Positions 1 through 64,000 of a stretch of 64,000 nt of DNA are shown here, piece by piece (the first letter of the stretch is position 1; each line of letters opens with the position of its first letter). A program made the position numbers and the translations under genes. The notes beneath the pieces are model-generated. The model saw only the letters and a list, made by a program, of their open reading frames with translations, had not been told where the DNA came from and made no database searches. The DNA is taken from NCBI RefSeq assembly GCF_000832985.1, contig NZ_CP009920.1:744001-808000 (forward strand), read 5' to 3'. This DNA comes from Priestia megaterium NBRC 15308 = ATCC 14581. GTDB lineage: Bacteria > Bacillota > Bacilli > Bacillales > Bacillaceae_H.

Positions 1-362
1 CCAAGAACCGTTAATTTCTCCCTAAAGATAAAGCTTCCCAGAAGCAATACTAAGACGGGTGCAAGATGATAAATAGAAATAGCTACCGTAACGGACATCA
101 TTTCAAATGCTTTAAATAGAAACACCCAGTTAAACACAAGGAATATGCCGCACAGTAAAATCTGCTTTATTTCTTTGGCATTCCATTTTTCTCTTTTATA
201 TTCACCTGTTACAAACCAGCACATTCCGAGAAAAAGCGTTGCACAAATACAGCGAACAAATACTAAATCAAAAGAAGGCAGTCCAGTTTGTGTGGAGAAA
301 AACCCAATCGAACCAAAAATACTCATTGAAACCATCATTTTTACCATGGGGCCTGCTTTCAT
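1..362 (-). CDS. EamA/DMT-family transporter, N-terminal part (cut by window edge)
   Basis: Reading the minus strand from an ATG at 362 gives an open frame to the window edge (about 120 residues) that begins MKAGPMVKMMVSMSIFGSIG. It shows the alternating hydrophobic helices of the drug/metabolite transporter superfamily. Helix 1 carries a GSIGFF stretch, and later a segment with SVTVAISIYHLAPVLVLL resembles the end of an EamA half-repeat. An AGGTGG ribosome-binding site lies just upstream. EamA proteins are ten-helix inner-membrane exporters of metabolites or amino acids; the substrate cannot be told here. The C-terminal half lies outside the window, so intactness is unknown. Confidence 0.75.
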   Translation of the reverse strand, partial: MKAGPMVKMMVSMSIFGSIGFFSTQTGLPSFDLVFVRCICATLFLGMCWFVTGEYKREKWNAKEIKQILLCGIFLVFNWVFLFKAFEMMSVTVAISIYHLAPVLVLLLGSFIFREKLTVL

Positions 363-456
363 TTTTCCACCTCGCTTTCAGAAAACTATTATTATTCAAA
401 CATAAAGAAGTTCATTTGTAAATTAATGGTTCATAAGCGCTGTTCCATGAAAAAGC

Positions 457-503
457 AAAAAGCGCAAAGACACGGGGTCAGTCCCATCGTCTCTGCGCTT
501 TTC
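457..503 (-). terminator. Intrinsic terminator of the OYE-family gene
   Basis: Read on the minus strand, AAAAGCGCAGAGAC pairs with a near-perfect partner (GTCTTTGCGCTTTT) across a short loop and runs into T-rich sequence. It lies just after the stop codon of the flavin oxidoreductase gene. Confidence 0.85.
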
Positions 504-513
504 TGTCTTTCTT

Positions 514-1641
514 TTAATCTTCAACCGGGAACCAGCCTGGTGTGTTAATAATGGCTTGCCACAGCGGGTCAGGAATCACAAGCTTTTCCTGATCTTTTTT
601 GCTTAATGTTGTCACAATTTCATTTTCGCGGCCTTCTTTGACTTTTTGAACCCAGTCTGGATCCATAATTAATTCACGGCCAATCGCAAGCAGTGGAATG
701 CCGGTTTCAAGAGCTGCTGCTGCTTCGTCTGCTGTATGAATAAAACCTACGCCCATCACAGGTACGCGGCTTCCTACGCGCTCTTGAATAATCTCAATAC
801 GTGAACGAGTATCTTCCACGCCTCGGCGAGGTTTTGACCAGAATTCCATTAGCGATACGTGAAGGTAATCAAGGTCTTTTTCTGCTAGTGCATCAACTAA
901 TCTCAGCGTATCAGCCATTGTAATTCCAGGCGTCTCAGGCTCTTCCGGCGAGAAGCGATAGCCTACTAAAAATGGTTCTTTTGCATGTTTAGAAACAGCT
1001 TGCTTTACTTCGTCTACGATCGCTAGTGGGAATGTTAAACGTTTTTCTACGCTACCACCCCATTTATCTTCGCGGCGATTAGAATGCGGAGAAAAGAACT
1101 GCTGAATTAAATAGTTATTTGCTCCGTGAATTTCAACTCCGTCAAATCCTGCTTCAATGGCGCGGCGCGTCATCTCACCAAAATCGTGGATAATGCCTTC
1201 GATTTCTTCATTGGTTAACTCTCTAGGCACCGGTGCTCCTTCTTGTTCTGCGGCAACAGCGCTTGCGCTAACAACCTCTCCATTTGGAACAAGCTCAGGC
1301 GGACACATGCGGCCTCCGTGGAAAATTTGAAGAACTGCTTTTGCCCCTTGATCTTTAATTGCTGTTGCTAAGCGGCTTAGGCTAGGAATCATTTCATCGC
1401 TGTCTGCAGCAAACTCTCCGTGAAATCCTTTGCCGTTTGGCGTTCCGTATGTACATGCTGTAATGACCATGCTAACACCGTTTGAACGTCGTACATAGTA
1501 GTCTACTTCTGCATTTGATACTGTTCCATCTTCATTTGATGAAAAATTTGTCATAGGCGCAAGAATAACGCGGTTATCTAATTTGATGCCATTTGAAAAA
1601 GTAAATGGCTGTAAAAGCGGCTCATACTTTTTATTTGTCAT
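514..1641 (-). CDS. NADH-dependent flavin oxidoreductase (Old Yellow Enzyme family)
   Basis: A protein of 375 aa with a TIM-barrel, FMN-binding OYE fold. Visible family motifs are the N-terminal NRVILAPMTN, the active-site segment HGANNYLIQQFFSPHSN followed by RREDKWGGS, and the C-terminal phosphate-binding part VPVMGVGF. OYE enzymes reduce activated C=C bonds or related electrophiles with NAD(P)H. The paired His/Asn of the HGANN motif normally bind the substrate. It resembles B. subtilis YqiG more than YqjM. I chose the ATG at 1641 because GGAGGG sits 8 nt upstream; the frame stays open for 14 more codons without a ribosome site. It is monocistronic, with its own promoter and terminator. Physiological substrate unknown. 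Confidence 0.88.
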   Translation of the reverse strand: MTNKKYEPLLQPFTFSNGIKLDNRVILAPMTNFSSNEDGTVSNAEVDYYVRRSNGVSMVITACTYGTPNGKGFHGEFAADSDEMIPSLSRLATAIKDQGAKAVLQIFHGGRMCPPELVPNGEVVSASAVAAEQEGAPVPRELTNEEIEGIIHDFGEMTRRAIEAGFDGVEIHGANNYLIQQFFSPHSNRREDKWGGSVEKRLTFPLAIVDEVKQAVSKHAKEPFLVGYRFSPEEPETPGITMADTLRLVDALAEKDLDYLHVSLMEFWSKPRRGVEDTRSRIEIIQERVGSRVPVMGVGFIHTADEAAAALETGIPLLAIGRELIMDPDWVQKVKEGRENEIVTTLSKKDQEKLVIPDPLWQAIINTPGWFPVED

Positions 1642-1731
1642 TTTGTTTCCCTCCAAAAATGATACGGTCAAAAATATTGGCATGTTATAGGTAGAAACTG
1701 TTTTTCCTTCCTATAATATGTGTCATTTAAA

Positions 1732-1762
1732 ACTGTAACTTTAAAATATACTGTAATTTTAA
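1732..1762. promoter_or_regulatory. Direct repeat overlapping the OYE promoter (candidate operator)
   Basis: ACTGTAACTTTAA (from 1732) and ACTGTAATTTTAA (from 1750) are direct repeats 18 bp apart. The second overlaps the -10 box of the promoter for the oxidoreductase gene. Two similar half-sites placed there are typical of a repressor site, but no regulator gene is adjacent, so the factor is unknown. Confidence 0.4.
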
Positions 1763-1784
1763 TATGTACAATTTTACCTGTCAA
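1756..1784 (-). promoter_or_regulatory. SigA-type promoter of the OYE-family gene
   Basis: On the minus strand TTGACA (1784-1779) is followed by 17 bp and TAAAAT (1761-1756). This is a near-consensus vegetative promoter, about 115 bp upstream of the oxidoreductase start. Confidence 0.75.
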
Positions 1785-1902
1785 TGAATTTGACTTTTGC
1801 CCCTTCTACTAAAAAATGACGATATTTATAAAATTCACATGAATTTGGACTACTTTTCATTCCAGCTCAAATCATTAATTATCATGAAGCTTTTTCCCAA
1901 AA

Positions 1903-1970
1903 AATATGTATAATATCTCACGAACTTTTTGTCTACTTAATACGTTGTAAAGATAAATTTGAAAAGGAGT
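1903..1970 (+). promoter_or_regulatory. Leader of the giant gene: candidate -10 and strong ribosome-binding site
   Basis: A TATAAT at 1909-1914 lies 63 nt before the giant gene, but no good -35 box stands 16-18 bp upstream. The promoter could therefore need an activator or belong to another sigma factor; I could not match a sporulation-sigma consensus with confidence. AAAAGGAGTG (1963-1970 region) is a strong ribosome site for the ATG at 1978. Confidence 0.35.
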
Positions 1971-1977
1971 GCAAAAA

Positions 1978-4900
1978 ATGGCTTTTCCATCTAACACCCA
2001 ATTCCAACCTATTTTTATAGGCAATCAGCCTATTTATGATGTAGTAGGTGACGAATCTCCAGCCTCCACAGATATTGTGGGAAATACACAGTTCCCAGCT
2101 GCATTTGCTGCTTATGATGGAACAACTATTTATTTCCGAATTCGGCTGAATAGTGATCCGCGAAGCTCTAAAAATACAGGTTTTAGTAACTTTGCATGGG
2201 GCGTCTTGATTAATACATCCGGAGACCCTGGCGTCTACGACTGGTTAGCAAACGTAAATGGATTAGATAATACAATCAATCTTGTTAAAAACACAACGCG
2301 TGTATTCAATTCATGGAATGACCCTGCCGAAGGAACAGATGGACGCGGTTCCCCTACCTTCTCACGTCCGATTGTTAATTTTGATGTAGCTCGCGTCACG
2401 GTGACAAACGATGGGTCTAATTTCGGCGGAGATGCCGATTATTTTCTTGATTTTCAATTTCCCGCTGCTGACTTTTTTCGAGTTTTAGGAATTAGTACTA
2501 CTTCACCGCTGCAATTTATTATTTTCTCCTCCGCTAATGCAAACAACTACAATAAAGATTCTTTACAAACGTCTGAAGGCTTTCAATTTGTTAACGCATT
2601 AACAAATCCTGTCGCTCCTCAAGATGTGGACGTCCGTGCTAACTTAACTGCAGCCAAGACCATTACTTCAGGACCTACATCTGTTTTTACAGGCTCTCTA
2701 ACAACTTGGGCACAGTCTGTTACTGTGACAAATAACGGTCGGGCTCTCGCAAGGCAAGTGGTTGTAAATGACGTATTTAGTCTCGACCAATTTTCAAGTA
2801 TAGGCAGTATAAATACATCAGCCGGAACAACAGTCTTTAATTCAAGCAATCGAACGCTGTCTTGGACAATAGGGAACCTGGCTGCCGGGCAAACGGCTAC
2901 GTTAACGTACACCGTAATTGGGACATTCACTACTTCTGGAACAAGGAGACTTAATACAGTTACAGCTTCGGGGACTGATGACTTCACAGGCCTTCAGTTA
3001 ACAAATGCAACTGCTTTTAATAATATTGAAGCAGCTGCAGCAGCTGCTGTTACAGGAAAAGTTACATCTGGTCAAACTGGATTACCTCTTAGCGGGGTAA
3101 CGGTCGAACTCAGAAATCAAAACAATGTGCTCATTACTACTACTCAAACGAACGCCGTGGGAAACTACAGCTTTACTCAGCTTGCTAGCGGAACGTACAC
3201 GCTTAACTTCATCGCTGCTAATTTCGTAACTGCTACGCGCACGCCAACCGTTCCTGCCGGGCAAACACAAATCATCAATGTGACTCTTCAGCCTTCCCCT
3301 GGGATAGTAACAGGCACCGTTACTTCTACAGGAGGTACACCTGTTGCCAGTGCTACTATTAATTTAATTGATGCATTTAATACGGTTGCAGCAACCGCGA
3401 CAACTAACATACAAGGTCAATATACACTTTCAAATGTCAATCCAGGCCAGTATTCCGTGACCGTCAGTGCACCGAATTTCCAATCACAGTTACTCGGTAT
3501 TACCGTTACATCCAATCAGACGACAACAGCTAATTTCACCCTGGCTCCTTCTCCGGGAATTGTGACAGGTGTTGTATCAAATGCTAGCGGAACACCTATT
3601 CAAGGAGCCGTTGTGGAAGTTCTCGATTCAGGAAACAATGTAATCGCAACCGTGACAGCCAACGCGCAAGGCCAATATACCATTAATCAACTTGCACCAG
3701 GCACATTTCAATTACGGGTGAAAGCTCAAAACTTCCAAACCACCTTGCTGGGTTTTACAGTGCAAGCCAGTCAAACAACAACTCAAAACGTTATCCTTCA
3801 ACCTTCTCCAGGGACGTTGACAGGTGCTGTAAACGATGCTCAAACGGGCGTTTCCTTGTCAGGTGTTTCAGTTAATGTAGTTAATCAAGGCGGTATTACC
3901 GTTGCAACAGCAACAACAAATGCACAAGGTCAGTACAGTGTGACCAATTTGGCTCTGGGCAGCTATACTGTCACTTTTGGGCAACCTGGTTTTGGCAGTC
4001 AAACGATTGGAGCAATTATTCAATCCAATCAAACAACCACGTTAAATGCCGCTCTAAACCGTTTAGTTGGTGTCATTAATGGAGTCATCACCTCCGGTCA
4101 AGGCGGCGCGCTTGCAGGTGCAGTGGTTAATGTATTTTTAAATAACGGCTTGGTTGCTTCTGTTACGACAAATCAAGTGGGAGCGTATGTCCTTCCTAAT
4201 TTGGCTCCGGGCAGCTACACGGTCACAGCCATCGCTCAAAATTTCCAGTCTAAAGTAGCAGGTGCCCAGGTTGTTGCTTTCCAGACAACAACCGTAAACT
4301 TTTCCCTAACTCCAGATCCTGGTACCTTAACTGGAACGGTGACGGATTCTACTGGAGCAACCGTTGCAGGTGCTACCATTAATGTCAGAACGACAGTCGG
4401 CGGTGCCATTATAGGTTCAGCAGTAACAGATCAAAACGGCGTTTATACGATTCCAAACTTATCCGCTGAGAGCTATATTGTAACGGCGACCGCCTTAAAT
4501 TTTCAAAGCTCGAGTCAAGGAACTGCGATTAGATCCGATCAAACGACAACGCTAAACTTTACGCTTGCTTTTAATCCGGTAACCATCACCGGAACCATTA
4601 GAAATCAACAAACGGGTGACTCGATTGCCGGTGCTCAAATCCAAGTACGAATTTTGGATACAAACGGATCTGTTATCGCCACTGTCTTTGCCAACTCAGA
4701 AGGTAACTTTCTTGTCCCGCAATTAGCTCCTGGAACGTACACGCTCGTTGTGACCGCACCAAATTTCCAAACGAGTTTTGCAACCATCACTGTGTCTCCA
4801 GGAGGTCAAGCAAATATTGATGTTTCACTTGCTCCTAACCCAGGAATAATTACCGGGCAAGTTGTAAACGGCACTACAGGAGATCCTATTGTCGGGGCTG

Positions 4901-7900
4901 GCGTAAGTGTAGTTAACCAAAGTAATGTTCAAGTTCAGGTTGGTTTTACCGATAGTCAAGGAATTTATATGATTGAAGGGTTACCTCCAGGAAATTATCA
5001 TGTTGCAGTGAACGCAGCTAACTTCCAAACGAACATAGCCGGGGGAATTGTATTAGCTGATACAACCACAGTTGTAAATGTGAGCTTACCTCCTGAACCT
5101 GGACTCATTGCCGGAAACGTTTCTCCTATTCAGCCCAATACAGTAGTTGCGCTTTACAGTGCTAAAAATATCTTTATTCAAAGCGTATTGACAGATGGCA
5201 GTGGAAACTATCAATTTTCAAATCTTGCGCCAGGTAATTACATTCTTATTGCGTCATCTCCAAACTTTGCCGTTCAATCAGCAGGAGCAATTGTTTCTTC
5301 CAATACAGCAACCAGTGTGAATTTCACTTTAGTTCCTAACCCTTCTATTATTTCAGGGGTCGTTACGGATACGGGTGGCGCTGCTATCCCAAACGCTTCC
5401 GTTCAAATTTTTGATGCTAATGAAACCATTCTCGCAACAGCCGGAACTGACGCCCATGGTGCGTATTCAATTGGAAATTTACCTCCAGGTTCATTTTCAG
5501 TTCTTGTAACAGCTCCAAGTTTCGGGCACTTAACAAGCGGAATTATACTAAGCCCCGGCAGTACTTTAGCCAACATAAACTTTGCTCTTACTCCAAATCC
5601 AGGAGCAATCAGCGGGCAAGTCACCGATGTTGCAACAGGAGCACCGTTAGCTGGTTCAACGGTTGTCATTCGTCAAGCAATCGGTTCAGGTGTTGCCGTT
5701 GCAACCGTGACATCTGATTCGTCGGGTAACTTTCTTGTGCAAGGATTAGCACCTGGGAGTTATACCGTGATCTCTTCGTTCCCTACGTTTGGAACAAAAA
5801 CAATCGGAGCAATTGTTTCTAGTGATACAACGACAACGGCCAGTATTGCACTTAACGAATTAGCTGGTTCAATCAGTGGTCAGCTTGTTGACTCAACAGG
5901 TACAACGATTACCGGACCAAACTTGCAAGTTCGTTTACTTGATTTAAATGGTGTTCTTATTGAAGCATTACTTGCTCAATCAGATGGTACGTTTGCCTTT
6001 TTTAATGTTTTTCCAGGAAGCTACGTACTAAATGCATCAGCACCTGCATTCCAAGCGACGACGATCGGAATACAAGTGCAAGCAGATCAACAAGTTCAAA
6101 CAAGCGTCATACTTCAACCATCTCCTGCAACGTTGACAGGGCAAGTCATTAATCAACAAACGGGAATAAGTATTGCAGGAAGCATCGTATCTGTCCTTAA
6201 TTCAAATACGGGATTACTAATCGGAAGAGGCGCGTCTGGTCAAGACGGAATGTTTGTTATTGAAAATTTACCGGCCGGCTCATTTGTTGCAAGCGCTGGA
6301 GCCCAAGACTTTGGAACGGACTCGCGGGCTGTCATTTTATCGCCGCGACAAATGACCACTACCACACTTACCCTTACGCCAGACCCTGGAAGTGTGTCTG
6401 GTTTTGTTGTTAACCGTAATAACGGGGATACCCTTGCAGGAGCAAGCATTCAAATTTTTGATCAAACAGGCGCGCCAGCCGTTTCGGTGTCTGCGAATGC
6501 TCAAGGACAATTTTTAGTATCTGGATTAGCGCCCGGGCTCTATACAGCCATTGCTGCCTCTGTAGGATATACAAGTGGAACCATTAGTTTTACCGTAGTT
6601 TCAGACACACAGGCCATTGCAAGCTTTGCTTTGGAACCAAACCCTTCAACCATTCAAGGCGCTGTTACGAACGGTGCCACTGGTACGCCGCTCAGCGGAA
6701 CAGATGTAATTATTCGCCAGTTTAACGCAACCGGTCCTATTATTGCCACCTCTGTTACCGACGCTAATGGCTTTTATACAGCATCAAACTTACCACAAGG
6801 AACCTTTACGGTTATTGTTGTAAATGCTGCTTTTGGATCACAAGCCTCATCCGTCACGCTTGCTCCTGGTGAAACAGCTGCTTTAAACTTTGGCTTAGAA
6901 CAGCTTCCGTCGACGGTACAAGGAACGGTAACAGACGCAGAAACCGGAGATCCGATTATTAATGCGCTGATTCAGTTAATTGATGCAAACGGGATTCTTG
7001 TCACACAAGCGCAAACGGATATTAACGGTTTGTATCAAATTGCAGGATTTACGGCTGGAGATTATACGATTGCATTTACAAACCCGACGTTTCAATCTCA
7101 AACGTTAAGCTTTACTTCTCAGCCAAACCAAACGTCTGTGGTCAATACAAATCTTATTGCTTCTCCTGGGTCAATTACAGGGCAAGTGTTGGATGCAGAA
7201 ACCGCCTCTCCTTTAATTGGTGCGTCTATTCAAGTCTTCCCTGCTCTTGGGTTAAATCCAATCGCTACCCTCGTAACCGATGGTAGCGGTCATTACTTTT
7301 TAGACGGGTTAGCACCTGGTTCTTATATTCTAATCGGGTCATTTCAAACTTACGCGACTTCGTCTACTGGCGTAACAGTTCTCTCTAATGACACAAGTTC
7401 ATCTACTATTTTCTTAGTCCCTACTCCTGCCACTGTTTCCGGGACAGTAAGATCAGATACAGGCGAACCAATTATAAATGCGTCCGTGCGTATTTTAGAT
7501 CAAAATGAATTTGTGTTGGGAACCATCGTTACAGACGAGTTTGGAAACTATTCTCTGACCGATTTGCCGCAAGGAAATCAAGAAATTATTGTAAGTGCCC
7601 CCGGATTTGCTACACAGCTCGGCGGCGTTATTTTAATTCCAGGGCAAGTGGTAACGAATTTGAACTTCACTCTTACAGCTAATTCGGGAAGCATTTCTGG
7701 GCAAATTATAACAGCGGATACAGAGATGCCAATTGTTGGTGCCATCGCTATGGTGCGAGCAGTCGCCGGAGTTCCTGTTGTGGTGGCTTCAACTACAACA
7801 GATGAGTTTGGAAACTACAAGATAAACGGCTTACAGCCTGGTTCTTATACCGTCACAGGCTCTGCGACTGGTTATGCGTTAAACACAGTGGGGGCAATTG

Positions 7901-10900
7901 TTATCAGCAATCAAGCTACCCAAGCAAATATCGTTCTTTCACCACTTGTTGGTTCCATTTCCGGTACCGTTTTAGATGTTCGAGGAAATCCAATTGTCAA
8001 TATCCCCACTCAAATCCGTGTGTTTAGCCAAAGCGGCGTCTTACTTCAAACAGTAGCTGCACAGTCTGACGGTACGTTTTCTATTACAAACTTGCCTCCT
8101 GGCTCTTATCAATTAACGGTTACGGCACCGAACTATGCAGCCAATACAGTGGGTGCATTTGTTACAGCAAACGAAGTAACCTTGCTTACTGTTCCGCTTA
8201 CACCTAATCCTGGAAATGTAAATGGGCAAGTAGTAAACAGAACCACGGGAGATGCTATTTTGAGCGCCATTGTTTCAGTCACTGACCTTAACGGGCTGCC
8301 AATCGGCAGTACTGTTACAGATCAAAATGGAAACTTTTCCATTCCAAATCTACCGGCGACAACCATTATTGTATCAGCCGTAGCAACAAATTTTGGTTCA
8401 GACTCTCGTTCTGTAATTTTAACAGCAGGGTCAACAGGAACTGCATTATTAACCTTAACGCCAAATCCTGGATCTGTGAGCGGGACTGTGATAAATCAAC
8501 AAACGGATGCCCCCCTTATTGGAGCCACTCTCCAAATCTTTGACTTTACAGGAGCACTTGTTGCAACTGTCTTGTCAGATCGTAACGGACTTTATCAAAT
8601 TCAGAACCTGACACCTGGCTTTTATCAAGTGATTGCCACTTCTGCAAATTTCGGTACACAGGTACAAAACGTTGAGGTAACCTCAAATGTAACATCGACA
8701 GTCAATCTCGTTCTAACACCTGATGCTGGATCGATTTTTGGCACAGTCGTTAATCAACAAACCGGAGCTCTCATCGTAGGCGCTTCAGTGGTCGTAAGGC
8801 TATTCTCTCCTGCTGGGCCAGTTGTTCAAACAACGGCAACAGATAGCAGCGGACAATTTACAGTGCTAAACTTGGGACCCGGAGCGTATGCTGTCACTGT
8901 ATTTAATCCGAATTTCGGCACCCAGAGCACTACAACGTTTGTTCAGTCAAATACAGTTTCAATCGTTTCACTTGCGCTACTGCCAAACCCTGGAGCAGTT
9001 CAAGGGCTCATTACATCTGCTCAGACTGGGGAGCCTGCTCTAAATACACAAATTAATATTCTTAGCGATGCCGGAATTTTAGTAGCAACGGTTCAGACTG
9101 ATAGCAACGGCAATTACTTTGTGCCTGGTCTGGCACCTGGCACGTATACACTAGTATTTTCAAACCATAATTTCCAAAGCAGTACTATTGGTGCAATAGT
9201 AGGTTCCGATACAGTTATAACTGTAAATACGGCGTTAACACCAGACCCAGGAACGATTACAGGCACAGTCATTGATTCTCAAACTGGCTTGCCAATTGCA
9301 GGAGCATCTGTGCAAATTTTCCCTGCTCAAAGTTTGATTCCAATTGCTAGTGCGATTACAGGCCAAGACGGAGGTTACACCGTCCTTGGCATTCAGCCTG
9401 GAGATTACGTAGTAGAGGCTACTGTATCAAATTACACTGTGACAGCAGTTGGAACAGGGGTATTTCCAAATACACCGGCAACGGCTGCTCTGCTTCTTTC
9501 ACCAAATCCAGCTGCTTTAAGCGGAACCATTACCTCTACCAATGGAACATCTATCGCTGGTGCCGCCGTTCGGATTATTGACCAGAATGAAACTGTTCTT
9601 GGCACAGGAGTCACGGATCAAAACGGACATTTTACAATTGGCAACTTACCACCCGGTTCACAAAGCGCTGTCGTTTCTGCCTCCGAATTTGGCACTCAAA
9701 TCATTGGTGTAACATTATCACCTGGACAGATTATTACAGATTTTAGCGCTCAGTTAACACCAAACTCTGGGAATATTCAAGGTCAAACGGTTAATGCTCA
9801 AGACGGAGCCCTTATTGCAGGCGCTGACATTGTTATTCGTAAGACAGGGGCAAGTTCAATTATCGTTACAAACGCAACAACAGATGTAGATGGAAACTAC
9901 CATGTAAATGATTTAGCTCCGGGAACCTACCTTGTAACAGCTAGCAAATCTGGTTTCGGAACAAATACGGTAGGCGTGATCGTTGTCAGTGATACGATTG
10001 CAACGGCCAATGTTCCATTAACAGCACTTGCAGGTGTTATTAGCGGAACAATTATTGATCCTCAAGGCAATCCGATTACAGGAAATAATATTCAGATTCA
10101 AGTATTTGATCAAAACGGACATTTAATCAAGTCTGTTTTAGCCAACAGCGATGGAGCGTTTACTGTCGTTGACTTGCCACCTGGCTCTTATCAGTTAACC
10201 TTTACAGCGCCTAACTTTACAACTGGCATATTCAGTGCAACGGTTACCTCTGAACAAACAATTGTTTTAGTGGCGACACTGCAGCCAGATCCTGCTACGG
10301 TTACAACGCAAGTCGTTAGTGGAGAAACGAGTGAACCAATTCCAGGTGCCATTGTCACGTTTACCTTGCCAAACGGAACGATTGTTGGGAGTGGAGTAAC
10401 GGATACGAATGGATCTATCAGTATTTTAAACCTCCCTTCCCAAACGCTTAATGTTTCCGTAACGGCCAATAATTTTGGAAGCCTCTCTCAATCTGTTATT
10501 CTTACACCAGGTCAAGTGGCACAGATAACGATTTCTCTGTCTCCAGAAGTTGGTAGACTTGAAGGAACTATAGTTAATGAGCTAACAGGTGAACCGATTG
10601 CTGGTGCAACGCTAAAAGTGTTTGACTTTACTCGAGGAATTATTGCAACTGTGATGACTGACACATTTGGATTTTATAAAATTCAGAATCTCTCTTCCGA
10701 TGTGTACCGAGTCATTGCTTCAGCTCAAGGCTTTGGTTCCACCGTCCAAGAAGCTATGGTCGTCGCTAATCAACAAACCGTTTTGGATTTCTTTTTACCT
10801 CCTGATGCAGGAAGTATTCAAGGTACAATTATGAATCAGCAAACCGGAAGTCCGCTTGCAGGCGTTTCGATTATCGTTCGTCAATTTACGCCGACAGGTC

Positions 10901-13900
10901 CAATTATTGCTGCATTATCTACCGATCAAAACGGTATATTTACCGTGAATAATCTAGCACCTGGAACATATACGGTCGTTGGATTGAATCCAAACTTCGG
11001 AAGCGAAGCTGCCTCAACCATTGTACAATCAGACAGTGTATCTAATATTTCACTTGCATTAATTCCAAATCCAGGAATCGTTCAAGGACAAATCACAAAT
11101 GCTCAAACAGGCGCAGGATTAACAAATTCATTTGCTCGTATCTTAGATAGCAATCGTGTCATTATTCAAGAAGTGCAAACAGATGGAAATGGGAATTATC
11201 GAGCAGAAGGATTAGCTCCTGGCGATTATGTTTTAATTGCAGTGGCGTCTGACTTTCAAAGAGAAGCAATTGGGTTTTCAGTTGTTTCTGATGCATCTAC
11301 AACTGTTAACGTCACACTCCTTCCAGACCCAGGAAGAATCACAGGAAGGGTACTCGACCAACAAACCGGCTTAGCTTTGGACGGAGCCACAGTTCAACTT
11401 TTCCCTCCGCAAAGTTTGGTTCCTATAGCAAACGCACTTACAGATCAAAATGGAATGTTTCAAATGGGCGGTCTGGCACCAGGCGAATATATTCTAGTAG
11501 CAAATGCACGCAATTATGCAAGAGGTGCTGTAGGAACAGTTGTTTTTTCAAATGAAACAGCAGTGGCTAACATTGAACTTCAAGCTAACCCTTCTACCGT
11601 TAGTGGAAGCATTACGAGCATAAATGGAGCACCAATTGGAAATGCGAGCATTCGTGTTATTAGTCAAAATGAAACTGTATTAGGCACTGCCTTAACAGAT
11701 CAAAATGGAAACTACGTTATTAGTAATCTACCCCCAGGCGCACAAACTATTGTAGTGAATGCACCTGCTTTTTCCAACGAGCTTAGCGGTATTACTCTTC
11801 AACCGGGTGATGTATTAGAAAACATTAATTTTTCATTAAACCCGAATTCAGGAAATATTACGGGGCAAATTATAAACGCGCAGACTGGTGAAGCCATTTC
11901 AAGCGCAATTGTTGTAGTACGGCTTGTAGGAGGCGTTGGCGTTATTGTTGCCAACAGCATCACAAACGAAAATGGAAACTACTTTATCGGTGGCTTAGCA
12001 CCTGGAACATATACGGTTGTAGCATCTGAAAATGGATTTGCAAGCATAAGTGTAGGAGCGGTCGTTCAAAGCGATGAAACAAGTTTAGCCAATATTAGTC
12101 TCATTCCAAATGCCGGAAAAATTACAGGAACCATTACAGATGCTGGCGGCAGCCCTGTTCTAGGAATGAACACTCAAATTCAAGTATTTGATCAAAGCGG
12201 CACTCTTTTAAAAACATTGCTTGCTCAATATGATGGAACATATGACATACTAGACTTGCTTCCAAGCAGCTACACATTGATTATTACTGTTCCAAATTTT
12301 GTTACCGCAACAACGAATGCTGTTGTCATTTCAGATCAAACAACTGAAGCAAATATTACGCTTAAGCTAAATCCCGCTGCGGTGACTGGTCAGGTATTAA
12401 ACAGCAGTACAGGAACACCGATTAATGGGGCTCTTATAACGATTACAGACTTAAACGGCATCGCAGTAGGATCTGGAGCAACTGATTTAAATGGAAACTT
12501 TACCGTTTTGAACCTTCCACCAGCTACGCTTAATATCTCGGCGGCTACAGGAGGTTTTGGCAATGATTCAAAGTCCGTTATCTTAACACCAGGCGAAATT
12601 GAAGCTACAACATTAAGTTTAACACCTACACCGGGCACCGTTACAGGGACAGTTCTCAATGCGCAATCAGGGGCCCCTCTTGCAGGCGCAACCGTTCAAA
12701 TTTTCGATTTTACACGAGCACTTGTCGCCACGTTGCAAACAAACCAAAGCGGTGTTTATCAATATCAAAATCTAGCACCCGGCTCTTACCGATTAATTGC
12801 AACAGCAAACAATTTTGGAGCCGTTACTCAAGATACTCAAGTAACTTCTGAAGCTACCACTACTCTTAACTTTAACTTAACGCCGGGCCCCGGTACTATT
12901 ACAGGCAGTGTATTTAATCAACAAACTGGTGCCCCGATTGCAGGTGCAAGTATTGCAATACGCCAATTTTCTCCTTTTGGACCAATCATTTCAACTATTA
13001 CAACTAATATTCAAGGTCAATTTACCGTCTTTAATTTGACACCTGGTGCTTACACAGCGGTAGCATCGGACCCTAACTTTGGAACAGAATCTGCCTCTAC
13101 ACTTGTGCAATCAAACTCAGTCTCGACTGTTCTACTGAACTTATCTCCAGATCCTGGTATTGTTCAAGGAACCATCACCAGTGCTCAAACAGGTCAGACG
13201 CTAGCAGATATACTTCTGCGCATACTTGATGTCAACGGCGTTCTTGTTACCGTATCACAAACAGATATAAGCGGAAATTATCGCATTCAAGGGTTGGCAC
13301 CTGGAACGTATACAATCGTGGCAGCAAACCCTCAATTCCAGCAGCTCACAAACGGTGTTACTATTGCATCAAATCAAACTGTTACAGAAAATATTTCGTT
13401 ACAGCCAAATCCAGGAAGCATTACCGGCACGATAGTTAATGCACAAACTGGCACGTCGCTCTCCGGAGCAGTTCTACAAGTCTTTCAATCTGGTAGTATG
13501 ACTCCTGTTGCCAACACAGTAACAGATCAAAATGGAAGCTTTTCTTTTATTGGGTTAGCACCTGGTGAATATAGCCTCGTAGCTCAAGCAACAAACTTTG
13601 GGTCAGCGGTAGCAGGTGCCATTGTCACTTCTGGCAACACAACAACAATTACAATTCAATCCCCACCGCTTCCTGGTGTTATTTCAGGCCGAGTAACTGA
13701 TTTTTCAAGTAACACATTATCCAACGCAACGGTTAGATTACTGGATTCAAACCAAAACGTAATAGGTATCGGTAGCACAGACCTTACTGGTAACTACACT
13801 ATCGGTAACGTTGCAGCAGGAACGTACATCATTATTGCAAGCGCATCTGGTTTTGCCACAAATACGCAAGGTGTAACCATTGCTCCTGCTCAAGTGTTAT

Positions 13901-16900
13901 CTAATTTTAATATTCCTCTTGAGACATCTACAGGAACTATTACTGGGCAAGTAACAAGTAGTGGAGCCGCAACACCAGTCGCAGGTGCTACAGTTATCAT
14001 TCGCTCTCTTCAGCAAGAAAACGGCGGGATAGTAGTAGGAACTGTAAATACGGATCAACAAGGAATTTATCTTGCACAAAACTTGCCTCCAGGAAATTAC
14101 TCCGTCGCCGTCACTAAAACGGGGTTTGGCACGCAAACACAAACATTCACCGTCGCTAGTAACCAGACATCAACTGCAAACTTCGCTTTATTAGCAGACG
14201 CGGGTACTCTGGCTGGTTTTTTAACGGATATAAATGGAAATCCAATCACAGGATCAAATATTTTCCTTCGAATCTTTACTGATGATAACGTATTACTCAA
14301 ATCCGTCACGGCTCAACCAGACGGTACATTTGGGGTATTTGGTCTAGATCCTGGAACGTACACTGTTATTGCAGAAGCACCGAACTATGCAGCAAACAGT
14401 ATTCCAATTACGATCACAGCCAATCAAACAACCACTGTGGCTATAGCATTAACGCCAAACCCTGCTACAATTAGTGGGAATGTTGTCAATCAACAAACGA
14501 ACACACCGCTTCAAGGAGTGACGATCACTGCGTCTTCAAACGAGCAAATTATTGCCACAGCTGTCACAGATATAAATGGAAATTTCCAGCTAACAAACCT
14601 TGCAGCTGGTACCATCAGCATTGTTACTTTTGCACAAAATTTTGTGAACACGCCGCAAACAATAGTTCTTAGCCCTGGTGAGACGCAACAGATTATCCTA
14701 TCACTTACTCCTCTTACTGGTACCATTACAGGCACAGTAATTAACCAACAAACAGGGGAACCCGTTCAAGGAGCAAGCGTTGAAATTCGACAGTTTTCTC
14801 CCGCAGGTCCTATCGTTGCAACAACTGTGACTGATGGGTTAGGTGTATTTACCATATCAGACTTACAGCCAGCATCGTATACTATCATTGCACAAGCCAC
14901 AAACTTTGGAACACAAGCTGCAACAACTACTGTACTGCCAAATGACGTTTCAACCGTTACCATTGGACTGACGCTGTTACCGGGTACCGTTCAAGGAACT
15001 ATAAGAAACGAGAACACAAGCGCACCGCTTGAAGAAGCAATTGTACGCGTAATTCGCAGGGATGGAACAGTTGTTGACGAAGTTCTCACAAATGCACAAG
15101 GGTTGTTTACAATAGGAGGGCTTCCTGCTGACTCTTACACGTTAGTTGCCATTAGTTCAGGCTTCCAAAGACAGACCGTTGGCTTTACTGTTGCACCCGA
15201 GCAAACTACGACGGTTGATGTAAATTTACAGCTGAACCCAGGAACGCTGACAGGAACGGTCACAGACTTTTTTACAGGAGGCCCAATTGCAAACGCTATC
15301 GTGCTTGTCTTTCCTTCGCAAAGCATAACCTCTATTGCCCGAGGAATAACAAATGAAAATGGGCAATATACAATTTTAAACTTGGCTCCTGGAGAATATA
15401 ATATTATAGCAGTGGCAACTGACTTTGCACGCGGCGGTGTAGGAGCAGTAATTTCAGCAGGCAGCACCACAGTTGCTAATATTCAGTTAACTTCAAACCC
15501 AGCAACAATTTCTGGAACAGTTACAGACTCCGGTGGTAACGTTATACCAAATGGGACCGTGCGAGTTCTTGACCAGAACGAAACGGTATTAGGAACTGCC
15601 ATCACAGATATAAACGGCAATTATTCAGTTGGAAACTTGTCGCAAGGAACCTTAACTATTATTGCATCTGCACAAGGATTCGCTACTCAATTAACGGCTG
15701 TCACATTAACACCTGCGCAAACTTTACCAAATGTAGATATTCAGTTAACAGCATTGGTTGGTAGTATTACAGGGCGAGTTTTCAACTTGGCTACAGGACA
15801 ATCAATTGTTGGAGCCATTACAGTTGTTCGAACATCAGGCGGAACAAATGTCATTGTAGACAGTGGTACCACTGACCAAAATGGCCGCTATTTGATTGAA
15901 GGTCTTGCGCCGGGTTCATATTCAGTTGGAGCAACAGCTTCAGGCTTTGGCACAACAACGGTTGGAGCATTTGTGCAAGCTAACGACGCTACAACTGCTG
16001 ATTTAGGATTGTCTCCGCTTACCGGAACAGTTTTTGGAACCGTCACAAACGTAAACGGCTCCGGTATTACAGATTCGAATATTCAAGTTCAAGTCTTTAC
16101 TGCAACTAGCACACTGTTAAAAACACTGCTTGCGAATGCAGATGGATCATTTAACGTTATTGATTTAGCGCCAGGAACGTATCTCATTCAAGTAACTGCG
16201 CCTAATTATGCAACAGGAGTTGCAAGCGTAAATGTTCGAGCTAATACCACTACATCTGTCTCTGTTCGGCTCACGCCAAATCCTGCAACTGTAACGGGGC
16301 AAGTTGTAAATTCTGTTACTTCCTCGCCATTAACAGGGGTCATCATCACCGTTACGGATGCGAACGGAATTATCGTTGGAAATGCTATCAGTGACCTTAA
16401 TGGGCAGTTTATCATTAGGAATCTACCACCAAATACGGTTATTGTAACAGCCACTGCTACCCAGCCTGGTTTTGGTTCCTCCTCGACATCTGTTCCGCTT
16501 GGGCCAGGAGCAACTGGGAATGTTCTGTTGTCACTCGCACCTCAGGCAGGATCGGTGACTGGAACTGTACGAAACGCACAAACAGCTGATCCGCTGCAAG
16601 GCGCAACAATTCAAATATTTAATTTCACGAGAGGACTGGTTGCAACTGTTGTCACAGATCAAACCGGGCAATACCGTGCTGATAATTTAGCGCCAGGAAC
16701 GTATCGAGTCATCGCTTCGAATCAAAACTTTGGCTCGTTAGTACAAGAAACGGATGTCGCCGTAAACGAAGTGACAACATTAAACTTCAACCTCTCTCCT
16801 AATCCGGGAAGTGTTGAAGGGACCGTCTTTAATCAACAAACGGGGCAGCCTCTTGGTAGTGTAAGCATTGTTATACGTCAATTTTCACCAGCAGGTCCAG

Positions 16901-19900
16901 TCATTGCAAATTCCTCAACGAATGGAAATGGAACCTTCACCATCCCTCACCTGCCACCTGGAACTTATACAGTTATCGCTACTTTACCAAACTTTGGAAC
17001 ACAAGCTGCTTCAACTCAAGTATTTTCAAATGAAACGGCAGCTGTTCAACTATCTTTACCACCAAATCCTGGGGCAGTCCAAGGATTTGTCACCAACGCA
17101 GAAACGGGCGAACCTTTATTTAACACATTGGTTCGGATCGTTGATACAGACAATGTCGTGGTTGGCACTGTGCAAACGGATATTAATGGACGATACAGCA
17201 TACAGAATATATCGCCAGGAACCTACACTCTTATTATTATAAATCCTGATTTTCAGCGTCAAACTCTCGGATTTGCAATTACATCTAGCCAAACAACAAC
17301 CATTAATGTATCACTTCAGTCAAATCCAGGATCTATTGTTGGCATTGTCACTAGCGCTCAAACCGGATTGCCTCTTGTCGGCGCAACTGTCCATATTTCC
17401 CCATCCCAAGGATTAATTTCTATTGGAAATACAGTGTCTGATGAAAATGGGCAATATCGTTTTATTAGCATTCAGCCGGGCAGCTACACGATTTCGGCAA
17501 ATGCAACCAATTTTGCAAGAATAAGTGCGGGTGCATCTGTATTCGCTAATATCCAATCGATAGTAAATATTTCACTGCAGTCAAATCCTGCGAGCATGTC
17601 TGGGCAAATTGTGGACCAAGATGAAAACCCAATTCCCAATGCTTCAATTCGGGTGCTTGATCAAAGCGAAACTGTGTTGGGAACAGGTATTTCAGGGTCT
17701 GATGGACGTTATACTGTTCAAGGGTTGCCACCTGGCATCCGTAATATTGTTGTGAGTGCTGCAGGCTTCTCAACCGCTACAAGTGGAATAACACTCTTGC
17801 CAGGAGAAAGTCTATTGGATGTAAACTTTATACTTGTTGCCAACCCAGGCATTTTAACGGGTACGGTTATTGATGCAAATACAAACGCTCCGCTTGTTGG
17901 AGTGAATGTGGTTGTTCGAAATCTGTTAGGTGTAATTGTAAGTTCCGGTTTTAGCAATGTGGATGGTCGCTATACGATTCAAAACTTAACATCAGGGCAA
18001 TATACCGTTTCTTTCTTTGATGAGCGTTACGACGCGGTCAGCCTAGGAGCACAAATTACCTCTAATACAACGACTATCTTAAATGCTACACTTGCACGGG
18101 CATCTGAAGCAGGCACCGATAAAACACCGAGCATTCGAGGGCAAATCGTAGATGAACAAGGAGTACCGATTACCACACCATTTATCCCAGTAAAAATCTT
18201 TGATAAAAACCTTGTAGTGGTTCAAATTTTACTTGCGCTATCCAATGGCCGGTTTGAAGTATTTGACCTGGCACCAGGAACGTATTTAGTAAATGCTGGA
18301 GCATCTGACTTTGCGTCAAACACAGTCTCTGCTATTGTAAGAAATAGCGAGACAACAGAGGTAGTCGTCACCCTCACTCCTTTACCTGGAACATTAACCG
18401 GGCAAGTAATTAATGGTGTTTCTGGCGAAGGAATTGTTGGAGCATTCATTACCGCGACAAGATCTAACGGCGTCATCATCGCAACAGGAATAAGCGGAGA
18501 TAATGGATCATTCACCATTCCAAATTTACCAGCTGGTTCACTTAATATAATTGCACAAGCAATTGGATTTGGAAACGCCACAACTTCTGCCATTATCACG
18601 AATGGAAAAACAACAACTACTATCCTTTCTCTGTCACCCAATCCCGGACACCTTATCGGGCAAGTGACAAGTGCATCATCTGGTCTTCCGCTTCAAGGGG
18701 CTACCGTACAACTTTTTGATGAAAATCGAACGTTTATCCTGTCAGTCGTAACCGATAGCCAAGGTAACTTCACAGTCCCAACTCTTTCTCCAGGCAAGTA
18801 CGTTGCGGTTGCAAGCTCCTTTGGATTCGGAAGCGAATTGCGCGGTTTTACAATTATTGCAAATCAAGATACAATCATTGCATTTGACCTTGCACCAAAT
18901 CCAGGTATAATCCGAGGCCAAGTCGTTACTTCAGAAGCCGGGCAGCCAATTCCAAACACAAGCGTTGTTATACGCGCACTAACGCCATCTGGTCCTATTC
19001 TTGCAACAACCGTTACTGATTCAAACGGATTTTATGAAGTAACAGGCATCGTCTCTGGCACTTACACTGTTGTCTTTAGCGGAGCACCTCTATTCGGATC
19101 AGACATATCATCTGTACAGTTAGACGCTGGAGAAATTGAAATTGTTAATGCATCTCTTTCTTCTTTTATTTCAACTGTACAGGGGCGTGTAGTTAACGAA
19201 GAAGGAAACGGCCTTGCAAACACCTTGGTTCAACTTTTCAACACCCAAAGTGGTCTAATCCGAAGAGTGCAAACAGATAATGATGGGAATTACTTTATCA
19301 GAGGGTTTACTGCCGGAAGCTATACAATTACAGCCAATCAGCCAAATTTCCAAGCAGCCCTCACTCGTTTTGAAGCAGCTCCTAACGAAGTAGCCACAAT
19401 CAATTTTACTCTTTTAGCTGACCCTGGAATTATTTCAGGAACCATACGAGATGTCGTAACGAACCAGCCAGTTCCAGGTGCTGTCGTTAACCTGTTCCCC
19501 AATCAAAGTTTAAGCCCTATTGCCTTTGCCGTTACAGATCAGCTAGGAAATTATCAATTCCCAGGACTACAGCTAGGAAGCTATGTTGTCGTAGGTTCAG
19601 AATTTAACTATGCAAGTGCTTCGACTGGAGCTAACGTTACTTCAAATCAAGTCACTATAGCCAACTTGTTCTTACAACCAAACTTTGCTTCTATTTCAGG
19701 AACTGTTTCAACTCTAGAAGGCTTACCAATTAATAATGCTACCGTTCGTATCCTTAATCAAAATCAAGTGATTATCGGTTATGGAATCACAAATGAAAAT
19801 GGCTTTTATGCCATTGGGAACATCCCTGTTGGCACGTTTACAGTGATTGCGTCAGCACCAGCATTCCAATCTGTATTATCAGACCTTACGCTGGCTCAAG

Positions 19901-22900
19901 GGGACCAACGAAAAAACGTCGACTTTGTCCTCCAGCCAAATCCAGGCATATTGACTGGTACGGTCACCACCCAAAACAATGAACCAATTGCTGGCGCTTT
20001 TGTAAATGTAAGATTACTAGGCGTAACAGGTATTATTATTGCATCAACCGTCACTGATTCAAACGGACGATATGTAATTACTGATTTACCTCCCGGCTCT
20101 TATACTATCTCTGCTACTGCGTCAGGTTTCGAAACTAAGGCAGTAGGTGCTATCATTGAAACAAACGCTACAGAAATCGCAGACATTATGCTTACAGGAG
20201 TTTTTGGTTCAATTAACGGTGTTGTCTTAAACAATTTAGCACAGCCAATCGTTGGTTCTAGCATTTCCCTTTCCCTGTTCGATGCCAATAATCTTCTCAT
20301 TTTCACCACAACAGGATATTCAGACGGCACGTTTTCATTCCCTAATCTTGAACCTGGCAACTATTTTATTACGGCTTCTGCGTCAGGATTTATTACGGAA
20401 GTTATTGGAGCAAGAGTCACAGCAAATGAAGCCACATTTGCTAGAATTCTGTTACAATCAAGTCCAGCTACGGTGACAGGGCAAGTCGTCACTTTAGCAG
20501 GCGGTCAGGCAATACAGGGAGCCATCGTCTCTGCCACAACGCTTGAAGGTCAGGTTTTAGCTGTAACGGCTACAGATGTAAGTGGAAGCTTTACGATAAT
20601 GAATTTACCACCAGGACCGCTCATCGTCACGGCTACTGCAGTCAACTTTGGAGCAGATTCAAAAACAGTTCTTTTACAAACAAACGGCATAACTTCTACT
20701 ACTCTATTTTTAAGCATGGCTCCTGGTTTCTTAACAGGTACCGTAAAAAGTGAAGCTAAAAATCAGATTCCCAACACAGTTGTGCAGCTATTTGATTTCA
20801 CTAACGGCCTTGTGGCAACAGCAGTTACAAATGCTATCGGTCAATACACAATCCAAGGACTAAACCCTGGAAATTACCGAGTGGTCTTTACTGCAGAAGG
20901 CTTTGAACGATTGTCTGCTGGAGCAACAATTAATTCTGGAGAAACAACTTCGTTAAATGTAAAGCTAAGCTCCTTATTTGCAACAATCAAGGGCAGTGTC
21001 TTAAATGCTCAAACAAAATCACCTATTCAAGGGGCAGCTGTCGCCATCCGCTATCAAAGTTCTTCTGGCCCGATTTTTGCAACTGTTTTTACAGACACCT
21101 CAGGACAATTTATCATCAGCAGTATTCCAGACGGGGCCTTTTCAATTATCGCCACTGCGGCAGGGTTTGGCTCACAAGGTTTAACGGCCTTCGCAGTCGG
21201 TGGGCAGACGTTCACATTTAATCTCTTGCTTCTGCCACAAGTGGGGACCATTCGAGGAAAGGTTACAGATAGCTCGTCGGGTGCACCGTTAGCCAATACG
21301 CGCATTCGTGTCATTAATGCTTCAGGAGTGATCGTGACAACAACACAAACCGATGTTAACGGTAACTACCTCCTTTCTAATCTGGCTGCTGGCACTTATC
21401 AAATCGTAACATCCAATGTAGATTATCAAGCAGCAGCACAAACTGTGACACTTACCACAAATGAAGTAAAAGAAGTGAATTTCACACTTAATGGAAACCC
21501 AGCCACATTAATAGGCAGATTTGTTGACAAAGAAACTAAATTGCCTATTATTGGTGCGCTGATAGAAGTCTTTGACGCCGTTGACGTGTCAGTAGGCTTT
21601 GGCTTAACCGATGAAAACGGGCAATATGTTATTGAAGGACTACCACAAGGAGCGTTCTCTGTGCGGGCGTCCGCTTCTGGCTATATGTCTGAAACGGTAC
21701 AAATACAGTTAAGCCCTAATGAAGTGCTTGAACTCAATTTTACATTAACAACAACAGCTGCTTTTACAGGTGCCATTATTGGTCAGGTCGTCGACAACTC
21801 AACAAGTTTGCCAATTGCCAATGCTCACGTGAATCTTTTAGATAACGAAGGACAGCTTATAGCTTCTACTACTACCAATGAAGCAGGTCAATATTTCTTT
21901 GCATCACTAGAAGCAAACACGTATACCGTAGTAGTAGATGCAGATGGTTATCAAACTCAGCAACAATCCGTCACACTTACCCCTCTGTTCCAACAAGGCG
22001 AAGCAATCGTAGCAAATTTTCGCCTTGATCGAATTGAATTGGGTGCAACGATTACAGGAACAGTCGTTAATGCTGATACCAAACAGCCTCTCTTTGGTGC
22101 AACGATTCATGTCATCAACATCAAAAACCAAATAGTTGGCCGTGCAACTACGGATCGACTAGGCCGCTTTACAATTAACGATATACTGACTGGCACATAT
22201 ACCATCCTCGTAAACGCTACAGGCTTTATACCTGCAGATCCACAGCGGATAAAAGTACACTCTGGAGAGGTTTTAGACTTGCAAACCTTTGAGCTAAAGC
22301 AAATACCTTCTTCGACAGGGGCTATTACTGGTCGAGTCGTCGATAACTCGACCAGTGTTCCAATTGCCAACGTTCGCATTAATCTTTTAGATATAGATAA
22401 TCAAGGACAGCTTGCAGCCTCTACTACTACCAATGAAGCAGGAGAATATTCTTTTGTGTCGCTAAAAGCTGGCACGTATACCGTAGTAGTAGATGCAGAT
22501 GGTTATCAAGCCATACCACCATCAGTCACACTTACGATTAGACAAGGCGAAACGCAAAGAGCAGATTTCCGCCTTAATCCAATTGGATCGCGTGCAACAA
22601 TTACAGGAAAAGTCATTAATGCCGACACCAAACAACCTATCTTTGGCGCAATGATTCACGTAATCAACACCGAAGGACAAATAGTTGGTCGTACAACTAC
22701 GGATCTACTAGGCCGATTTACAATTAACGATATACCGCCAGGCACATATACCATCCTTGTAACCGCTACGGGCTTTATACCTGCAGATCCACAGCAGATA
22801 ACAGTAAAATCTGGAGAGATTTTAGACTTACAAACCTTTGATCTAAAACCAAAAAACCCAGCTCCGCCGCCATTTAACCCATGTGATTTAATTAATCCTG

Positions 22901-23451
22901 TTGTGACATGTAATGTTTGTAAAGTCACCTGCCGAGAACTGGCACCTGTCAGACGCAGAACAATCCAAGTGCAGCTTCAAAATGGAACGTATCGAACCCT
23001 TCATCTAATTCATCTCGTTAAAACTATCACCGTAATAATTAAAATTACGGGAGAAAACGGTTCATATATAAGTGAGCCTTATCAAATAAGCTCCTACGAA
23101 CGCATAGCTTTAGAAGTACCTTTAAATGCAAAGGTGCACTGTGATATTACCGTCTCCGACTTTTTTGCACAACTAATCTATTTACGAAATCAGCCAGCAA
23201 GTATTTTCTTCTCTTTTGATTTAAATCAGCAATTCCTCTCTGAAAGAGATGTAGTGGTGACCATTAAAGGTAACCAAATTCGCCCGCGCTGCGAAGATGG
23301 GGTTATTGGAGAATGGGGAGAATATAAAGGAGTAGAAAATTTCACTCTGAAAGTCTCTGAAATTCAAGATTGGATAAAAACGCATACCAAAAAAGAAATT
23401 CAAATTAAACTTAATCAATTTAATTTCACTAGCGAAAACAATAAAAATTAA
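1978..23451 (+). CDS. Giant repeat protein: N-domain, DUF11-like domain, 76 carboxypeptidase-regulatory-like domains, Cys-rich C-domain
   Basis: A single uninterrupted frame of 7157 aa. Start ATG at 1978 follows AAAAGGAG; a GTG nine bases earlier overlaps that ribosome site and is less likely. Residues 1-215 form an aromatic, beta-rich domain (AAYDGTTIYFRIRL, FAWGVLI). About 217-345 resemble a DUF11 domain (VTVTNNGRALARQVVVNDVF, SWTIGNLAAGQTATLTYTV). About 357-6960 are roughly 87-aa domains of the carboxypeptidase-regulatory (transthyretin-like) type, each with GxV...GA.V, TD.NG.Y and L.PG.Y signatures. About 6967-7157 are a terminal domain whose six cysteines (6969, 6978, 6981, 6985, 7055, 7105) are the only ones I found in the protein. 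I see no signal peptide, LPXTG motif or membrane anchor. Function unknown; by inference a very long surface or spore-associated fibre. Monocistronic, with its own terminator. Confidence 0.92.
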   Translation: MAFPSNTQFQPIFIGNQPIYDVVGDESPASTDIVGNTQFPAAFAAYDGTTIYFRIRLNSDPRSSKNTGFSNFAWGVLINTSGDPGVYDWLANVNGLDNTINLVKNTTRVFNSWNDPAEGTDGRGSPTFSRPIVNFDVARVTVTNDGSNFGGDADYFLDFQFPAADFFRVLGISTTSPLQFIIFSSANANNYNKDSLQTSEGFQFVNALTNPVAPQDVDVRANLTAAKTITSGPTSVFTGSLTTWAQSVTVTNNGRALARQVVVNDVFSLDQFSSIGSINTSAGTTVFNSSNRTLSWTIGNLAAGQTATLTYTVIGTFTTSGTRRLNTVTASGTDDFTGLQLTNATAFNNIEAAAAAAVTGKVTSGQTGLPLSGVTVELRNQNNVLITTTQTNAVGNYSFTQLASGTYTLNFIAANFVTATRTPTVPAGQTQIINVTLQPSPGIVTGTVTSTGGTPVASATINLIDAFNTVAATATTNIQGQYTLSNVNPGQYSVTVSAPNFQSQLLGITVTSNQTTTANFTLAPSPGIVTGVVSNASGTPIQGAVVEVLDSGNNVIATVTANAQGQYTINQLAPGTFQLRVKAQNFQTTLLGFTVQASQTTTQNVILQPSPGTLTGAVNDAQTGVSLSGVSVNVVNQGGITVATATTNAQGQYSVTNLALGSYTVTFGQPGFGSQTIGAIIQSNQTTTLNAALNRLVGVINGVITSGQGGALAGAVVNVFLNNGLVASVTTNQVGAYVLPNLAPGSYTVTAIAQNFQSKVAGAQVVAFQTTTVNFSLTPDPGTLTGTVTDSTGATVAGATINVRTTVGGAIIGSAVTDQNGVYTIPNLSAESYIVTATALNFQSSSQGTAIRSDQTTTLNFTLAFNPVTITGTIRNQQTGDSIAGAQIQVRILDTNGSVIATVFANSEGNFLVPQLAPGTYTLVVTAPNFQTSFATITVSPGGQANIDVSLAPNPGIITGQVVNGTTGDPIVGAGVSVVNQSNVQVQVGFTDSQGIYMIEGLPPGNYHVAVNAANFQTNIAGGIVLADTTTVVNVSLPPEPGLIAGNVSPIQPNTVVALYSAKNIFIQSVLTDGSGNYQFSNLAPGNYILIASSPNFAVQSAGAIVSSNTATSVNFTLVPNPSIISGVVTDTGGAAIPNASVQIFDANETILATAGTDAHGAYSIGNLPPGSFSVLVTAPSFGHLTSGIILSPGSTLANINFALTPNPGAISGQVTDVATGAPLAGSTVVIRQAIGSGVAVATVTSDSSGNFLVQGLAPGSYTVISSFPTFGTKTIGAIVSSDTTTTASIALNELAGSISGQLVDSTGTTITGPNLQVRLLDLNGVLIEALLAQSDGTFAFFNVFPGSYVLNASAPAFQATTIGIQVQADQQVQTSVILQPSPATLTGQVINQQTGISIAGSIVSVLNSNTGLLIGRGASGQDGMFVIENLPAGSFVASAGAQDFGTDSRAVILSPRQMTTTTLTLTPDPGSVSGFVVNRNNGDTLAGASIQIFDQTGAPAVSVSANAQGQFLVSGLAPGLYTAIAASVGYTSGTISFTVVSDTQAIASFALEPNPSTIQGAVTNGATGTPLSGTDVIIRQFNATGPIIATSVTDANGFYTASNLPQGTFTVIVVNAAFGSQASSVTLAPGETAALNFGLEQLPSTVQGTVTDAETGDPIINALIQLIDANGILVTQAQTDINGLYQIAGFTAGDYTIAFTNPTFQSQTLSFTSQPNQTSVVNTNLIASPGSITGQVLDAETASPLIGASIQVFPALGLNPIATLVTDGSGHYFLDGLAPGSYILIGSFQTYATSSTGVTVLSNDTSSSTIFLVPTPATVSGTVRSDTGEPIINASVRILDQNEFVLGTIVTDEFGNYSLTDLPQGNQEIIVSAPGFATQLGGVILIPGQVVTNLNFTLTANSGSISGQIITADTEMPIVGAIAMVRAVAGVPVVVASTTTDEFGNYKINGLQPGSYTVTGSATGYALNTVGAIVISNQATQANIVLSPLVGSISGTVLDVRGNPIVNIPTQIRVFSQSGVLLQTVAAQSDGTFSITNLPPGSYQLTVTAPNYAANTVGAFVTANEVTLLTVPLTPNPGNVNGQVVNRTTGDAILSAIVSVTDLNGLPIGSTVTDQNGNFSIPNLPATTIIVSAVATNFGSDSRSVILTAGSTGTALLTLTPNPGSVSGTVINQQTDAPLIGATLQIFDFTGALVATVLSDRNGLYQIQNLTPGFYQVIATSANFGTQVQNVEVTSNVTSTVNLVLTPDAGSIFGTVVNQQTGALIVGASVVVRLFSPAGPVVQTTATDSSGQFTVLNLGPGAYAVTVFNPNFGTQSTTTFVQSNTVSIVSLALLPNPGAVQGLITSAQTGEPALNTQINILSDAGILVATVQTDSNGNYFVPGLAPGTYTLVFSNHNFQSSTIGAIVGSDTVITVNTALTPDPGTITGTVIDSQTGLPIAGASVQIFPAQSLIPIASAITGQDGGYTVLGIQPGDYVVEATVSNYTVTAVGTGVFPNTPATAALLLSPNPAALSGTITSTNGTSIAGAAVRIIDQNETVLGTGVTDQNGHFTIGNLPPGSQSAVVSASEFGTQIIGVTLSPGQIITDFSAQLTPNSGNIQGQTVNAQDGALIAGADIVIRKTGASSIIVTNATTDVDGNYHVNDLAPGTYLVTASKSGFGTNTVGVIVVSDTIATANVPLTALAGVISGTIIDPQGNPITGNNIQIQVFDQNGHLIKSVLANSDGAFTVVDLPPGSYQLTFTAPNFTTGIFSATVTSEQTIVLVATLQPDPATVTTQVVSGETSEPIPGAIVTFTLPNGTIVGSGVTDTNGSISILNLPSQTLNVSVTANNFGSLSQSVILTPGQVAQITISLSPEVGRLEGTIVNELTGEPIAGATLKVFDFTRGIIATVMTDTFGFYKIQNLSSDVYRVIASAQGFGSTVQEAMVVANQQTVLDFFLPPDAGSIQGTIMNQQTGSPLAGVSIIVRQFTPTGPIIAALSTDQNGIFTVNNLAPGTYTVVGLNPNFGSEAASTIVQSDSVSNISLALIPNPGIVQGQITNAQTGAGLTNSFARILDSNRVIIQEVQTDGNGNYRAEGLAPGDYVLIAVASDFQREAIGFSVVSDASTTVNVTLLPDPGRITGRVLDQQTGLALDGATVQLFPPQSLVPIANALTDQNGMFQMGGLAPGEYILVANARNYARGAVGTVVFSNETAVANIELQANPSTVSGSITSINGAPIGNASIRVISQNETVLGTALTDQNGNYVISNLPPGAQTIVVNAPAFSNELSGITLQPGDVLENINFSLNPNSGNITGQIINAQTGEAISSAIVVVRLVGGVGVIVANSITNENGNYFIGGLAPGTYTVVASENGFASISVGAVVQSDETSLANISLIPNAGKITGTITDAGGSPVLGMNTQIQVFDQSGTLLKTLLAQYDGTYDILDLLPSSYTLIITVPNFVTATTNAVVISDQTTEANITLKLNPAAVTGQVLNSSTGTPINGALITITDLNGIAVGSGATDLNGNFTVLNLPPATLNISAATGGFGNDSKSVILTPGEIEATTLSLTPTPGTVTGTVLNAQSGAPLAGATVQIFDFTRALVATLQTNQSGVYQYQNLAPGSYRLIATANNFGAVTQDTQVTSEATTTLNFNLTPGPGTITGSVFNQQTGAPIAGASIAIRQFSPFGPIISTITTNIQGQFTVFNLTPGAYTAVASDPNFGTESASTLVQSNSVSTVLLNLSPDPGIVQGTITSAQTGQTLADILLRILDVNGVLVTVSQTDISGNYRIQGLAPGTYTIVAANPQFQQLTNGVTIASNQTVTENISLQPNPGSITGTIVNAQTGTSLSGAVLQVFQSGSMTPVANTVTDQNGSFSFIGLAPGEYSLVAQATNFGSAVAGAIVTSGNTTTITIQSPPLPGVISGRVTDFSSNTLSNATVRLLDSNQNVIGIGSTDLTGNYTIGNVAAGTYIIIASASGFATNTQGVTIAPAQVLSNFNIPLETSTGTITGQVTSSGAATPVAGATVIIRSLQQENGGIVVGTVNTDQQGIYLAQNLPPGNYSVAVTKTGFGTQTQTFTVASNQTSTANFALLADAGTLAGFLTDINGNPITGSNIFLRIFTDDNVLLKSVTAQPDGTFGVFGLDPGTYTVIAEAPNYAANSIPITITANQTTTVAIALTPNPATISGNVVNQQTNTPLQGVTITASSNEQIIATAVTDINGNFQLTNLAAGTISIVTFAQNFVNTPQTIVLSPGETQQIILSLTPLTGTITGTVINQQTGEPVQGASVEIRQFSPAGPIVATTVTDGLGVFTISDLQPASYTIIAQATNFGTQAATTTVLPNDVSTVTIGLTLLPGTVQGTIRNENTSAPLEEAIVRVIRRDGTVVDEVLTNAQGLFTIGGLPADSYTLVAISSGFQRQTVGFTVAPEQTTTVDVNLQLNPGTLTGTVTDFFTGGPIANAIVLVFPSQSITSIARGITNENGQYTILNLAPGEYNIIAVATDFARGGVGAVISAGSTTVANIQLTSNPATISGTVTDSGGNVIPNGTVRVLDQNETVLGTAITDINGNYSVGNLSQGTLTIIASAQGFATQLTAVTLTPAQTLPNVDIQLTALVGSITGRVFNLATGQSIVGAITVVRTSGGTNVIVDSGTTDQNGRYLIEGLAPGSYSVGATASGFGTTTVGAFVQANDATTADLGLSPLTGTVFGTVTNVNGSGITDSNIQVQVFTATSTLLKTLLANADGSFNVIDLAPGTYLIQVTAPNYATGVASVNVRANTTTSVSVRLTPNPATVTGQVVNSVTSSPLTGVIITVTDANGIIVGNAISDLNGQFIIRNLPPNTVIVTATATQPGFGSSSTSVPLGPGATGNVLLSLAPQAGSVTGTVRNAQTADPLQGATIQIFNFTRGLVATVVTDQTGQYRADNLAPGTYRVIASNQNFGSLVQETDVAVNEVTTLNFNLSPNPGSVEGTVFNQQTGQPLGSVSIVIRQFSPAGPVIANSSTNGNGTFTIPHLPPGTYTVIATLPNFGTQAASTQVFSNETAAVQLSLPPNPGAVQGFVTNAETGEPLFNTLVRIVDTDNVVVGTVQTDINGRYSIQNISPGTYTLIIINPDFQRQTLGFAITSSQTTTINVSLQSNPGSIVGIVTSAQTGLPLVGATVHISPSQGLISIGNTVSDENGQYRFISIQPGSYTISANATNFARISAGASVFANIQSIVNISLQSNPASMSGQIVDQDENPIPNASIRVLDQSETVLGTGISGSDGRYTVQGLPPGIRNIVVSAAGFSTATSGITLLPGESLLDVNFILVANPGILTGTVIDANTNAPLVGVNVVVRNLLGVIVSSGFSNVDGRYTIQNLTSGQYTVSFFDERYDAVSLGAQITSNTTTILNATLARASEAGTDKTPSIRGQIVDEQGVPITTPFIPVKIFDKNLVVVQILLALSNGRFEVFDLAPGTYLVNAGASDFASNTVSAIVRNSETTEVVVTLTPLPGTLTGQVINGVSGEGIVGAFITATRSNGVIIATGISGDNGSFTIPNLPAGSLNIIAQAIGFGNATTSAIITNGKTTTTILSLSPNPGHLIGQVTSASSGLPLQGATVQLFDENRTFILSVVTDSQGNFTVPTLSPGKYVAVASSFGFGSELRGFTIIANQDTIIAFDLAPNPGIIRGQVVTSEAGQPIPNTSVVIRALTPSGPILATTVTDSNGFYEVTGIVSGTYTVVFSGAPLFGSDISSVQLDAGEIEIVNASLSSFISTVQGRVVNEEGNGLANTLVQLFNTQSGLIRRVQTDNDGNYFIRGFTAGSYTITANQPNFQAALTRFEAAPNEVATINFTLLADPGIISGTIRDVVTNQPVPGAVVNLFPNQSLSPIAFAVTDQLGNYQFPGLQLGSYVVVGSEFNYASASTGANVTSNQVTIANLFLQPNFASISGTVSTLEGLPINNATVRILNQNQVIIGYGITNENGFYAIGNIPVGTFTVIASAPAFQSVLSDLTLAQGDQRKNVDFVLQPNPGILTGTVTTQNNEPIAGAFVNVRLLGVTGIIIASTVTDSNGRYVITDLPPGSYTISATASGFETKAVGAIIETNATEIADIMLTGVFGSINGVVLNNLAQPIVGSSISLSLFDANNLLIFTTTGYSDGTFSFPNLEPGNYFITASASGFITEVIGARVTANEATFARILLQSSPATVTGQVVTLAGGQAIQGAIVSATTLEGQVLAVTATDVSGSFTIMNLPPGPLIVTATAVNFGADSKTVLLQTNGITSTTLFLSMAPGFLTGTVKSEAKNQIPNTVVQLFDFTNGLVATAVTNAIGQYTIQGLNPGNYRVVFTAEGFERLSAGATINSGETTSLNVKLSSLFATIKGSVLNAQTKSPIQGAAVAIRYQSSSGPIFATVFTDTSGQFIISSIPDGAFSIIATAAGFGSQGLTAFAVGGQTFTFNLLLLPQVGTIRGKVTDSSSGAPLANTRIRVINASGVIVTTTQTDVNGNYLLSNLAAGTYQIVTSNVDYQAAAQTVTLTTNEVKEVNFTLNGNPATLIGRFVDKETKLPIIGALIEVFDAVDVSVGFGLTDENGQYVIEGLPQGAFSVRASASGYMSETVQIQLSPNEVLELNFTLTTTAAFTGAIIGQVVDNSTSLPIANAHVNLLDNEGQLIASTTTNEAGQYFFASLEANTYTVVVDADGYQTQQQSVTLTPLFQQGEAIVANFRLDRIELGATITGTVVNADTKQPLFGATIHVINIKNQIVGRATTDRLGRFTINDILTGTYTILVNATGFIPADPQRIKVHSGEVLDLQTFELKQIPSSTGAITGRVVDNSTSVPIANVRINLLDIDNQGQLAASTTTNEAGEYSFVSLKAGTYTVVVDADGYQAIPPSVTLTIRQGETQRADFRLNPIGSRATITGKVINADTKQPIFGAMIHVINTEGQIVGRTTTDLLGRFTINDIPPGTYTILVTATGFIPADPQQITVKSGEILDLQTFDLKPKNPAPPPFNPCDLINPVVTCNVCKVTCRELAPVRRRTIQVQLQNGTYRTLHLIHLVKTITVIIKITGENGSYISEPYQISSYERIALEVPLNAKVHCDITVSDFFAQLIYLRNQPASIFFSFDLNQQFLSERDVVVTIKGNQIRPRCEDGVIGEWGEYKGVENFTLKVSEIQDWIKTHTKKEIQIKLNQFNFTSENNKN
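13732..15558 (+). repeat. Short fifth cycle of the array, lacking its E-type domain
   Basis: This cycle is 1827 bp, 255 bp (85 codons, one domain) shorter than its neighbours. The D-type domain (ITASSNEQIIATA, about 14524) is followed directly by the F-type domain (VEIRQFSPAGPI, about 14780); the FDFTRGLVAT-type E domain seen in most other cycles is missing. The frame is kept, as expected for recombination between homologous domains. Confidence 0.8.
21769..22317 (+). repeat. Two-domain tandem duplication, copy 1
   Basis: A pair of domains near the C-terminus is repeated in the next 540 bp. The copies share long identical DNA runs, for example about 36 bp starting at 21919 and again at 22474 (555 bp apart). 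That makes them much more alike than other domains of the array, so this is a recent duplication. Confidence 0.85.
22318..22857 (+). repeat. Two-domain tandem duplication, copy 2
   Basis: Second copy of the pair that starts at 21769. It differs by a 6-bp in-frame insertion (LLDIDNQGQL against LLDNEGQL) and scattered substitutions. It directly precedes the proline-rich linker NPAPPPFNP and the Cys-rich terminal domain. Confidence 0.85.
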
Positions 23452-23484
23452 AGCAGTTTGATAAGGAAGTTATTCTTAACATAT

Positions 23485-23515
23485 AAAAAAGCACTCATAT
23501 ACTGAGTGCTTTTTT
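23485..23515. terminator. Bidirectional terminator (giant gene / Fbp-like gene)
   Basis: AAAAAAGCACTCA pairs with TGAGTGCTTTTTT around a 5-nt loop. The symmetrical A and T runs allow it to end both the giant gene and the convergent small gene. Confidence 0.92.
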
Positions 23516-23516
23516 A

Positions 23517-23702
23517 TCATTGAGAAAGAGGTCCCTGATTATACATGAATGCCTTCACTTTTACATATTGAGCTTCTAACTCTTGAAGTGTCAGTTCGTA
23601 TAGGTGCCGATTTCCTTTTTTATAAATACCAAAGTTCAATAGCGCATTAATAAACCAATTTCTCTTATGTTCCGTTTCAGGCTGTGTGTGTTGTTTCACC
23701 AT
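23517..23702 (-). CDS. Small basic protein, Fur-regulated FbpA-like
   Basis: A 61-aa protein whose core NFGIYKKGNRHLYELTLQEL matches what I remember of the Fur-regulated basic protein FbpA family (GVYKK..RQLYELTL.ELE). In B. subtilis, Fbp proteins act with the small RNA FsrA in the iron-sparing response. I chose the ATG at 23702 after AGGTGGTGG; two in-frame GTG codons lie just before it. I looked for a Fur box upstream and saw no convincing one, so iron control is not shown by this sequence. Family assignment is from memory of the motif. Confidence 0.6.
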   Translation of the reverse strand: MVKQHTQPETEHKRNWFINALLNFGIYKKGNRHLYELTLQELEAQYVKVKAFMYNQGPLSQ

Positions 23703-23810
23703 TTCCACCACCTAAGTTTATCTCATATTAATTTTGCAAAGCGTTTGCTTTTACACAAATGATTTTACTTCTGCACGATGAAAAAACAGTGAAATAGAAA
23801 GCATTTTTAT

Positions 23811-24704
23811 TTAAATTTCTGCAGTCGGACCCGCCATTTTTTTACGTCTTTTTACTTCCGATAATATTTTCCCAATATAATAAATAACACTAATAAAAAC
23901 CGACATAATAGCAAAATAAGTACCGATTACAACAAAAGGATTCGGACTTTCAAAGCCGCTTTCTTTTCCATTCATCTCTCTTTCCATACCTCGGCCATCG
24001 TGATCAAAGTTCGGACGTTCGTGACCAGCAGATGCCGTCGCAGAAGATTTGTTCTCGCTAAATGAATGGTGATCAAAATCCAGCTTCCCACCGCCATTTT
24101 GCGGTATATCTGAGGAACTTAAATTCAGTACTTTCGTTATTCTTCCAAGCTTTCCAAGAAAACCCGTCTCATTTATTTCGTATATGCCAACGACTAACAG
24201 TGCAACGGTTGCAAGCTTAGCTGCTATGCTCAAGCTTTTCTTTGACTTTTTGAATTTCGTCATATTTTTACATACGTTTATAACCCATTGCCAATGAAGA
24301 CCTATGTGAGCGGCTACTAAAATTAACACTAAAAACGATACCGAAATATGCGAAATCTTAAACCATTGTTCATTGCCAACATTAATATTCGGAAATACTA
24401 CTCTTGAAATAAAAATACCGCTTACCATAATAAATGACATTGTAATCAACAGCATGATATTTAAAAAGTAACCAAACTTTGTTCTGCGCGGAAGCTTGCG
24501 GTCAAATAATTTAACCGTAACTTTCTTTACCCACTGCCAGTTTAGCAGCACGTGGGTAAAAAAGGCGACGGCAATCGCCAACCCCGCAATTTCATGAAAC
24601 GTTAACCCTCCCAATACTTGTTTGTTAAAAAACAAAACAAACGTAACGGCCATTAAAAGATCCAGTCCAAACCGGACGTACATCATCTTTTTCACTCTAT
24701 TCAT
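23811..24704 (-). CDS. DUF4405-type membrane protein (possible b-type cytochrome-like)
   Basis: A 297-aa protein with two related membrane halves, each carrying paired histidines: FHEIAG and THVLLNWQW in the first, KISHIS and AHIGLHWQW in the second. Such spacing suits haem or quinone ligation, as in DUF4405/cytochrome b561-like families. A polar, His/Ser-rich loop (about residues 205-250) and a last helix follow. The GAGGAG sequence abuts the ATG at 24704; a GTG three codons further in (24695) has better spacing, so the start is uncertain by a few residues. Monocistronic. Partner and function unknown. Confidence 0.7.
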   Translation of the reverse strand: MNRVKKMMYVRFGLDLLMAVTFVLFFNKQVLGGLTFHEIAGLAIAVAFFTHVLLNWQWVKKVTVKLFDRKLPRRTKFGYFLNIMLLITMSFIMVSGIFISRVVFPNINVGNEQWFKISHISVSFLVLILVAAHIGLHWQWVINVCKNMTKFKKSKKSLSIAAKLATVALLVVGIYEINETGFLGKLGRITKVLNLSSSDIPQNGGGKLDFDHHSFSENKSSATASAGHERPNFDHDGRGMEREMNGKESGFESPNPFVVIGTYFAIMSVFISVIYYIGKILSEVKRRKKMAGPTAEI

Positions 24705-24868
24705 TCTCCTCAGCTATGTATTTGTCAAAACAACCTCTTTTTCATATTTCTTAATGTAAGCAGAGTTGGTGAAAATTAGGTGAAACGACTGATTTTTTTA
24801 CCAAAATAACCAGTCTTGAGCTCTATAAAAACCAAAGTTCCATCATTTTATTTTTTAGAAAATAGCTG

Positions 24869-24897
24869 TTGACAAAGAAAAAAGAAGCACGTATAGT
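24869..24897 (+). promoter_or_regulatory. SigA promoter of the T-box transcript
   Basis: TTGACA (24869-24874), 17 bp, TATAGT (24892-24897): close to the vegetative consensus and placed just before the T-box leader. Confidence 0.85.
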
Positions 24898-24934
24898 AAT
24901 GGTTATTCATCAAGAACTTTCAGTTTTTAATCGA

Positions 24935-25204
24935 AAACACAGCGATTGGGAGTAGTAGAAGCTTATTATTCGGTCAAGAGAGCTACGGGTTGGTGTAACG
25001 TAGTCCAATAATACTTTGAACTCGCCCAGGAGTGGTAATTCAGAAAGAATGCAGAAGTATTCTCTAAGTTTTAACGTCTAACCTTCGTTATCAGGTTTTA
25101 AGCAGGGTTCTTTAAGAGCCAACAAGAGTGGTACCGCGGTTAGCTAAAGCTTATCGTCTCTTCTCTCATTTGATAATGAGGTAGGAGACGATAAGCTTTT
25201 TTTA
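24935..25204 (+). promoter_or_regulatory. T-box riboswitch, probably leucine (CUC) responsive
   Basis: The leader holds the hallmark T-box bulge TGGTACCGCGG (25129-25139), followed by a terminator (AAAGCTTATCGTCTC from 25146, pairing with GAGACGATAAGCTT ending 25198, then a T run). In stem I, TATTATT (24964-24970) pairs with AATAATA, and TGGG pairs with CCCA below it. The specifier loop then holds AGTAG on the 5' side and GAA-CTC-GCC on the 3' side. Placing the specifier at 25021-25023 gives CTC (leucine); a one-base shift would give TCG (serine), so the call is probable, not certain. Uncharged tRNA would antiterminate and switch on the permease. Confidence 0.85.
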
Positions 25205-25231
25205 TTTTATAAAAAAGTGGAGGGAAAAGTC

Positions 25232-26602
25232 ATGAAGAAGGACAACCAAGGTTTGCAGCGAACAATGACTTCACGTCATATTATGATGATGGCGCTAGGT
25301 GGAGCAATTGGCGCTGGTTTATTTAAAGGAAGCAGCTCAGCTATTGATATGGCAGGACCATCAGTTATCATTGCTTATTTAATTGGCGGAATTATTTTAC
25401 TATTCATTATGCAAGGTCTTGCTGAAATGGCCGTTCGAAACAGTGACGCACGAACGTTTCGTGATTTAGTTCAGTCGATTTTAGGAAGCTACCCCGCTTA
25501 TTTTTTAGACTGGATTTACTGGAAAATGTGGGTGTTAAACATTGCAGCTGAAGCCGTTGTAGCAGCTATTTTTATTCAGTACTGGCTTCCTGATTATCCA
25601 ATTTGGATGCTTGCTTTAGGCGTATCCGTTATTGTCACAGTTATTAACTTGCTTTCGGTTAAAGCATTTGCTGAAACGGAATACTGGTTAGCCTTAATTA
25701 AAATTACGGTCATTGTGATCTTTATCATCGCTGGACTTCTGTTACTATTTGTATCATTTGGTCACCATACCGCAGCCGGCTTTTCAAACTTGAGCGATCA
25801 CGGCGGTTTCTTCCCTAAAGGACCAACTGGGTTAATTACGGCGATGCTAGTGGTCATCTACTCTTACGGTGGAACTGAAATCATCGGAGTGACGCTAGCT
25901 GAAACAAAAAATCCTGAAAAAGTAGTACCAAAAGCCGTGCGCAGCACATTAACGCGTATCATTGCTTTTTATCTGTTCCCGTTTTTTATCATCGTGAGCT
26001 TAATTCCTTGGAATGAAGTGAATGGCGTTTCTCAAAGCCCTTTTGTGATGGTATTTAAAATGATTGGAATTCCTGGAGCAGACCATATTATGAATGCCGT
26101 GATCTTGTTAGCCGTTATTTCTTCAATGAACTCAGGGCTTTACGGTTCCTCGCGTATTTTATATACGCAAGCAGTAGACGGTCGAGTGCCAAAGATATTT
26201 TCGAAACTTTCTGTTAACAAAGTTCCTGTCTATGCAATCTTAATGTGTACATCATCCCTTTATGTGGGCGTGTTGATTTCCTTATTTGCAGGAAGTAAAA
26301 CATTTGATTATTTGATGGGATCCTTAGGATATACCGTGTTGTTTATTTGGTTGATTATTGCAATCGCACACTTAAAGTCCCGCAAAGTTCAGCCAGAAGC
26401 ATCGAGTAGCTACTCTGTTAAATGGTTTCCTTATACGACGTGGGCTGCCCTAATTGCACTAAGCGCTATTTTAATTGGTGTTATCTGCACAACCTCCGTT
26501 GTTATTACGACTATTACACTAGCTATCTATTTATTTATTACAGCTACGTATATCTTTAAAGGCCGCTTTTATCGATCATCAGCAGTCAAGCACGCTAAAT
26601 AA
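25232..26602 (+). CDS. Amino-acid permease (APC superfamily), T-box controlled
   Basis: A 456-aa protein with about twelve membrane helices and the APC helix-1 motif GGAIGAGLFKGSS near residue 28. The segment VIYSYGGTEIIGVTLAETKN is the conserved helix-6 / loop region, and SSMNSGLYGSSRILY is also typical. Such permeases import an amino acid with protons. B. subtilis YvbW is a T-box-controlled putative leucine permease of this family, and the CTC specifier here fits a similar role. Start ATG at 25232 with GGAGGG upstream; the in-frame GTG at 25217 lies within the ribosome site and is unlikely. Monocistronic. Confidence 0.88.
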   Translation: MKKDNQGLQRTMTSRHIMMMALGGAIGAGLFKGSSSAIDMAGPSVIIAYLIGGIILLFIMQGLAEMAVRNSDARTFRDLVQSILGSYPAYFLDWIYWKMWVLNIAAEAVVAAIFIQYWLPDYPIWMLALGVSVIVTVINLLSVKAFAETEYWLALIKITVIVIFIIAGLLLLFVSFGHHTAAGFSNLSDHGGFFPKGPTGLITAMLVVIYSYGGTEIIGVTLAETKNPEKVVPKAVRSTLTRIIAFYLFPFFIIVSLIPWNEVNGVSQSPFVMVFKMIGIPGADHIMNAVILLAVISSMNSGLYGSSRILYTQAVDGRVPKIFSKLSVNKVPVYAILMCTSSLYVGVLISLFAGSKTFDYLMGSLGYTVLFIWLIIAIAHLKSRKVQPEASSSYSVKWFPYTTWAALIALSAILIGVICTTSVVITTITLAIYLFITATYIFKGRFYRSSAVKHAK

Positions 26603-26643
26603 AAAAACGTCTCCTTTGAGTCATCAGAGGAGGCGTTTTTTTA
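26601..26643. terminator. Bidirectional terminator
   Basis: AACGTCTCCTTTGA pairs with TCAGAGGAGGCGTT (two wobble positions), flanked by A and T runs. It ends both the permease gene and the convergent DUF819 gene. Confidence 0.88.
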
Positions 26644-26644
26644 T

Positions 26645-27871
26645 TTAAAATGTTAAGTACCAATAACCAAGTGCAAAACCGATATAGTTACCAATAATAT
26701 AGCCAAGCGTTCCTACTACTAAGATAGGACCAACCAAACTTCCCCATCCTTTAGCAATCGCCATTGCGCTTGCTGTCGTAGGTCCTCCTACCGTTGCATT
26801 GCTCGCCAGTAAAATATGTTCTAAATCAATTTTAAATACTCTTCCTAAAAGCAGTCCCACTATTAAATTACTCATTCCCACAATGAGCACAAATAGAATC
26901 AAAAGAGGTGCCTTTTCAACAATTAATGGAATGGACGCCGGCACTCCAATGACAACAAAGAAAATATAAATGAAGTATGTGCCGATTTCTTGGCTTCCGC
27001 TAATGTTTTTAAAATAAGAAGGAAACAGATAAATGACAAGAAACGTAAGTGTGGAAAGCAATAAGTATTTTTCGCTCAAAATAGTATGTAATAATGTTTG
27101 AACTACCGAAACATTTGGACCGGTTGGAATGATTGTTCCAAACCATTCGGCTAATTTAAACGATGCAACCACTAGAAAAAATGATGTACCAATTGAAGCC
27201 GCCACGTCTTTTAGCGAAATTTCTTTTTTTGCCCAATATTTTTCTGCAAGCGTATGGCGATCATTTTCTCCATATTGCCCAGCCTCTACTTCTTGAATAT
27301 GGGGCGTCTTAAAATGTTTTCTAAAAAACTTCATAGAAGGAACAAACATATACATGGCAAACAGCAAAGCCATGACCATATTATCAGCAACCACCGTCGC
27401 GGAAACCATTTGACTTGATGGTTCAAATTTAGCCGTAACGGTAGCAAAGTTAACCCCTCCGCCTACATAAGAAGCGCCGATAGCAGCTGCAATTTTTGCT
27501 AGTTCAGGAATATAATCTTTTAATAACAAGAAGCCTGCCGTACTCCCTATAACCGTTCCTACTGCACAGATTAAGAAAATAAAAAGCAGCTTCCGGCTTT
27601 CTTGAAATAATTCTTTCATATTGACTTGAAATAACAATAATGGAATGGCAAGCGGTACTAGATACGCCCAAACCGCATCATAAACCGGAGACTCTGTTGG
27701 AATGATTTTTAAATTTGATAGGATAAGCGCTCCTGCTAGCGCAATAATAGCTCCTGACAGAAAAGAAGCCCACTTATACTTTTGTTCGAGAAAAATACTA
27801 ACAGAAGCCCAAATCGCTAGAATTCCCCATAATGCCCACGTATCATCAGCTTGAATAATAGTAAAAATCAC
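26645..27871 (-). CDS. DUF819 (YjcL-like) integral membrane protein
   Basis: A 408-aa protein with about ten to eleven predicted membrane helices. Glycine-rich segments GASYVGGGVNF and ASNATVGGPTTASAMAIAKGWG sit in equivalent places of the two halves, as in DUF819 proteins such as B. subtilis YjcL. The inverted halves with GG-containing breaks look transporter-like, but no substrate is established for the family. Starts with GTG at 27871 after AGGAG. It has its own terminator and is not in an operon with its neighbours. Confidence 0.82.
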   Translation of the reverse strand: MIFTIIQADDTWALWGILAIWASVSIFLEQKYKWASFLSGAIIALAGALILSNLKIIPTESPVYDAVWAYLVPLAIPLLLFQVNMKELFQESRKLLFIFLICAVGTVIGSTAGFLLLKDYIPELAKIAAAIGASYVGGGVNFATVTAKFEPSSQMVSATVVADNMVMALLFAMYMFVPSMKFFRKHFKTPHIQEVEAGQYGENDRHTLAEKYWAKKEISLKDVAASIGTSFFLVVASFKLAEWFGTIIPTGPNVSVVQTLLHTILSEKYLLLSTLTFLVIYLFPSYFKNISGSQEIGTYFIYIFFVVIGVPASIPLIVEKAPLLILFVLIVGMSNLIVGLLLGRVFKIDLEHILLASNATVGGPTTASAMAIAKGWGSLVGPILVVGTLGYIIGNYIGFALGYWYLTF

Positions 27872-28001
27872 AAGCTACTCCTTTCTTTCTCTTTTTCAAG
27901 AAATAGAATTTTCAGAAAATACACTTTAGATTTTATCAATATATGCCAAATTCCGTCAATCTATAAAAAAGAGTCGAGAACAAAGTAGTCTAGTTAAAGT
28001 G

Positions 28002-28042
28002 AAACACGAACTATCTATCACAAAGGATGAATAGTTCGTGTT
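28002..28042 (+). terminator. Terminator-like hairpin without an evident gene
   Basis: ACACGAACTAT pairs perfectly with ATAGTTCGTGT, followed on the plus strand by seven T. No plus-strand gene lies upstream between 26603 and here, so it may end an unseen short RNA or be part of the neighbouring dispersed element. Confidence 0.55.
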
Positions 28043-28054
28043 TTTTTATGATTA

Positions 28055-28300
28055 TGGTGAACTTAGGTTTTATGTAGGTAGCTACTTCTAGCTGTTGATT
28101 GGAGGACAAGGCGCAGACTCCTGCGGGAAAAACGGTACAGGTGAGACGCCGCAAGAGCACAAGCAGCGAGGAGGCTAAGCGGCCTCCCGCGGAAAGCGAA
28201 GACTTGCACGGAAATCAACAGCAGTGTCACAAGCAGTCCAGCTCATGTATCCCGATTGTTAGTCTTTAGATTAGATTCATTTTGTGATGTCCCAGCCTCA
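28055..28300. repeat. Dispersed hairpin repeat, copy 1
   Basis: A non-coding element whose core (about 28091-28222) begins GCTGTTGATTGGAGG and ends CGGAAATCAACAGC, an imperfect terminal inverted repeat. Its interior carries ACTCCTGCGGGAAAA and CCCGCGGAAAGCGAAG. A second copy in the same orientation lies at about 32755-33015, and the similarity extends into the flanks (TAGGTTTTAT on the left, CTTTAGATTA on the right). I recognise this as a repeat common in B. megaterium-group genomes. Outer limits are approximate. Confidence 0.8.
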
Positions 28301-28304
28301 CTTT

Positions 28305-28871
28305 TTATTTACGAACAAGAACTGGAATCTGCTGCTTAATCTGCTGCAAAGGAGCGCTTGTTTTCTCTGTTAACGAACGCAAGATTCCTCCTTCAATCAT
28401 ACAGTTAATCACAACTCCAAGCTCTCCTGCCTGCTTTTCTTCAAATCCGCTCTCTATCATTTTTTCTCTAAAAAGTTTTTCCCAATCTTGAAACGCTGCG
28501 TAGCAGACTTCGCGCAGCGGTTCATTAATAAGCGCTGTTTCTCCAGCCAGCAGTCCAACAGGCATACCAGCAATGCTTTCTTCTTGTTCAAACTGCTTGG
28601 ACAATTCTTCAATAAAATACTGAATAGCCTGCGCTGCGTCAGAAGATTTATTTAGACTTTCTTTAATTTGAACTTGGACGTATTTATTCGTATAGTGAAC
28701 AGCGTGAATCGCCAGTTCTTCTTTCCCTTTTGGAAAATAATAATAAAGAGACCCTTTTGGCGACCCGCTCTCTTTAATAATTTGATTTAACCCTGTTGCA
28801 TGATAGCCTTGCAGCTGAAAAAGCCGCGATGCTGTTTCTAAAATCTTATCGCGTGCATTTGCTTTCTTCAC
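28305..28871 (-). CDS. TetR/AcrR-family repressor (LmrA/YxaF-like)
   Basis: A 188-aa protein. Residues 1-50 form the TetR helix-turn-helix (ILETASRLFQLQGYHATGLN, then SPKGSLYYYFPKGKEELA), with a C-terminal ligand-binding domain of the LmrA/YxaF kind (GMPVGLLAGE). Regulators of this type usually repress drug efflux or detoxification genes and release on binding small aromatic ligands. A 27-bp palindrome lies just downstream of its own -10 box, so autorepression is likely. No efflux gene is adjacent, so the other targets are unknown. Confidence 0.9.
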   Translation of the reverse strand: MKKANARDKILETASRLFQLQGYHATGLNQIIKESGSPKGSLYYYFPKGKEELAIHAVHYTNKYVQVQIKESLNKSSDAAQAIQYFIEELSKQFEQEESIAGMPVGLLAGETALINEPLREVCYAAFQDWEKLFREKMIESGFEEKQAGELGVVINCMIEGGILRSLTEKTSAPLQQIKQQIPVLVRK

Positions 28872-28893
28872 AAAACGATGCCTCCCCTATATA

Positions 28894-28920
28894 ATAAGTG
28901 GTTTCTATAACACTACTTAT
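28894..28920. promoter_or_regulatory. Palindromic operator, probably for the TetR regulator
   Basis: ATAAGTGGT (28894-28902) and ACTACTTAT (28912-28920) form an inverted repeat matching at 8 of 9 positions with 9 bp between. It lies between the promoter and the start of the TetR gene, where a bound repressor would block transcription. Confidence 0.7.
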
Positions 28921-28947
28921 CATATAAGCAAATGAAATTTTTGTCAA
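28919..28947 (-). promoter_or_regulatory. SigA promoter of the TetR gene
   Basis: On the minus strand TTGACA (28947-28942), 17 bp, TATGAT (28924-28919). Near consensus, and its -10 box touches the palindromic operator. Confidence 0.8.
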
Positions 28948-28990
28948 AAAAAAGTGAATATTTTACCATTTATTTTTCTTTTTTTATTTC

Positions 28991-29629
28991 TTATGACCTA
29001 ATAATTGTTTTTCTTACTTCTTCTGCTAACGATTGAAGAGGCGTAATAATACGGTCGCTTACCTCCGCCGCCGCTTCTACCATCGAGAGCTGCGCCACTG
29101 AAACAACACTGTTATGCTCTTTTACTAGCTCATGTAAGACATGTTTTACCTTCTGTTTATACTTTTTTAGGTTTCCAGTCATTACTAGTTCAAAAGCACC
29201 TTCTATCACAACAGGACGAACCTTTATCTTTACATTTTGATGAAATGCAAATTCGTCTAGGCGCTTCATTGTTCCTTCTACGGTCTCCGGATTTGTAAAC
29301 ACGATAAGCTGCGGTTCTTCTATTTCACATATTCGGTGAAAATAAGGCTCATCGATTTTAATAATTGGAATATCGCTTGTAAATGCTTCTGGTAAAAGAG
29401 CAATGTAGTTCGTACACGTAAGTAAAATGGCATCCGCTGAACATTCTTCCATCCACTTTAACTGCTTCTCTACTTTTGCAGCTGCTGACTCCGCTGCAAA
29501 CTTAGGGTCGGCTGTTACCCGATGTACAAGGCCAGGATCTACGAAATGCATACAGTTCGCAAACGGCAGCGCTTTTTCTATATAAGAGATGTTCGAATGA
29601 TGAGCGTGCAGGCAAGCAATTTTCTTCAT
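28991..29629 (-). CDS. Asp/Glu racemase-superfamily-like protein
   Basis: A 212-aa protein. Two cysteine segments, one early (LPFANCMHFVD) and one at AILLTCTNYIALLPE, sit roughly where the aspartate/glutamate racemase superfamily carries catalytic cysteines; the second is the better match. The fold is a two-domain alpha/beta arrangement without cofactor. It overlaps the stop of the upstream LysR gene by 4 bp (ATGA), so the two are translationally coupled. Divergence from the family is considerable, and I would not assign a substrate. It could be a racemase, a maleate-isomerase-like or a hydantoin-racemase-like enzyme. Confidence 0.6.
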   Translation of the reverse strand: MKKIACLHAHHSNISYIEKALPFANCMHFVDPGLVHRVTADPKFAAESAAAKVEKQLKWMEECSADAILLTCTNYIALLPEAFTSDIPIIKIDEPYFHRICEIEEPQLIVFTNPETVEGTMKRLDEFAFHQNVKIKVRPVVIEGAFELVMTGNLKKYKQKVKHVLHELVKEHNSVVSVAQLSMVEAAAEVSDRIITPLQSLAEEVRKTIIRS

Positions 29630-30525
29630 CGTTTTCCTCCCGTATGATGGTCTTTGAAATACTGAATTAAAAATTCCTGGAACTTTTTCGCAACAGGAGT
29701 TAAATATTTATCCTTGTTCCACGCAACCCCAATTACCCTTGAAGCTGTGTCTTCTTTGAGCTTTATTTTTTTAATGCCTCGCAAGTCTACTCCCTTTATT
29801 TCAGGAAGCAAGGCAACCCCTAAATGAGCCGCTACAAAACCAATCACCGTTAAAAATTCTTCTCCTTCAAACGTAATATTTGGAACAATCTCGGCCTCTT
29901 CAAACAGCTGATCAAAAATTGTTCGGCTTCCATATCCTTTTTTTAACGCGATAAACGATTCATGAGCCAACTCTGAAATCGAAAGCACTTGTTTTGAGGC
30001 AAAAGAATGCGTATCAGGGACATACGCGTACAGCTCGTCTTTCCATAAATATTCCCACTGAATTCCTGCCCTAGATTCCGTTACAGAAGACATACAAAAA
30101 TCAATTTCCCCCGTTTGAAGCTGATCGAGCATGATGTTCGTGGCGTTCTCAAAAATTTGAAACTGAACGTTCGGATACTCTTGTAAAAAAGCATGAACTA
30201 GTTTTGGGACGGACGAAGCGCCTAATGATTTTAAAAAAGCAAACGAAATACTGCCGCGGTGAGGATGAATCAAATCTGAAAGCTCACGTTTAGCTTCTTC
30301 CATTTCGTTTAATACTTTAGCCGTTCGTTCGTAAAAAAGCCGTCCGTATCGATTTAAAATGACTTGCCTTCCTTTTCGTTCAAATAGCGGCACGCCAAGC
30401 TCTGATTCTAATTTAGAAATTGAGCGGCTGAGCGTAGGCTGTGCAATTGATAATTTTTCTGCGGCCTTTGTGAAATGTTCCGTTTGAGCTACAACATTAA
30501 AATATTCGAGCTGCTGCCATTCCAT
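29626..30525 (-). CDS. LysR-family transcriptional regulator
   Basis: A 299-aa protein. The N-terminal winged helix-turn-helix shows the LysR pattern (FTKAAEKLSIAQPTLSRSIS, then LESELGVPLFERKGR), followed by a periplasmic-binding-like effector domain from about residue 90. LysR regulators typically control a divergent gene with a small coinducer. Here the divergent gene is the TauE/SafE permease at 30687, and the downstream cotranscribed gene is the racemase-like protein. The 160-bp spacer is AT-rich with several possible T-N11-A boxes, none decisive. Confidence 0.92.
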   Translation of the reverse strand: MEWQQLEYFNVVAQTEHFTKAAEKLSIAQPTLSRSISKLESELGVPLFERKGRQVILNRYGRLFYERTAKVLNEMEEAKRELSDLIHPHRGSISFAFLKSLGASSVPKLVHAFLQEYPNVQFQIFENATNIMLDQLQTGEIDFCMSSVTESRAGIQWEYLWKDELYAYVPDTHSFASKQVLSISELAHESFIALKKGYGSRTIFDQLFEEAEIVPNITFEGEEFLTVIGFVAAHLGVALLPEIKGVDLRGIKKIKLKEDTASRVIGVAWNKDKYLTPVAKKFQEFLIQYFKDHHTGGKR

Positions 30526-30686
30526 TTTTTCACATCCTTTACTTATTACATAATACTATTAATTTCATATAAATTATACATTGGACGTCATAAAAAATTC
30601 ATGTTTAAATGAAGAACGTAGCACTTGCTAAAAATAAAAATGTTATGTGTCTGCATAGAATAAGTGTTGAAAGAAGGAATTAGTTT

Positions 30687-31436
30687 ATGGATGTTTCAAT
30701 AGTTTTAACGATGCTAGCCGTCGGACTGATCTTAGGATTTGTCGGGGCGGGCGGATCAGGTTTTATTATTTCAATTTTAACGCTGCTGTACGGCGTATCT
30801 GTACATGTTGCTCTTGCAACGGCTCTTACCGCAATGATTTTTTCTTCCTTATCTGGCGCTGTCAGTCATTACCGTGAAGGTAATGTCTCTTTAAAATCCG
30901 GTATCTCTGTTGGTATCCTCGGTGCATTAGGCGCTTGGATTGGGTCTAACCTTTCATCCTTTATCCCAGAAGGCGAGCTAAAGTGGCTAACAGCCGGTAT
31001 GCTTTTATTATCTGGTGTTTTACTTTGGCTGCGAATGTTTTTATTTTCCCGTCAGCAAAAAGAACGTACTGTTCCAACAGGAGCTAAATTTGTCGTCTAC
31101 TCTTTACTCATTGGCTTAATTACCGGTGCTCTGTCCGGAATGTTTGGAATTGGATCAACTCCATTTATCCAGCTTGGCCTTATGATGGTGTTAGGCTTGT
31201 CGATTCGCCAGTCGGCCGGAACGACAATGCTCGTTATTATTCCGATTGCCATTGGCGGGGGAATGGGCTATTATCAGCAGGGCTTTTTAGATATTCCGCT
31301 GTTGATTCAAGTTGTCGTCGGCACAATGGTCGGTTCCTATATTGGAGCAAAGTTTACAAATCGTGTACCTGCTCCTGTATTAAAAACGTCCCTTGTAGCG
31401 CTGCCTATTTTCTCTAGCTTCCTACTTGTCATATAA
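30687..31436 (+). CDS. TauE/SafE-family membrane permease
   Basis: A 249-aa protein with about eight membrane helices and the duplicated glycine signatures of the TauE/SafE family: LGFVGAGGSGF near the N-terminus and LSGMFGIGSTPFIQLGL in the second half. Family members move sulfite, sulfoacetate or other small organic anions across the membrane. Divergent from the LysR/racemase-like operon, which suggests coordinated control; the transported compound is not evident. GAAAGAAGGA precedes the ATG. Confidence 0.85.
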   Translation: MDVSIVLTMLAVGLILGFVGAGGSGFIISILTLLYGVSVHVALATALTAMIFSSLSGAVSHYREGNVSLKSGISVGILGALGAWIGSNLSSFIPEGELKWLTAGMLLLSGVLLWLRMFLFSRQQKERTVPTGAKFVVYSLLIGLITGALSGMFGIGSTPFIQLGLMMVLGLSIRQSAGTTMLVIIPIAIGGGMGYYQQGFLDIPLLIQVVVGTMVGSYIGAKFTNRVPAPVLKTSLVALPIFSSFLLVI

Positions 31437-31470
31437 GAAAAAAGCTTGAACTCTTGTTCAAGCTTTTTTT
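31437..31470. terminator. Bidirectional terminator overlapping the GNAT coding end
   Basis: AAAAAAGCTTGAAC pairs perfectly with GTTCAAGCTTTTTT around TCTT. It follows the TauE-like stop, and its right arm also encodes the last residues (Lys-Lys-Ala-stop) of the convergent acetyltransferase. Confidence 0.92.
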
Positions 31471-31952
31471 ATGTCCATCTGATAAACAAACTGCTTTCCT
31501 TGGCTTCCAAAAATATGCCGGTTTGTATCAACAAAGCCGCTTCGTTTATACAGATGCTGTGCAGCCGTGTTTTTATAGTTCACGCCTAGCACCACTTTAT
31601 TTATAGTCGGAAAGTGACGGTTGATAAAAAAAGGAAGAAGTTTCAATGACTTTTTACCAACTCCCTTTCCTTGATAATCAGGATGAATGGAATAAGACCT
31701 TATTAAAAGCGCGCCGGAGCTCTCGGTATATTCTTTAACGGCTTCCCCTGCGTCGAGCACGAAAAAGCCGGCTAGTTTGTTTACTGCCAAAATCAAAACG
31801 GGCGTTCTATCTCTTTCCTGCTTGCACTTAGCTATAGCTTCAGTTGGAAGTGCCGTATAAATGAGCTGCTCTTCAGGCAGCGTATAGCTATGTATAGATG
31901 ACTCGTAGGCTTCACTATAAAACGTTAGCGCTACATTTACTGTATTATCCAT
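31458..31952 (-). CDS. GNAT-family N-acetyltransferase
   Basis: A 164-aa protein with GNAT motif A (YSIHPDYQGKGVGKKSLKLL, the acetyl-CoA pyrophosphate loop) and the typical LGVNYKNTAAQHLYKRSGFV end motif. I chose the ATG at 31952 (MDNTVNVAL) after GGAGTAAGG; the open frame extends upstream without a ribosome site. Acceptor substrate unknown. Single gene, ended by the shared terminator that overlaps its last codons. Confidence 0.85.
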   Translation of the reverse strand: MDNTVNVALTFYSEAYESSIHSYTLPEEQLIYTALPTEAIAKCKQERDRTPVLILAVNKLAGFFVLDAGEAVKEYTESSGALLIRSYSIHPDYQGKGVGKKSLKLLPFFINRHFPTINKVVLGVNYKNTAAQHLYKRSGFVDTNRHIFGSQGKQFVYQMDIKKA

Positions 31953-31990
31953 TCTATACCTTACTCCTTTTTCCATAGTATAACATGCAC

Positions 31991-32016
31991 AAAAAAAGCC
32001 GCATAAAGCGGCTTTT
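31991..32016 (-). terminator. Terminator of the YwnB-like gene
   Basis: On the minus strand AAAAGCCGC, a TTTAT loop, GCGGC and a run of T immediately after the stop codon at 32020. Confidence 0.9.
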
Positions 32017-32019
32017 CCT

Positions 32020-32661
32020 TTATCTAGCGTCGGATACAACGGTAAAGCGTTCGTTTATATGCTCTCCTCGCTCAATTTCATCAATAACTGCAATGGCGTA
32101 ATCAGCATAGCTGACATGGCTGTTCCCTTCTGAATTTAAAATAACATGATCTTTCCCTGTTTTATAAGCATCCGTTCGTTTTCCTGAAGGATTAAAAAAT
32201 GCTGCTGGGCTAATAAACGTCCAATTAATATCACTTGTACTTTCTAAGTCTTTTAAATTTTGAGCTTGGTTGTCAGCTGTCGCCTTATACTCTTTTGGAA
32301 AATCAGGCGTATCTGCTAGACGCGTCGTTTTCTCTTCATCGACAAACAAACTGCCTGCTCCTCCTACAACAAGAAGACGAACGTCCGGAGCTTGTTTAAA
32401 TACATGGATTAATGATTGTCCCGCTTCTACATGCAGATGTTCTTTTCCTTCGGGAGCTCCAAACGCATTCACTACCGCATCGAAACCTTCAATATCGTTT
32501 GCCGTAATATCAAAGATGTCTTTTTCCATTGTACGAACATCCTTTTCTTCTACTTTGCTCGCATTACGTACGATTGCCGTTACATCATGCCCGCGATTTA
32601 AAGCTTCTTTCACGATAAAACTTCCTGCTTTTCCTGTAGCACCTACGACTCCAATTTTCAT
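32020..32661 (-). CDS. NAD(P)H-binding SDR-like protein (YwnB-like)
   Basis: A 213-aa Rossmann protein starting MKIGVVGATGKAGSFIVKEA, with the GATGxxG dinucleotide-binding loop at residues 7-13. It lacks the YxxxK catalytic pair of classical SDR enzymes at the usual place and is closest to the NmrA-like/YwnB group of atypical SDRs, whose members are redox sensors or flavin/quinone reductases. Start ATG follows GGAGG. Length matches B. subtilis YwnB as I remember it. Confidence 0.8.
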   Translation of the reverse strand: MKIGVVGATGKAGSFIVKEALNRGHDVTAIVRNASKVEEKDVRTMEKDIFDITANDIEGFDAVVNAFGAPEGKEHLHVEAGQSLIHVFKQAPDVRLLVVGGAGSLFVDEEKTTRLADTPDFPKEYKATADNQAQNLKDLESTSDINWTFISPAAFFNPSGKRTDAYKTGKDHVILNSEGNSHVSYADYAIAVIDEIERGEHINERFTVVSDAR

Positions 32662-32754
32662 TTTATAACCTCCAGTAAAATTCTCTATATCTAGGTAATA
32701 GCCTTTTTTTGCTATGCTAAAACACTGCGAAACGGTTTAAGCAAGATAGAGAAC

Positions 32755-33015
32755 GAATAAAGAGGCTGAAGCGAAAGTTTTTTAGTTGAAGAAAGATCCG
32801 AACGTAGGTTTTATATATGTAGGTACTTCCAGCGGTTGATTGGAGGGTAAGGCGAAGACTCCTGCGGGAAAAGCGGAACAGGTGAGACCCCACAAGGAGG
32901 CTCACCTGCCGTCCGCGGAAAGCGAAGTCTTGCACGGAAATCAACTAGGGTGTACTAAACGATCCATACTGGCCTCTTTATCCATTTGTTCGACTTTAGA
33001 TTAATTTAGTTATGC
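32755..33015. repeat. Dispersed hairpin repeat, copy 2
   Basis: Second copy of the element at 28055-28300, same orientation. The core (about 32832-32946) begins GCGGTTGATTGGAGGGTAAG and ends CACGGAAATCAACT. Shared internal blocks are ACTCCTGCGGGAAAA and CCGCGGAAAGCGAAG; shared flanks are TAGGTTTTAT and CTTTAGATTAATTTAG. Both copies lie just downstream of a minus-strand gene's start side and 3' of the next minus gene. A 75-codon open frame within it is only a by-product of the repeat. Confidence 0.8.
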
Positions 33016-33047
33016 CTTAATCTCTTTGACAAAAAATAAATAAGTGC

Positions 33048-33710
33048 TTATTCAATTTCAATAAATAACACGTGAGCCATAGAATGAATTGATTTAATCA
33101 ATTCTACTTTATTCCCTTTCTTTTTTGCTTTTCCTTTTATTTCAACAAAATAGAGCAGTTCACCTTGATGATGATCCTGGTGAATTTCATAGGATGAAAT
33201 CATAATATTTTCCCTTTCAATCTTATCAAGGAGCTCATAAATAGCCTCTTGATTCGCTGCACGAAACTTAATTAAAATGGAATGAGTAGAAAGTGATGTA
33301 AACATCACGTTCAATATTTCTAAGCCAATCAGCACCAATATAGTTGCACTAATGCCGACTGTATACATACCCGCCCCAATGGTTAAACCAATTCCCGACG
33401 TTGCCCATACGCCTGCGGCTGTTGTGAGCCCTCTAATATGCTGCTTTTGGATAATAATCATACCTGCTCCTAAAAAACCAATACCGCTTACTACTTGTGC
33501 TGCAACCCGGCTCGGATCAAGGGCCATATGATCTTGATGAAGCACATCTGAAAAGCCATATTTCGAAATTAGCATAATTAGCGTGCTACCGACAGCAACT
33601 AAAAAATGAGTGCGAAAGCCCGCTTCTTTTGCTCTAAATTCTCTTTCTAATCCAACCAAAGCTCCTAACAGACCTGATAGAGCTAGACGACTAATAAAAG
33701 CTGCGGTCAT
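33048..33710 (-). CDS. MgtC/SapB-family membrane protein
   Basis: A 220-aa protein. Residues 1-135 form the four- to five-helix MgtC/SapB core with LLGALVGLEREFR, TLIMLISKYGF and GLTTAAGVWATSGIGLTIGAG. A cytoplasmic ACT-like tail follows (about 145-220). In other bacteria this family is linked with Mg2+ limitation and with regulation of P-type ATPases; Bacillus homologues are poorly studied. AGGAGGAAAA precedes the ATG. Single gene. Confidence 0.87.
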   Translation of the reverse strand: MTAAFISRLALSGLLGALVGLEREFRAKEAGFRTHFLVAVGSTLIMLISKYGFSDVLHQDHMALDPSRVAAQVVSGIGFLGAGMIIIQKQHIRGLTTAAGVWATSGIGLTIGAGMYTVGISATILVLIGLEILNVMFTSLSTHSILIKFRAANQEAIYELLDKIERENIMISSYEIHQDHHQGELLYFVEIKGKAKKKGNKVELIKSIHSMAHVLFIEIE

Positions 33711-33821
33711 TTTTCCTCCTCCTTTCCCTTCCTCTTCATTTTTTCATAAACGCACCTATTAACTATTTCTATTTTTGTTATAATTTACTATAACTAATTT
33801 TTGAAGTGGAGGCTAATCAAA

Positions 33822-34631
33822 GTGGATAAAATTATCGATTATTACAGCAGATTTGATGAGTGGGGAAGATTAGAACGGGAGCCTATTGAGTTTCAAGTAA
33901 ACTGGCATTTTATCGAAAAACACCTTCCTCCCAGCGGACATATCTTAGATAACGGTGCTGGACCTGGAAGATATGCCTTAAAACTAGCAGAAAACGGCTA
34001 CGAATTAACTCTAACTGATTTGACGCCTCATTTAGTTCAAACAGCTAAGGAAAAGGCTTTAGAACGGCAAGTATACAATGCATTTCGTGATTTTCACGTG
34101 GCAGATGCTCGGAATCTTCAATGTTGTCTGGATGAACAATTTCATGCGGCACTAATGCTTGGACCAATGTATCATTTGCAGAAGAAACAAGATCGCATTC
34201 AAGCTGTCCGAGAGCTGTATCGAGTCACAAAGCCAGGCGGAACTGTCTTTATTTCGTTTATGCCGCGCGTCCAGCACGTCATTTCTTCTTTAACATCCCC
34301 GGAGCGTTTAAAACCAAACAACACGGCAAAAGCGCTTCATGATTTTTATGAATCAGGCTGCTTTGATCATGCCGAAGAAGGCCGGTTTACTCACGCTTAT
34401 TATGCTAATATTGAGGATATTATTCCTTTTTTAAAGAAGCATGGATTTCAATGCATTGAGCTGATTGCCTCTAACGTTGCTTCGTCCGTTAATTCTGAGG
34501 AATGGACTTACTGGAAAGAAAAGTATCCTGAAGAAATGGACAGCATCGTTCAACTGCTTATCCAACAAGCATCAAGTTCTTATCACCTTGGACTTTCTTC
34601 TCATTTACTCTATATCGGACGGAAGCACTAA
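33822..34631 (+). CDS. Class I SAM-dependent methyltransferase
   Basis: A 269-aa protein with the Rossmann-like methyltransferase motifs: GHILDNGAGPGRYALKLA (motif I), LTLTDLTPHLV (motif II), ALMLGPMYHLQ (motif IV) and PGGTVFISFM (post-II strand). The start GTG at 33822 is preferred because TGGAGG ends 9 nt upstream; the frame is open further upstream but contains that ribosome site. Substrate unknown. The neighbouring gene at 34675 begins 43 nt after the stop, with a strong hairpin between. Confidence 0.87.
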   Translation: MDKIIDYYSRFDEWGRLEREPIEFQVNWHFIEKHLPPSGHILDNGAGPGRYALKLAENGYELTLTDLTPHLVQTAKEKALERQVYNAFRDFHVADARNLQCCLDEQFHAALMLGPMYHLQKKQDRIQAVRELYRVTKPGGTVFISFMPRVQHVISSLTSPERLKPNNTAKALHDFYESGCFDHAEEGRFTHAYYANIEDIIPFLKKHGFQCIELIASNVASSVNSEEWTYWKEKYPEEMDSIVQLLIQQASSSYHLGLSSHLLYIGRKH

Positions 34632-34632
34632 T

Positions 34633-34670
34633 AATCATCTCTACCTATCATAGGATAGATAGAGGTGATT
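34633..34670 (+). promoter_or_regulatory. Hairpin that buries the ribosome-binding site of the PGA-hydrolase gene
   Basis: AATCATCTCTACCTATC (34633-34649) pairs with GATAGATAGAGGTGATT (34654-34670) at 15 of 17 positions, with a 4-nt loop. The Shine-Dalgarno GAGGTGAT of the next gene lies inside the right arm, 5 nt before its ATG. No T run follows, so it is not a simple terminator. It could block translation when the transcript reads through from the methyltransferase gene. Confidence 0.65.
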
Positions 34671-34674
34671 ATTA

Positions 34675-35394
34675 ATGAACCGTTTATTCAAATGGAGTGC
34701 GAGCACTTTGCTATGTTTGATGTACTGCTTTTTGATTCCCCTTCCTTCTTATGCAAGCGGTGACTCTTACTCTTCCTATGCAGAACTGCAGCAGTACGAG
34801 ATTCTCCATCAAGACTATGATATTCGCTACGAACAGCGCTTTAGCTACCTATCCATTATGGCCATTCACGGCGGAGGAATTGAACCGGGCACATCAGAAG
34901 TCGCCACAGAACTCGCCGATCGCTTTTCCGCTTCTTATTATTTATTCGAAGGCATCAAGTCCACTAACAACGGAGTTCTGCACATAACCTCAGAAAATTT
35001 TGACGAACCGATTGCTAGAGGAATGGCTCAGCAAAGTATGTCCGTCATGACGATTCACGGCTATAGTGGTAGTCAGCCTATCGTATATGTAGGCGGAAAA
35101 AATCAGCTTTATAAAGAGCTGGTAAAGCAATCGCTGCGCAAACACGGCTTTACAGTCCGTGACGCCCCTTCTGATATAGCCGGAACAAGCGAGCAAAATA
35201 TTGTGAACGATAATCTGCTAAAAGCCGGGGTACAGCTTGAACTCACAGCCGAACTAAGAAAATCATTTTTCGTAAACCACGACTGGTCGAGAAACAACCG
35301 CATGAATGTAACGCCGCTTTTCCATACATTTATGACTTCCTTACAAGAAGCATCTTCTTCCTATCAAACTTTCCTTTACTTTCAAGTTCACTAA
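34675..35394 (+). CDS. Secreted poly-gamma-glutamate hydrolase-family protein
   Basis: A 239-aa protein with a signal peptide (residues 1-27, KW then a hydrophobic core ending PSYASG). The segment AIHGGGIEPGTSE near residue 63, a later HGYSG and a C-terminal HDWSRNNRMN are the marks of the zinc-dependent PghP/YmaC/YjqB family, best known from phages that degrade the poly-gamma-glutamate capsule. Here it is chromosomal and exported, so it may remodel extracellular polyglutamate or cell-wall gamma-glutamyl bonds. The ribosome site is in a hairpin (see 34633-34670). Confidence 0.8.
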   Translation: MNRLFKWSASTLLCLMYCFLIPLPSYASGDSYSSYAELQQYEILHQDYDIRYEQRFSYLSIMAIHGGGIEPGTSEVATELADRFSASYYLFEGIKSTNNGVLHITSENFDEPIARGMAQQSMSVMTIHGYSGSQPIVYVGGKNQLYKELVKQSLRKHGFTVRDAPSDIAGTSEQNIVNDNLLKAGVQLELTAELRKSFFVNHDWSRNNRMNVTPLFHTFMTSLQEASSSYQTFLYFQVH

Positions 35395-35429
35395 CTTATC
35401 AACTCTTGCCTGTTCCTTGATTTCCAGAC

Positions 35430-35471
35430 AAAAAAACCAGCGCAGTCTGTGTAGTCAAACGCGCTGATTTT
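35430..35471 (-). terminator. Terminator of the four-helix membrane protein gene
   Basis: On the minus strand ATCAGCGCG pairs with TGCGCTGGT across a long loop and runs into seven T. It overlaps the last codons of the gene at 35455. Confidence 0.7.
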
Positions 35472-35964
35472 TATCTATTTCTCTCGCTAAAATAGACCGT
35501 TTAAAGCCTTTTTGCTCAAAAAACTCTTTGATTTCACTTGGACTTTGATAAGAAAGTCTAATCACGTAGTAGTTAATATATTCAATCCAAGCAAACGCGT
35601 AAAGGCCAAGAAAAAATACCAGCCCTTTTAATCCGTAGTTTATACAGTGATAGACGAATACACCTAGACCTATCCCAAGAAGAATTTTATTCATTTTTTT
35701 TAAAAGCAGAAACAACTGAATGTAGCTGGAGGGCAAATGAGAATCTTCTTTTCGTCTCACTTGCCTCCATTTCATAAACCAGTACAAGCTTCCTTGAAAC
35801 AAGATAAACTCAAGTATAATAAAAGCATACACACCTGAAAACGTTGTTAAATAAAAAGCTAGATGAGAAAACCCATTTAAGTACCCTACCCACAGTGCAG
35901 CAAACAGTAAAGCTGACGTAAGCTCTCCTGTCCATAAGCCAAATAATTTGCGCTTTACTTTCAT
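35455..35964 (-). CDS. Hypothetical membrane protein, about four helices
   Basis: A 169-aa protein that I do not recognise. Hydrophobic stretches lie around residues 10-30, 36-56, 90-110 and 112-132, with a short polar loop rich in Arg/Lys/Glu in the middle and a basic C-terminal tail (FEQKGFKRSILAREIDKNQR). The ATG at 35964 follows GGGGGAA and is preferred over an upstream in-frame ATG that lies inside the MocR gene's 3' end. It directly follows the MocR-type regulator on the same strand, so it may be cotranscribed. Confidence 0.65.
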   Translation of the reverse strand: MKVKRKLFGLWTGELTSALLFAALWVGYLNGFSHLAFYLTTFSGVYAFIILEFILFQGSLYWFMKWRQVRRKEDSHLPSSYIQLFLLLKKMNKILLGIGLGVFVYHCINYGLKGLVFFLGLYAFAWIEYINYYVIRLSYQSPSEIKEFFEQKGFKRSILAREIDKNQRV

Positions 35965-35992
35965 CGAAATTCCCCCAGCATATCTCTCAATC

Positions 35993-37396
35993 TTACTGTT
36001 CAAACCAAGCTTTAAACAGCAGGTTTACACCTGTTTTTATTTCTTCATCAGACAATCCCGCAAATCCAAGCAATACATAGGGCGTCTTGTTTTCATCGGC
36101 ACTATGATAATAAATAGACGTTGGATAAATCGTTACTTTTTGCTCGGCAGCTGCTTCAATTAGTTTCTGTTCACTCATTCCGTTTTTTACCTTAAGAAGG
36201 ATATGCAAGCCAGAATGTTCTCCAACAATATCTATACTTCCTCCCATAATAGTAGTCAAACAATCTAGCAGCAGCGATTGTTTTTTGCGGTATGCTGTTC
36301 TCATTTTATTCAAGTGACGTTCCCAGTGTCCTTCTTTCATAAACAGAAAAAGCGTATGCTGATGAAGTCTTGAAACAGGCTGTTTAAAAAGTCCACAGTG
36401 CTTCACATATCTTGTAAGAAGCCGGTGTGGCAGCACGGCATAACTTATTCGAAGAGAAGGCATCAATGATTTTGAAAACGTCCCCGTATAAATAACACGA
36501 TCGTCTTGATCTAATCCTTGAAGTGCCGGAATCGGTTTTCCTTTATAGCGAAATTCTCCGTCATAGTCATCTTCTATAATATAGCCGTTCGCTTCCTTCG
36601 CCCACTCTAGTAGTTCAAGCCTTCTTGCTATCGGCATGACCATACCAATAGGAAATTGATGAGATGGCGTAATGTACACCGCATCCGCTTCGCTTTCTTT
36701 CAGTTCCTTGACTTTCAAGCCAGAACTATCAAGAGAAACAGGGACGATCGACATGCCTTGTTCTTGAAAAACGTGCCTCGTTCGGTGAAAGCCTGGGTTT
36801 TCGAACCCAATTATCTTTTCTTTTCCCAGAATGACAGAAAGCAGCCACATCAGGTACTGTGTACCTGCACCTATCACAATTTGCTCCGCTGTGCAGCGCA
36901 CTCCCCTTGAGTGGTAAAGGTACGCTGCAATTTCTTGGCGAAGAAGCAGTTCGCCCTGCGGATGTCCGCTATAAAAAAGATGGCTTTCATCATGATAAAT
37001 AGCTTGAACCGTTAGCTTTTTCCACGTATTATACGGAAATTTTTCTACGTCTATCTTTCCATGGCTAAAATCAAGGGCAGTTGATTTTTGATCTTCTTGT
37101 TGCAGAGATACAGAGATAGGAGGCAGTTCTTGAAGCACGACTTCATTTTTTATCTCTTTTACAAACGCTCCTTTCCTGGCTAGTATCTCAATATAGCCTT
37201 CTGCTTCTAACTGTATATAAGCTGCTTCAACCGTATTTTGGCTAATGCTTAAATGAAGAGCTAACTTTCGTTTAGAAGGCAGTTTTTCATGAGGCGGAAT
37301 GGTACCTTTTTGAATTTGTTTTTTTATGTAGGTGTAAAGCTGCATGTATAAGGGATCTGCTTTTCTTTTATCAAGCAAAGGCATCAACTCTAACAT
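35993..37396 (-). CDS. MocR/PdxR-type regulator (GntR HTH fused to aminotransferase fold)
   Basis: A 467-aa protein. Residues 10-75 form a GntR winged helix (PPHEKLPSKRKLALHLSISQ, NTVEAAYIQLEAEGYI). From about residue 110 comes a fold-type-I aminotransferase domain with the PLP site GTFSKSLMPSLRISYAVLP (Lys in SKS) and EDDYDGEFRY. MocR regulators sense PLP with an amino compound and usually control the divergent gene, here a GNAT acetyltransferase. Length is normal for the family. AAAGGAAAG precedes the ATG. Confidence 0.92.
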   Translation of the reverse strand: MLELMPLLDKRKADPLYMQLYTYIKKQIQKGTIPPHEKLPSKRKLALHLSISQNTVEAAYIQLEAEGYIEILARKGAFVKEIKNEVVLQELPPISVSLQQEDQKSTALDFSHGKIDVEKFPYNTWKKLTVQAIYHDESHLFYSGHPQGELLLRQEIAAYLYHSRGVRCTAEQIVIGAGTQYLMWLLSVILGKEKIIGFENPGFHRTRHVFQEQGMSIVPVSLDSSGLKVKELKESEADAVYITPSHQFPIGMVMPIARRLELLEWAKEANGYIIEDDYDGEFRYKGKPIPALQGLDQDDRVIYTGTFSKSLMPSLRISYAVLPHRLLTRYVKHCGLFKQPVSRLHQHTLFLFMKEGHWERHLNKMRTAYRKKQSLLLDCLTTIMGGSIDIVGEHSGLHILLKVKNGMSEQKLIEAAAEQKVTIYPTSIYYHSADENKTPYVLLGFAGLSDEEIKTGVNLLFKAWFEQ

Positions 37397-37453
37397 AGTG
37401 TTCTTTCCTTTCTAACTGATACTATTAAATTCGCTGTTTCTGACACTTACTCT

Positions 37454-37481
37454 TAGTTCAGTTTCTTCATATACTGAACTA
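37454..37481. promoter_or_regulatory. Inverted repeat between MocR regulator and divergent GNAT
   Basis: TAGTTCAGT (37454-37462) and ACTGAACTA (37473-37481) are perfect inverted arms with 10 bp between, in the 112-bp divergent spacer and overlapping likely promoter sequence of the GNAT gene. It is the best candidate MocR operator. Confidence 0.55.
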
Positions 37482-37508
37482 TATCTTATAAATCAAGGAG
37501 CTGACGCA

Positions 37509-37907
37509 ATGACTATCACTTATAAAACCAACGTCTTAATCCGTGCGGAACAAGCTGCTGAAGTATTTGCACATTCCGGTATTAAACGGCCTGCACAAGA
37601 TCTTGATCGGATTCAAAGAATGCTTGATCACGCTTCTCTTACTGTCACCGCTTGGAGCGACAGCGAGCTCATTGGCATAGCCAGAGCGTTAACAGATTTT
37701 AGCTACTGCTGCTATTTATCGGATTTAGCTGTCGTAAAAGACTATCAAAAGCAAGGAATCGGCACACAGCTCATCAAGCACGTTCAATCAGAAATCGGTG
37801 AAGAAACCGCGCTTATTTTACTTTCCGCTCCTTCTGCTATGAACTACTATCCAAAAGTCGGATTTCATCAAATTGATAATGGGTTTAAAATTGATAGAAT
37901 TCGGTAG
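37509..37907 (+). CDS. GNAT-family N-acetyltransferase, divergent from MocR regulator
   Basis: A 132-aa compact GNAT protein. The acetyl-CoA loop is DYQKQGIGTQLIKHVQ, preceded by the strand YLSDLAVVK, and the end motif is AMNYYPKVGFHQIDNGF. AAGGAG precedes the ATG. The divergent arrangement with a PLP-binding regulator suggests that its acceptor is an amine or amino-acid derivative, but this is inference. Confidence 0.87.
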   Translation: MTITYKTNVLIRAEQAAEVFAHSGIKRPAQDLDRIQRMLDHASLTVTAWSDSELIGIARALTDFSYCCYLSDLAVVKDYQKQGIGTQLIKHVQSEIGEETALILLSAPSAMNYYPKVGFHQIDNGFKIDRIR

Positions 37908-37912
37908 ACGCG

Positions 37913-37938
37913 AAGAAAGGAGCTTCTCCTTTCTTTTT
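37913..37938. terminator. Terminator shared by convergent GNAT genes
   Basis: AAGAAAGGAG, loop CTT, CTCCTTTCTT and a T run, between two convergent acetyltransferase genes. Confidence 0.85.
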
Positions 37939-38776
37939 ATCCAAATGCCTGAGCTGCTATAGCAAAAAGATTGCCCTGCCTAGCAGGTAGGGGATTGACA
38001 CCATACGCCATAACAGGAGGCTCATCTTGAAGCTGAAATCCGTGATTTTCCACAAGTTTTTTTAACGTTTCCTCAGGAGAAGACAGGTCAATTCTCAGCT
38101 TTTCTTTGTAATTCTTCGCTAGTTCATCAATTATCAGCATTGCTGCTTCAGCGTTTGGAGCAACTACCGGCCCAATCACGATATTGCTCGGGGTACGAAC
38201 CGCTAAACCATAACCCGTCATTTTATTTTGTTCGTTTTGTAGGACAACTGCTTTTTCAGCTTGCTGAATCCTACTTTTCAAAAATAACTTTCTATTATCT
38301 CCAAATGCTTCTTCATCAAGATTTACAACCTCTTTGAAGTCCCTTCTCGCTAAGGATCGTGTATAAAAATCTGAAGCTTTAAATGCTCTGGGTATGTATT
38401 CACTGCTTATATATTTACTTACATAGTCCACAGTTTTAAACCCTGCTTTTTTATATAAGTGCTCACCTTCTTTTGTCGCAATTAAGTAGGCATTCACTTC
38501 AGGGCAAAGAGTTTGCAAACAGTGCTTCATGAGCTGCCAGGCTAACCCTTGTTTTCGGTAATCTCTTCTCACAATTACCATTCCTATAAAAGCTGACTGA
38601 TTTTTATACAAAACTACTGCTAAGCTTGATACAATGTTACCTTTCTCATTTCTATGCCCAAATACGTCTCCAGATGAAAAAATCGTATGTAAATCTGCTT
38701 CGCTATAATCCCATTTTTCCAACTTAGATAGCACTAGCAAATCCTTTATGTCTTTTTCACTAAATCTTTCTATCAT
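37937..38776 (-). CDS. GNAT-family acetyltransferase with a second GNAT-like domain
   Basis: A 279-aa protein. The N-terminal half has a clear GNAT core (VIVRRDYRKQGLAWQLMKHC). The C-terminal half, from about residue 145, resembles the acyl-CoA acyltransferase-like domain found after GNAT domains (IVIGPVVAPNAEAAMLIIDEL). Such tandem proteins (for example YitH/YitI-like) have uncharacterised substrates. GGGAGG precedes the ATG. Single gene. Confidence 0.8.
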   Translation of the reverse strand: MIERFSEKDIKDLLVLSKLEKWDYSEADLHTIFSSGDVFGHRNEKGNIVSSLAVVLYKNQSAFIGMVIVRRDYRKQGLAWQLMKHCLQTLCPEVNAYLIATKEGEHLYKKAGFKTVDYVSKYISSEYIPRAFKASDFYTRSLARRDFKEVVNLDEEAFGDNRKLFLKSRIQQAEKAVVLQNEQNKMTGYGLAVRTPSNIVIGPVVAPNAEAAMLIIDELAKNYKEKLRIDLSSPEETLKKLVENHGFQLQDEPPVMAYGVNPLPARQGNLFAIAAQAFG

Positions 38777-38980
38777 TTCTGCCTATTTCCTCCCAACTTT
38801 TCGATGCACTGTACGGCGTTAAAAAGCTTAAAACTAATATACTTATCCACTTTCAATCACCACTTAACGGTTAACGAATTCTCTAACTAAATAGTACAGA
38901 ATAAATAGAATATTTTCTACATTATTCATACGTACCAATGATCGCTTAAAACAAACTAATCATTTGCACATAAACTAATA

Positions 38981-39014
38981 AAAAAAGACCTCTTTCCAAG
39001 AAAGAGGTCTTTTC
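38981..39014 (-). terminator. Terminator of the amino-acid permease gene
   Basis: On the minus strand AAAAGACCTCTTTC, TTG loop, GAAAGAGGTC and a T run, just after the stop at 39017. Confidence 0.92.
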
Positions 39015-39016
39015 TT

Positions 39017-40420
39017 TTATTTTACTAGCTTTTGCTCAGCTGCAGCTGAACCTTGACTTCGTTTATGGAATCCTTTTGCGTAGTACGCGATAATAAGACC
39101 GATAAACCATAATGGTCCGATGACAACTGCAATTCTTGTATCTGGATTATATGCCATCAAAACCACCACTAGCGCTAGGAACGCAAGTGACACATAAGAT
39201 GTTAACGGAAATAAAGGCATTTTATATTTCAGTTTTGCCTCTTCACCTGTTTTTAACGTTTTGCGATATTTAATTTGAGAAAGCAAAATAATTCCCCATG
39301 TCCAAATCGCACCGAATGTTGCAATACTTGTTACCCACGTAAATACTTTGGCAGGCACAATGTAGTTTAACGCTACTCCGACTAATAGCGCACCCGCTGA
39401 TGCTAAAACAGCTTTTCCCGGTACGCCGCCTTTTGTAAGCTGACCGTATCCTTTTGGTGCTTCTCCATGTTCTGCTAAGTTAAACAGCATACGGCCTGTA
39501 CTAAAAATACCGCTGTTACAAGAAGAAAGAGCTGCTGTTAGTACAACAAAGTTAATGATACCAGCCGCCGCTGGAATGCCGATTTTTTCAAATGTTAATA
39601 CAAACGGGCTTCCCTGTGAACCGATTTCTTGCCACGGATAAATCGACATAATGACAAATAACGCTCCGACGTAGAAAATAAGAATACGCCAAAAGACAGA
39701 ATCAATCGCTCTTGCTAGAGATTTTTCCGGATTTTTCACTTCTCCCGCGGTAACGCCGATCATTTCAATTCCTAAATACGCAAACATAACCATTTGCAGC
39801 GACAGCAAAATACCTTTGAATCCGTTCGGGAACAGTCCGCCGTTGTCCCACAAGTTTTTGATACCAGTCGCAACGCCGCCGTTGCCGATTCCAAACACAA
39901 TCATTAATAATCCAACGGCAATCATTAATACAATCGCTAAAATTTTAATAAGCGCAAACCAAAATTCCAGTTCACCATATGCCTTAACAGCTAAGAAGTT
40001 AACCGTTGTCATGATGACAAGCGCCGATAACGCCCAAATCCAGTTTGGTACATCCGGATACCAATACCCCATATAAATACCAACGGCTGTAATTTCAGCC
40101 ATACATGTTACAACCCATAAAAACCAGTAGTTCCAACCTGTTAAATAACCAGCAAGCGGCCCTAAGTAGTCGCGTGCGTACTTGCTGAATGAACCTGCAA
40201 CAGGTTTTTGAATCGCCATTTCTCCAAGTGCTCTCATAATAAAAAACATAATCATTCCGCTAAATCCGTACGCCAATAATATTCCTGGCCCTGCTAATTT
40301 AATAGCAGATGCAGATCCAAGAAACAGTCCTACCCCTATGGCTGCTCCTAAGGACATCAGCGTCACATGTCTTTCTTCTAACCCGCGTTTCAATTCTTTC
40401 CCCTGAGTTTTCCCCTGCAT
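39017..40420 (-). CDS. Amino-acid permease (APC superfamily, AAT/GABA-permease group)
   Basis: A 467-aa, twelve-helix permease. Motifs: GLEERHVTLMSLGAAIGVGL at the first helix, FSKYARDYLGPLAGYLTGWN in helix 3, and VMFAYLGIEMIGVTAGEVKN in helix 6. This pattern is that of Gram-positive neutral amino-acid/proline-type importers such as AapA and YtnA of B. subtilis; the substrate cannot be fixed. It is a different subgroup from the T-box permease at 25232. The ATG at 40420 follows AAAGGGGAG; an earlier in-frame start lacks a ribosome site. Monocistronic. Confidence 0.88.
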   Translation of the reverse strand: MQGKTQGKELKRGLEERHVTLMSLGAAIGVGLFLGSASAIKLAGPGILLAYGFSGMIMFFIMRALGEMAIQKPVAGSFSKYARDYLGPLAGYLTGWNYWFLWVVTCMAEITAVGIYMGYWYPDVPNWIWALSALVIMTTVNFLAVKAYGELEFWFALIKILAIVLMIAVGLLMIVFGIGNGGVATGIKNLWDNGGLFPNGFKGILLSLQMVMFAYLGIEMIGVTAGEVKNPEKSLARAIDSVFWRILIFYVGALFVIMSIYPWQEIGSQGSPFVLTFEKIGIPAAAGIINFVVLTAALSSCNSGIFSTGRMLFNLAEHGEAPKGYGQLTKGGVPGKAVLASAGALLVGVALNYIVPAKVFTWVTSIATFGAIWTWGIILLSQIKYRKTLKTGEEAKLKYKMPLFPLTSYVSLAFLALVVVLMAYNPDTRIAVVIGPLWFIGLIIAYYAKGFHKRSQGSAAAEQKLVK

Positions 40421-40671
40421 AAACGTCTCCCCTTTTTCCAATCTGTCAAAACGAGATGAACACAGCCTTTTGTTAGCGCTTTCATATAAGTTTGTGCTAA
40501 AAGACAGCTAGGCTGTATATTTGTATTCTATCACCTTTCTCTCACTTTTCTTTTATCGAAAAACAAAAAAATTATCTTATCATTTTGTTTAAACGCACAA
40601 TTAGACATAGGCACTGCTTTTTTAATATGTATTTAGTATTGCACCTAAGTAATAGTATTTTAAAAAAATAG

Positions 40672-40698
40672 AAAAACGCCGACTCAACTCCGTCAGCG
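40672..40698 (-). terminator. Terminator of the DUF1540 mini-gene
   Basis: On the minus strand CGCTGAC pairs with GTCGGCG (one wobble) across an 8-nt loop, followed by TTTTT. Confidence 0.7.
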
Positions 40699-40735
40699 CA
40701 TCGTTCATTTTATGCTTTTTTATAAAAACTAGCAT

Positions 40736-40894
40736 TTATCTCGCGGGTTCAAAAGTTTTACAGCCAGGTTCTTCCGTTTCAGAAACATGGTGACTACTTT
40801 CAGGACTCACAACGTAAATGGACTCTGCACTGCATTTATTTCCGGATTTCCAATACATGCACTCATTCACTTCACATAATACACCTTGGGCCAC
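40736..40894 (-). CDS. DUF1540 small cysteine protein
   Basis: A 52-aa protein translated from GTG at 40894 behind a perfect AAGGAGG. It reads MAQGVLCEVNECMYW then KSGNKCSAESIYV and ends EPGCKTFEPAR. The pattern C-x4-C-x2-W-x2-GN-x-C...C-x-TF is that of DUF1540, small metal-binding-like proteins common in Firmicutes and often linked to sporulating species. Four cysteines (7, 12, 21, 45) could bind zinc. Too short for most gene finders. Function unknown. Confidence 0.85.
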   Translation of the reverse strand: MAQGVLCEVNECMYWKSGNKCSAESIYVVSPESSHHVSETEEPGCKTFEPAR

Positions 40895-40962
40895 TGTTAT
40901 CCCTCCTTTGCTTGTCTTATCTATTTACTACCCGAAATATAACGATTCTAACATTTTCACGT

Positions 40963-40993
40963 AAAAAAACCGCTTGTTTCTCAAGCGGATCTT
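40963..40993 (-). terminator. Terminator of the SAM-riboswitch-controlled gene
   Basis: On the minus strand CCGCTTG, loop, CAAGCGG and seven T, immediately after the stop at 40995. Confidence 0.9.
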
Positions 40994-40994
40994 T

Positions 40995-41339
40995 TTATTG
41001 CGTGTGTTCAACATACTGTTTTTTAGCTAAATATAACTCACGGCTCAGCGTGATCCGCCGTTCTCTCAAGTGCCTTAATTTAGCCTGAAATTGTTCGTTA
41101 GTTGGCTCTTCTTGAATTAAGCGATACGTAAAAGAAATATCTTCATTTAACTGTTTAAAATCTTCCCATATCTCTTGAACTAGGGCGGATTGTTTTTCTT
41201 CAAATGAACGATTTTGCTGCGTTTTTAGCACGGCTAAAATTTCTTGCTGCCACGTTTCGTCGTTTATTTCTTTTGCTAATAAGTATAGATCTAAATAATC
41301 GTCAATGCATAAAGCCGTTTGTGTATTATTCAATGTCAT
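40995..41339 (-). CDS. Unknown 114-aa protein downstream of a SAM-I riboswitch
   Basis: I do not recognise this protein. It is acidic-to-neutral and helical: an N-terminal part (LCIDDYLDLYLLAKEINDET), then a long predicted helical or coiled-coil region rich in Glu, Gln, Lys and Arg (FKQLNEDISFTYRLIQEEP, then RHLRERRITLSRELYLAKKQ). It has no signal peptide, no membrane segment and one cysteine. Start choice: ATG at 41339 overlaps the GGTGAT ribosome element, so the TTG two codons later may be the true start. It is the only gene between the riboswitch and a strong terminator, so methionine/SAM status should control it. Confidence 0.7.
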   Translation of the reverse strand: MTLNNTQTALCIDDYLDLYLLAKEINDETWQQEILAVLKTQQNRSFEEKQSALVQEIWEDFKQLNEDISFTYRLIQEEPTNEQFQAKLRHLRERRITLSRELYLAKKQYVEHTQ

Positions 41340-41341
41340 CA

Positions 41342-41505
41342 CCTTTTCTATACGAAATGTTTCTTCCTAAGAAGAGGATTTCATCATAGAAAAAGATTCC
41401 TCTTCTTATCTGTCAGAGCTAGGCTATGCTGGAATTAGCACCATTCAATAATTGTGGTTGCTGAGGCTTCAAAGGGCCAGTCCCTCCACCTCTCTAGATA
41501 AGAAT
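41342..41505 (-). promoter_or_regulatory. SAM-I (S-box) riboswitch, possibly acting on translation
   Basis: On the minus strand the aptamer (41505-41403) shows P1 TTCTTATCT / AGATAAGAA, then AGAGGTGGAGGGACTGGCCC, TGAAGCC, CAGCAACC and GGTGCTAATTCC, all hallmark S-box blocks. Downstream, AAGAAGAGGA (41407-41398), which shares five bases with the P1 3' strand, pairs perfectly with TCCTCTTCTT (41378-41369). The loop between them holds CTTTTTCTAT (41395-41386), complementary at 9 of 10 positions to ATAGAAAAGG (41351-41342), the ribosome site of the next gene. No T run follows the first hairpin. The layout suggests SAM binding frees an anti-Shine-Dalgarno. Confidence 0.9.
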
Positions 41506-41625
41506 ATTTCGTTTTTAAATTATTTCTGACCATTCTAATATGTTTTATAGGTTACGTCAATAGATTTTCAATAAAAAGAAAAAAGAAGTAAAATATGGTA
41601 TGCTTTCATAAAGGATGGTGAGCAC

Positions 41626-41922
41626 ATGAAACGATATATGTTATCTGCTTTTTTGGGAAGCTTGCTGCTGCTTCTCAGCATTGCCTTTTCATCTACTTTC
41701 CATATTGCAATTGTCAAAACAACTGGAAGCATCGGAGGGGTTATTTTAGCAGCGGCGGCTTTAATTATGAACGCGCTTGAAGATCCCCCCTCCTCAGACA
41801 ATACAGGTGGAGGAGCCGTTGAAGTACTAGATAAAGGCGCTGTTTGGGCTACTTATTTACTTTTACTTTCATTACCGAACCTCATCGCATGTATAATATC
41901 TTATGTTTTATGGACTCGCTGA
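41626..41922 (+). CDS. Small membrane protein, DUF5316-like
   Basis: A 98-aa protein with three hydrophobic segments (about residues 5-25, 32-50 and 74-95). The ending LLLLSLPNLIACIISYVLW resembles the C-terminus of DUF5316 proteins (LxLIGLPNLIAAIIxYxL) as I remember them. AAAGGATGGTGA precedes the ATG. Convergent with the GNAT gene at 41935, only 12 nt away and with no terminator between. Function unknown. Confidence 0.6.
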   Translation: MKRYMLSAFLGSLLLLLSIAFSSTFHIAIVKTTGSIGGVILAAAALIMNALEDPPSSDNTGGGAVEVLDKGAVWATYLLLLSLPNLIACIISYVLWTR

Positions 41923-41934
41923 CATTCACTAACG

Positions 41935-42381
41935 TTACGGACGTTTCACCACTTGGAAGCTCATTGATATTTGTTTATCTACAAATCCAAGTTCACGGTA
42001 CACATGCTGTGCAAAATTCCCAGCATGAACGCTGAGTCTGATTTCACGGTATCCTTTGATAGACAATTCATCAATTGCTTTTTGCATTAACGGCTTGGCC
42101 AAACCTTGCCCGCGGTATTCGGGTACAACATATAATTCGTAGATAAAGCCAATTTCTTCTTTTGAAAAGAACTCGGTAGATGGGCCGATAAGAACCCAGC
42201 CTGCGAGTTTATTTTCTTGTCTTGAAACTAAATAATAACAGCCTTTTTCAAAGGCACTACCAATTAGTTCATTTACGCGTTCAGCTGACGGATGAAACTG
42301 CTTCATTGTTCCTTCAAACAGCGCATCAGCAGATTTCTTCCGAATTTCCTGTAATTCTTCTTCAGTAGCTTTTGCAATCAT
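41935..42381 (-). CDS. GNAT-family N-acetyltransferase
   Basis: A 148-aa protein with the motif YELYVVPEYRGQGLAKPLMQ and the end motif VHAGNFAQHVYRELGFV. ATG at 42381 follows AAAGGAGAG; the longer frame to 42435 has no ribosome site. Acceptor unknown. Confidence 0.85.
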   Translation of the reverse strand: MIAKATEEELQEIRKKSADALFEGTMKQFHPSAERVNELIGSAFEKGCYYLVSRQENKLAGWVLIGPSTEFFSKEEIGFIYELYVVPEYRGQGLAKPLMQKAIDELSIKGYREIRLSVHAGNFAQHVYRELGFVDKQISMSFQVVKRP

Positions 42382-42433
42382 TATAGATCTCTCCTTTCGT
42401 GTTCGTTTTCCACATGCGAGGATAAATTCCTGC

Positions 42434-42464
42434 AAAAAAAGTCTTCGCCTAAGCGAAGACTTTT
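42434..42464 (-). terminator. Terminator of the secreted hypothetical gene
   Basis: On the minus strand AAAAGTCTTCGC, TTA loop, GCGAAGACTTTTTTT, overlapping the stop at 42463. Confidence 0.92.
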
Positions 42465-42903
42465 ATTTAAATTCAAAATGTTCTTGATGATTGCCTCGTT
42501 CGTCCGTCCAGTTAATCATAATGTCTAAACCTGCCGCTTTTCCAGGAACAGCAAAATTCGCATAGCGAAAGCGCTGACCGCTTTTGCTTAAGTTAGACCT
42601 TTCAATAGGAGAAAACAAGCTGTATTTCGCCTTATTTTTTCCTTCGTGCCGAAAAGCTTGGACCTGCACGCGCTCTACGTCTTTTCCAATGTTTTCAACG
42701 GTTAATCCATATGTATGATAGACATTATTTTTCCACTTTAGCTGATTATCTCCCGTCATGCTCGCTTTTGTCAGTTCAACCGACCATTGTTCAGATGATT
42801 TCTTCATCGGAAGCTTCTCAATCGAAAGAGCGTTGACATGAATGGCTGCAAAAGCAAGCCAAACAAAACAAAAAGTGCTGACTGTATAAAATAGTCTTTT
42901 CAT
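42463..42903 (-). CDS. Hypothetical exported protein
   Basis: A 146-aa protein with an N-terminal signal peptide or anchor (MKRLFYTVSTFCFVWLAFAA, about residues 1-26). The remainder is beta-rich (VYHTYGLTVENIGKDVERVQ, ending NHQEHFEFK), like small extracellular lipoprotein-type or immunoglobulin-like domains; I see no lipobox. ATG at 42903 follows AAGGAG. It has its own terminator. Not recognised. Confidence 0.7.
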   Translation of the reverse strand: MKRLFYTVSTFCFVWLAFAAIHVNALSIEKLPMKKSSEQWSVELTKASMTGDNQLKWKNNVYHTYGLTVENIGKDVERVQVQAFRHEGKNKAKYSLFSPIERSNLSKSGQRFRYANFAVPGKAAGLDIMINWTDERGNHQEHFEFK

Positions 42904-42975
42904 AGATTTTGATCTCCTTAGAAATTTTAGTAGTAGCATTTCCTGTTCACTTAAAAATTATGATAAACGCTTTAA

Positions 42976-43009
42976 CAAAAAAAGCCTCTCCATTTAGGAG
43001 AAGCTTCTT
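42976..43009 (-). terminator. Terminator of the GtrA/GT2 operon
   Basis: On the minus strand AAGAAGCTTCTCC, AAAT, GGAGAGGCTTTTTTT, just after the GT2 stop. Confidence 0.9.
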
Positions 43010-43010
43010 A

Positions 43011-44000
43011 TTAATGCATAAGCAAATCTTTTTGTGTGTCTAATGAGTGTTTTGTATATAAATCTCTTTCAATCGCATATTTAGGACGCTGTTTCACTTC
43101 GTTAAAAATCTTGCCAATGTATTCTCCGACAAGACCCATTCCCATCAGCTGCAGGCCGCCTACAAGCCAAATTGATAAAATAAGAGACGTCCAGCCAATT
43201 TGCGTATGATCTAAATATTTTTGAATCAGCGCGTAAATACCAAACGCAATACTAAAGAGAAAAGAAGCTCCTCCAAGCAGCGTTAATAGGCGTATTGGCG
43301 CTACGCTAAAAGATGTAATTCCATCAAATGCAAAAGCAAGCATTTTCTTTAACGGATATTTTGATTCGCCCGCTGTCCGTTCTTTGCGGTCATATGTGAC
43401 TTCCGTGGAGCGAAATCCTACTAATGGTACAAGGCCTCGCAAAAAGACGTTGCCTTCTTTATATTTCATAAGTTCACCAAGAGCACGTTTGCTCATGAGA
43501 CGAAAATCGGCGTGATTTTGAACGAGCTGAATTCCTAGCTTATTCATAACACGGTAAAACCCTACTGCCGTGGTTCGTTTAAAAAATGTATCGGTTTCTC
43601 TGCTGTCTCGAACACCATATACGACTTCATACCCGAGCCAATATTTCTCTATAAAAGTACGAATAACACTGATATCATCTTGCAAATCTGCGTCAATGGA
43701 AATGACGCAGTCGGATTGCTTATGGGCTGCTTCTAGTCCTGCGAGCAAAGCATTTTGATGTCCTACATTCCGCGCTAGCTTTAACCCTTTTACAAACAAA
43801 TTGCTGCAGCTTTCTTTTTCAATAAGCGACCACGTGCTGTCTTTGCTTCCATCGTCTACAAATAAAATGGTACTTTCACTTGATACAAGACGTTCATTTA
43901 TCAGTTCTTTTACTACAGTAGTTAATTGAAAAGATGTTTCTGTGAATACTTCTTCTTCGTTGTAACATGGAACAACAATCGTTAAAATAGGTCTGTTCAT
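43011..44000 (-). CDS. Family 2 glycosyltransferase with C-terminal membrane helices (YkoT/YkcC-like)
   Basis: A 329-aa protein. The GT2 catalytic domain (1-225) shows ILTIVVPCYNEEEVF, FVDDGSKDST, GLKLARNVGHQNALLAGLE, and the DxD-type SIDADLQDD. Two membrane helices follow at about 235-255 and 270-295. This is the architecture of GtrB/YkcC/YkoT-type enzymes that load a sugar onto undecaprenyl phosphate. It is last in a three-gene operon with a 12-nt gap to the membrane protein upstream, whose role fits using that lipid-linked sugar. AGGGGG precedes the ATG. Confidence 0.9.
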   Translation of the reverse strand: MNRPILTIVVPCYNEEEVFTETSFQLTTVVKELINERLVSSESTILFVDDGSKDSTWSLIEKESCSNLFVKGLKLARNVGHQNALLAGLEAAHKQSDCVISIDADLQDDISVIRTFIEKYWLGYEVVYGVRDSRETDTFFKRTTAVGFYRVMNKLGIQLVQNHADFRLMSKRALGELMKYKEGNVFLRGLVPLVGFRSTEVTYDRKERTAGESKYPLKKMLAFAFDGITSFSVAPIRLLTLLGGASFLFSIAFGIYALIQKYLDHTQIGWTSLILSIWLVGGLQLMGMGLVGEYIGKIFNEVKQRPKYAIERDLYTKHSLDTQKDLLMH

Positions 44001-44012
44001 GCTATTGCCCCC

Positions 44013-45698
44013 TTACTTTGCTTCATATACATACACTTTCCAAGCGGACTGTTTATCGTTAAACGCTTTTAAAAAGTGCAAACCGTCCCTTTCAGCATTT
44101 TCGATTGGCACAGCTGAAAAGATATAGCGACCGCCCATTTTTTTAAATTGGCTGATATTAAGCTGCAAATGACGGATTTTTTTCGTTGAGTCTTTTCGGT
44201 AATCATATTTTTTCCCTAGCTCGCTAACAAACACATAGCAGCGGTTGCCCCAATGATCATAGTAACTTTCTAACTTTTTATTTTTATCAAGCTCTTTGGC
44301 AATGATTTTGCGAAACTCATGTTTATACGTTAACGGATAGAAGTTGTTATACGTATCTAGCGTATAAAAGCCGTTATACTGAGCAATTGATGGATGAATC
44401 CCAATGCTTGCTACCCGATAAGATGATTTAGATTTCCCTATATATCTGCTGATTTCATCGAATTGGTGGACAGCATAAAATTCTTTGACTGACGGCTCGT
44501 GATTGTAGCGATAATAAAGCTCAGGGTTCGCTATAAATAACACAAGCAGCTGTAAAACCAAACACACCCACACAAACTTTTTCCACGCCTGGCCCCGTTT
44601 CCATAAGACATAGCTGCCAACTGCAAACATCAAATAAATAATGAGAGGGCGTAAAAAATGAAATCTAGCAAAGTTAAACGTATTAAAAAGCTGATATTTT
44701 TCTTTTAGCGGCTCCCATCCTTTATAAAACCAAAATGCATACCACATCGACAGTAGGAGATTAAAAATAAATAACTGCAAAAACGTTTTTTCAAGCTTTT
44801 CTTTCTGATTGCGAGCAACAATCCATAGTACAATAAAAGAAAGCGGCAAAATGACAAAGGTATGAAGTGTCATTACATGTGTATGCCCAAGCGTATAGTT
44901 CTTAAAAGCAAGGCGAACGGAATGTCCGAAACTTAGAGTAGAGCTTAAAAATTCATTTCGACTCGTCGGGGCCTCCGGAAATAAAAGAGAATCAACAAGG
45001 CGGTATTCAATGAGTAGAAAGACAGCGGTCATCGCTGCAATACTGCTTAAAAAAGGAATATTCCACACTCGTTTTTTAACTGCATCTCTTAGCCACAGCA
45101 TTCCCATCGCCGTTAAAAAGAAGAAAAACCCTAGCACAAAACTTGCGTAAAACGGAAGCAATAAAAGAGTAAGCCATTCCTTCCACGTTCCTTCGCGGTT
45201 TCGAATGGTTAAAAACGCCCACAGCGCCAGCGGCTGTCCTAATGTACTCAGCATGCCTGAAGGCCAAAAAGGAGTAAGTGCAAAAGCAAGTGATACAAGC
45301 ACTCGAATCGCATAAGCATCCTCGCTTTTAATAAAATGCTTTTTTAATAATAAGTACATTCCAATTAAAGCAAATACGCGCGTGATCGTTTGGCTGAGAC
45401 TGTACGCAAGCATAGTCGGGAATAAACCATACAGCCACTGAATACCGCTAAATTCTGTTCCAAATGTATTCCTCGGCAATCCGTTAATAATTTGAGGTAA
45501 TACGGCATGACTGGAGCCAAACAGCTCTCCGCTTCGATGCAGAACTTTATACCACGTAATATTTGAGTCTAAATTATCGTGCACGCGTATATGTGAATTT
45601 TCCCCGAGCAAAAACATAGGAGATACATACGCAAGCAGCAAAAGGAAAGCGATAATAAGCAATGTTTTTTCTTTATTCATAGCTGTTTCTTTCTTCAT
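44013..45698 (-). CDS. Polytopic membrane protein, YkoS/DUF6044-like
   Basis: A 561-aa protein with about 11-13 membrane helices followed by a soluble region of about 150 aa. The early loop RVHDNLDSNITWYKVL has acidic residues where GT-C glycosyltransferases carry catalytic Asp/Glu, and HLQLNISQFKKMGGRYIFSA lies in the tail. It resembles what I remember of B. subtilis YkoS. By context (GtrA flippase and GT2 on either side) it is probably the extracellular glycosyltransferase of a teichoic-acid or wall-polymer glycosylation set. Confidence in the GT-C role is moderate. Confidence 0.72.
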   Translation of the reverse strand: MKKETAMNKEKTLLIIAFLLLLAYVSPMFLLGENSHIRVHDNLDSNITWYKVLHRSGELFGSSHAVLPQIINGLPRNTFGTEFSGIQWLYGLFPTMLAYSLSQTITRVFALIGMYLLLKKHFIKSEDAYAIRVLVSLAFALTPFWPSGMLSTLGQPLALWAFLTIRNREGTWKEWLTLLLLPFYASFVLGFFFFLTAMGMLWLRDAVKKRVWNIPFLSSIAAMTAVFLLIEYRLVDSLLFPEAPTSRNEFLSSTLSFGHSVRLAFKNYTLGHTHVMTLHTFVILPLSFIVLWIVARNQKEKLEKTFLQLFIFNLLLSMWYAFWFYKGWEPLKEKYQLFNTFNFARFHFLRPLIIYLMFAVGSYVLWKRGQAWKKFVWVCLVLQLLVLFIANPELYYRYNHEPSVKEFYAVHQFDEISRYIGKSKSSYRVASIGIHPSIAQYNGFYTLDTYNNFYPLTYKHEFRKIIAKELDKNKKLESYYDHWGNRCYVFVSELGKKYDYRKDSTKKIRHLQLNISQFKKMGGRYIFSAVPIENAERDGLHFLKAFNDKQSAWKVYVYEAK

Positions 45699-45735
45699 CT
45701 GTTAACACCTATTTCCATTTCGTAATTGCTAGAAG

Positions 45736-46158
45736 CTAATCGTGTACGACGACTGCTTCTTTTTTTGTATTAAATACAAAGTATTTTTGACCCGTATAAT
45801 TTAAAAGCGTATACAGACCTGTTCCAATTAATATACCGACATCTTTTTTGAACGGACGCACAGCAGCAGGAAGTTGATGCAATAACCAGCTGGAGAACTG
45901 CAGTCCAATATAGTAAGACAAGCCGTAGCAAACGCCGATAAGCAAAATAAAACGCAGTATGCTTGTAGATAAATGAACTCCGCTTTTAAACGTAAATATT
46001 CGATTTAACACGTAGCTGACGACTGCTCCTGTTGCGTTTCCGATAAACGTTGCTGCCCAGTAATGATGAAAAATATGAAGCAGCACATACATAATGGAAA
46101 GACCTACTGCTGTATTGACCAGTCCCACTACTAAAAAACGTACAAAAGATCCTTTCAT
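45736..46158 (-). CDS. GtrA-family membrane protein
   Basis: A 140-aa protein with four membrane helices and the family start FVRFLVVGLVNTAVGLSIMY. GtrA proteins are thought to flip undecaprenyl-phosphate-linked sugars across the membrane. It is first in the operon with the membrane protein (37-nt gap) and GT2. AAGGAG precedes the ATG. Confidence 0.9.
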   Translation of the reverse strand: MKGSFVRFLVVGLVNTAVGLSIMYVLLHIFHHYWAATFIGNATGAVVSYVLNRIFTFKSGVHLSTSILRFILLIGVCYGLSYYIGLQFSSWLLHQLPAAVRPFKKDVGILIGTGLYTLLNYTGQKYFVFNTKKEAVVVHD

Positions 46159-46275
46159 ACAAACTCCTTTTGATTTTTGATACTTTCATGAAAATTACAT
46201 ATTATGACTTTAAATACAGTTTCAGTGTAGCAACTCCACTTAAAAATCTAATGAAAATAACATTAAAAACAGATG

Positions 46276-46320
46276 AAAAAAAGCTAAAAGAATCAATAAA
46301 AATTAGGACTCTTTTAGCTA
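46276..46320 (-). terminator. Terminator of the metallophosphoesterase gene
   Basis: On the minus strand AGCTAAAAGA pairs with TCTTTTAGCT across an AT-rich loop, followed by seven T. It separates this gene from the GtrA operon. Confidence 0.85.
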
Positions 46321-47643
46321 TTTAGTAGAGCCTTCAATGATTAATTTTTGGTCGCTTTGATTGTCAAACGCATCCACTGCCGCTACTTCTATTTGATACG
46401 CAGTATGAGGCTGTAAACCTGATAACGGAAGACTTAGAACATCCGGAACGGGATCGCTGTAGTATTGAGAAAATGCATTATATGTTTTGACCACTTCTCC
46501 AGTTTCTTTATTTTTGACGGTAATGCGATAAGAATGAACCATCAGATTATCCACCGCTTGCGTAAACTGGATATACAGCTGATTCGATGAAGCTTTTTCT
46601 TGTATAACAGAAATAGTAGAGCTTGGCAGAAAAATCGGTTTTACTAAATCTCGTTCATTCGTGTAGTGAAACTTTTTTGCATCTGCAGGTATGTTAATTT
46701 CCCACGCTTCTCCTGTCCACTTATTTGCGTGAAAATCCCGCCTTTTAACGACTACTTTTCGATTATAAACCTCTACAAGAAGACCTTGACTCACATCTCG
46801 GTAGCCAGGAGGAAGTTCACCTTGTAAATATCCAGCACCAGGCCAAATATACCGAACAGAAGACGTTGCAAGAGATGTAAAATCTCTTTGAAAAATAGTA
46901 CGAGGATCGTCCAACGGATGGTGGGTATGACCAGAAAATGTAATGACTTGCGGATAAGGTTTTAACGTATTGTAAAGAAGCTGTTCATTCACTTCTATCC
47001 CCCATCTGTTTTTCCCGTACAGTGTATTGTTAATAGGCTGATGAATAAAGACAAAAATCGGTTTTTTAGGATCGTCTCGCTTTGCTATCTTCAACTGTTC
47101 AGCAAGCCAGTTAATTTGTTTGACTGAATAATCACCGGCCGTCAGACGGCTTTCTGTTCCAAGCATGATAAAATGATATCCTTTTATCACTTGATGAAAA
47201 TAAAGAGCTTTCATTTTAGTTTTAGATAAAAAACGCTGCTGCGCTTGCTGATTGGTTACGCTGTCCCTGTATTCATGATTACCAATCGTAAAAAGAGATA
47301 CGGCCTGCGGCTGTTTATTTTGATTATAAATAGAAAAAAAGCGGTCGTATTCTTTTAACGCGCCGGTATCAGCCAAATCTCCTACTACTACAAATGCATC
47401 TTGTTTCGGTGCCTGTTCATTTAACTGCGTTAATGCATGTTGAAAAGTACGCAAATCAAGCGTTCCTGTTTCCTTAATATGAACATCACTGATCACAGGA
47501 AAAACTAGCTTTGGTTCGATGTATCCGCTTCGTCCGCTCTTCTCTTCGGCTCGTACGTTTAAGGTAATACCGCATATAAGAACACTTATTAATACTAAAG
47601 CGAGCCAGTCTTTTTTCAGCGTTTCCATAAAACCGCCGAGCAT
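46318..47643 (-). CDS. Exported calcineurin-like metallophosphoesterase with C-terminal FnIII-like domain
   Basis: A 441-aa protein. A membrane or signal segment (about 12-32, LALVLISVLICGITLNVRAE) is followed by the phosphoesterase motifs: SDVHI, VVVGDLADTG, TIGNHEYRD, FIHQPIN and FSGHTHHP. The last 100 residues form a fibronectin-III-like domain (LPLSGLQPHTAYQIEVAAVD). ATG at 47643 follows AAAGGAGGAAGC. B. subtilis has a metallophosphoesterase (YkoQ) near YkoS/YkoT, so proximity here may be ancestral, though YkoQ is shorter. It probably removes phosphate groups at the cell surface. Confidence 0.83.
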   Translation of the reverse strand: MLGGFMETLKKDWLALVLISVLICGITLNVRAEEKSGRSGYIEPKLVFPVISDVHIKETGTLDLRTFQHALTQLNEQAPKQDAFVVVGDLADTGALKEYDRFFSIYNQNKQPQAVSLFTIGNHEYRDSVTNQQAQQRFLSKTKMKALYFHQVIKGYHFIMLGTESRLTAGDYSVKQINWLAEQLKIAKRDDPKKPIFVFIHQPINNTLYGKNRWGIEVNEQLLYNTLKPYPQVITFSGHTHHPLDDPRTIFQRDFTSLATSSVRYIWPGAGYLQGELPPGYRDVSQGLLVEVYNRKVVVKRRDFHANKWTGEAWEINIPADAKKFHYTNERDLVKPIFLPSSTISVIQEKASSNQLYIQFTQAVDNLMVHSYRITVKNKETGEVVKTYNAFSQYYSDPVPDVLSLPLSGLQPHTAYQIEVAAVDAFDNQSDQKLIIEGSTK

Positions 47644-47864
47644 GATGCTTCCTCCTTTCTTCACTGCTGCGTCTCAGTCATTTTCTCTACGTGTATGAGC
47701 TTTTATTTTATGTAATTTCAAAATATCTAATCGTATAGTTTCAATATTTCTTTTCGTGTTTGCACACACTATGTTCACAATCAATTCATTACACTTTTCC
47801 TAGTCATAGTGGTATGATTTTCGTATATTACAGACTAATTGTTGAAAATGTAGGAGTGAATATT

Positions 47865-49250
47865 TTGAAAACGGTCGCTGTTATTGGAGGAGGAATTACG
47901 GGCTTAACCACTCTGTACTATTTGCAGAAACTAAAACGAGAACGTAATCTCCCGCTTAAATTATTATTACTAGAGAAACATGCCCATTTAGGAGGGAAAA
48001 TCAATACCCGTGAAGCTGGGGAATTTATTATGGAAACAGGGGCGGATTCTATTGTAGCTCGAAAAGAAAACGTTATGCCCCTGCTAGAAGAGCTGTACTT
48101 AACAAACGATTTAGTCTATAACAAAACGGGCAAATCGTTTATTTACTCTGCTAATGAGCTGCTTCCAATTCCTGAAGATACCATGTTCGGTATTCCAACA
48201 AGCGTGGAATCTCTTTTTAAGAGCGAGCTGATTTCTTCAAAAGCTAAAATTACAGCTTTAAAAGACTTAATTACTAAAAATACAACGTTTACGAAAGACA
48301 GCTCAATCGGACTCTTTTTAAAACATTTTTTAGGAGAAGAGCTAGTAGAAAAGCAAATTGCACCTATTTTATCGGGCGTCTACTCTGGCGATTTAGACAA
48401 ACTTACGATTTCTTCGACTCTCCCGTATCTGCTCGACTATAAAAACACGTACGGCAGCATCATCAAGGGAATGGGAGCCAATGAAAAAAAATTTAAAACG
48501 GCAGGAAATAAAAAATTCATTTCGTTTAAACAAGGTTTATCAACGATTATTCACCGCTTAGAAGAAGAGCTTTCTGATGTAACGATTTTAAAAGATACGC
48601 CAACCACCAGCATAAAACGGAACGGTGAACGTTACCAAATCAGTACGCCGGGGCAAGCCCATTCAGCGGATTACGTGGTGTTAGCTACACCGCACACGGC
48701 TGCTCAGCAACTGTTGAACGATCCCGAATTAAACGAAGACTTTGAGCAGTTAAAAGATTCTTCTCTCATTAGCATGTACATCGGCTATGACGTTCCAGAC
48801 GAATACCTTCCCGCTGAAGGCACCGGGTTTATTGCCTCTCAATCAAGCCACTTAATCGCCAATGCCTGCACGTGGACGAGCAAAAAATGGGCTCACACCT
48901 CTAAGCGAGGGAATTTGTTAGTTCGCTTATTTTATAAAAGCACGAGTCACCACTTTGACACCCTGCGGACGATGTCAAAAGCAGAGCTGCTAGCAGTGGC
49001 ACAAAAGGACATTGAAAACAGCTTAGGAATCAAAGAGCAGCCCATTGAAAGCGACGTAACCAATTGGGATAAATTGATGCCTACCTATCACCTTAAACAC
49101 GGTGAACTTGTACGCAGCTTGACTCAAAAATTGCATGACAAGCACCCCGCTATTACATTAGCCGGCTGTTCTTACTATGGAGTAGGCATTGCAGCGTGTA
49201 TAACAAACGGCAAACAAACGGCTGAAGCTATCTCTCAACAGTTGACTTAA
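47865..49250 (+). CDS. hemY: Coproporphyrinogen III / protoporphyrinogen oxidase (HemY/CgoX)
   Basis: A 461-aa FAD enzyme. The dinucleotide loop is VAVIGGGITGLTTLYYL at the start, with LEKHAHLGGKINT, QIAPILSGVYSGD, and the C-terminal FAD motif AGCSYYGVGIAACITNGKQT. HemY of Gram-positive bacteria oxidises coproporphyrinogen III to coproporphyrin III for haem synthesis. The start is TTG at 47865 with TAGGAGTG upstream; the frame is open for 35 codons further upstream but without a ribosome site, and the FAD loop would be misplaced. In most bacilli hemY sits in hemEHY; here it stands alone, so it may be a second copy. Confidence 0.88.
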   Translation: MKTVAVIGGGITGLTTLYYLQKLKRERNLPLKLLLLEKHAHLGGKINTREAGEFIMETGADSIVARKENVMPLLEELYLTNDLVYNKTGKSFIYSANELLPIPEDTMFGIPTSVESLFKSELISSKAKITALKDLITKNTTFTKDSSIGLFLKHFLGEELVEKQIAPILSGVYSGDLDKLTISSTLPYLLDYKNTYGSIIKGMGANEKKFKTAGNKKFISFKQGLSTIIHRLEEELSDVTILKDTPTTSIKRNGERYQISTPGQAHSADYVVLATPHTAAQQLLNDPELNEDFEQLKDSSLISMYIGYDVPDEYLPAEGTGFIASQSSHLIANACTWTSKKWAHTSKRGNLLVRLFYKSTSHHFDTLRTMSKAELLAVAQKDIENSLGIKEQPIESDVTNWDKLMPTYHLKHGELVRSLTQKLHDKHPAITLAGCSYYGVGIAACITNGKQTAEAISQQLT

Positions 49251-49265
49251 AAAAGGTTTGAAAAC

Positions 49266-49311
49266 AATAAAAGGCCTGAAAATAAATATATTATTTTCAG
49301 GCCTTTTATTA
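49266..49311 (+). terminator. Terminator of hemY
   Basis: AATAAAAGGCCTGAAAATAA pairs with the reverse arm TTATTTTCAGGCCTTTTATT; strong hairpin with T-rich end. Confidence 0.9.
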
Positions 49312-49359
49312 CCTTTTCGTTAGCATATAAAGCTACTTTCCTTACTATTAACAACTCTT

Positions 49360-49455
49360 TTATCGCTTTTCTTTTTGCAAAGCAGCAGTAGCAAACAATA
49401 CAAGATAGCGCTCGTCTGAAGTTAATCTAAGCCAATGTTTCACTTTATATCTCAC
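49360..49455 (-). CDS. Possible 31-aa basic small protein
   Basis: GTG at 49455, behind AAGGGAG, opens MRYKVKHWLRLTSDERYLVL and continues to a stop at 49360. The ribosome site is reasonable and the sequence looks like a real amphipathic helix, but such a short frame may occur by chance. Not recognised. It would fill the 470-bp gap between hemY and the CatE-like gene. Confidence 0.35.
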   Translation of the reverse strand: MRYKVKHWLRLTSDERYLVLFATAALQKEKR

Positions 49456-49695
49456 AGGTTTCCGCTCCCTTCTTTCAAGGTTTTATATGAAAAGACTTTA
49501 TATAAAGATTCAATAACGATAAGAAATGATGCTTGATATGTATTTTATTCCCACGCCCGCTTGTTTACAAACTTTTTTAAACGTAAGACTCTTCGTTTAT
49601 TTCCCTGAAAATAACACCGTTTTCGCCATTATCATCTTACTATTTGAGAAAAAAGTGTACATTTCTTTCCTATTTTGACGAACATTGCGATAAAT

Positions 49696-49722
49696 AAAAG
49701 CTGCCAATTGCGGCAGCTTTTA
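49696..49722 (-). terminator. Terminator of the CatE-like gene
   Basis: On the minus strand AAAAGCTGCC, GCAATT, GGCAGCTTTT, right after the stop at 49725. Confidence 0.9.
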
Positions 49723-49724
49723 TG

Positions 49725-50576
49725 TTAAAGGACTAATCTAATTATATTGCCTGATGGATCTTTTGTGATGAAATCTTGGTTTTCTTTAGACACAGCTGCT
49801 CCGATTTCACGAAGCTGATTTATTGCCTGCTCCCTTGCTTCTTCAGCTGGAAAAACAAGTGTAAATGACTCTAAACCAACGCTGCTTTCAAGAGGACTAG
49901 GCGCTCCAATTCCATTCCAAACGTTTAGTCCGATGTGATGATGATAGCGCCCAGTTGAAATAAACAATGCTTGATTATGGTAATTGCTCACAACCTCAAA
50001 ACCTAATCCATTTCGATAAAAGTTTTCCGTTTGCTCTAATTCAGAAACGTGAAGATGAATATGTCCCATTAAGGTAGCTGAAGGTAATCCTGTCCATGGT
50101 TTACCGTTTCCTTCAGCTAATATCGCTTCTGCATCTAAAGGTTTTGTAGCCATTACTACTTCACTGTCATTCCATTCCCATGTACTTGACGGACGATCTC
50201 GATAAATCTCTATGCCGTTTCCATCTGGATCTGCCAAGTACAGCGCTTCGCTCACTAGATGATCAGACGCCCCTTGAAGCGGATAACCGCTATTTAACAA
50301 ATGCTGCAGTATACTTCCTAAATCAGAACGAGTCGGCAACAATAGAGCAAAATGATATAAGCCTGTTGTACGAGGCTGTTTTGCTGTAACGTTTTCCGGC
50401 TGTTCAATCGATAACAGCGCGGTGCGTCCATCAGCTGTTAACAGAGCTTTGTTCTCTTTTCTCCCTAAAATTTTAAACCCAATTATTTGCTGGTAAAAAG
50501 CAAGTGAACGCTCTAAATTTTCTACTTTTAAATTTACTTTCCCAACAAATATATGAGGAGCACGGTGAAAGTTCAT
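49725..50576 (-). CDS. catE: Catechol-2,3-dioxygenase-like VOC protein (CatE)
   Basis: A 283-aa protein with two vicinal-oxygen-chelate halves (about 10-130 and 165-283). Segments such as GLYHFALLLPTRSDLG, SEALYLADPDGNGIEIY, MGHIHLHVSELEQTENFY and GRYHHHIGLNVWNG match B. subtilis CatE closely as I remember it. CatE detoxifies catechol by extradiol cleavage using Fe(II). In B. subtilis it is paired with catD and a MarR-type regulator; here neither is adjacent. The final VOC segment reads DPSGNIIRLVL. B. subtilis has the other close paralogue YfiE/YwbC-type VOCs, so the exact substrate is not certain. Confidence 0.78.
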   Translation of the reverse strand: MNFHRAPHIFVGKVNLKVENLERSLAFYQQIIGFKILGRKENKALLTADGRTALLSIEQPENVTAKQPRTTGLYHFALLLPTRSDLGSILQHLLNSGYPLQGASDHLVSEALYLADPDGNGIEIYRDRPSSTWEWNDSEVVMATKPLDAEAILAEGNGKPWTGLPSATLMGHIHLHVSELEQTENFYRNGLGFEVVSNYHNQALFISTGRYHHHIGLNVWNGIGAPSPLESSVGLESFTLVFPAEEAREQAINQLREIGAAVSKENQDFITKDPSGNIIRLVL

Positions 50577-50713
50577 GATTATTTCTCCTTTTGAATATAT
50601 TATTTTTTAATTAACTTACTTTGTGTAACTGATTATATTTTTATAACTTTATTTCGTCAAGTTATTTATTTTACTATCATAACTTAAAGCTTGTATCACT
50701 GCACAACCAGTTG

Positions 50714-50759
50714 AATAAGCCCGCCTGCTCATAACATAGTATGAACAGGCGGGCTTATT
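50714..50759. terminator. Strong GC-rich palindrome downstream of the MBL gene
   Basis: AATAAGCCCGCCTG (50714-50727) pairs perfectly with CAGGCGGGCTTATT (50746-50759), and the loop contains TCATA/TATGA. It lies after the MBL gene stop at 50779. Poly-T is weak on both sides, so termination strength is uncertain. Confidence 0.6.
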
Positions 50760-50778
50760 TATCATTATGCATAAACTA

Positions 50779-51642
50779 TCAAAACAGTTCTCTGCTTTTG
50801 CGCTTGACATTTCCATTAACAAAATACTGTATTCTCTCTTTTTGCTCATTTGTTGGCTTCTTATACGTTTCACATTCAAACTGAAAACATGCTTTTTCTA
50901 AATCGACTTCATTTCCTACAATTTCTCCAATCGCACTCAATTGGTCTAAATCTCGCCAAAGTTCCTCAGAAGTTTCAGGGTCAAAATGAGATGAGAGATA
51001 ATACTGCGCATCATATTTTTTAAGTTCTCTTTGAATCCGCTCAAAGTCTTCTTTATCATAGCTCCAGTCACCGCTATAAAGATCTGGACATAGACAATCA
51101 CCTAAAAACAGGACTTTTTCTTGGGGTATGTAGACAATGGACGAGTCCTGCGCGTGTACCCCTCCAATATGCTGAATACAACAAGTAATTCCACCCAGGT
51201 CAACTTCCATATGATGATGAAACGTTACATCCGGCTCCTGTAAAATTAACGTGTCTCGACACGGCATTTCTTTCTTGATCATATCCCGGCAAAACTCGAT
51301 TTCTTCCCCCTCCTGAACGCGTTTATCCAAGGCATCATCGTCCCAGCGCAGTGTCTTTAAATAAGCCAGCTTTTTCTTCGTTAGATGATGGCTGATTGTA
51401 TACTTGTTCATGGCATGAATGCCAAATGTATGATCCCAGTGCCAATGCGTAATAGCTACTCCTTTGAGTGGAGGCACGCCCATTTTTTCAACTTCTTCTA
51501 AAAATAATGATGCATGCGCAGGAGAATTCCCGGCATCTACGATGAAACTATACTTCTCCCCGCATATAAGCCCGAGCACCGGCCGATCCGTTTCTTCAGA
51601 ATGAGGAAAGTAATAAACATGGTCCGTTAGTTTTTTCAGCAT
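50779..51642 (-). CDS. MBL-fold metallo-hydrolase
   Basis: A 287-aa protein with the metallo-beta-lactamase motif THWHWDHTFG (His66, His68, Asp70, His71 from the chosen start), HIGGVHAQDSSIVY and LFLGDCLCPDL, giving a full di-metal site. The ATG at 51642 is preferred because the MBL fold begins there (MLKKLTDHVYYFP); an earlier TTG immediately after the DMT stop would add 33 unrelated residues. It is third in a GNAT-DMT-MBL operon. Substrate unknown; similar to lactonase or glyoxalase-II-like enzymes. Confidence 0.84.
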   Translation of the reverse strand: MLKKLTDHVYYFPHSEETDRPVLGLICGEKYSFIVDAGNSPAHASLFLEEVEKMGVPPLKGVAITHWHWDHTFGIHAMNKYTISHHLTKKKLAYLKTLRWDDDALDKRVQEGEEIEFCRDMIKKEMPCRDTLILQEPDVTFHHHMEVDLGGITCCIQHIGGVHAQDSSIVYIPQEKVLFLGDCLCPDLYSGDWSYDKEDFERIQRELKKYDAQYYLSSHFDPETSEELWRDLDQLSAIGEIVGNEVDLEKACFQFECETYKKPTNEQKERIQYFVNGNVKRKSRELF

Positions 51643-51741
51643 ATTTACACCCGCTTTATGTAGTTTAATAAAAACCGCTTCACTAAATGGTAAATAATGA
51701 TAAATAAACTGTATCATACTCGGTGCTGCTTGCCTATCCAA

Positions 51742-52668
51742 TTAGCTGATATTGGACTTTTCTTGAAGAGCTATGACTTTTTTCGGCTCTTCTGCTTTGT
51801 ACTTTAAGAAGATCATCACACTAATCATCACAATCATCCCTCCCACTAGCTGAGAAACAGTGGTCATTTCTCCAAGCAAGAAATAAGCGAGAATGATGGC
51901 ACCAATTGGCTCTCCTAAAATAGCCATTGAAATCGTTGTAGCACCTACGTAATTTAACAGCCAGTTAAATAAGGCATGACCAAAAATATTAGGAATAAGC
52001 GCTAAAAGCAAAAAGATCCACCAGTCTTTTGATTCATACTGAGTGAGCGATATATGTGTCCAAACATTGTAGACAAATAGAACCAGGCCACCGATTAAAA
52101 AAACGGCGAAGCTATAGATGATTGAAGGCATTTTCCTGCATAATTCTTGCCCCGCAAGCATATGAACAGAAACAGCTACTGTACCTAAAATAGAAAGTAA
52201 GTCTCCGTAAAGAGCCGTTTTGGATAGTCCGATATCTCCCGATGCGATAATCACTGAGCCGCTAACAGCAATTAAAATGCTGATAATTCCTACTTTGCTT
52301 GTTTTTTCTTTAAATAAAAAATAAGCTCCTATCACTACGAAGACCGGCTCAAGCGCAGTTAAAATCATAGCGCTAGCAACTGTTGTATGTGAAAAAGACT
52401 CCATCCAAAACAGAAAGTGAAGTCCTAAAAATACGCCTGATACAGTTAGCATTAGCCATTCTTTTACCGTGCTGTTTTTAAAAAGAATTTTCATTTTCCT
52501 CCATGGTAAAAACGGTAAAAATAAGAGGACTGTAAACAGCAGTCTATACATTCCTAAAATAGAAGCAGGTGCGTCCGACCATTTAATTAAAATAGAAGAA
52601 AAAGAAACGGCTAATACACCGATTAAAAGAAAGACAGGAGGCGGTAAAGGAAGAGTTGATTTATTCAT
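51742..52668 (-). CDS. EamA/DMT-family transporter
   Basis: A 308-aa protein with ten membrane helices in two EamA halves (first LFWMESFSHTTVASAMILTA, second FNWLLNYVGATTISMAILGE). These sequences are family signatures. It overlaps the upstream GNAT by 4 bp (ATGA), so they are translationally coupled. The substrate of the exporter is unknown; the linked acetyltransferase may modify the same compound. Highly hydrophobic, with a short cytoplasmic tail. Confidence 0.88.
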   Translation of the reverse strand: MNKSTLPLPPPVFLLIGVLAVSFSSILIKWSDAPASILGMYRLLFTVLLFLPFLPWRKMKILFKNSTVKEWLMLTVSGVFLGLHFLFWMESFSHTTVASAMILTALEPVFVVIGAYFLFKEKTSKVGIISILIAVSGSVIIASGDIGLSKTALYGDLLSILGTVAVSVHMLAGQELCRKMPSIIYSFAVFLIGGLVLFVYNVWTHISLTQYESKDWWIFLLLALIPNIFGHALFNWLLNYVGATTISMAILGEPIGAIILAYFLLGEMTTVSQLVGGMIVMISVMIFLKYKAEEPKKVIALQEKSNIS

Positions 52669-53147
52669 GCCATTACTCCTTTTAGAATCTCTTTTTTCAT
52701 ATTTACTACGGGAATATCCACTCCCCCTCTATGTACGATTTCTTTTTCCTCTATGTAAAAGCCCATTGATTCATACAAAGCTATATTACGAGAAACGCTC
52801 ATTCGCACCTTGCATGATAAACTTTCCTTGCCACACTCTTTGGCGTACGTTTCTAGCCATTGAATAAGCTGCTTAGCCATTCCTTTTCCTTGAAAAGCAG
52901 GAATGACAGACAGACGGTAAAAATATAAGCTCGTTTCTTCTAGCGTAAAACGCGCCATCGCTACCGGCTTATTTTCGACGTATAAAATGACAGCCTCTTT
53001 TCCGTGCTTTAACGATTGCATAATAGATTCTATCGTTTCATCAAGAGCACTGGACGGTGGGACAGAATCGCGATATACGGAGAAGGCTTGCAGCATAAGA
53101 TCGTGAACTGTAGCAGCGTCCTCTGGCTGTGCTAAACAGTACTTCAT
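52665..53147 (-). CDS. GNAT-family N-acetyltransferase
   Basis: A 160-aa protein. Motif A is LSVIPAFQGKGMAKQLIQWL, with the end ISRNIALYESMGFY-like segment (SVSRNIALYESMGFY). AGAGGG precedes the ATG at 53147. First gene of the GNAT-DMT-MBL operon. Acceptor unknown. Confidence 0.86.
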   Translation of the reverse strand: MKYCLAQPEDAATVHDLMLQAFSVYRDSVPPSSALDETIESIMQSLKHGKEAVILYVENKPVAMARFTLEETSLYFYRLSVIPAFQGKGMAKQLIQWLETYAKECGKESLSCKVRMSVSRNIALYESMGFYIEEKEIVHRGGVDIPVVNMKKEILKGVMA

Positions 53148-53367
53148 AAATTTTACCCTCTTTCTATAAAAATTAAGTATATCGAATCATTATACAACAC
53201 CACCTATTTTTTTCCTACATCTTTTATTGAATTTTATTAGAAGAAATAACCTCTTTTTATGCTTTTATGCCTTCTTAACTTTACTCCATTAATCTATTAA
53301 TTCATTAGCACACACTCTTGAGAACTTTTTGTCGAAATGGTTAAAATTCTGTTGGGAGGGAATCATC

Positions 53368-53988
53368 ATGACATTTTCTTGGCTTATACCTTACATAGCC
53401 GTGTCACTTATCATTGTCTTAATACCAGGACAAGACATGATTTTTGTAATGACACAAAGTATTGCTTCAGGCATCAAAGCAGGCATCAAAACCGTATTGG
53501 GATCTATTACGGGAACATTTGTACATACTCTTTTAGCCGCAGTGGGGCTATCTATTATCTTTCAAAAATCAATTATAGCCTTTACGATTCTAAAGGTTGT
53601 AGGCGTTCTGTACCTGCTGTTTTTAGCATACCAATCGTTTCGCGAAAAAAGCGGTCCGTTGGAATTAACAGAAAACGTTCAGCAGCACCATCACTTTAGA
53701 AAAGGATTCGTTAGCAACTTAACCAATCCAAAAGTAGCTATTTTCTTCATCACGTTCTTACCGCAGTTTGTTAATTCGTCTCTTGGACATGTAAGCTTAC
53801 AGATGATTTTGTTCGGTATCATCTTTATCGCCGAAACGCTCATCATCTTTTCACTTATTGCGCTATTTGCTTCTGGCCTTGGAAAAAAAGTCAAAAAAAG
53901 CCGCATCTTTCAGCACACATTAAAATATGTAAAAGGAACGGTTTTTGGCGTACTGGGCCTAAAACTTTTATTTTCTAGCAACAATTAA
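53368..53988 (+). CDS. LysE/RhtB-family amino-acid exporter
   Basis: A 206-aa protein with six membrane helices and the family marks LIPGQDMIFVMTQSIASG near the start, and RKGFVSNLTNPKVAIFFITF. LysE/RhtB proteins export amino acids such as lysine, homoserine, threonine or leucine. ATG at 53368 follows GGGAGGG; the frame is open upstream without a ribosome site. Monocistronic. Confidence 0.87.
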   Translation: MTFSWLIPYIAVSLIIVLIPGQDMIFVMTQSIASGIKAGIKTVLGSITGTFVHTLLAAVGLSIIFQKSIIAFTILKVVGVLYLLFLAYQSFREKSGPLELTENVQQHHHFRKGFVSNLTNPKVAIFFITFLPQFVNSSLGHVSLQMILFGIIFIAETLIIFSLIALFASGLGKKVKKSRIFQHTLKYVKGTVFGVLGLKLLFSSNN

Positions 53989-54083
53989 GTAAAACAAAAT
54001 GAAATTTCTTTCATCCCTGCTGTTATAGCCTTTTCATACCCGCTTCATTTGTCATATCACCCTATTTTTCCATGTGAGGTTAG

Positions 54084-54113
54084 TTGACAAAAGACCAAAA
54101 TTATTATTTTATA
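54084..54113 (+). promoter_or_regulatory. Candidate promoter of the AlsT gene
   Basis: TTGACA at 54084-54089, with a T/A-rich -10 (TTTATA) 18 bp on. That leaves a leader of about 150 nt. A second possible -10 (TATAAT near 54242) lies close to the gene but has no -35. Confidence 0.4.
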
Positions 54114-54265
54114 TATATATAAGGTTCAGATTTAGCAACAAGATTCGACAAGGATAATGAAGAAAAACAGCGGGGAAATAGGGAGATCTATCTAAATAGA
54201 GGGAAAATTCTATAAATTCATGTTTTTCATTATTATTCTACTATAATTCATGAAGAGGTGAAACT

Positions 54266-55699
54266 ATGCAAGAAGTAGTTCAAGGTTTTGTTAGTTCAAT
54301 CAACGAATTTCTTTGGTCCTACTTACTGATTGCGATGCTGATTGCATTTGGTTTGTTTTTTACTTTTAGGTCAAAGTTTTTACAAATTCGGTTATTAAAA
54401 GAAATGATCCGTGTATTAAAAGAAGGTGCGGATAGCTCTTCTAAAGACGGAATTTCGCCATTCCAAGCGTTTTGCATCAGTATGGCAGCCCGCGTTGGTA
54501 CGGGGAATATTACAGGTATTGCGATTGCGATCGCTTTAGGGGGACCTGGTGCTGTATTTTGGATGTGGGTGCTTGCGGTTATTGGTTCAGCTTCAGCATT
54601 TATCGAAAGTACATTAGCACAAATATACAAAGTAAAAGACAAAGACGGCGGCTTCCGAGGCGGACCGGCTTACTATATGGAAAAAGGTTTAAAGAAGCGC
54701 TGGATGGGCGGACTGTTTGCTGTCTTAATCACTTTATCATTCGGCTTAATTTTTAATGCTGTACAATCGAACACCATTACCCTTGCGTTTGAAAATGCGT
54801 TCGGAACAAATCGTTTAGTGTTAGGAATTATTATGACAGTGGCTTTCGCTGCCATTATTTTTGGCGGAGTTAAGCGTATTGCAAAAATGTCAGAATACAT
54901 TGTTGTGGTACTAGCTGTTGCCTATATTGCAGTAGCACTCTTCATTATTATTATGAACATTCAAGAGATGCCTTCTCTTATTGCATTAATCGTTAAAAAT
55001 GCATTTGGTTTCGATCAAATTGCCGGCGGTTCTCTTGGAGCAGCTCTTATGCAAGGAATTAAACGCGGATTATTCTCAAACGAAGCTGGTATGGGTAGTG
55101 CTCCAAATGCAGCCGCAGCTGCAACAACAAGCCACCCGGTAAAGCAAGGATTGATTCAAGCATTTGGTGTATTGACAGATACGCTTATTATTTGTAGCAG
55201 TACTGCCTTTATCATTTTGCTTTCAGGTACTTATACAAATAAAAATTTAAGCGGTATTGAGTTAACACAAGCTGCTTTAAGCACTCACATTGGTTCTTGG
55301 GCAACAGGTGCTCTTGCAATTATGATTTTCCTATTTGCTTTTAGTACATTAATTGGTAACTACTACTACGGAGAAACAAATATTGAGTTCTTGAACACAA
55401 ATAAAGCTTGGCTGATGACTTATCGTGTTGCTGTACTTGCAATGATTGTGTTCGGTTCTATTTCTCAAATTCAGCTTGTATGGGATTTAGCAGACCTGTT
55501 TATGGGCTTTATGGTAGTAGTCAATTTAATCGCCATTCTATTGCTCTCGAAAGTAGCCTTTGCGGCACTCAAAGATTATCTTGGTCAAAAGAAAGCTGGA
55601 AAAGACCCTGTCTTCTACCAAGACAGCATTTCTGGACTTGATAATATTGAAGCGTGGGATCATTCAAAAGATAAATCTAGCTCGAAAAAAGCGATCTAA
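54266..55699 (+). CDS. alsT: Sodium:alanine/glutamine symporter (AGCS family, AlsT-like)
   Basis: A 477-aa protein with about eleven helices. Family signatures: AARVGTGNITGIAIAIALGGPG, which I shorten to the core GTGNITGIA, then GGPAYYMEKGL, RGLFSNEAGMGSAPNAAA and STLIGNYYYGE. AGCS proteins import alanine, glycine or glutamine with Na+; B. subtilis AlsT takes up glutamine. AAGAGGTGAA precedes the ATG. Own terminator. The exact substrate here is inferred from similarity. Confidence 0.9.
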   Translation: MQEVVQGFVSSINEFLWSYLLIAMLIAFGLFFTFRSKFLQIRLLKEMIRVLKEGADSSSKDGISPFQAFCISMAARVGTGNITGIAIAIALGGPGAVFWMWVLAVIGSASAFIESTLAQIYKVKDKDGGFRGGPAYYMEKGLKKRWMGGLFAVLITLSFGLIFNAVQSNTITLAFENAFGTNRLVLGIIMTVAFAAIIFGGVKRIAKMSEYIVVVLAVAYIAVALFIIIMNIQEMPSLIALIVKNAFGFDQIAGGSLGAALMQGIKRGLFSNEAGMGSAPNAAAAATTSHPVKQGLIQAFGVLTDTLIICSSTAFIILLSGTYTNKNLSGIELTQAALSTHIGSWATGALAIMIFLFAFSTLIGNYYYGETNIEFLNTNKAWLMTYRVAVLAMIVFGSISQIQLVWDLADLFMGFMVVVNLIAILLLSKVAFAALKDYLGQKKAGKDPVFYQDSISGLDNIEAWDHSKDKSSSKKAI

Positions 55700-55700
55700 C

Positions 55701-55731
55701 AAAAAAGCCGTGAATATTCACGGCTTTTTTT
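55701..55731 (+). terminator. Terminator of the AlsT gene
   Basis: AAAAAAGCCGTGAATA pairs with TATTCACGGCTTTTTT; perfect hairpin, 3 nt after the stop. Confidence 0.94.
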
Positions 55732-55761
55732 ATTGTACATATTTACTTCTTTTTCTTTCTT

Positions 55762-56214
55762 CTAGTGAAGCAGTCTAAGACTAACCAAATACCTATAGTA
55801 TAAATAAATCACGCTGTACGGAATCCAGTAGGAAAAAAATGTCCAGACGAGATTCCATCCGTTTCCGTATATTACTCTTTCCATATGCACATACGTTCCT
55901 TCTAAAAATGTTGTAAACAGCGTAATAAGCAGAATAAAAAAATGAGGCTTTCCGATTCGCTGAATTAAAAAAATCATATAGCTAGCCAATACAGGATAGA
56001 CGCCTAAATTAAAAGGCAGCGCCTCTAATGCTTCATTTTCTAAAGAAGTGCGGAGTTTCCAAAAACCATAATAGCTCCCTAATTCATTGATAACGATTGC
56101 TAAAATGCAAAAAGCAGTTCCTACTAAAGGCAGTAAACGACGATTTTTAGGATGTAAATAGAGTGTGCCAAAAATCCAAGGTAAAACAAACGCCAGCGCT
56201 ATATTGATAAGCAC
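55762..56214 (-). CDS. CBO0543-family membrane protein
   Basis: A 150-aa protein with four to five helices. NELGSYYGFWK in the first part and LEGTYVHMERVIYGNGWNLV near the end are features of the CBO0543 family, known in spore-formers but without a function. GTG start at 56214, AGGAAG upstream at rather long spacing. Single gene. Confidence 0.7.
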   Translation of the reverse strand: MLINIALAFVLPWIFGTLYLHPKNRRLLPLVGTAFCILAIVINELGSYYGFWKLRTSLENEALEALPFNLGVYPVLASYMIFLIQRIGKPHFFILLITLFTTFLEGTYVHMERVIYGNGWNLVWTFFSYWIPYSVIYLYYRYLVSLRLLH

Positions 56215-56371
56215 AAATATCCGACCTTTTTCTTCCTAGTATGCCACACCGTTCCTTTTTCTAATCGTCTCGTTACCTTGAACGCAGCAAGCGTACAAGC
56301 CCCTTATCTCTCCTCATTAAAACAGAGTGCTTACTTTATGATTACTGTGGTTCGTCCCTTGCTTCTTCCAT

Positions 56372-57337
56372 TTATTTTAACGAAATAAACTCAGCGTCTT
56401 TTTTCTCGTAATAGTTTTGAACTAAACGCCCTGATAAAGCAGCTAATACCTGCTGAAATAACATCCCCAGCACAACCGGTACAGCAACGGGAGCCGGAAA
56501 ATAAGATACGGCTAACACGGCTCCGGCGCTAATATTTCTCATGCCTCCGCAAAACGTAAGCGTCACAACTTTTGCTCGATCCCATCTTAGCCATTTGCCA
56601 ATCATCCAGCTGAAGAAATAACCAGCTGAACTCATTAAAAAGACGATCAGGATAATAAACAGCAGTTTTTTATCAATATGTTTTAAATAAGGTGCAATTA
56701 CTCCCCCATTTATCATAACCATCACACTTAACCCTATTTTCGAAACAGGTGCCAGCTTTGGTCCTAATGTCTGCTTAATTGTTCCTTTTGTATATTGATT
56801 TAAGCACATCCCTAACAAAGATGGAAGGACAATCATAAAACATAAATCTTTGACTAACTTTAGCGCTTCCAAATGCACGGTGTCTCCAACCACCCATAAA
56901 AGCGTATAAGGAACGATAAGCGGCGCCAAAAGAGTATCAATTAAAATGATGGATAGCGCAAGAGGAATACTTCCTTTGTAAATCGAGACCCATATAAAAC
57001 TAGTCACGCCTGTTGGAATAATCGCTGCTAGCAAAAGACCCGTGCTTGTAAATACATCATGTGGAAAAATCACTTGGCCAACGCTCCAAGCCCACGCTGG
57101 CATAAAAATATGTAAAACAAACAGGGCCATAATGATTGGAAATGGACGGTGTATCGTGGCATTTAACTGGTGAAAGTTTGAATTCAAACTTCCGGCAAAC
57201 GTCATTAATGCAAAAAGCCAGGGAATTAAGAAGGCATACTGACTTAATGACGAACCGATAAGAACTCCTATGAGCAAGCTGACCGGCGTAATAAACGGCA
57301 TCAATTTTTCTAGCATTTTATTTAATTGACTTAACAA
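56372..57337 (-). CDS. Bile acid:sodium symporter-family (BASS) transporter
   Basis: A 321-aa protein with about ten helices. AAIIPTGVTSFIWVSIYKGS and TFCGGMRNISAGAVLAVSYF are the two discontinuous-helix segments of the BASS fold. Bacterial members move organic anions such as pantoate-like acids or keto acids with Na+. I chose TTG at 57337 because TTGGAGGGAG sits just upstream; the next ATG would lose part of the N-terminus. Substrate unknown; similar to B. subtilis YocS. Confidence 0.82.
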   Translation of the reverse strand: MLSQLNKMLEKLMPFITPVSLLIGVLIGSSLSQYAFLIPWLFALMTFAGSLNSNFHQLNATIHRPFPIIMALFVLHIFMPAWAWSVGQVIFPHDVFTSTGLLLAAIIPTGVTSFIWVSIYKGSIPLALSIILIDTLLAPLIVPYTLLWVVGDTVHLEALKLVKDLCFMIVLPSLLGMCLNQYTKGTIKQTLGPKLAPVSKIGLSVMVMINGGVIAPYLKHIDKKLLFIILIVFLMSSAGYFFSWMIGKWLRWDRAKVVTLTFCGGMRNISAGAVLAVSYFPAPVAVPVVLGMLFQQVLAALSGRLVQNYYEKKDAEFISLK

Positions 57338-57521
57338 AACTTCTCCCTCCAACGAACGTTTTCAATAAATAATAAGATACATTAACGTTTATAATATTAT
57401 CTATTTATTATACAACTTATTTTCAGACTGTTGTCTGTCTCTTTTATTAAAAAGAGATATATTCATAATTATCACTTAAATAGATTTACGGGTATTTTTA
57501 TGCTATTTTAATAGGGAAGAA

Positions 57522-57549
57522 GCTTTTAAAAAGCATGAATTTAGGGTAC
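57522..57549 (+). promoter_or_regulatory. Candidate SigB (general-stress) promoter of the MscS gene
   Basis: GCTTTTAA at 57522-57529 and GGGTAC at 57544-57549, 14 bp apart, resemble the SigB boxes GTTTAA and GGGTAT. It is 78 nt before the MscS start. The -35 box is imperfect, so this is a tentative call. Confidence 0.35.
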
Positions 57550-57627
57550 AGTACATTCTACATAGACATGCTTCAATTGACGGATATAAATGAACTGTAG
57601 CACAGTTTTGGTAATTAGGAGGATTGT

Positions 57628-58734
57628 ATGGATTTTTTAAAGTCTCTGTCATCGTTGGATGATTGGAAAAAAATCGTGATTGCGATTGGGATCTTTTTGA
57701 TCTTTTTGATTCTTCGCAAGCTGTTCACGACTTATTTGTTTAAGTTTATTATTGGTTTTGTCAAAAATAAAAAAATCAATTTAATTACGAGCGTTTTAGA
57801 AGCTTTTGAAAAGCCGCTGCGCTGGGTTTTTGTCATTATTGGTTTCAAGCTTGCTCTTCCCTATCTTCCCTTTGATGTTTTAACAGCCGATACGGAAAGA
57901 CATTTAGTTCGTTCAGCTTCTGTTGGCCTTGCAGGATGGGGCTTGTATAATTTAGCTGCTTCTACCAATTTATTTTTTGCAACGTTTGCCAAAAATTTTG
58001 ATATCCAAGTGGATCGAATCATCATTCCTTTTATTGAAAAGTTCATCCGCATCGTTGTTGTTATGCTTTCTATCTCCATCATCGCAGAAGAATGGGGTTT
58101 TAACGTAAACGGCTTTGTAGCAGGTCTTGGCTTAGGTGGTCTTGCTTTTGCCCTAGCCGCAAAAGACACCGTTAGTAATTTATTCGGCGGAATTGTGATT
58201 ATTACCGAAAAGCCTTTTACCATTGGAGATTGGATTAAAACACCGAGTGTTGAAGGTGTTGTAGAAGATATTACGTTTCGAAGCACCAAAGTTCGAACGT
58301 TCGCTCAAGCAGTGGTAACGGTTCCAAATGCTACTCTTTCTAATGAGCCTATTATTAACTGGGCTAAGATGGGAAAACGTCAAATTGCCTTTCATTTAAA
58401 CTTGAATTATAATACACCAAAAGAAAAGTTAGAAACCGTAGTGGCAAGAATTAAAAAGATGCTGACTGAGCACGAAGAAATTCACAATGAAACGATTCTG
58501 GTTAACTTTGACGGTTTTTATGAATCCAGTCTAAATATCTATCTGTATTTCTTTACAAATACAACCGTTTTCGCTGATTATTTAGATGTAAAAGAAAATA
58601 TAAACTTCGAAATTATGGACATTCTCGAAGAAGAAGGCGTAGAATTTGCTTTCCCTACGCGCACACTCATCGTTGAACAGGACGGAAAGCTCTCTGGCAA
58701 TCCAAAAGAATTTCTAGAAAGTGCTCGAAGCTAA
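57628..58734 (+). CDS. Small-conductance mechanosensitive channel (MscS family)
   Basis: A 368-aa protein. Three or four helices occupy about 1-190, with the pore-lining helix GFVAGLGLGGLAFALAAKDT ahead of the beta-domain signature NLFGGIVIITEKPFTIGDWI and the segment TVPNATLSNEPIINWAKMGK. MscS channels release solutes upon hypo-osmotic shock. Resembles B. subtilis YhdY. AGGAGG precedes the ATG; a possible SigB promoter lies upstream. Confidence 0.9.
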   Translation: MDFLKSLSSLDDWKKIVIAIGIFLIFLILRKLFTTYLFKFIIGFVKNKKINLITSVLEAFEKPLRWVFVIIGFKLALPYLPFDVLTADTERHLVRSASVGLAGWGLYNLAASTNLFFATFAKNFDIQVDRIIIPFIEKFIRIVVVMLSISIIAEEWGFNVNGFVAGLGLGGLAFALAAKDTVSNLFGGIVIITEKPFTIGDWIKTPSVEGVVEDITFRSTKVRTFAQAVVTVPNATLSNEPIINWAKMGKRQIAFHLNLNYNTPKEKLETVVARIKKMLTEHEEIHNETILVNFDGFYESSLNIYLYFFTNTTVFADYLDVKENINFEIMDILEEEGVEFAFPTRTLIVEQDGKLSGNPKEFLESARS

Positions 58735-58765
58735 AAAAAGCTGACTTAATAGTCAGCTTTTTTTC
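58734..58765. terminator. Shared terminator (MscS / LysM-CAP gene)
   Basis: AAAAAAGCTGACT, TAAT, AGTCAGCTTTTTTT, between two convergent genes. Confidence 0.92.
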
Positions 58766-58774
58766 CTTTCTTTT

Positions 58775-59398
58775 TTAGTTTGAAATGAACATTTGAGTCC
58801 AGTAATGACCGTAGTTTCCGCCTTTAGCGTAACCTACTCCGATTTCGGTAAATTGACTTGATAGTATGTTTTTACGGTGACCTTCGCTATTCATCCATGC
58901 GTTAACCACTTCTTTTGGAGTTGCTTGTCCAGCAGCGATATTTTCACCTGCTGTACTGTATGTAATACCAAATTTTTTCATCATGTCGAACGGACTTCCA
59001 TATGTAGGCGATGTATGACTGAAATAGTTTTTATCAATCATATCCTGCGATTTATAGCGAGCAACGCGAGCTACTTCCCAATTAGATTTTAAAGGTTTAA
59101 GCCCTACTTTAGCACGTTCTTGATTCACTAGCTGAACCACTTGCTCTTCGTATGAACTTCCCGCTTTATCTGTTGGTATGGTAATTTTTTGTCCCGGGTA
59201 GATCGAATTAGGATCTTTAATAGCAGAGTTCGCTTCAATCAGCTCGGAAACGCCAACCTGATATTTTACTGCTATTTTCCACATCGTATCGCCCGATTGA
59301 ACGGTATGTACGGTTGCTGCTTGCGCAGTGTTATTAAGACCAAAAGCTAGAGTGACAGACAACAATGTTACTAATAAAAGTTTTGATAGAGTTTTCAT
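58775..59398 (-). CDS. Secreted LysM-CAP (SCP-like) protein, YkwD-like
   Basis: A 207-aa protein from the ATG at 59398. Signal peptide 1-27 (LSKLLLVTLLSVTLAFGL, cleavage near AQA-A). One LysM domain at about 29-75 (HTVQSGDTMWKIAVKYQVG, YPGQKITIP) for peptidoglycan binding. CAP domain at about 82-207 (LVNQERAKVGLKPLK, NYFSHTSPTYGSPFDMM, GENIAAGQ, NAWMNSEGHRKNIL, HYWTQMF). Such proteins are common in spore formers. No good ribosome site precedes either ATG or the upstream TTG (59425), so the start is uncertain. Confidence 0.87.
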   Translation of the reverse strand: MKTLSKLLLVTLLSVTLAFGLNNTAQAATVHTVQSGDTMWKIAVKYQVGVSELIEANSAIKDPNSIYPGQKITIPTDKAGSSYEEQVVQLVNQERAKVGLKPLKSNWEVARVARYKSQDMIDKNYFSHTSPTYGSPFDMMKKFGITYSTAGENIAAGQATPKEVVNAWMNSEGHRKNILSSQFTEIGVGYAKGGNYGHYWTQMFISN

Positions 59399-59500
59399 AC
59401 TTTTATTAAAGCAAATTGATTTCAAGATTCATAGCGGTAATATTATCCCATAGTTCCATCATATGACTTTGTCATCTTCCCAGCACGCTTTTTCCATAAG

Positions 59501-59534
59501 AAAGGCGCATTGCTCTTTTGCAATGCGCCTTTTT
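59501..59534. terminator. Terminator of the CorC/HlyC-like gene
   Basis: On the minus strand AAAAAGGCGCATTGC, AAAAGA, GCAATGCGCCTTT. It lies right after the stop at 59536. Confidence 0.92.
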
Positions 59535-59535
59535 G

Positions 59536-60900
59536 TTACGAAGATAAAGCCTGTGACTGATTCATGTCTGACACATTAACCGCTTCATCCGTGCTTTGAT
59601 GCACCTGACGTTTTTTGATCACATCAATATATTGAATGTGATGGCCTTCCATTTTCGTAACGGTAAAGTCATACTGATCAAAGCTAAGGCTTTCTCCTTG
59701 CTTGACGTCATATTTTTCCGTCAAGACCCAGCCTCCAATTGTATCAACATCCGTATCATCAATTGTTGTGCCAAGCAGCTCGTTAAGCTCACTTACTAAT
59801 AATTTTCCATCTACAATATAATGATCGGGTTTGACTTTCTGAATTAATGGAAGTTCATCCGCATCAAATTCATCACGAATTTCACCGACAATTTCCTCTA
59901 AAATATCCTCTACTGTTACAATCCCTGCTGTTCCTCCGTATTCATCAATTAAAATAGCCATATGGATGCGTTCACGCTGCATCTTAAGCAATAAATCATG
60001 AATAGGAATCGATTCAATTACTTCAATAACAGGACGGATATACTGTTTTAAATCTATTTTTTCCTTGCTGTTGTTCATGACAATCTCGGTTAAAATCTCT
60101 TTCATATTGACCATTCCAATAATATGGTCTTTATCTCCATCGATGACCGGATAGCGGGTAAACCGCTCTTCTTGGACCATCTCAAGGATGTATTCGACCG
60201 TATCTTCCTGGTCAATCGAAACGACTTCCGTACGCGGCACCATAATCTCCTTGGCAACGCGATCATCAAAGTCAAAAATTTTACTTACATATTTAAACTC
60301 CGATTGATTGATTTCACCGCTTTTATAGCTTTCTGATAACAAGATGCGAAGCTCTTCTTCACTGTGTGCAAGCTCATTTTCTGAAGCAGGCTTTAGACCA
60401 AATAACCCTGTTATTAAACGAGAAGAACTGTTTAATAGCCAAATGAAAGGATAGGTTACTTTATAAAAGAGTATAAGCGGACGAACAAATAATAAAGTGA
60501 CTTTCTCTGCTTTTTGAATTGCAAATGTTTTCGGAGCAAGCTCTCCGACCACAACGTTTATAAATGTAACAACCGCAAAAGAAATCGCAACAGATAGTAC
60601 TTTTGTTAAAGCTCCGCTTATCCCTAGTTGATCAAGTAATGGGGAGAGGAGATGCGAAAGTGTAGGCTCTCCTAACCAACCAATTCCCAGCGCAGTAATC
60701 GTAATACCAAGCTGACACGCAGATAAGTATTCATCTAAATTTGAAATAACTTGCTTCGCAGCTTTTGCATTGCTGCTCCCTTCTGCTATAAGCTGATCCA
60801 CTTTGGAACTCCTCACGCGAATAATCGCAAACTCGGTAGCAACGAAAAAAGCAGTTAATGCAATCAGTACCGCTAGTAAAATCAAGTTAAATATGTCCAA
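59536..60900 (-). CDS. CNNM/CorC-HlyC-family membrane protein (hemolysin-like)
   Basis: A 454-aa protein. DUF21/CNNM membrane domain at about 1-195 ([37 protein letters not shown]), two CBS domains at about 210-330 ([48 protein letters not shown]) and a CorC/HlyC FAD-like tail at about 350-435. Family members are ion, probably Mg2+, transporters or their regulators. The start is TTG at 60900. Its leader is odd: see 60901-60945. The length is normal. Resembles B. subtilis YhdP/YrkA. Confidence 0.88.
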
Positions 60901-60945
60901 TCAAGTTCCTTAGCTCGTTTAAAAACGAGTAAGGACTCACCTCCT
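60901..60945 (-). promoter_or_regulatory. Strong Shine-Dalgarno plus hairpin upstream of the CorC-like start
   Basis: On the minus strand a full AGGAGGTGAG lies 36 nt before the TTG start, which is too far. Between them is the hairpin CCTTA-CTCGTTT-TT-AAACGAG-C-TAAGG (60934-60908). If it folds, the strong site comes to about 12 nt from the start; if it opens, only the weak AAGGA is used. The only start codon close to the strong site (GTG) overlaps it. Confidence 0.5.
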
Positions 60946-61512
60946 AAAAAATAAAAAATTTGGATAAAGAACTCTATCCCTGTACTGATCACTTGGAAAA
61001 GTGCATATAAGGAGGAATCACATGATAAATGTATAAACATTTTTATATGGAGCAAAACTGCCAGTCTTTCTTCCTTATCTCACGTTTCACTCGTTAATGT
61101 AGCAGGTCATTCTTTATTCAGCTGTTCTAGATGTGAAGCAATGGCTCACATCGCTTCATTTCATGATGTTGCTTCAGCGCTGATTCTCTCTTCCATTCAT
61201 TTATAAAAAATTTAGTAGTTTACAATCTTTATAAAGTTAAAGTCTGTTAACGTCTTAAAAGAGCGATTATGTGATAAAGAGCGATATGCGTGAAGCAAAT
61301 GTAGGTTTATATAATACTGTATTGTACGCTTTGACACTGGTGCATATAATGCTACTTCGCCAACGTGGTACACTGCCCCATCCAATCACCTCTATTTCCG
61401 TATATCTAAAAAGAATAAGGAATAATTATCCTATTTCTTTTTAAACTTATTGACTTTATTTTAAATGTTAAAAACTTTGCAGTCAAACGTTTTAGTTAGT
61501 CTCCTGCCCTTG
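60946..61512. other. Non-coding gap upstream of the CorC-like gene
   Basis: About 570 bp without a supported gene. It holds a hairpin GATGTGA (61130-61136) / TCACATC (61146-61152) and several short AT-rich inverted repeats. I compared the stretch with the known Mg2+ (M-box) leader blocks and found no match. It may be the long leader of the CorC-like gene. Confidence 0.3.
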
Positions 61513-61755
61513 CTATTTACTGGTGCGGCGATTTTTAGCAGGTAAATAAAAGCTTGCTGCTACACAAAAAAAACCAAGAACAAAACAGATAATGGGGAGT
61601 TTCATACCTATCGCTTCAGCATAATAAGTGAGACTCCTTCCGTGGATAGGGGCAAGATTCATTTCAAAAATCAAAGTCAAAACAGCTGTCACTTTGAGTG
61701 CAATACCAACAATGAATAGACAAACTCTCAAGCCTCCACTCATATGCGCAAACAT
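61513..61755 (-). CDS. Small two-helix membrane protein
   Basis: An 80-aa protein with two hydrophobic segments (about 10-31 and 54-71) and a basic C-terminus (PAKNRRTSK). AAGGGATG precedes the ATG at rather long spacing. Not recognised. Separate from the sirtuin gene by 100 bp that includes that gene's terminator. Confidence 0.55.
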   Translation of the reverse strand: MFAHMSGGLRVCLFIVGIALKVTAVLTLIFEMNLAPIHGRSLTYYAEAIGMKLPIICFVLGFFCVAASFYLPAKNRRTSK

Positions 61756-61828
61756 CCCTTCTATCCATTAGCGAATGGATGATGTACTACACCATATGAT
61801 ACATCCCTACACTTTATCACTAAATGCT

Positions 61829-61857
61829 AAAAAAGCGCTATGTCCATGCATAGACGC
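61829..61857 (-). terminator. Terminator of the UspA-sirtuin operon
   Basis: On the minus strand AAGCGTCTATG pairs with CATAGCGCTT (one bulge), followed by six T, immediately after the sirtuin stop. Confidence 0.85.
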
Positions 61858-62577
61858 TTATAAATTTGCGACCACTTGTCCAATGGAATCATAGATAACC
61901 AAATCAAACAAATAATCGTAATGGGTAGGTTCTTTATTAATCATCACCATATTTGGACGATTGTACCGGCTCACAAGCAGCGGAATTTGATTAATCGGTG
62001 CTACTTCAAGCGATGAACCAAGCACGATGAATAAATCAGATGACAGCGCTGCTGTAACTGCTTCATCGAACTGATGAATGGCATCTCCAAAGAGAACAAC
62101 ATTTGGCTTTAAAAGGCGCTCACACGCTGTACACTGTGGGAGAGCTGACTGATTTAAATACGCTAAGTCATACTCTTTTTTACAGCTCGGACAATGAGCT
62201 CTCTTAATGGACCCATGAATTTCAAAAACGTTCGTGCTTCCTGCATCTTGATGCAAGCCATCAATATTTTGCGTAATCACATGCACGGTTTTGGCTTCTT
62301 CTAGTTCAGCAATAAAGCGATGGCCCGTATTTGCTTTATACTGATGCAGCATTTTAATATGAAAAATTTCTTTAAACAGCGGCCAAAATTCATGAGGATA
62401 TTGCTCATAGAAGTCAGCAGCTACTATGTCCACAAAGCTTTTATTTTGGCGATATAAGCCATTTTGAGAGCGAAAGTCCGGTATGCCCGACTCTGTGCTC
62501 ATTCCTGCTCCCGTAAAAAAACAAATGTGTTTAGCATCATCAATGAGCTGTTTTAATTCTTTGTACTGTTTTACCAT
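61858..62577 (-). CDS. Sirtuin: NAD-dependent protein deacylase
   Basis: A 239-aa Sir2 enzyme. NAD site FTGAGMSTESGIPDFRSQNG (21-40), TQNIDGLH (102-109), catalytic His121 in FEIHGS, and a zinc site Cys129, Cys132, Cys149, Cys152; VLGSSLEVAP follows. All catalytic and zinc residues are present. It removes acetyl or other acyl groups from lysines using NAD. It follows the universal-stress gene by 12 nt, so the two form an operon. B. subtilis has SrtN for this role; I do not claim orthology. Confidence 0.92.
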   Translation of the reverse strand: MVKQYKELKQLIDDAKHICFFTGAGMSTESGIPDFRSQNGLYRQNKSFVDIVAADFYEQYPHEFWPLFKEIFHIKMLHQYKANTGHRFIAELEEAKTVHVITQNIDGLHQDAGSTNVFEIHGSIKRAHCPSCKKEYDLAYLNQSALPQCTACERLLKPNVVLFGDAIHQFDEAVTAALSSDLFIVLGSSLEVAPINQIPLLVSRYNRPNMVMINKEPTHYDYLFDLVIYDSIGQVVANL

Positions 62578-62589
62578 TGCATTTCTCTC

Positions 62590-62988
62590 CTATTTAACAA
62601 TTAGCACAGGAATCGTTACTTGCTGTGCAATCTTAGAACTCACGCTTCCAAGCAGCATGCCTTTTACAGGATTTAAACCTCTGCTTCCTATTACTACAAG
62701 GTCAAATGAATTTTGATTAGCAAATTGAATCACTGTTTTAGCCGCGTCTCCGTGCATAAACGTAATCTCATACTCCACGTTTCCTTGCTTTAAAATTTCA
62801 TCTGTTGTATGTATCCGGCTTTCCCGTTCCTCATCGCGGCTAAGTGATTTTAATCTTGAATCACCCTCTACTGCATAAATGACCTGAATAAAACTGTTTT
62901 CCGTCAGCTGAGCCAGCTGAACGGCTTTTTCTGTTGCTTTAGCTGCATGCTCTGAGCCATCTGAGGCAAGTAAAATTCGTTTAAACAT
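62590..62988 (-). CDS. Universal stress protein (UspA family)
   Basis: A 132-aa protein beginning MFKRILLASDGSEHAAKATE, with the ATP-binding signature GSRGLNPVKGMLLGSVSSKI (G-2x-G-9x-G-S/T) near the C-terminus and strand VTIPVLIVK at the end. GAGGAAGC precedes GTGATG; I take the ATG at 62988. First gene of an operon with the sirtuin, a pairing that suggests stress- or energy-linked control of protein acylation (inference). Confidence 0.92.
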   Translation of the reverse strand: MFKRILLASDGSEHAAKATEKAVQLAQLTENSFIQVIYAVEGDSRLKSLSRDEERESRIHTTDEILKQGNVEYEITFMHGDAAKTVIQFANQNSFDLVVIGSRGLNPVKGMLLGSVSSKIAQQVTIPVLIVK

Positions 62989-63146
62989 CACGCTTCCTCT
63001 CCTCTTTTGTAAAATGTTCTTCTCTCTTTACTATATCACTCGCTGTTCAAATGTAATCATTTTTTTGATTATTTCTATAATTTTTAAAATTATTTGTCTA
63101 CTTTTATGATAAACTGAAAGAAAACTTGTACAGAGGGGATGGAACG

Positions 63147-63290
63147 ATGTTTGGTTTTGAATTAATTTGCACTTTTTGCAAAGGACTCGGAAAGCTAGCC
63201 GTTATTCCTGGTATCGGTTACATGAAAACATGCAAACACTGCGAAGGGACAGGGATGCAATCAAAAAAAGACGAAACTCCTTCCATATAA
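63147..63290 (+). CDS. Zinc-ribbon mini-protein (DnaJ-zinc-finger-like)
   Basis: A 47-aa protein from the ATG at 63147. It reads MFGFELICTFCKGLGK, continues with a short hydrophobic stretch, then MKTCKHCEGTGMQSKKDE. Two CxxC pairs (CTFCKGLGK, CKHCEGTG) with a CxxCxGxG-like spacing resemble a DnaJ-type zinc module with one repeat pair. AGAGGGGATGG is upstream. It falls below usual length cut-offs. Its 3' end overlaps the terminator of pfkA on the other strand. Confidence 0.7.
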   Translation: MFGFELICTFCKGLGKLAVIPGIGYMKTCKHCEGTGMQSKKDETPSI

Positions 63291-63299
63291 GAAGTTTCG
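63263..63299 (-). terminator. Terminator of pfkA, inside the mini-protein coding end
   Basis: On the minus strand CGAAACT (63299-63293) pairs with AGTTTCG (63278-63272), with inner CTT/AAG, followed by TCTTTTTTT. It encodes part of the opposite-strand mini-protein (Lys-Lys-Asp codons). Confidence 0.85.
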
Positions 63300-63316
63300 C
63301 CTCAGCCATACTGTGA

Positions 63317-64000
<684 letters not shown>

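Follow-up and report, generated by a model that had tools for sequence, protein, structure and literature searches.

A SAM-I riboswitch with a probable translational platform upstream of an unnamed gene family in Priestia

The leader of a small gene of Priestia megaterium carries a complete SAM-I (S-box) aptamer followed by two mutually exclusive hairpins, one of which covers the Shine-Dalgarno (SD) sequence. Comparison of this leader with its relatives suggests that it is probably a SAM-I riboswitch with OFF logic acting on translation. We infer SAM binding and regulation in cells because the aptamer is conserved. The riboswitch type is already known; the gene family found behind it is unnamed.

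The S box and its two alternative hairpins

The gene is located on the minus strand of the 64-kb stretch of DNA analysed, hereafter the window. A cmscan search matched the aptamer model RF00162 at 41403-41504 (-), with 94.5 bits, where the gathering score is 44.4, and an E-value of 2e-21. The match spans model positions 1-108, thus the full aptamer, confirming the original prediction that all S-box blocks are present. It is one of the 14 SAM-I aptamers of the 5.75-Mb genome to which the window belongs (G000). Read 5' to 3' on the minus strand, the leader is organised as a promoter-like site, the aptamer and the two alternative hairpins. The features of the locus are the following:

41532..41560 (-): promoter-like site TTGACG-17-TAGAAT, 10/12 matches in a consensus scan
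41403..41504 (-): SAM-I riboswitch aptamer (S box), RF00162, 94.5 bits
41398..41408 (-): putative antisequestor, 5' arm, 11-bp perfect pairing with 41368-41378
41371..41395 (-): putative sequestor, 5' arm of a 22-pair hairpin (folding z -2.54), contains the anti-SD at 41386-41395
41368..41378 (-): putative antisequestor, 3' arm, mimics the P1 5' strand and also belongs to the sequestor
41342..41366 (-): putative sequestor, 3' arm of the 22-pair hairpin, contains the SD AAAAGG at 41342-41347
40995..41333 (-): gene for a protein of probably 112 aa, with homologues in 5/10 genus genomes, its own included
40970..40988 (-): intrinsic terminator 3' of the gene, 7-pair stem with 5 G-C, then TTTTTTT

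In the promoter-like site, five Priestia species share the whole -10 hexamer and bases 1-5 of the -35 hexamer; the scan gave 3 sites in the region versus 2.5 expected in shuffled sequences. A gene coding for a DUF1540 protein is found downstream of the S-box gene (40736-40894, -), with the terminator at 40970-40988 between them. A T-box leader is present elsewhere in the window (24933-25164, +, 118 bits). The leader region is matched by 41 plasmid records, 24 of them from Priestia.

The 5' arm of the antisequestor is formed from the P1 3' strand and its extension, and overlaps the former, which lies at 41403-41410. Its perfect 11-bp pairing (41408-41398 with 41378-41368) substantiates the proposal that the P1 3' strand can pair with a downstream segment. 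In the sequestor, 22 pairs join 41395-41371 to 41366-41342, interrupted by a single bulge and a single internal loop, and the SD is enclosed in this hairpin. Within it, the anti-SD 41395-41386 pairs with 41351-41342 over 10 bp, of which 9 are Watson-Crick and one is G.U, in agreement with the 9/10 complement of the ribosome site that had been noticed in the loop. Segment 41378-41371 is common to sequestor and antisequestor, which are therefore mutually exclusive, and P1 excludes the antisequestor. The leader combines an SD that is paired when P1 is closed with an exclusive antisequestor that uses the P1 3' strand, as in a translational sequestor. The antisequestor is complete at position 41368, ahead of the synthesis of the SD strand (41352-41342), so that a decision during transcription is possible.

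When SAM is plentiful, its binding would close P1, which would occupy 41410-41403; the downstream RNA would then form the long sequestor, hiding the SD, and the protein would not be made. At low SAM the P1 3' strand would pair with 41378-41368 before the SD strand is transcribed. The antisequestor would break the sequestor, so that initiation at TTG 41333 could use an exposed SD. The product would presumably be wanted under shortage of methionine or SAM.

The fold of the 69-nt RNA that follows the aptamer reaches -18.9 kcal/mol, which 2 of 200 shuffled sequences equalled or bettered (z -2.54). Taken by itself, the antisequestor stretch stands out less from its shuffles (10 of 200; z -1.80). 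Folding with P1 forced or forbidden, proposed with the original prediction, supported it in part. Taking GAAAAG, one base off AAAAGG, as the SD stretch, the full leader has this stretch 2-4% unpaired in all five Priestia species when P1 is forced and 35, 29, 41, 14 and 66% unpaired (G000, G007, G001, G003 and G009, respectively) when P1 is forbidden, but the minimum-energy fold keeps the sequestor with P1 forbidden in G000 and G003, the two leaders inspected. The unconstrained full leader has the SD stretch 4-14% unpaired. A shorter fold, restricted to the RNA that starts with the P1 3' strand, has the antisequestor at minimum energy in four of the five species; in G003 the sequestor takes its place. 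Equilibrium folding gives no clean switch. Since the sequestor persists with P1 forbidden, only folding during transcription could bring about the switch, which we assume to be kinetic.

The SD is also masked in two of eight other S-boxes of G000, so the window leader is no exception in this respect. These eight, retained from the 13 others after exclusion of five with no clear nearby start, have the SD unpaired at 0.02-0.78, with two at 0.12 or below. The same survey gave values of 0.04 or below in 7 of 10 leaders of the gene family, with the SD of L094 taken from a start index off by one base; for G003, L029 and L031 (0.50, 0.24 and 0.54), it was a purine stretch farther downstream that was scored.

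Relatives of the leader and origin of its platform

The window protein has matches in five of the 10 genus genomes, its own included, and a homologue with 93% identity in Priestia aryabhattai B8W22. One further match, N-terminal, is found in the taxonomic family (G012). A profile search of the order extended the family to 21 of 397 genomes and a wider profile, run on the class, to 174 of 398, many through an N-terminal motif only; some class genomes hold 3-5 family matches. In tblastn searches the protein had no match in phages and a single weak one in plasmids, from Paenibacillus, at a place where no genes are listed.

The Rfam search covered 53 family loci, comprising the 5 of Priestia, a further 17, 20 of the 28 numbered L046, L047 and L054-L079, and 11 new ones. 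An S-box is found directly upstream of the gene in 18 of the 53, from several taxonomic families. The aptamer precedes all four other full-length Priestia homologues (93.0-95.5 bits) and 13 homologues outside the genus, so that the S-box is kept in homologues, a point on which the original prediction depended. The 18 leaders have three types of platform. Five combine a terminator with an SD-sequestor (G056, G054, G170, G212 and G808), the five of Priestia have the sequestor only, and in eight, all of taxonomic family f15 (G337, G393, G356, G811, G809, G814, G812 and G807), the SD abuts P1. In these eight the P1 3' strand GATAAGAA continues directly into the SD; all are tandem, with a second S-box 83-123 nt farther upstream, and between the S-boxes of several pairs a stem with TTTT behind it can be made out by eye (unscored). 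An S-box lies 0.47-0.69 kb upstream of the gene in three loci (G211, G813 and G108). In G501 a truncated remnant of 48.2 bits (L065 82-178) directly overlaps the homologue start, and in G408 an FbpA gene comes between the S-box and the homologue, which is cut short by a stop. No S-box was assigned to the gene in the remaining 29 of the 53 loci.

In several f15 genomes (L036, L037, L084 and L095) S-boxes occur as groups of three within roughly 1 kb. The first of the group in L036 and in L037 precedes a short ORF resembling a lone LysR-type DNA-binding domain (HTH_1, confirmed for G337), while the second and third precede the family gene. Riboswitches of the c-di-GMP-I class are found at L042 171-253 and L039 2992-3075, near S-box-less paralogues of f15 genomes.

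The original prediction had seen no T run after the hairpin and named a standard terminator in the leader as the observation that would speak against it. No T run follows the hairpin, and no terminator was found in the window leader by the built-in scan or by a separate scan of our own, both of which look only for a stem followed by a T-rich tail. A terminator of this kind in the Priestia leader was rejected on these two empty scans. Our scan likewise gave none in the five Priestia leaders. It detected a terminator within the 250 nt after each of the 13 other S-boxes of G000, the best-scoring ones of L007 and L011 being at +130 and +207, and within 110 nt in the five long-platform leaders outside Priestia (L029, L030, L031, L032 and L094). 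The built-in scan found that of L031 and none in L029, L030 and L032, we believe because the U tract is absorbed into the stem, which our scan forbids.

The terminator stem of L029-L032 and of L094 extends beyond the U tract and reaches into the SD. The Priestia leaders are without the G-C core and the U tract and retain the SD-pairing part. Across six divergent leaders the anti-SD strand tracks the differing SD strand: when duplex energies were summed over the six representatives, 4 of 720 permutations (identity included) and 0 of 265 derangements were as good as the true partners, and 10 of 720 permutations when the A and U tracts were trimmed, some swapped pairs being individually stronger than the true ones. 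Among the Priestia species 3 of the 22 sequestor pairs vary, through a two-sided change of G-C to A-U that keeps the pair in G003, a change of A-U to G-U, and the loss of one pair in G007. Two of the 11 antisequestor pairs vary, one to G-U and one by loss of an end pair. Since the five Priestia leaders hardly differ, the covariation seen inside their clade amounts to one event. The tree, which carries a long-branch warning, places the Priestia copies in one clade (100/100); the labels of the G356 paralogues L083 and L083b were swapped in it, leaving that clade unaffected. The Priestia platform seems to share ancestry with the terminator plus SD-sequestor hairpin of its relatives. The simplest reading is that the terminator half was lost in Priestia, a direction of change that we infer.

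Barrick and Breaker (2007; PMC2258182), in the portion of their text drawn on here, describe transcription, dual, translation and direct-translation platforms of SAM-I riboswitches, with transcription attenuation dominating in Firmicutes. In contrast to that norm, the window leader has no terminator that the scans could find, while the other S-boxes of its genome have one in 13 of 13 cases. It shares with the general scheme of translation attenuation outlined in that portion a full aptamer, a sequestor and an antisequestor. The likeness to the dual transcription/translation platform is found in L029-L032 and L094, whose terminator stem reaches the SD; however, the rule stated there for dual platforms places the terminator at 10 nt or less from the start, whereas the G-C core of these relatives ends about 25-35 nt before it. 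The Priestia leaders have the SD-masking part only. It is the eight f15 leaders, and not the window platform, that resemble direct-translation SAM-I riboswitches, which according to the same portion have the ribosome binding site within the 3' side of P1, and tandem ones, for which the part used of another source counts 164 doubles and one triple (PMC9481103). Their G-rich SD part abuts P1, unlike the direct-translation type, where it is fully inside (PMC2258182, same portion).

The missing terminator could also be the mark of a decayed transcription attenuator, whose aptamer no longer controls the gene and whose SD pairing is an ancestral remnant. This would fit the G-C core and U tract kept by relatives and missing in Priestia, the dominance of the sequestor in the minimum-energy folds of G000 and G003 with P1 forbidden, and the occurrence of control loss in the family, where 35 of 53 loci are without an S-box directly upstream and the G501 aptamer is truncated. 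Decay is nevertheless unlikely in view of the constancy of the leader: among the five Priestia species 3/102 sites vary in the aptamer and 7/69 in the platform, versus 26/113 third codon positions in a gene with 45/339 variable sites. The compensatory change in the sequestor and the retention of the SD-pairing base though the terminator is gone argue in the same direction. An action of SAM mainly on transcript elongation or stability, through a non-canonical terminator or nuclease access and with SD pairing in a secondary role, has a slightly smaller chance of being correct. Such an action would be in line with the terminators that follow all 13 other S-boxes of G000 and are retained in 5/5 relatives of the window leader, but no Priestia leader has a stem with a T-rich tail, the only type of terminator to which the scans were limited. 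We favour the anti-SD control of translation put forward originally, which draws support from the lack of a detected terminator, the exclusive hairpins and an SD only 2-4% unpaired with P1 forced.

The gene product and its methionine-rich neighbours

The gene was originally described as coding for an unknown 114-aa protein. The family is indeed unnamed, but translation probably starts at TTG 41333 to yield 112 aa. The ATG at 41339-41337, which would give 114 aa, is present in four of the five Priestia species and lost in G003, where GATGACA is changed to GAGGACA. The TTG at 41333-41331 lies 8 nt after AAAAGG, with codon and spacing kept in 5/5 species; for these reasons the 112-aa product is preferred.

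The window protein has nothing above cut-off in Pfam or NCBIfam, where family matches are sub-threshold only. Its score to Pfam DUF7667 (PF24704) is 15.3-15.5 bits, below the cut-off of 27, and 19 of 21 family members match this entry weakly, at E up to 0.1 (best 2.2e-4). A sequence search of the PDB gave a best E of 0.048, to an entry named Sc-apCC-2-MCL-1-4. The AlphaFold2 model built with 21 family sequences has helices at 10-22, 26-75 and 80-111 (pLDDT 85.5, pTM 0.54); Foldseek returned 279 PDB matches at E up to 10 and 0 at E up to 0.001. The modelled product is, in our reading, small, helical and coiled-coil-like, and no active site can be recognised in it.

Many homologues are found beside genes of a second family, coding for proteins of 70-83 aa with 40-48% Met. 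Its 15 aligned members have 19 invariant columns, including C-D-E-M. The loci are listed below:

Met-rich loci, part 1: L029, L030, L031, L035, L037, L054, L057, L062
Met-rich loci, part 2: L064, L067, L070, L072, L093, L095, L098

A CDEMM motif is conserved in the Met-rich proteins, whose genes are located 1.5 kb or less from the family gene, either following it on its own strand or facing it in convergent orientation. Searches of Pfam and NCBIfam with the Met-rich family gave nothing at E up to 0.01, and its model is a helical hairpin (pLDDT 78.9, pTM 0.42). The search of the class detected the Met-rich family in 20 of 398 genomes, each of which also carries the family of the S-box gene. All 20 are among the 60 genomes with a family match at E up to 1e-9, an association (Fisher 1.7e-18) that ignores kinship, 15 of the 20 genomes coming from one taxonomic family; in 40 of the 60 the Met-rich gene was undetected. 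The two genes are 0.5 kb or less apart in 17 of the 20 genomes. G501, G592 and G725 have their listed family matches on other contigs, with no homologue in the stretches fetched. Other searches found the Met-rich gene as neighbour of a homologue also in G170 and in f15 genomes, broken in G393. Upstream of the Met-rich genes strong SDs are seen by eye, and at 10 loci no known RNA element was detected before them at E up to 0.1, besides the S-boxes of the family gene and its neighbour. No Met-rich gene was found in the 64-kb window, in G000 by the class run that gave the 20 positives, or in the 10 genus genomes by a run without any positive. The partnership is thus not directly applicable to the genome of the window.

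Other contexts also involve S-boxes. An operon of G543, positioned as follows, is headed by an S-box:

S-box-headed operon of G543: L104 3567-8589 with L061 327-447

It encodes, after the S-box, DUF2292, an FMN reductase, the homologue, an ABC permease, an NMT1-like binding protein, an ABC ATPase and TauD, which we read as a sulfonate/taurine set. Fur_reg_FbpA genes adjoin homologues at L109 3704-3904 and L105 4645-4851; in L109 the S-box belongs to the FbpA gene and the homologue behind ends early at a stop.

The family could well be a general helical adaptor used in many contexts, its tie to methionine being local to some lineages, although we lean slightly against it. The 35 of 53 loci that have no S-box directly upstream, the genomes with 3-5 matches, the homologues adjoining FbpA genes and the failure to detect a Met-rich partner in Priestia all point that way. 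Against it stand the S-box directly upstream in 18 of the 53 loci, from several taxonomic families, and the restriction of the Met-rich family to genomes that have the family of the S-box gene (20/20). We propose only tentatively, and consider rather doubtful, that the family is the SAM-gated half of a methionine-handling system. Produced only at low SAM, it would mobilise, chaperone or repress a partner protein with 40-48% Met that serves as a store or buffer of methionine; Priestia would have kept the SAM-controlled half and direct it at another target. Judged from search results alone, we recognised no description of a methionine reserve or of a link between Met-rich proteins and S-boxes, nor of this gene in the literature on riboswitches of B. 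megaterium or Priestia, for which subscription journals were thinly covered.

With the riboswitch described here, the SAM/methionine regulon of the Bacilli gains a protein family that had not been studied. The leaders of its homologous genes use three expression platforms, and one clade has apparently lost the terminator and kept the masking of the SD. Should the link to the Met-rich proteins prove correct, it would point to bacteria keeping a reserve or buffer of methionine that a riboswitch controls.
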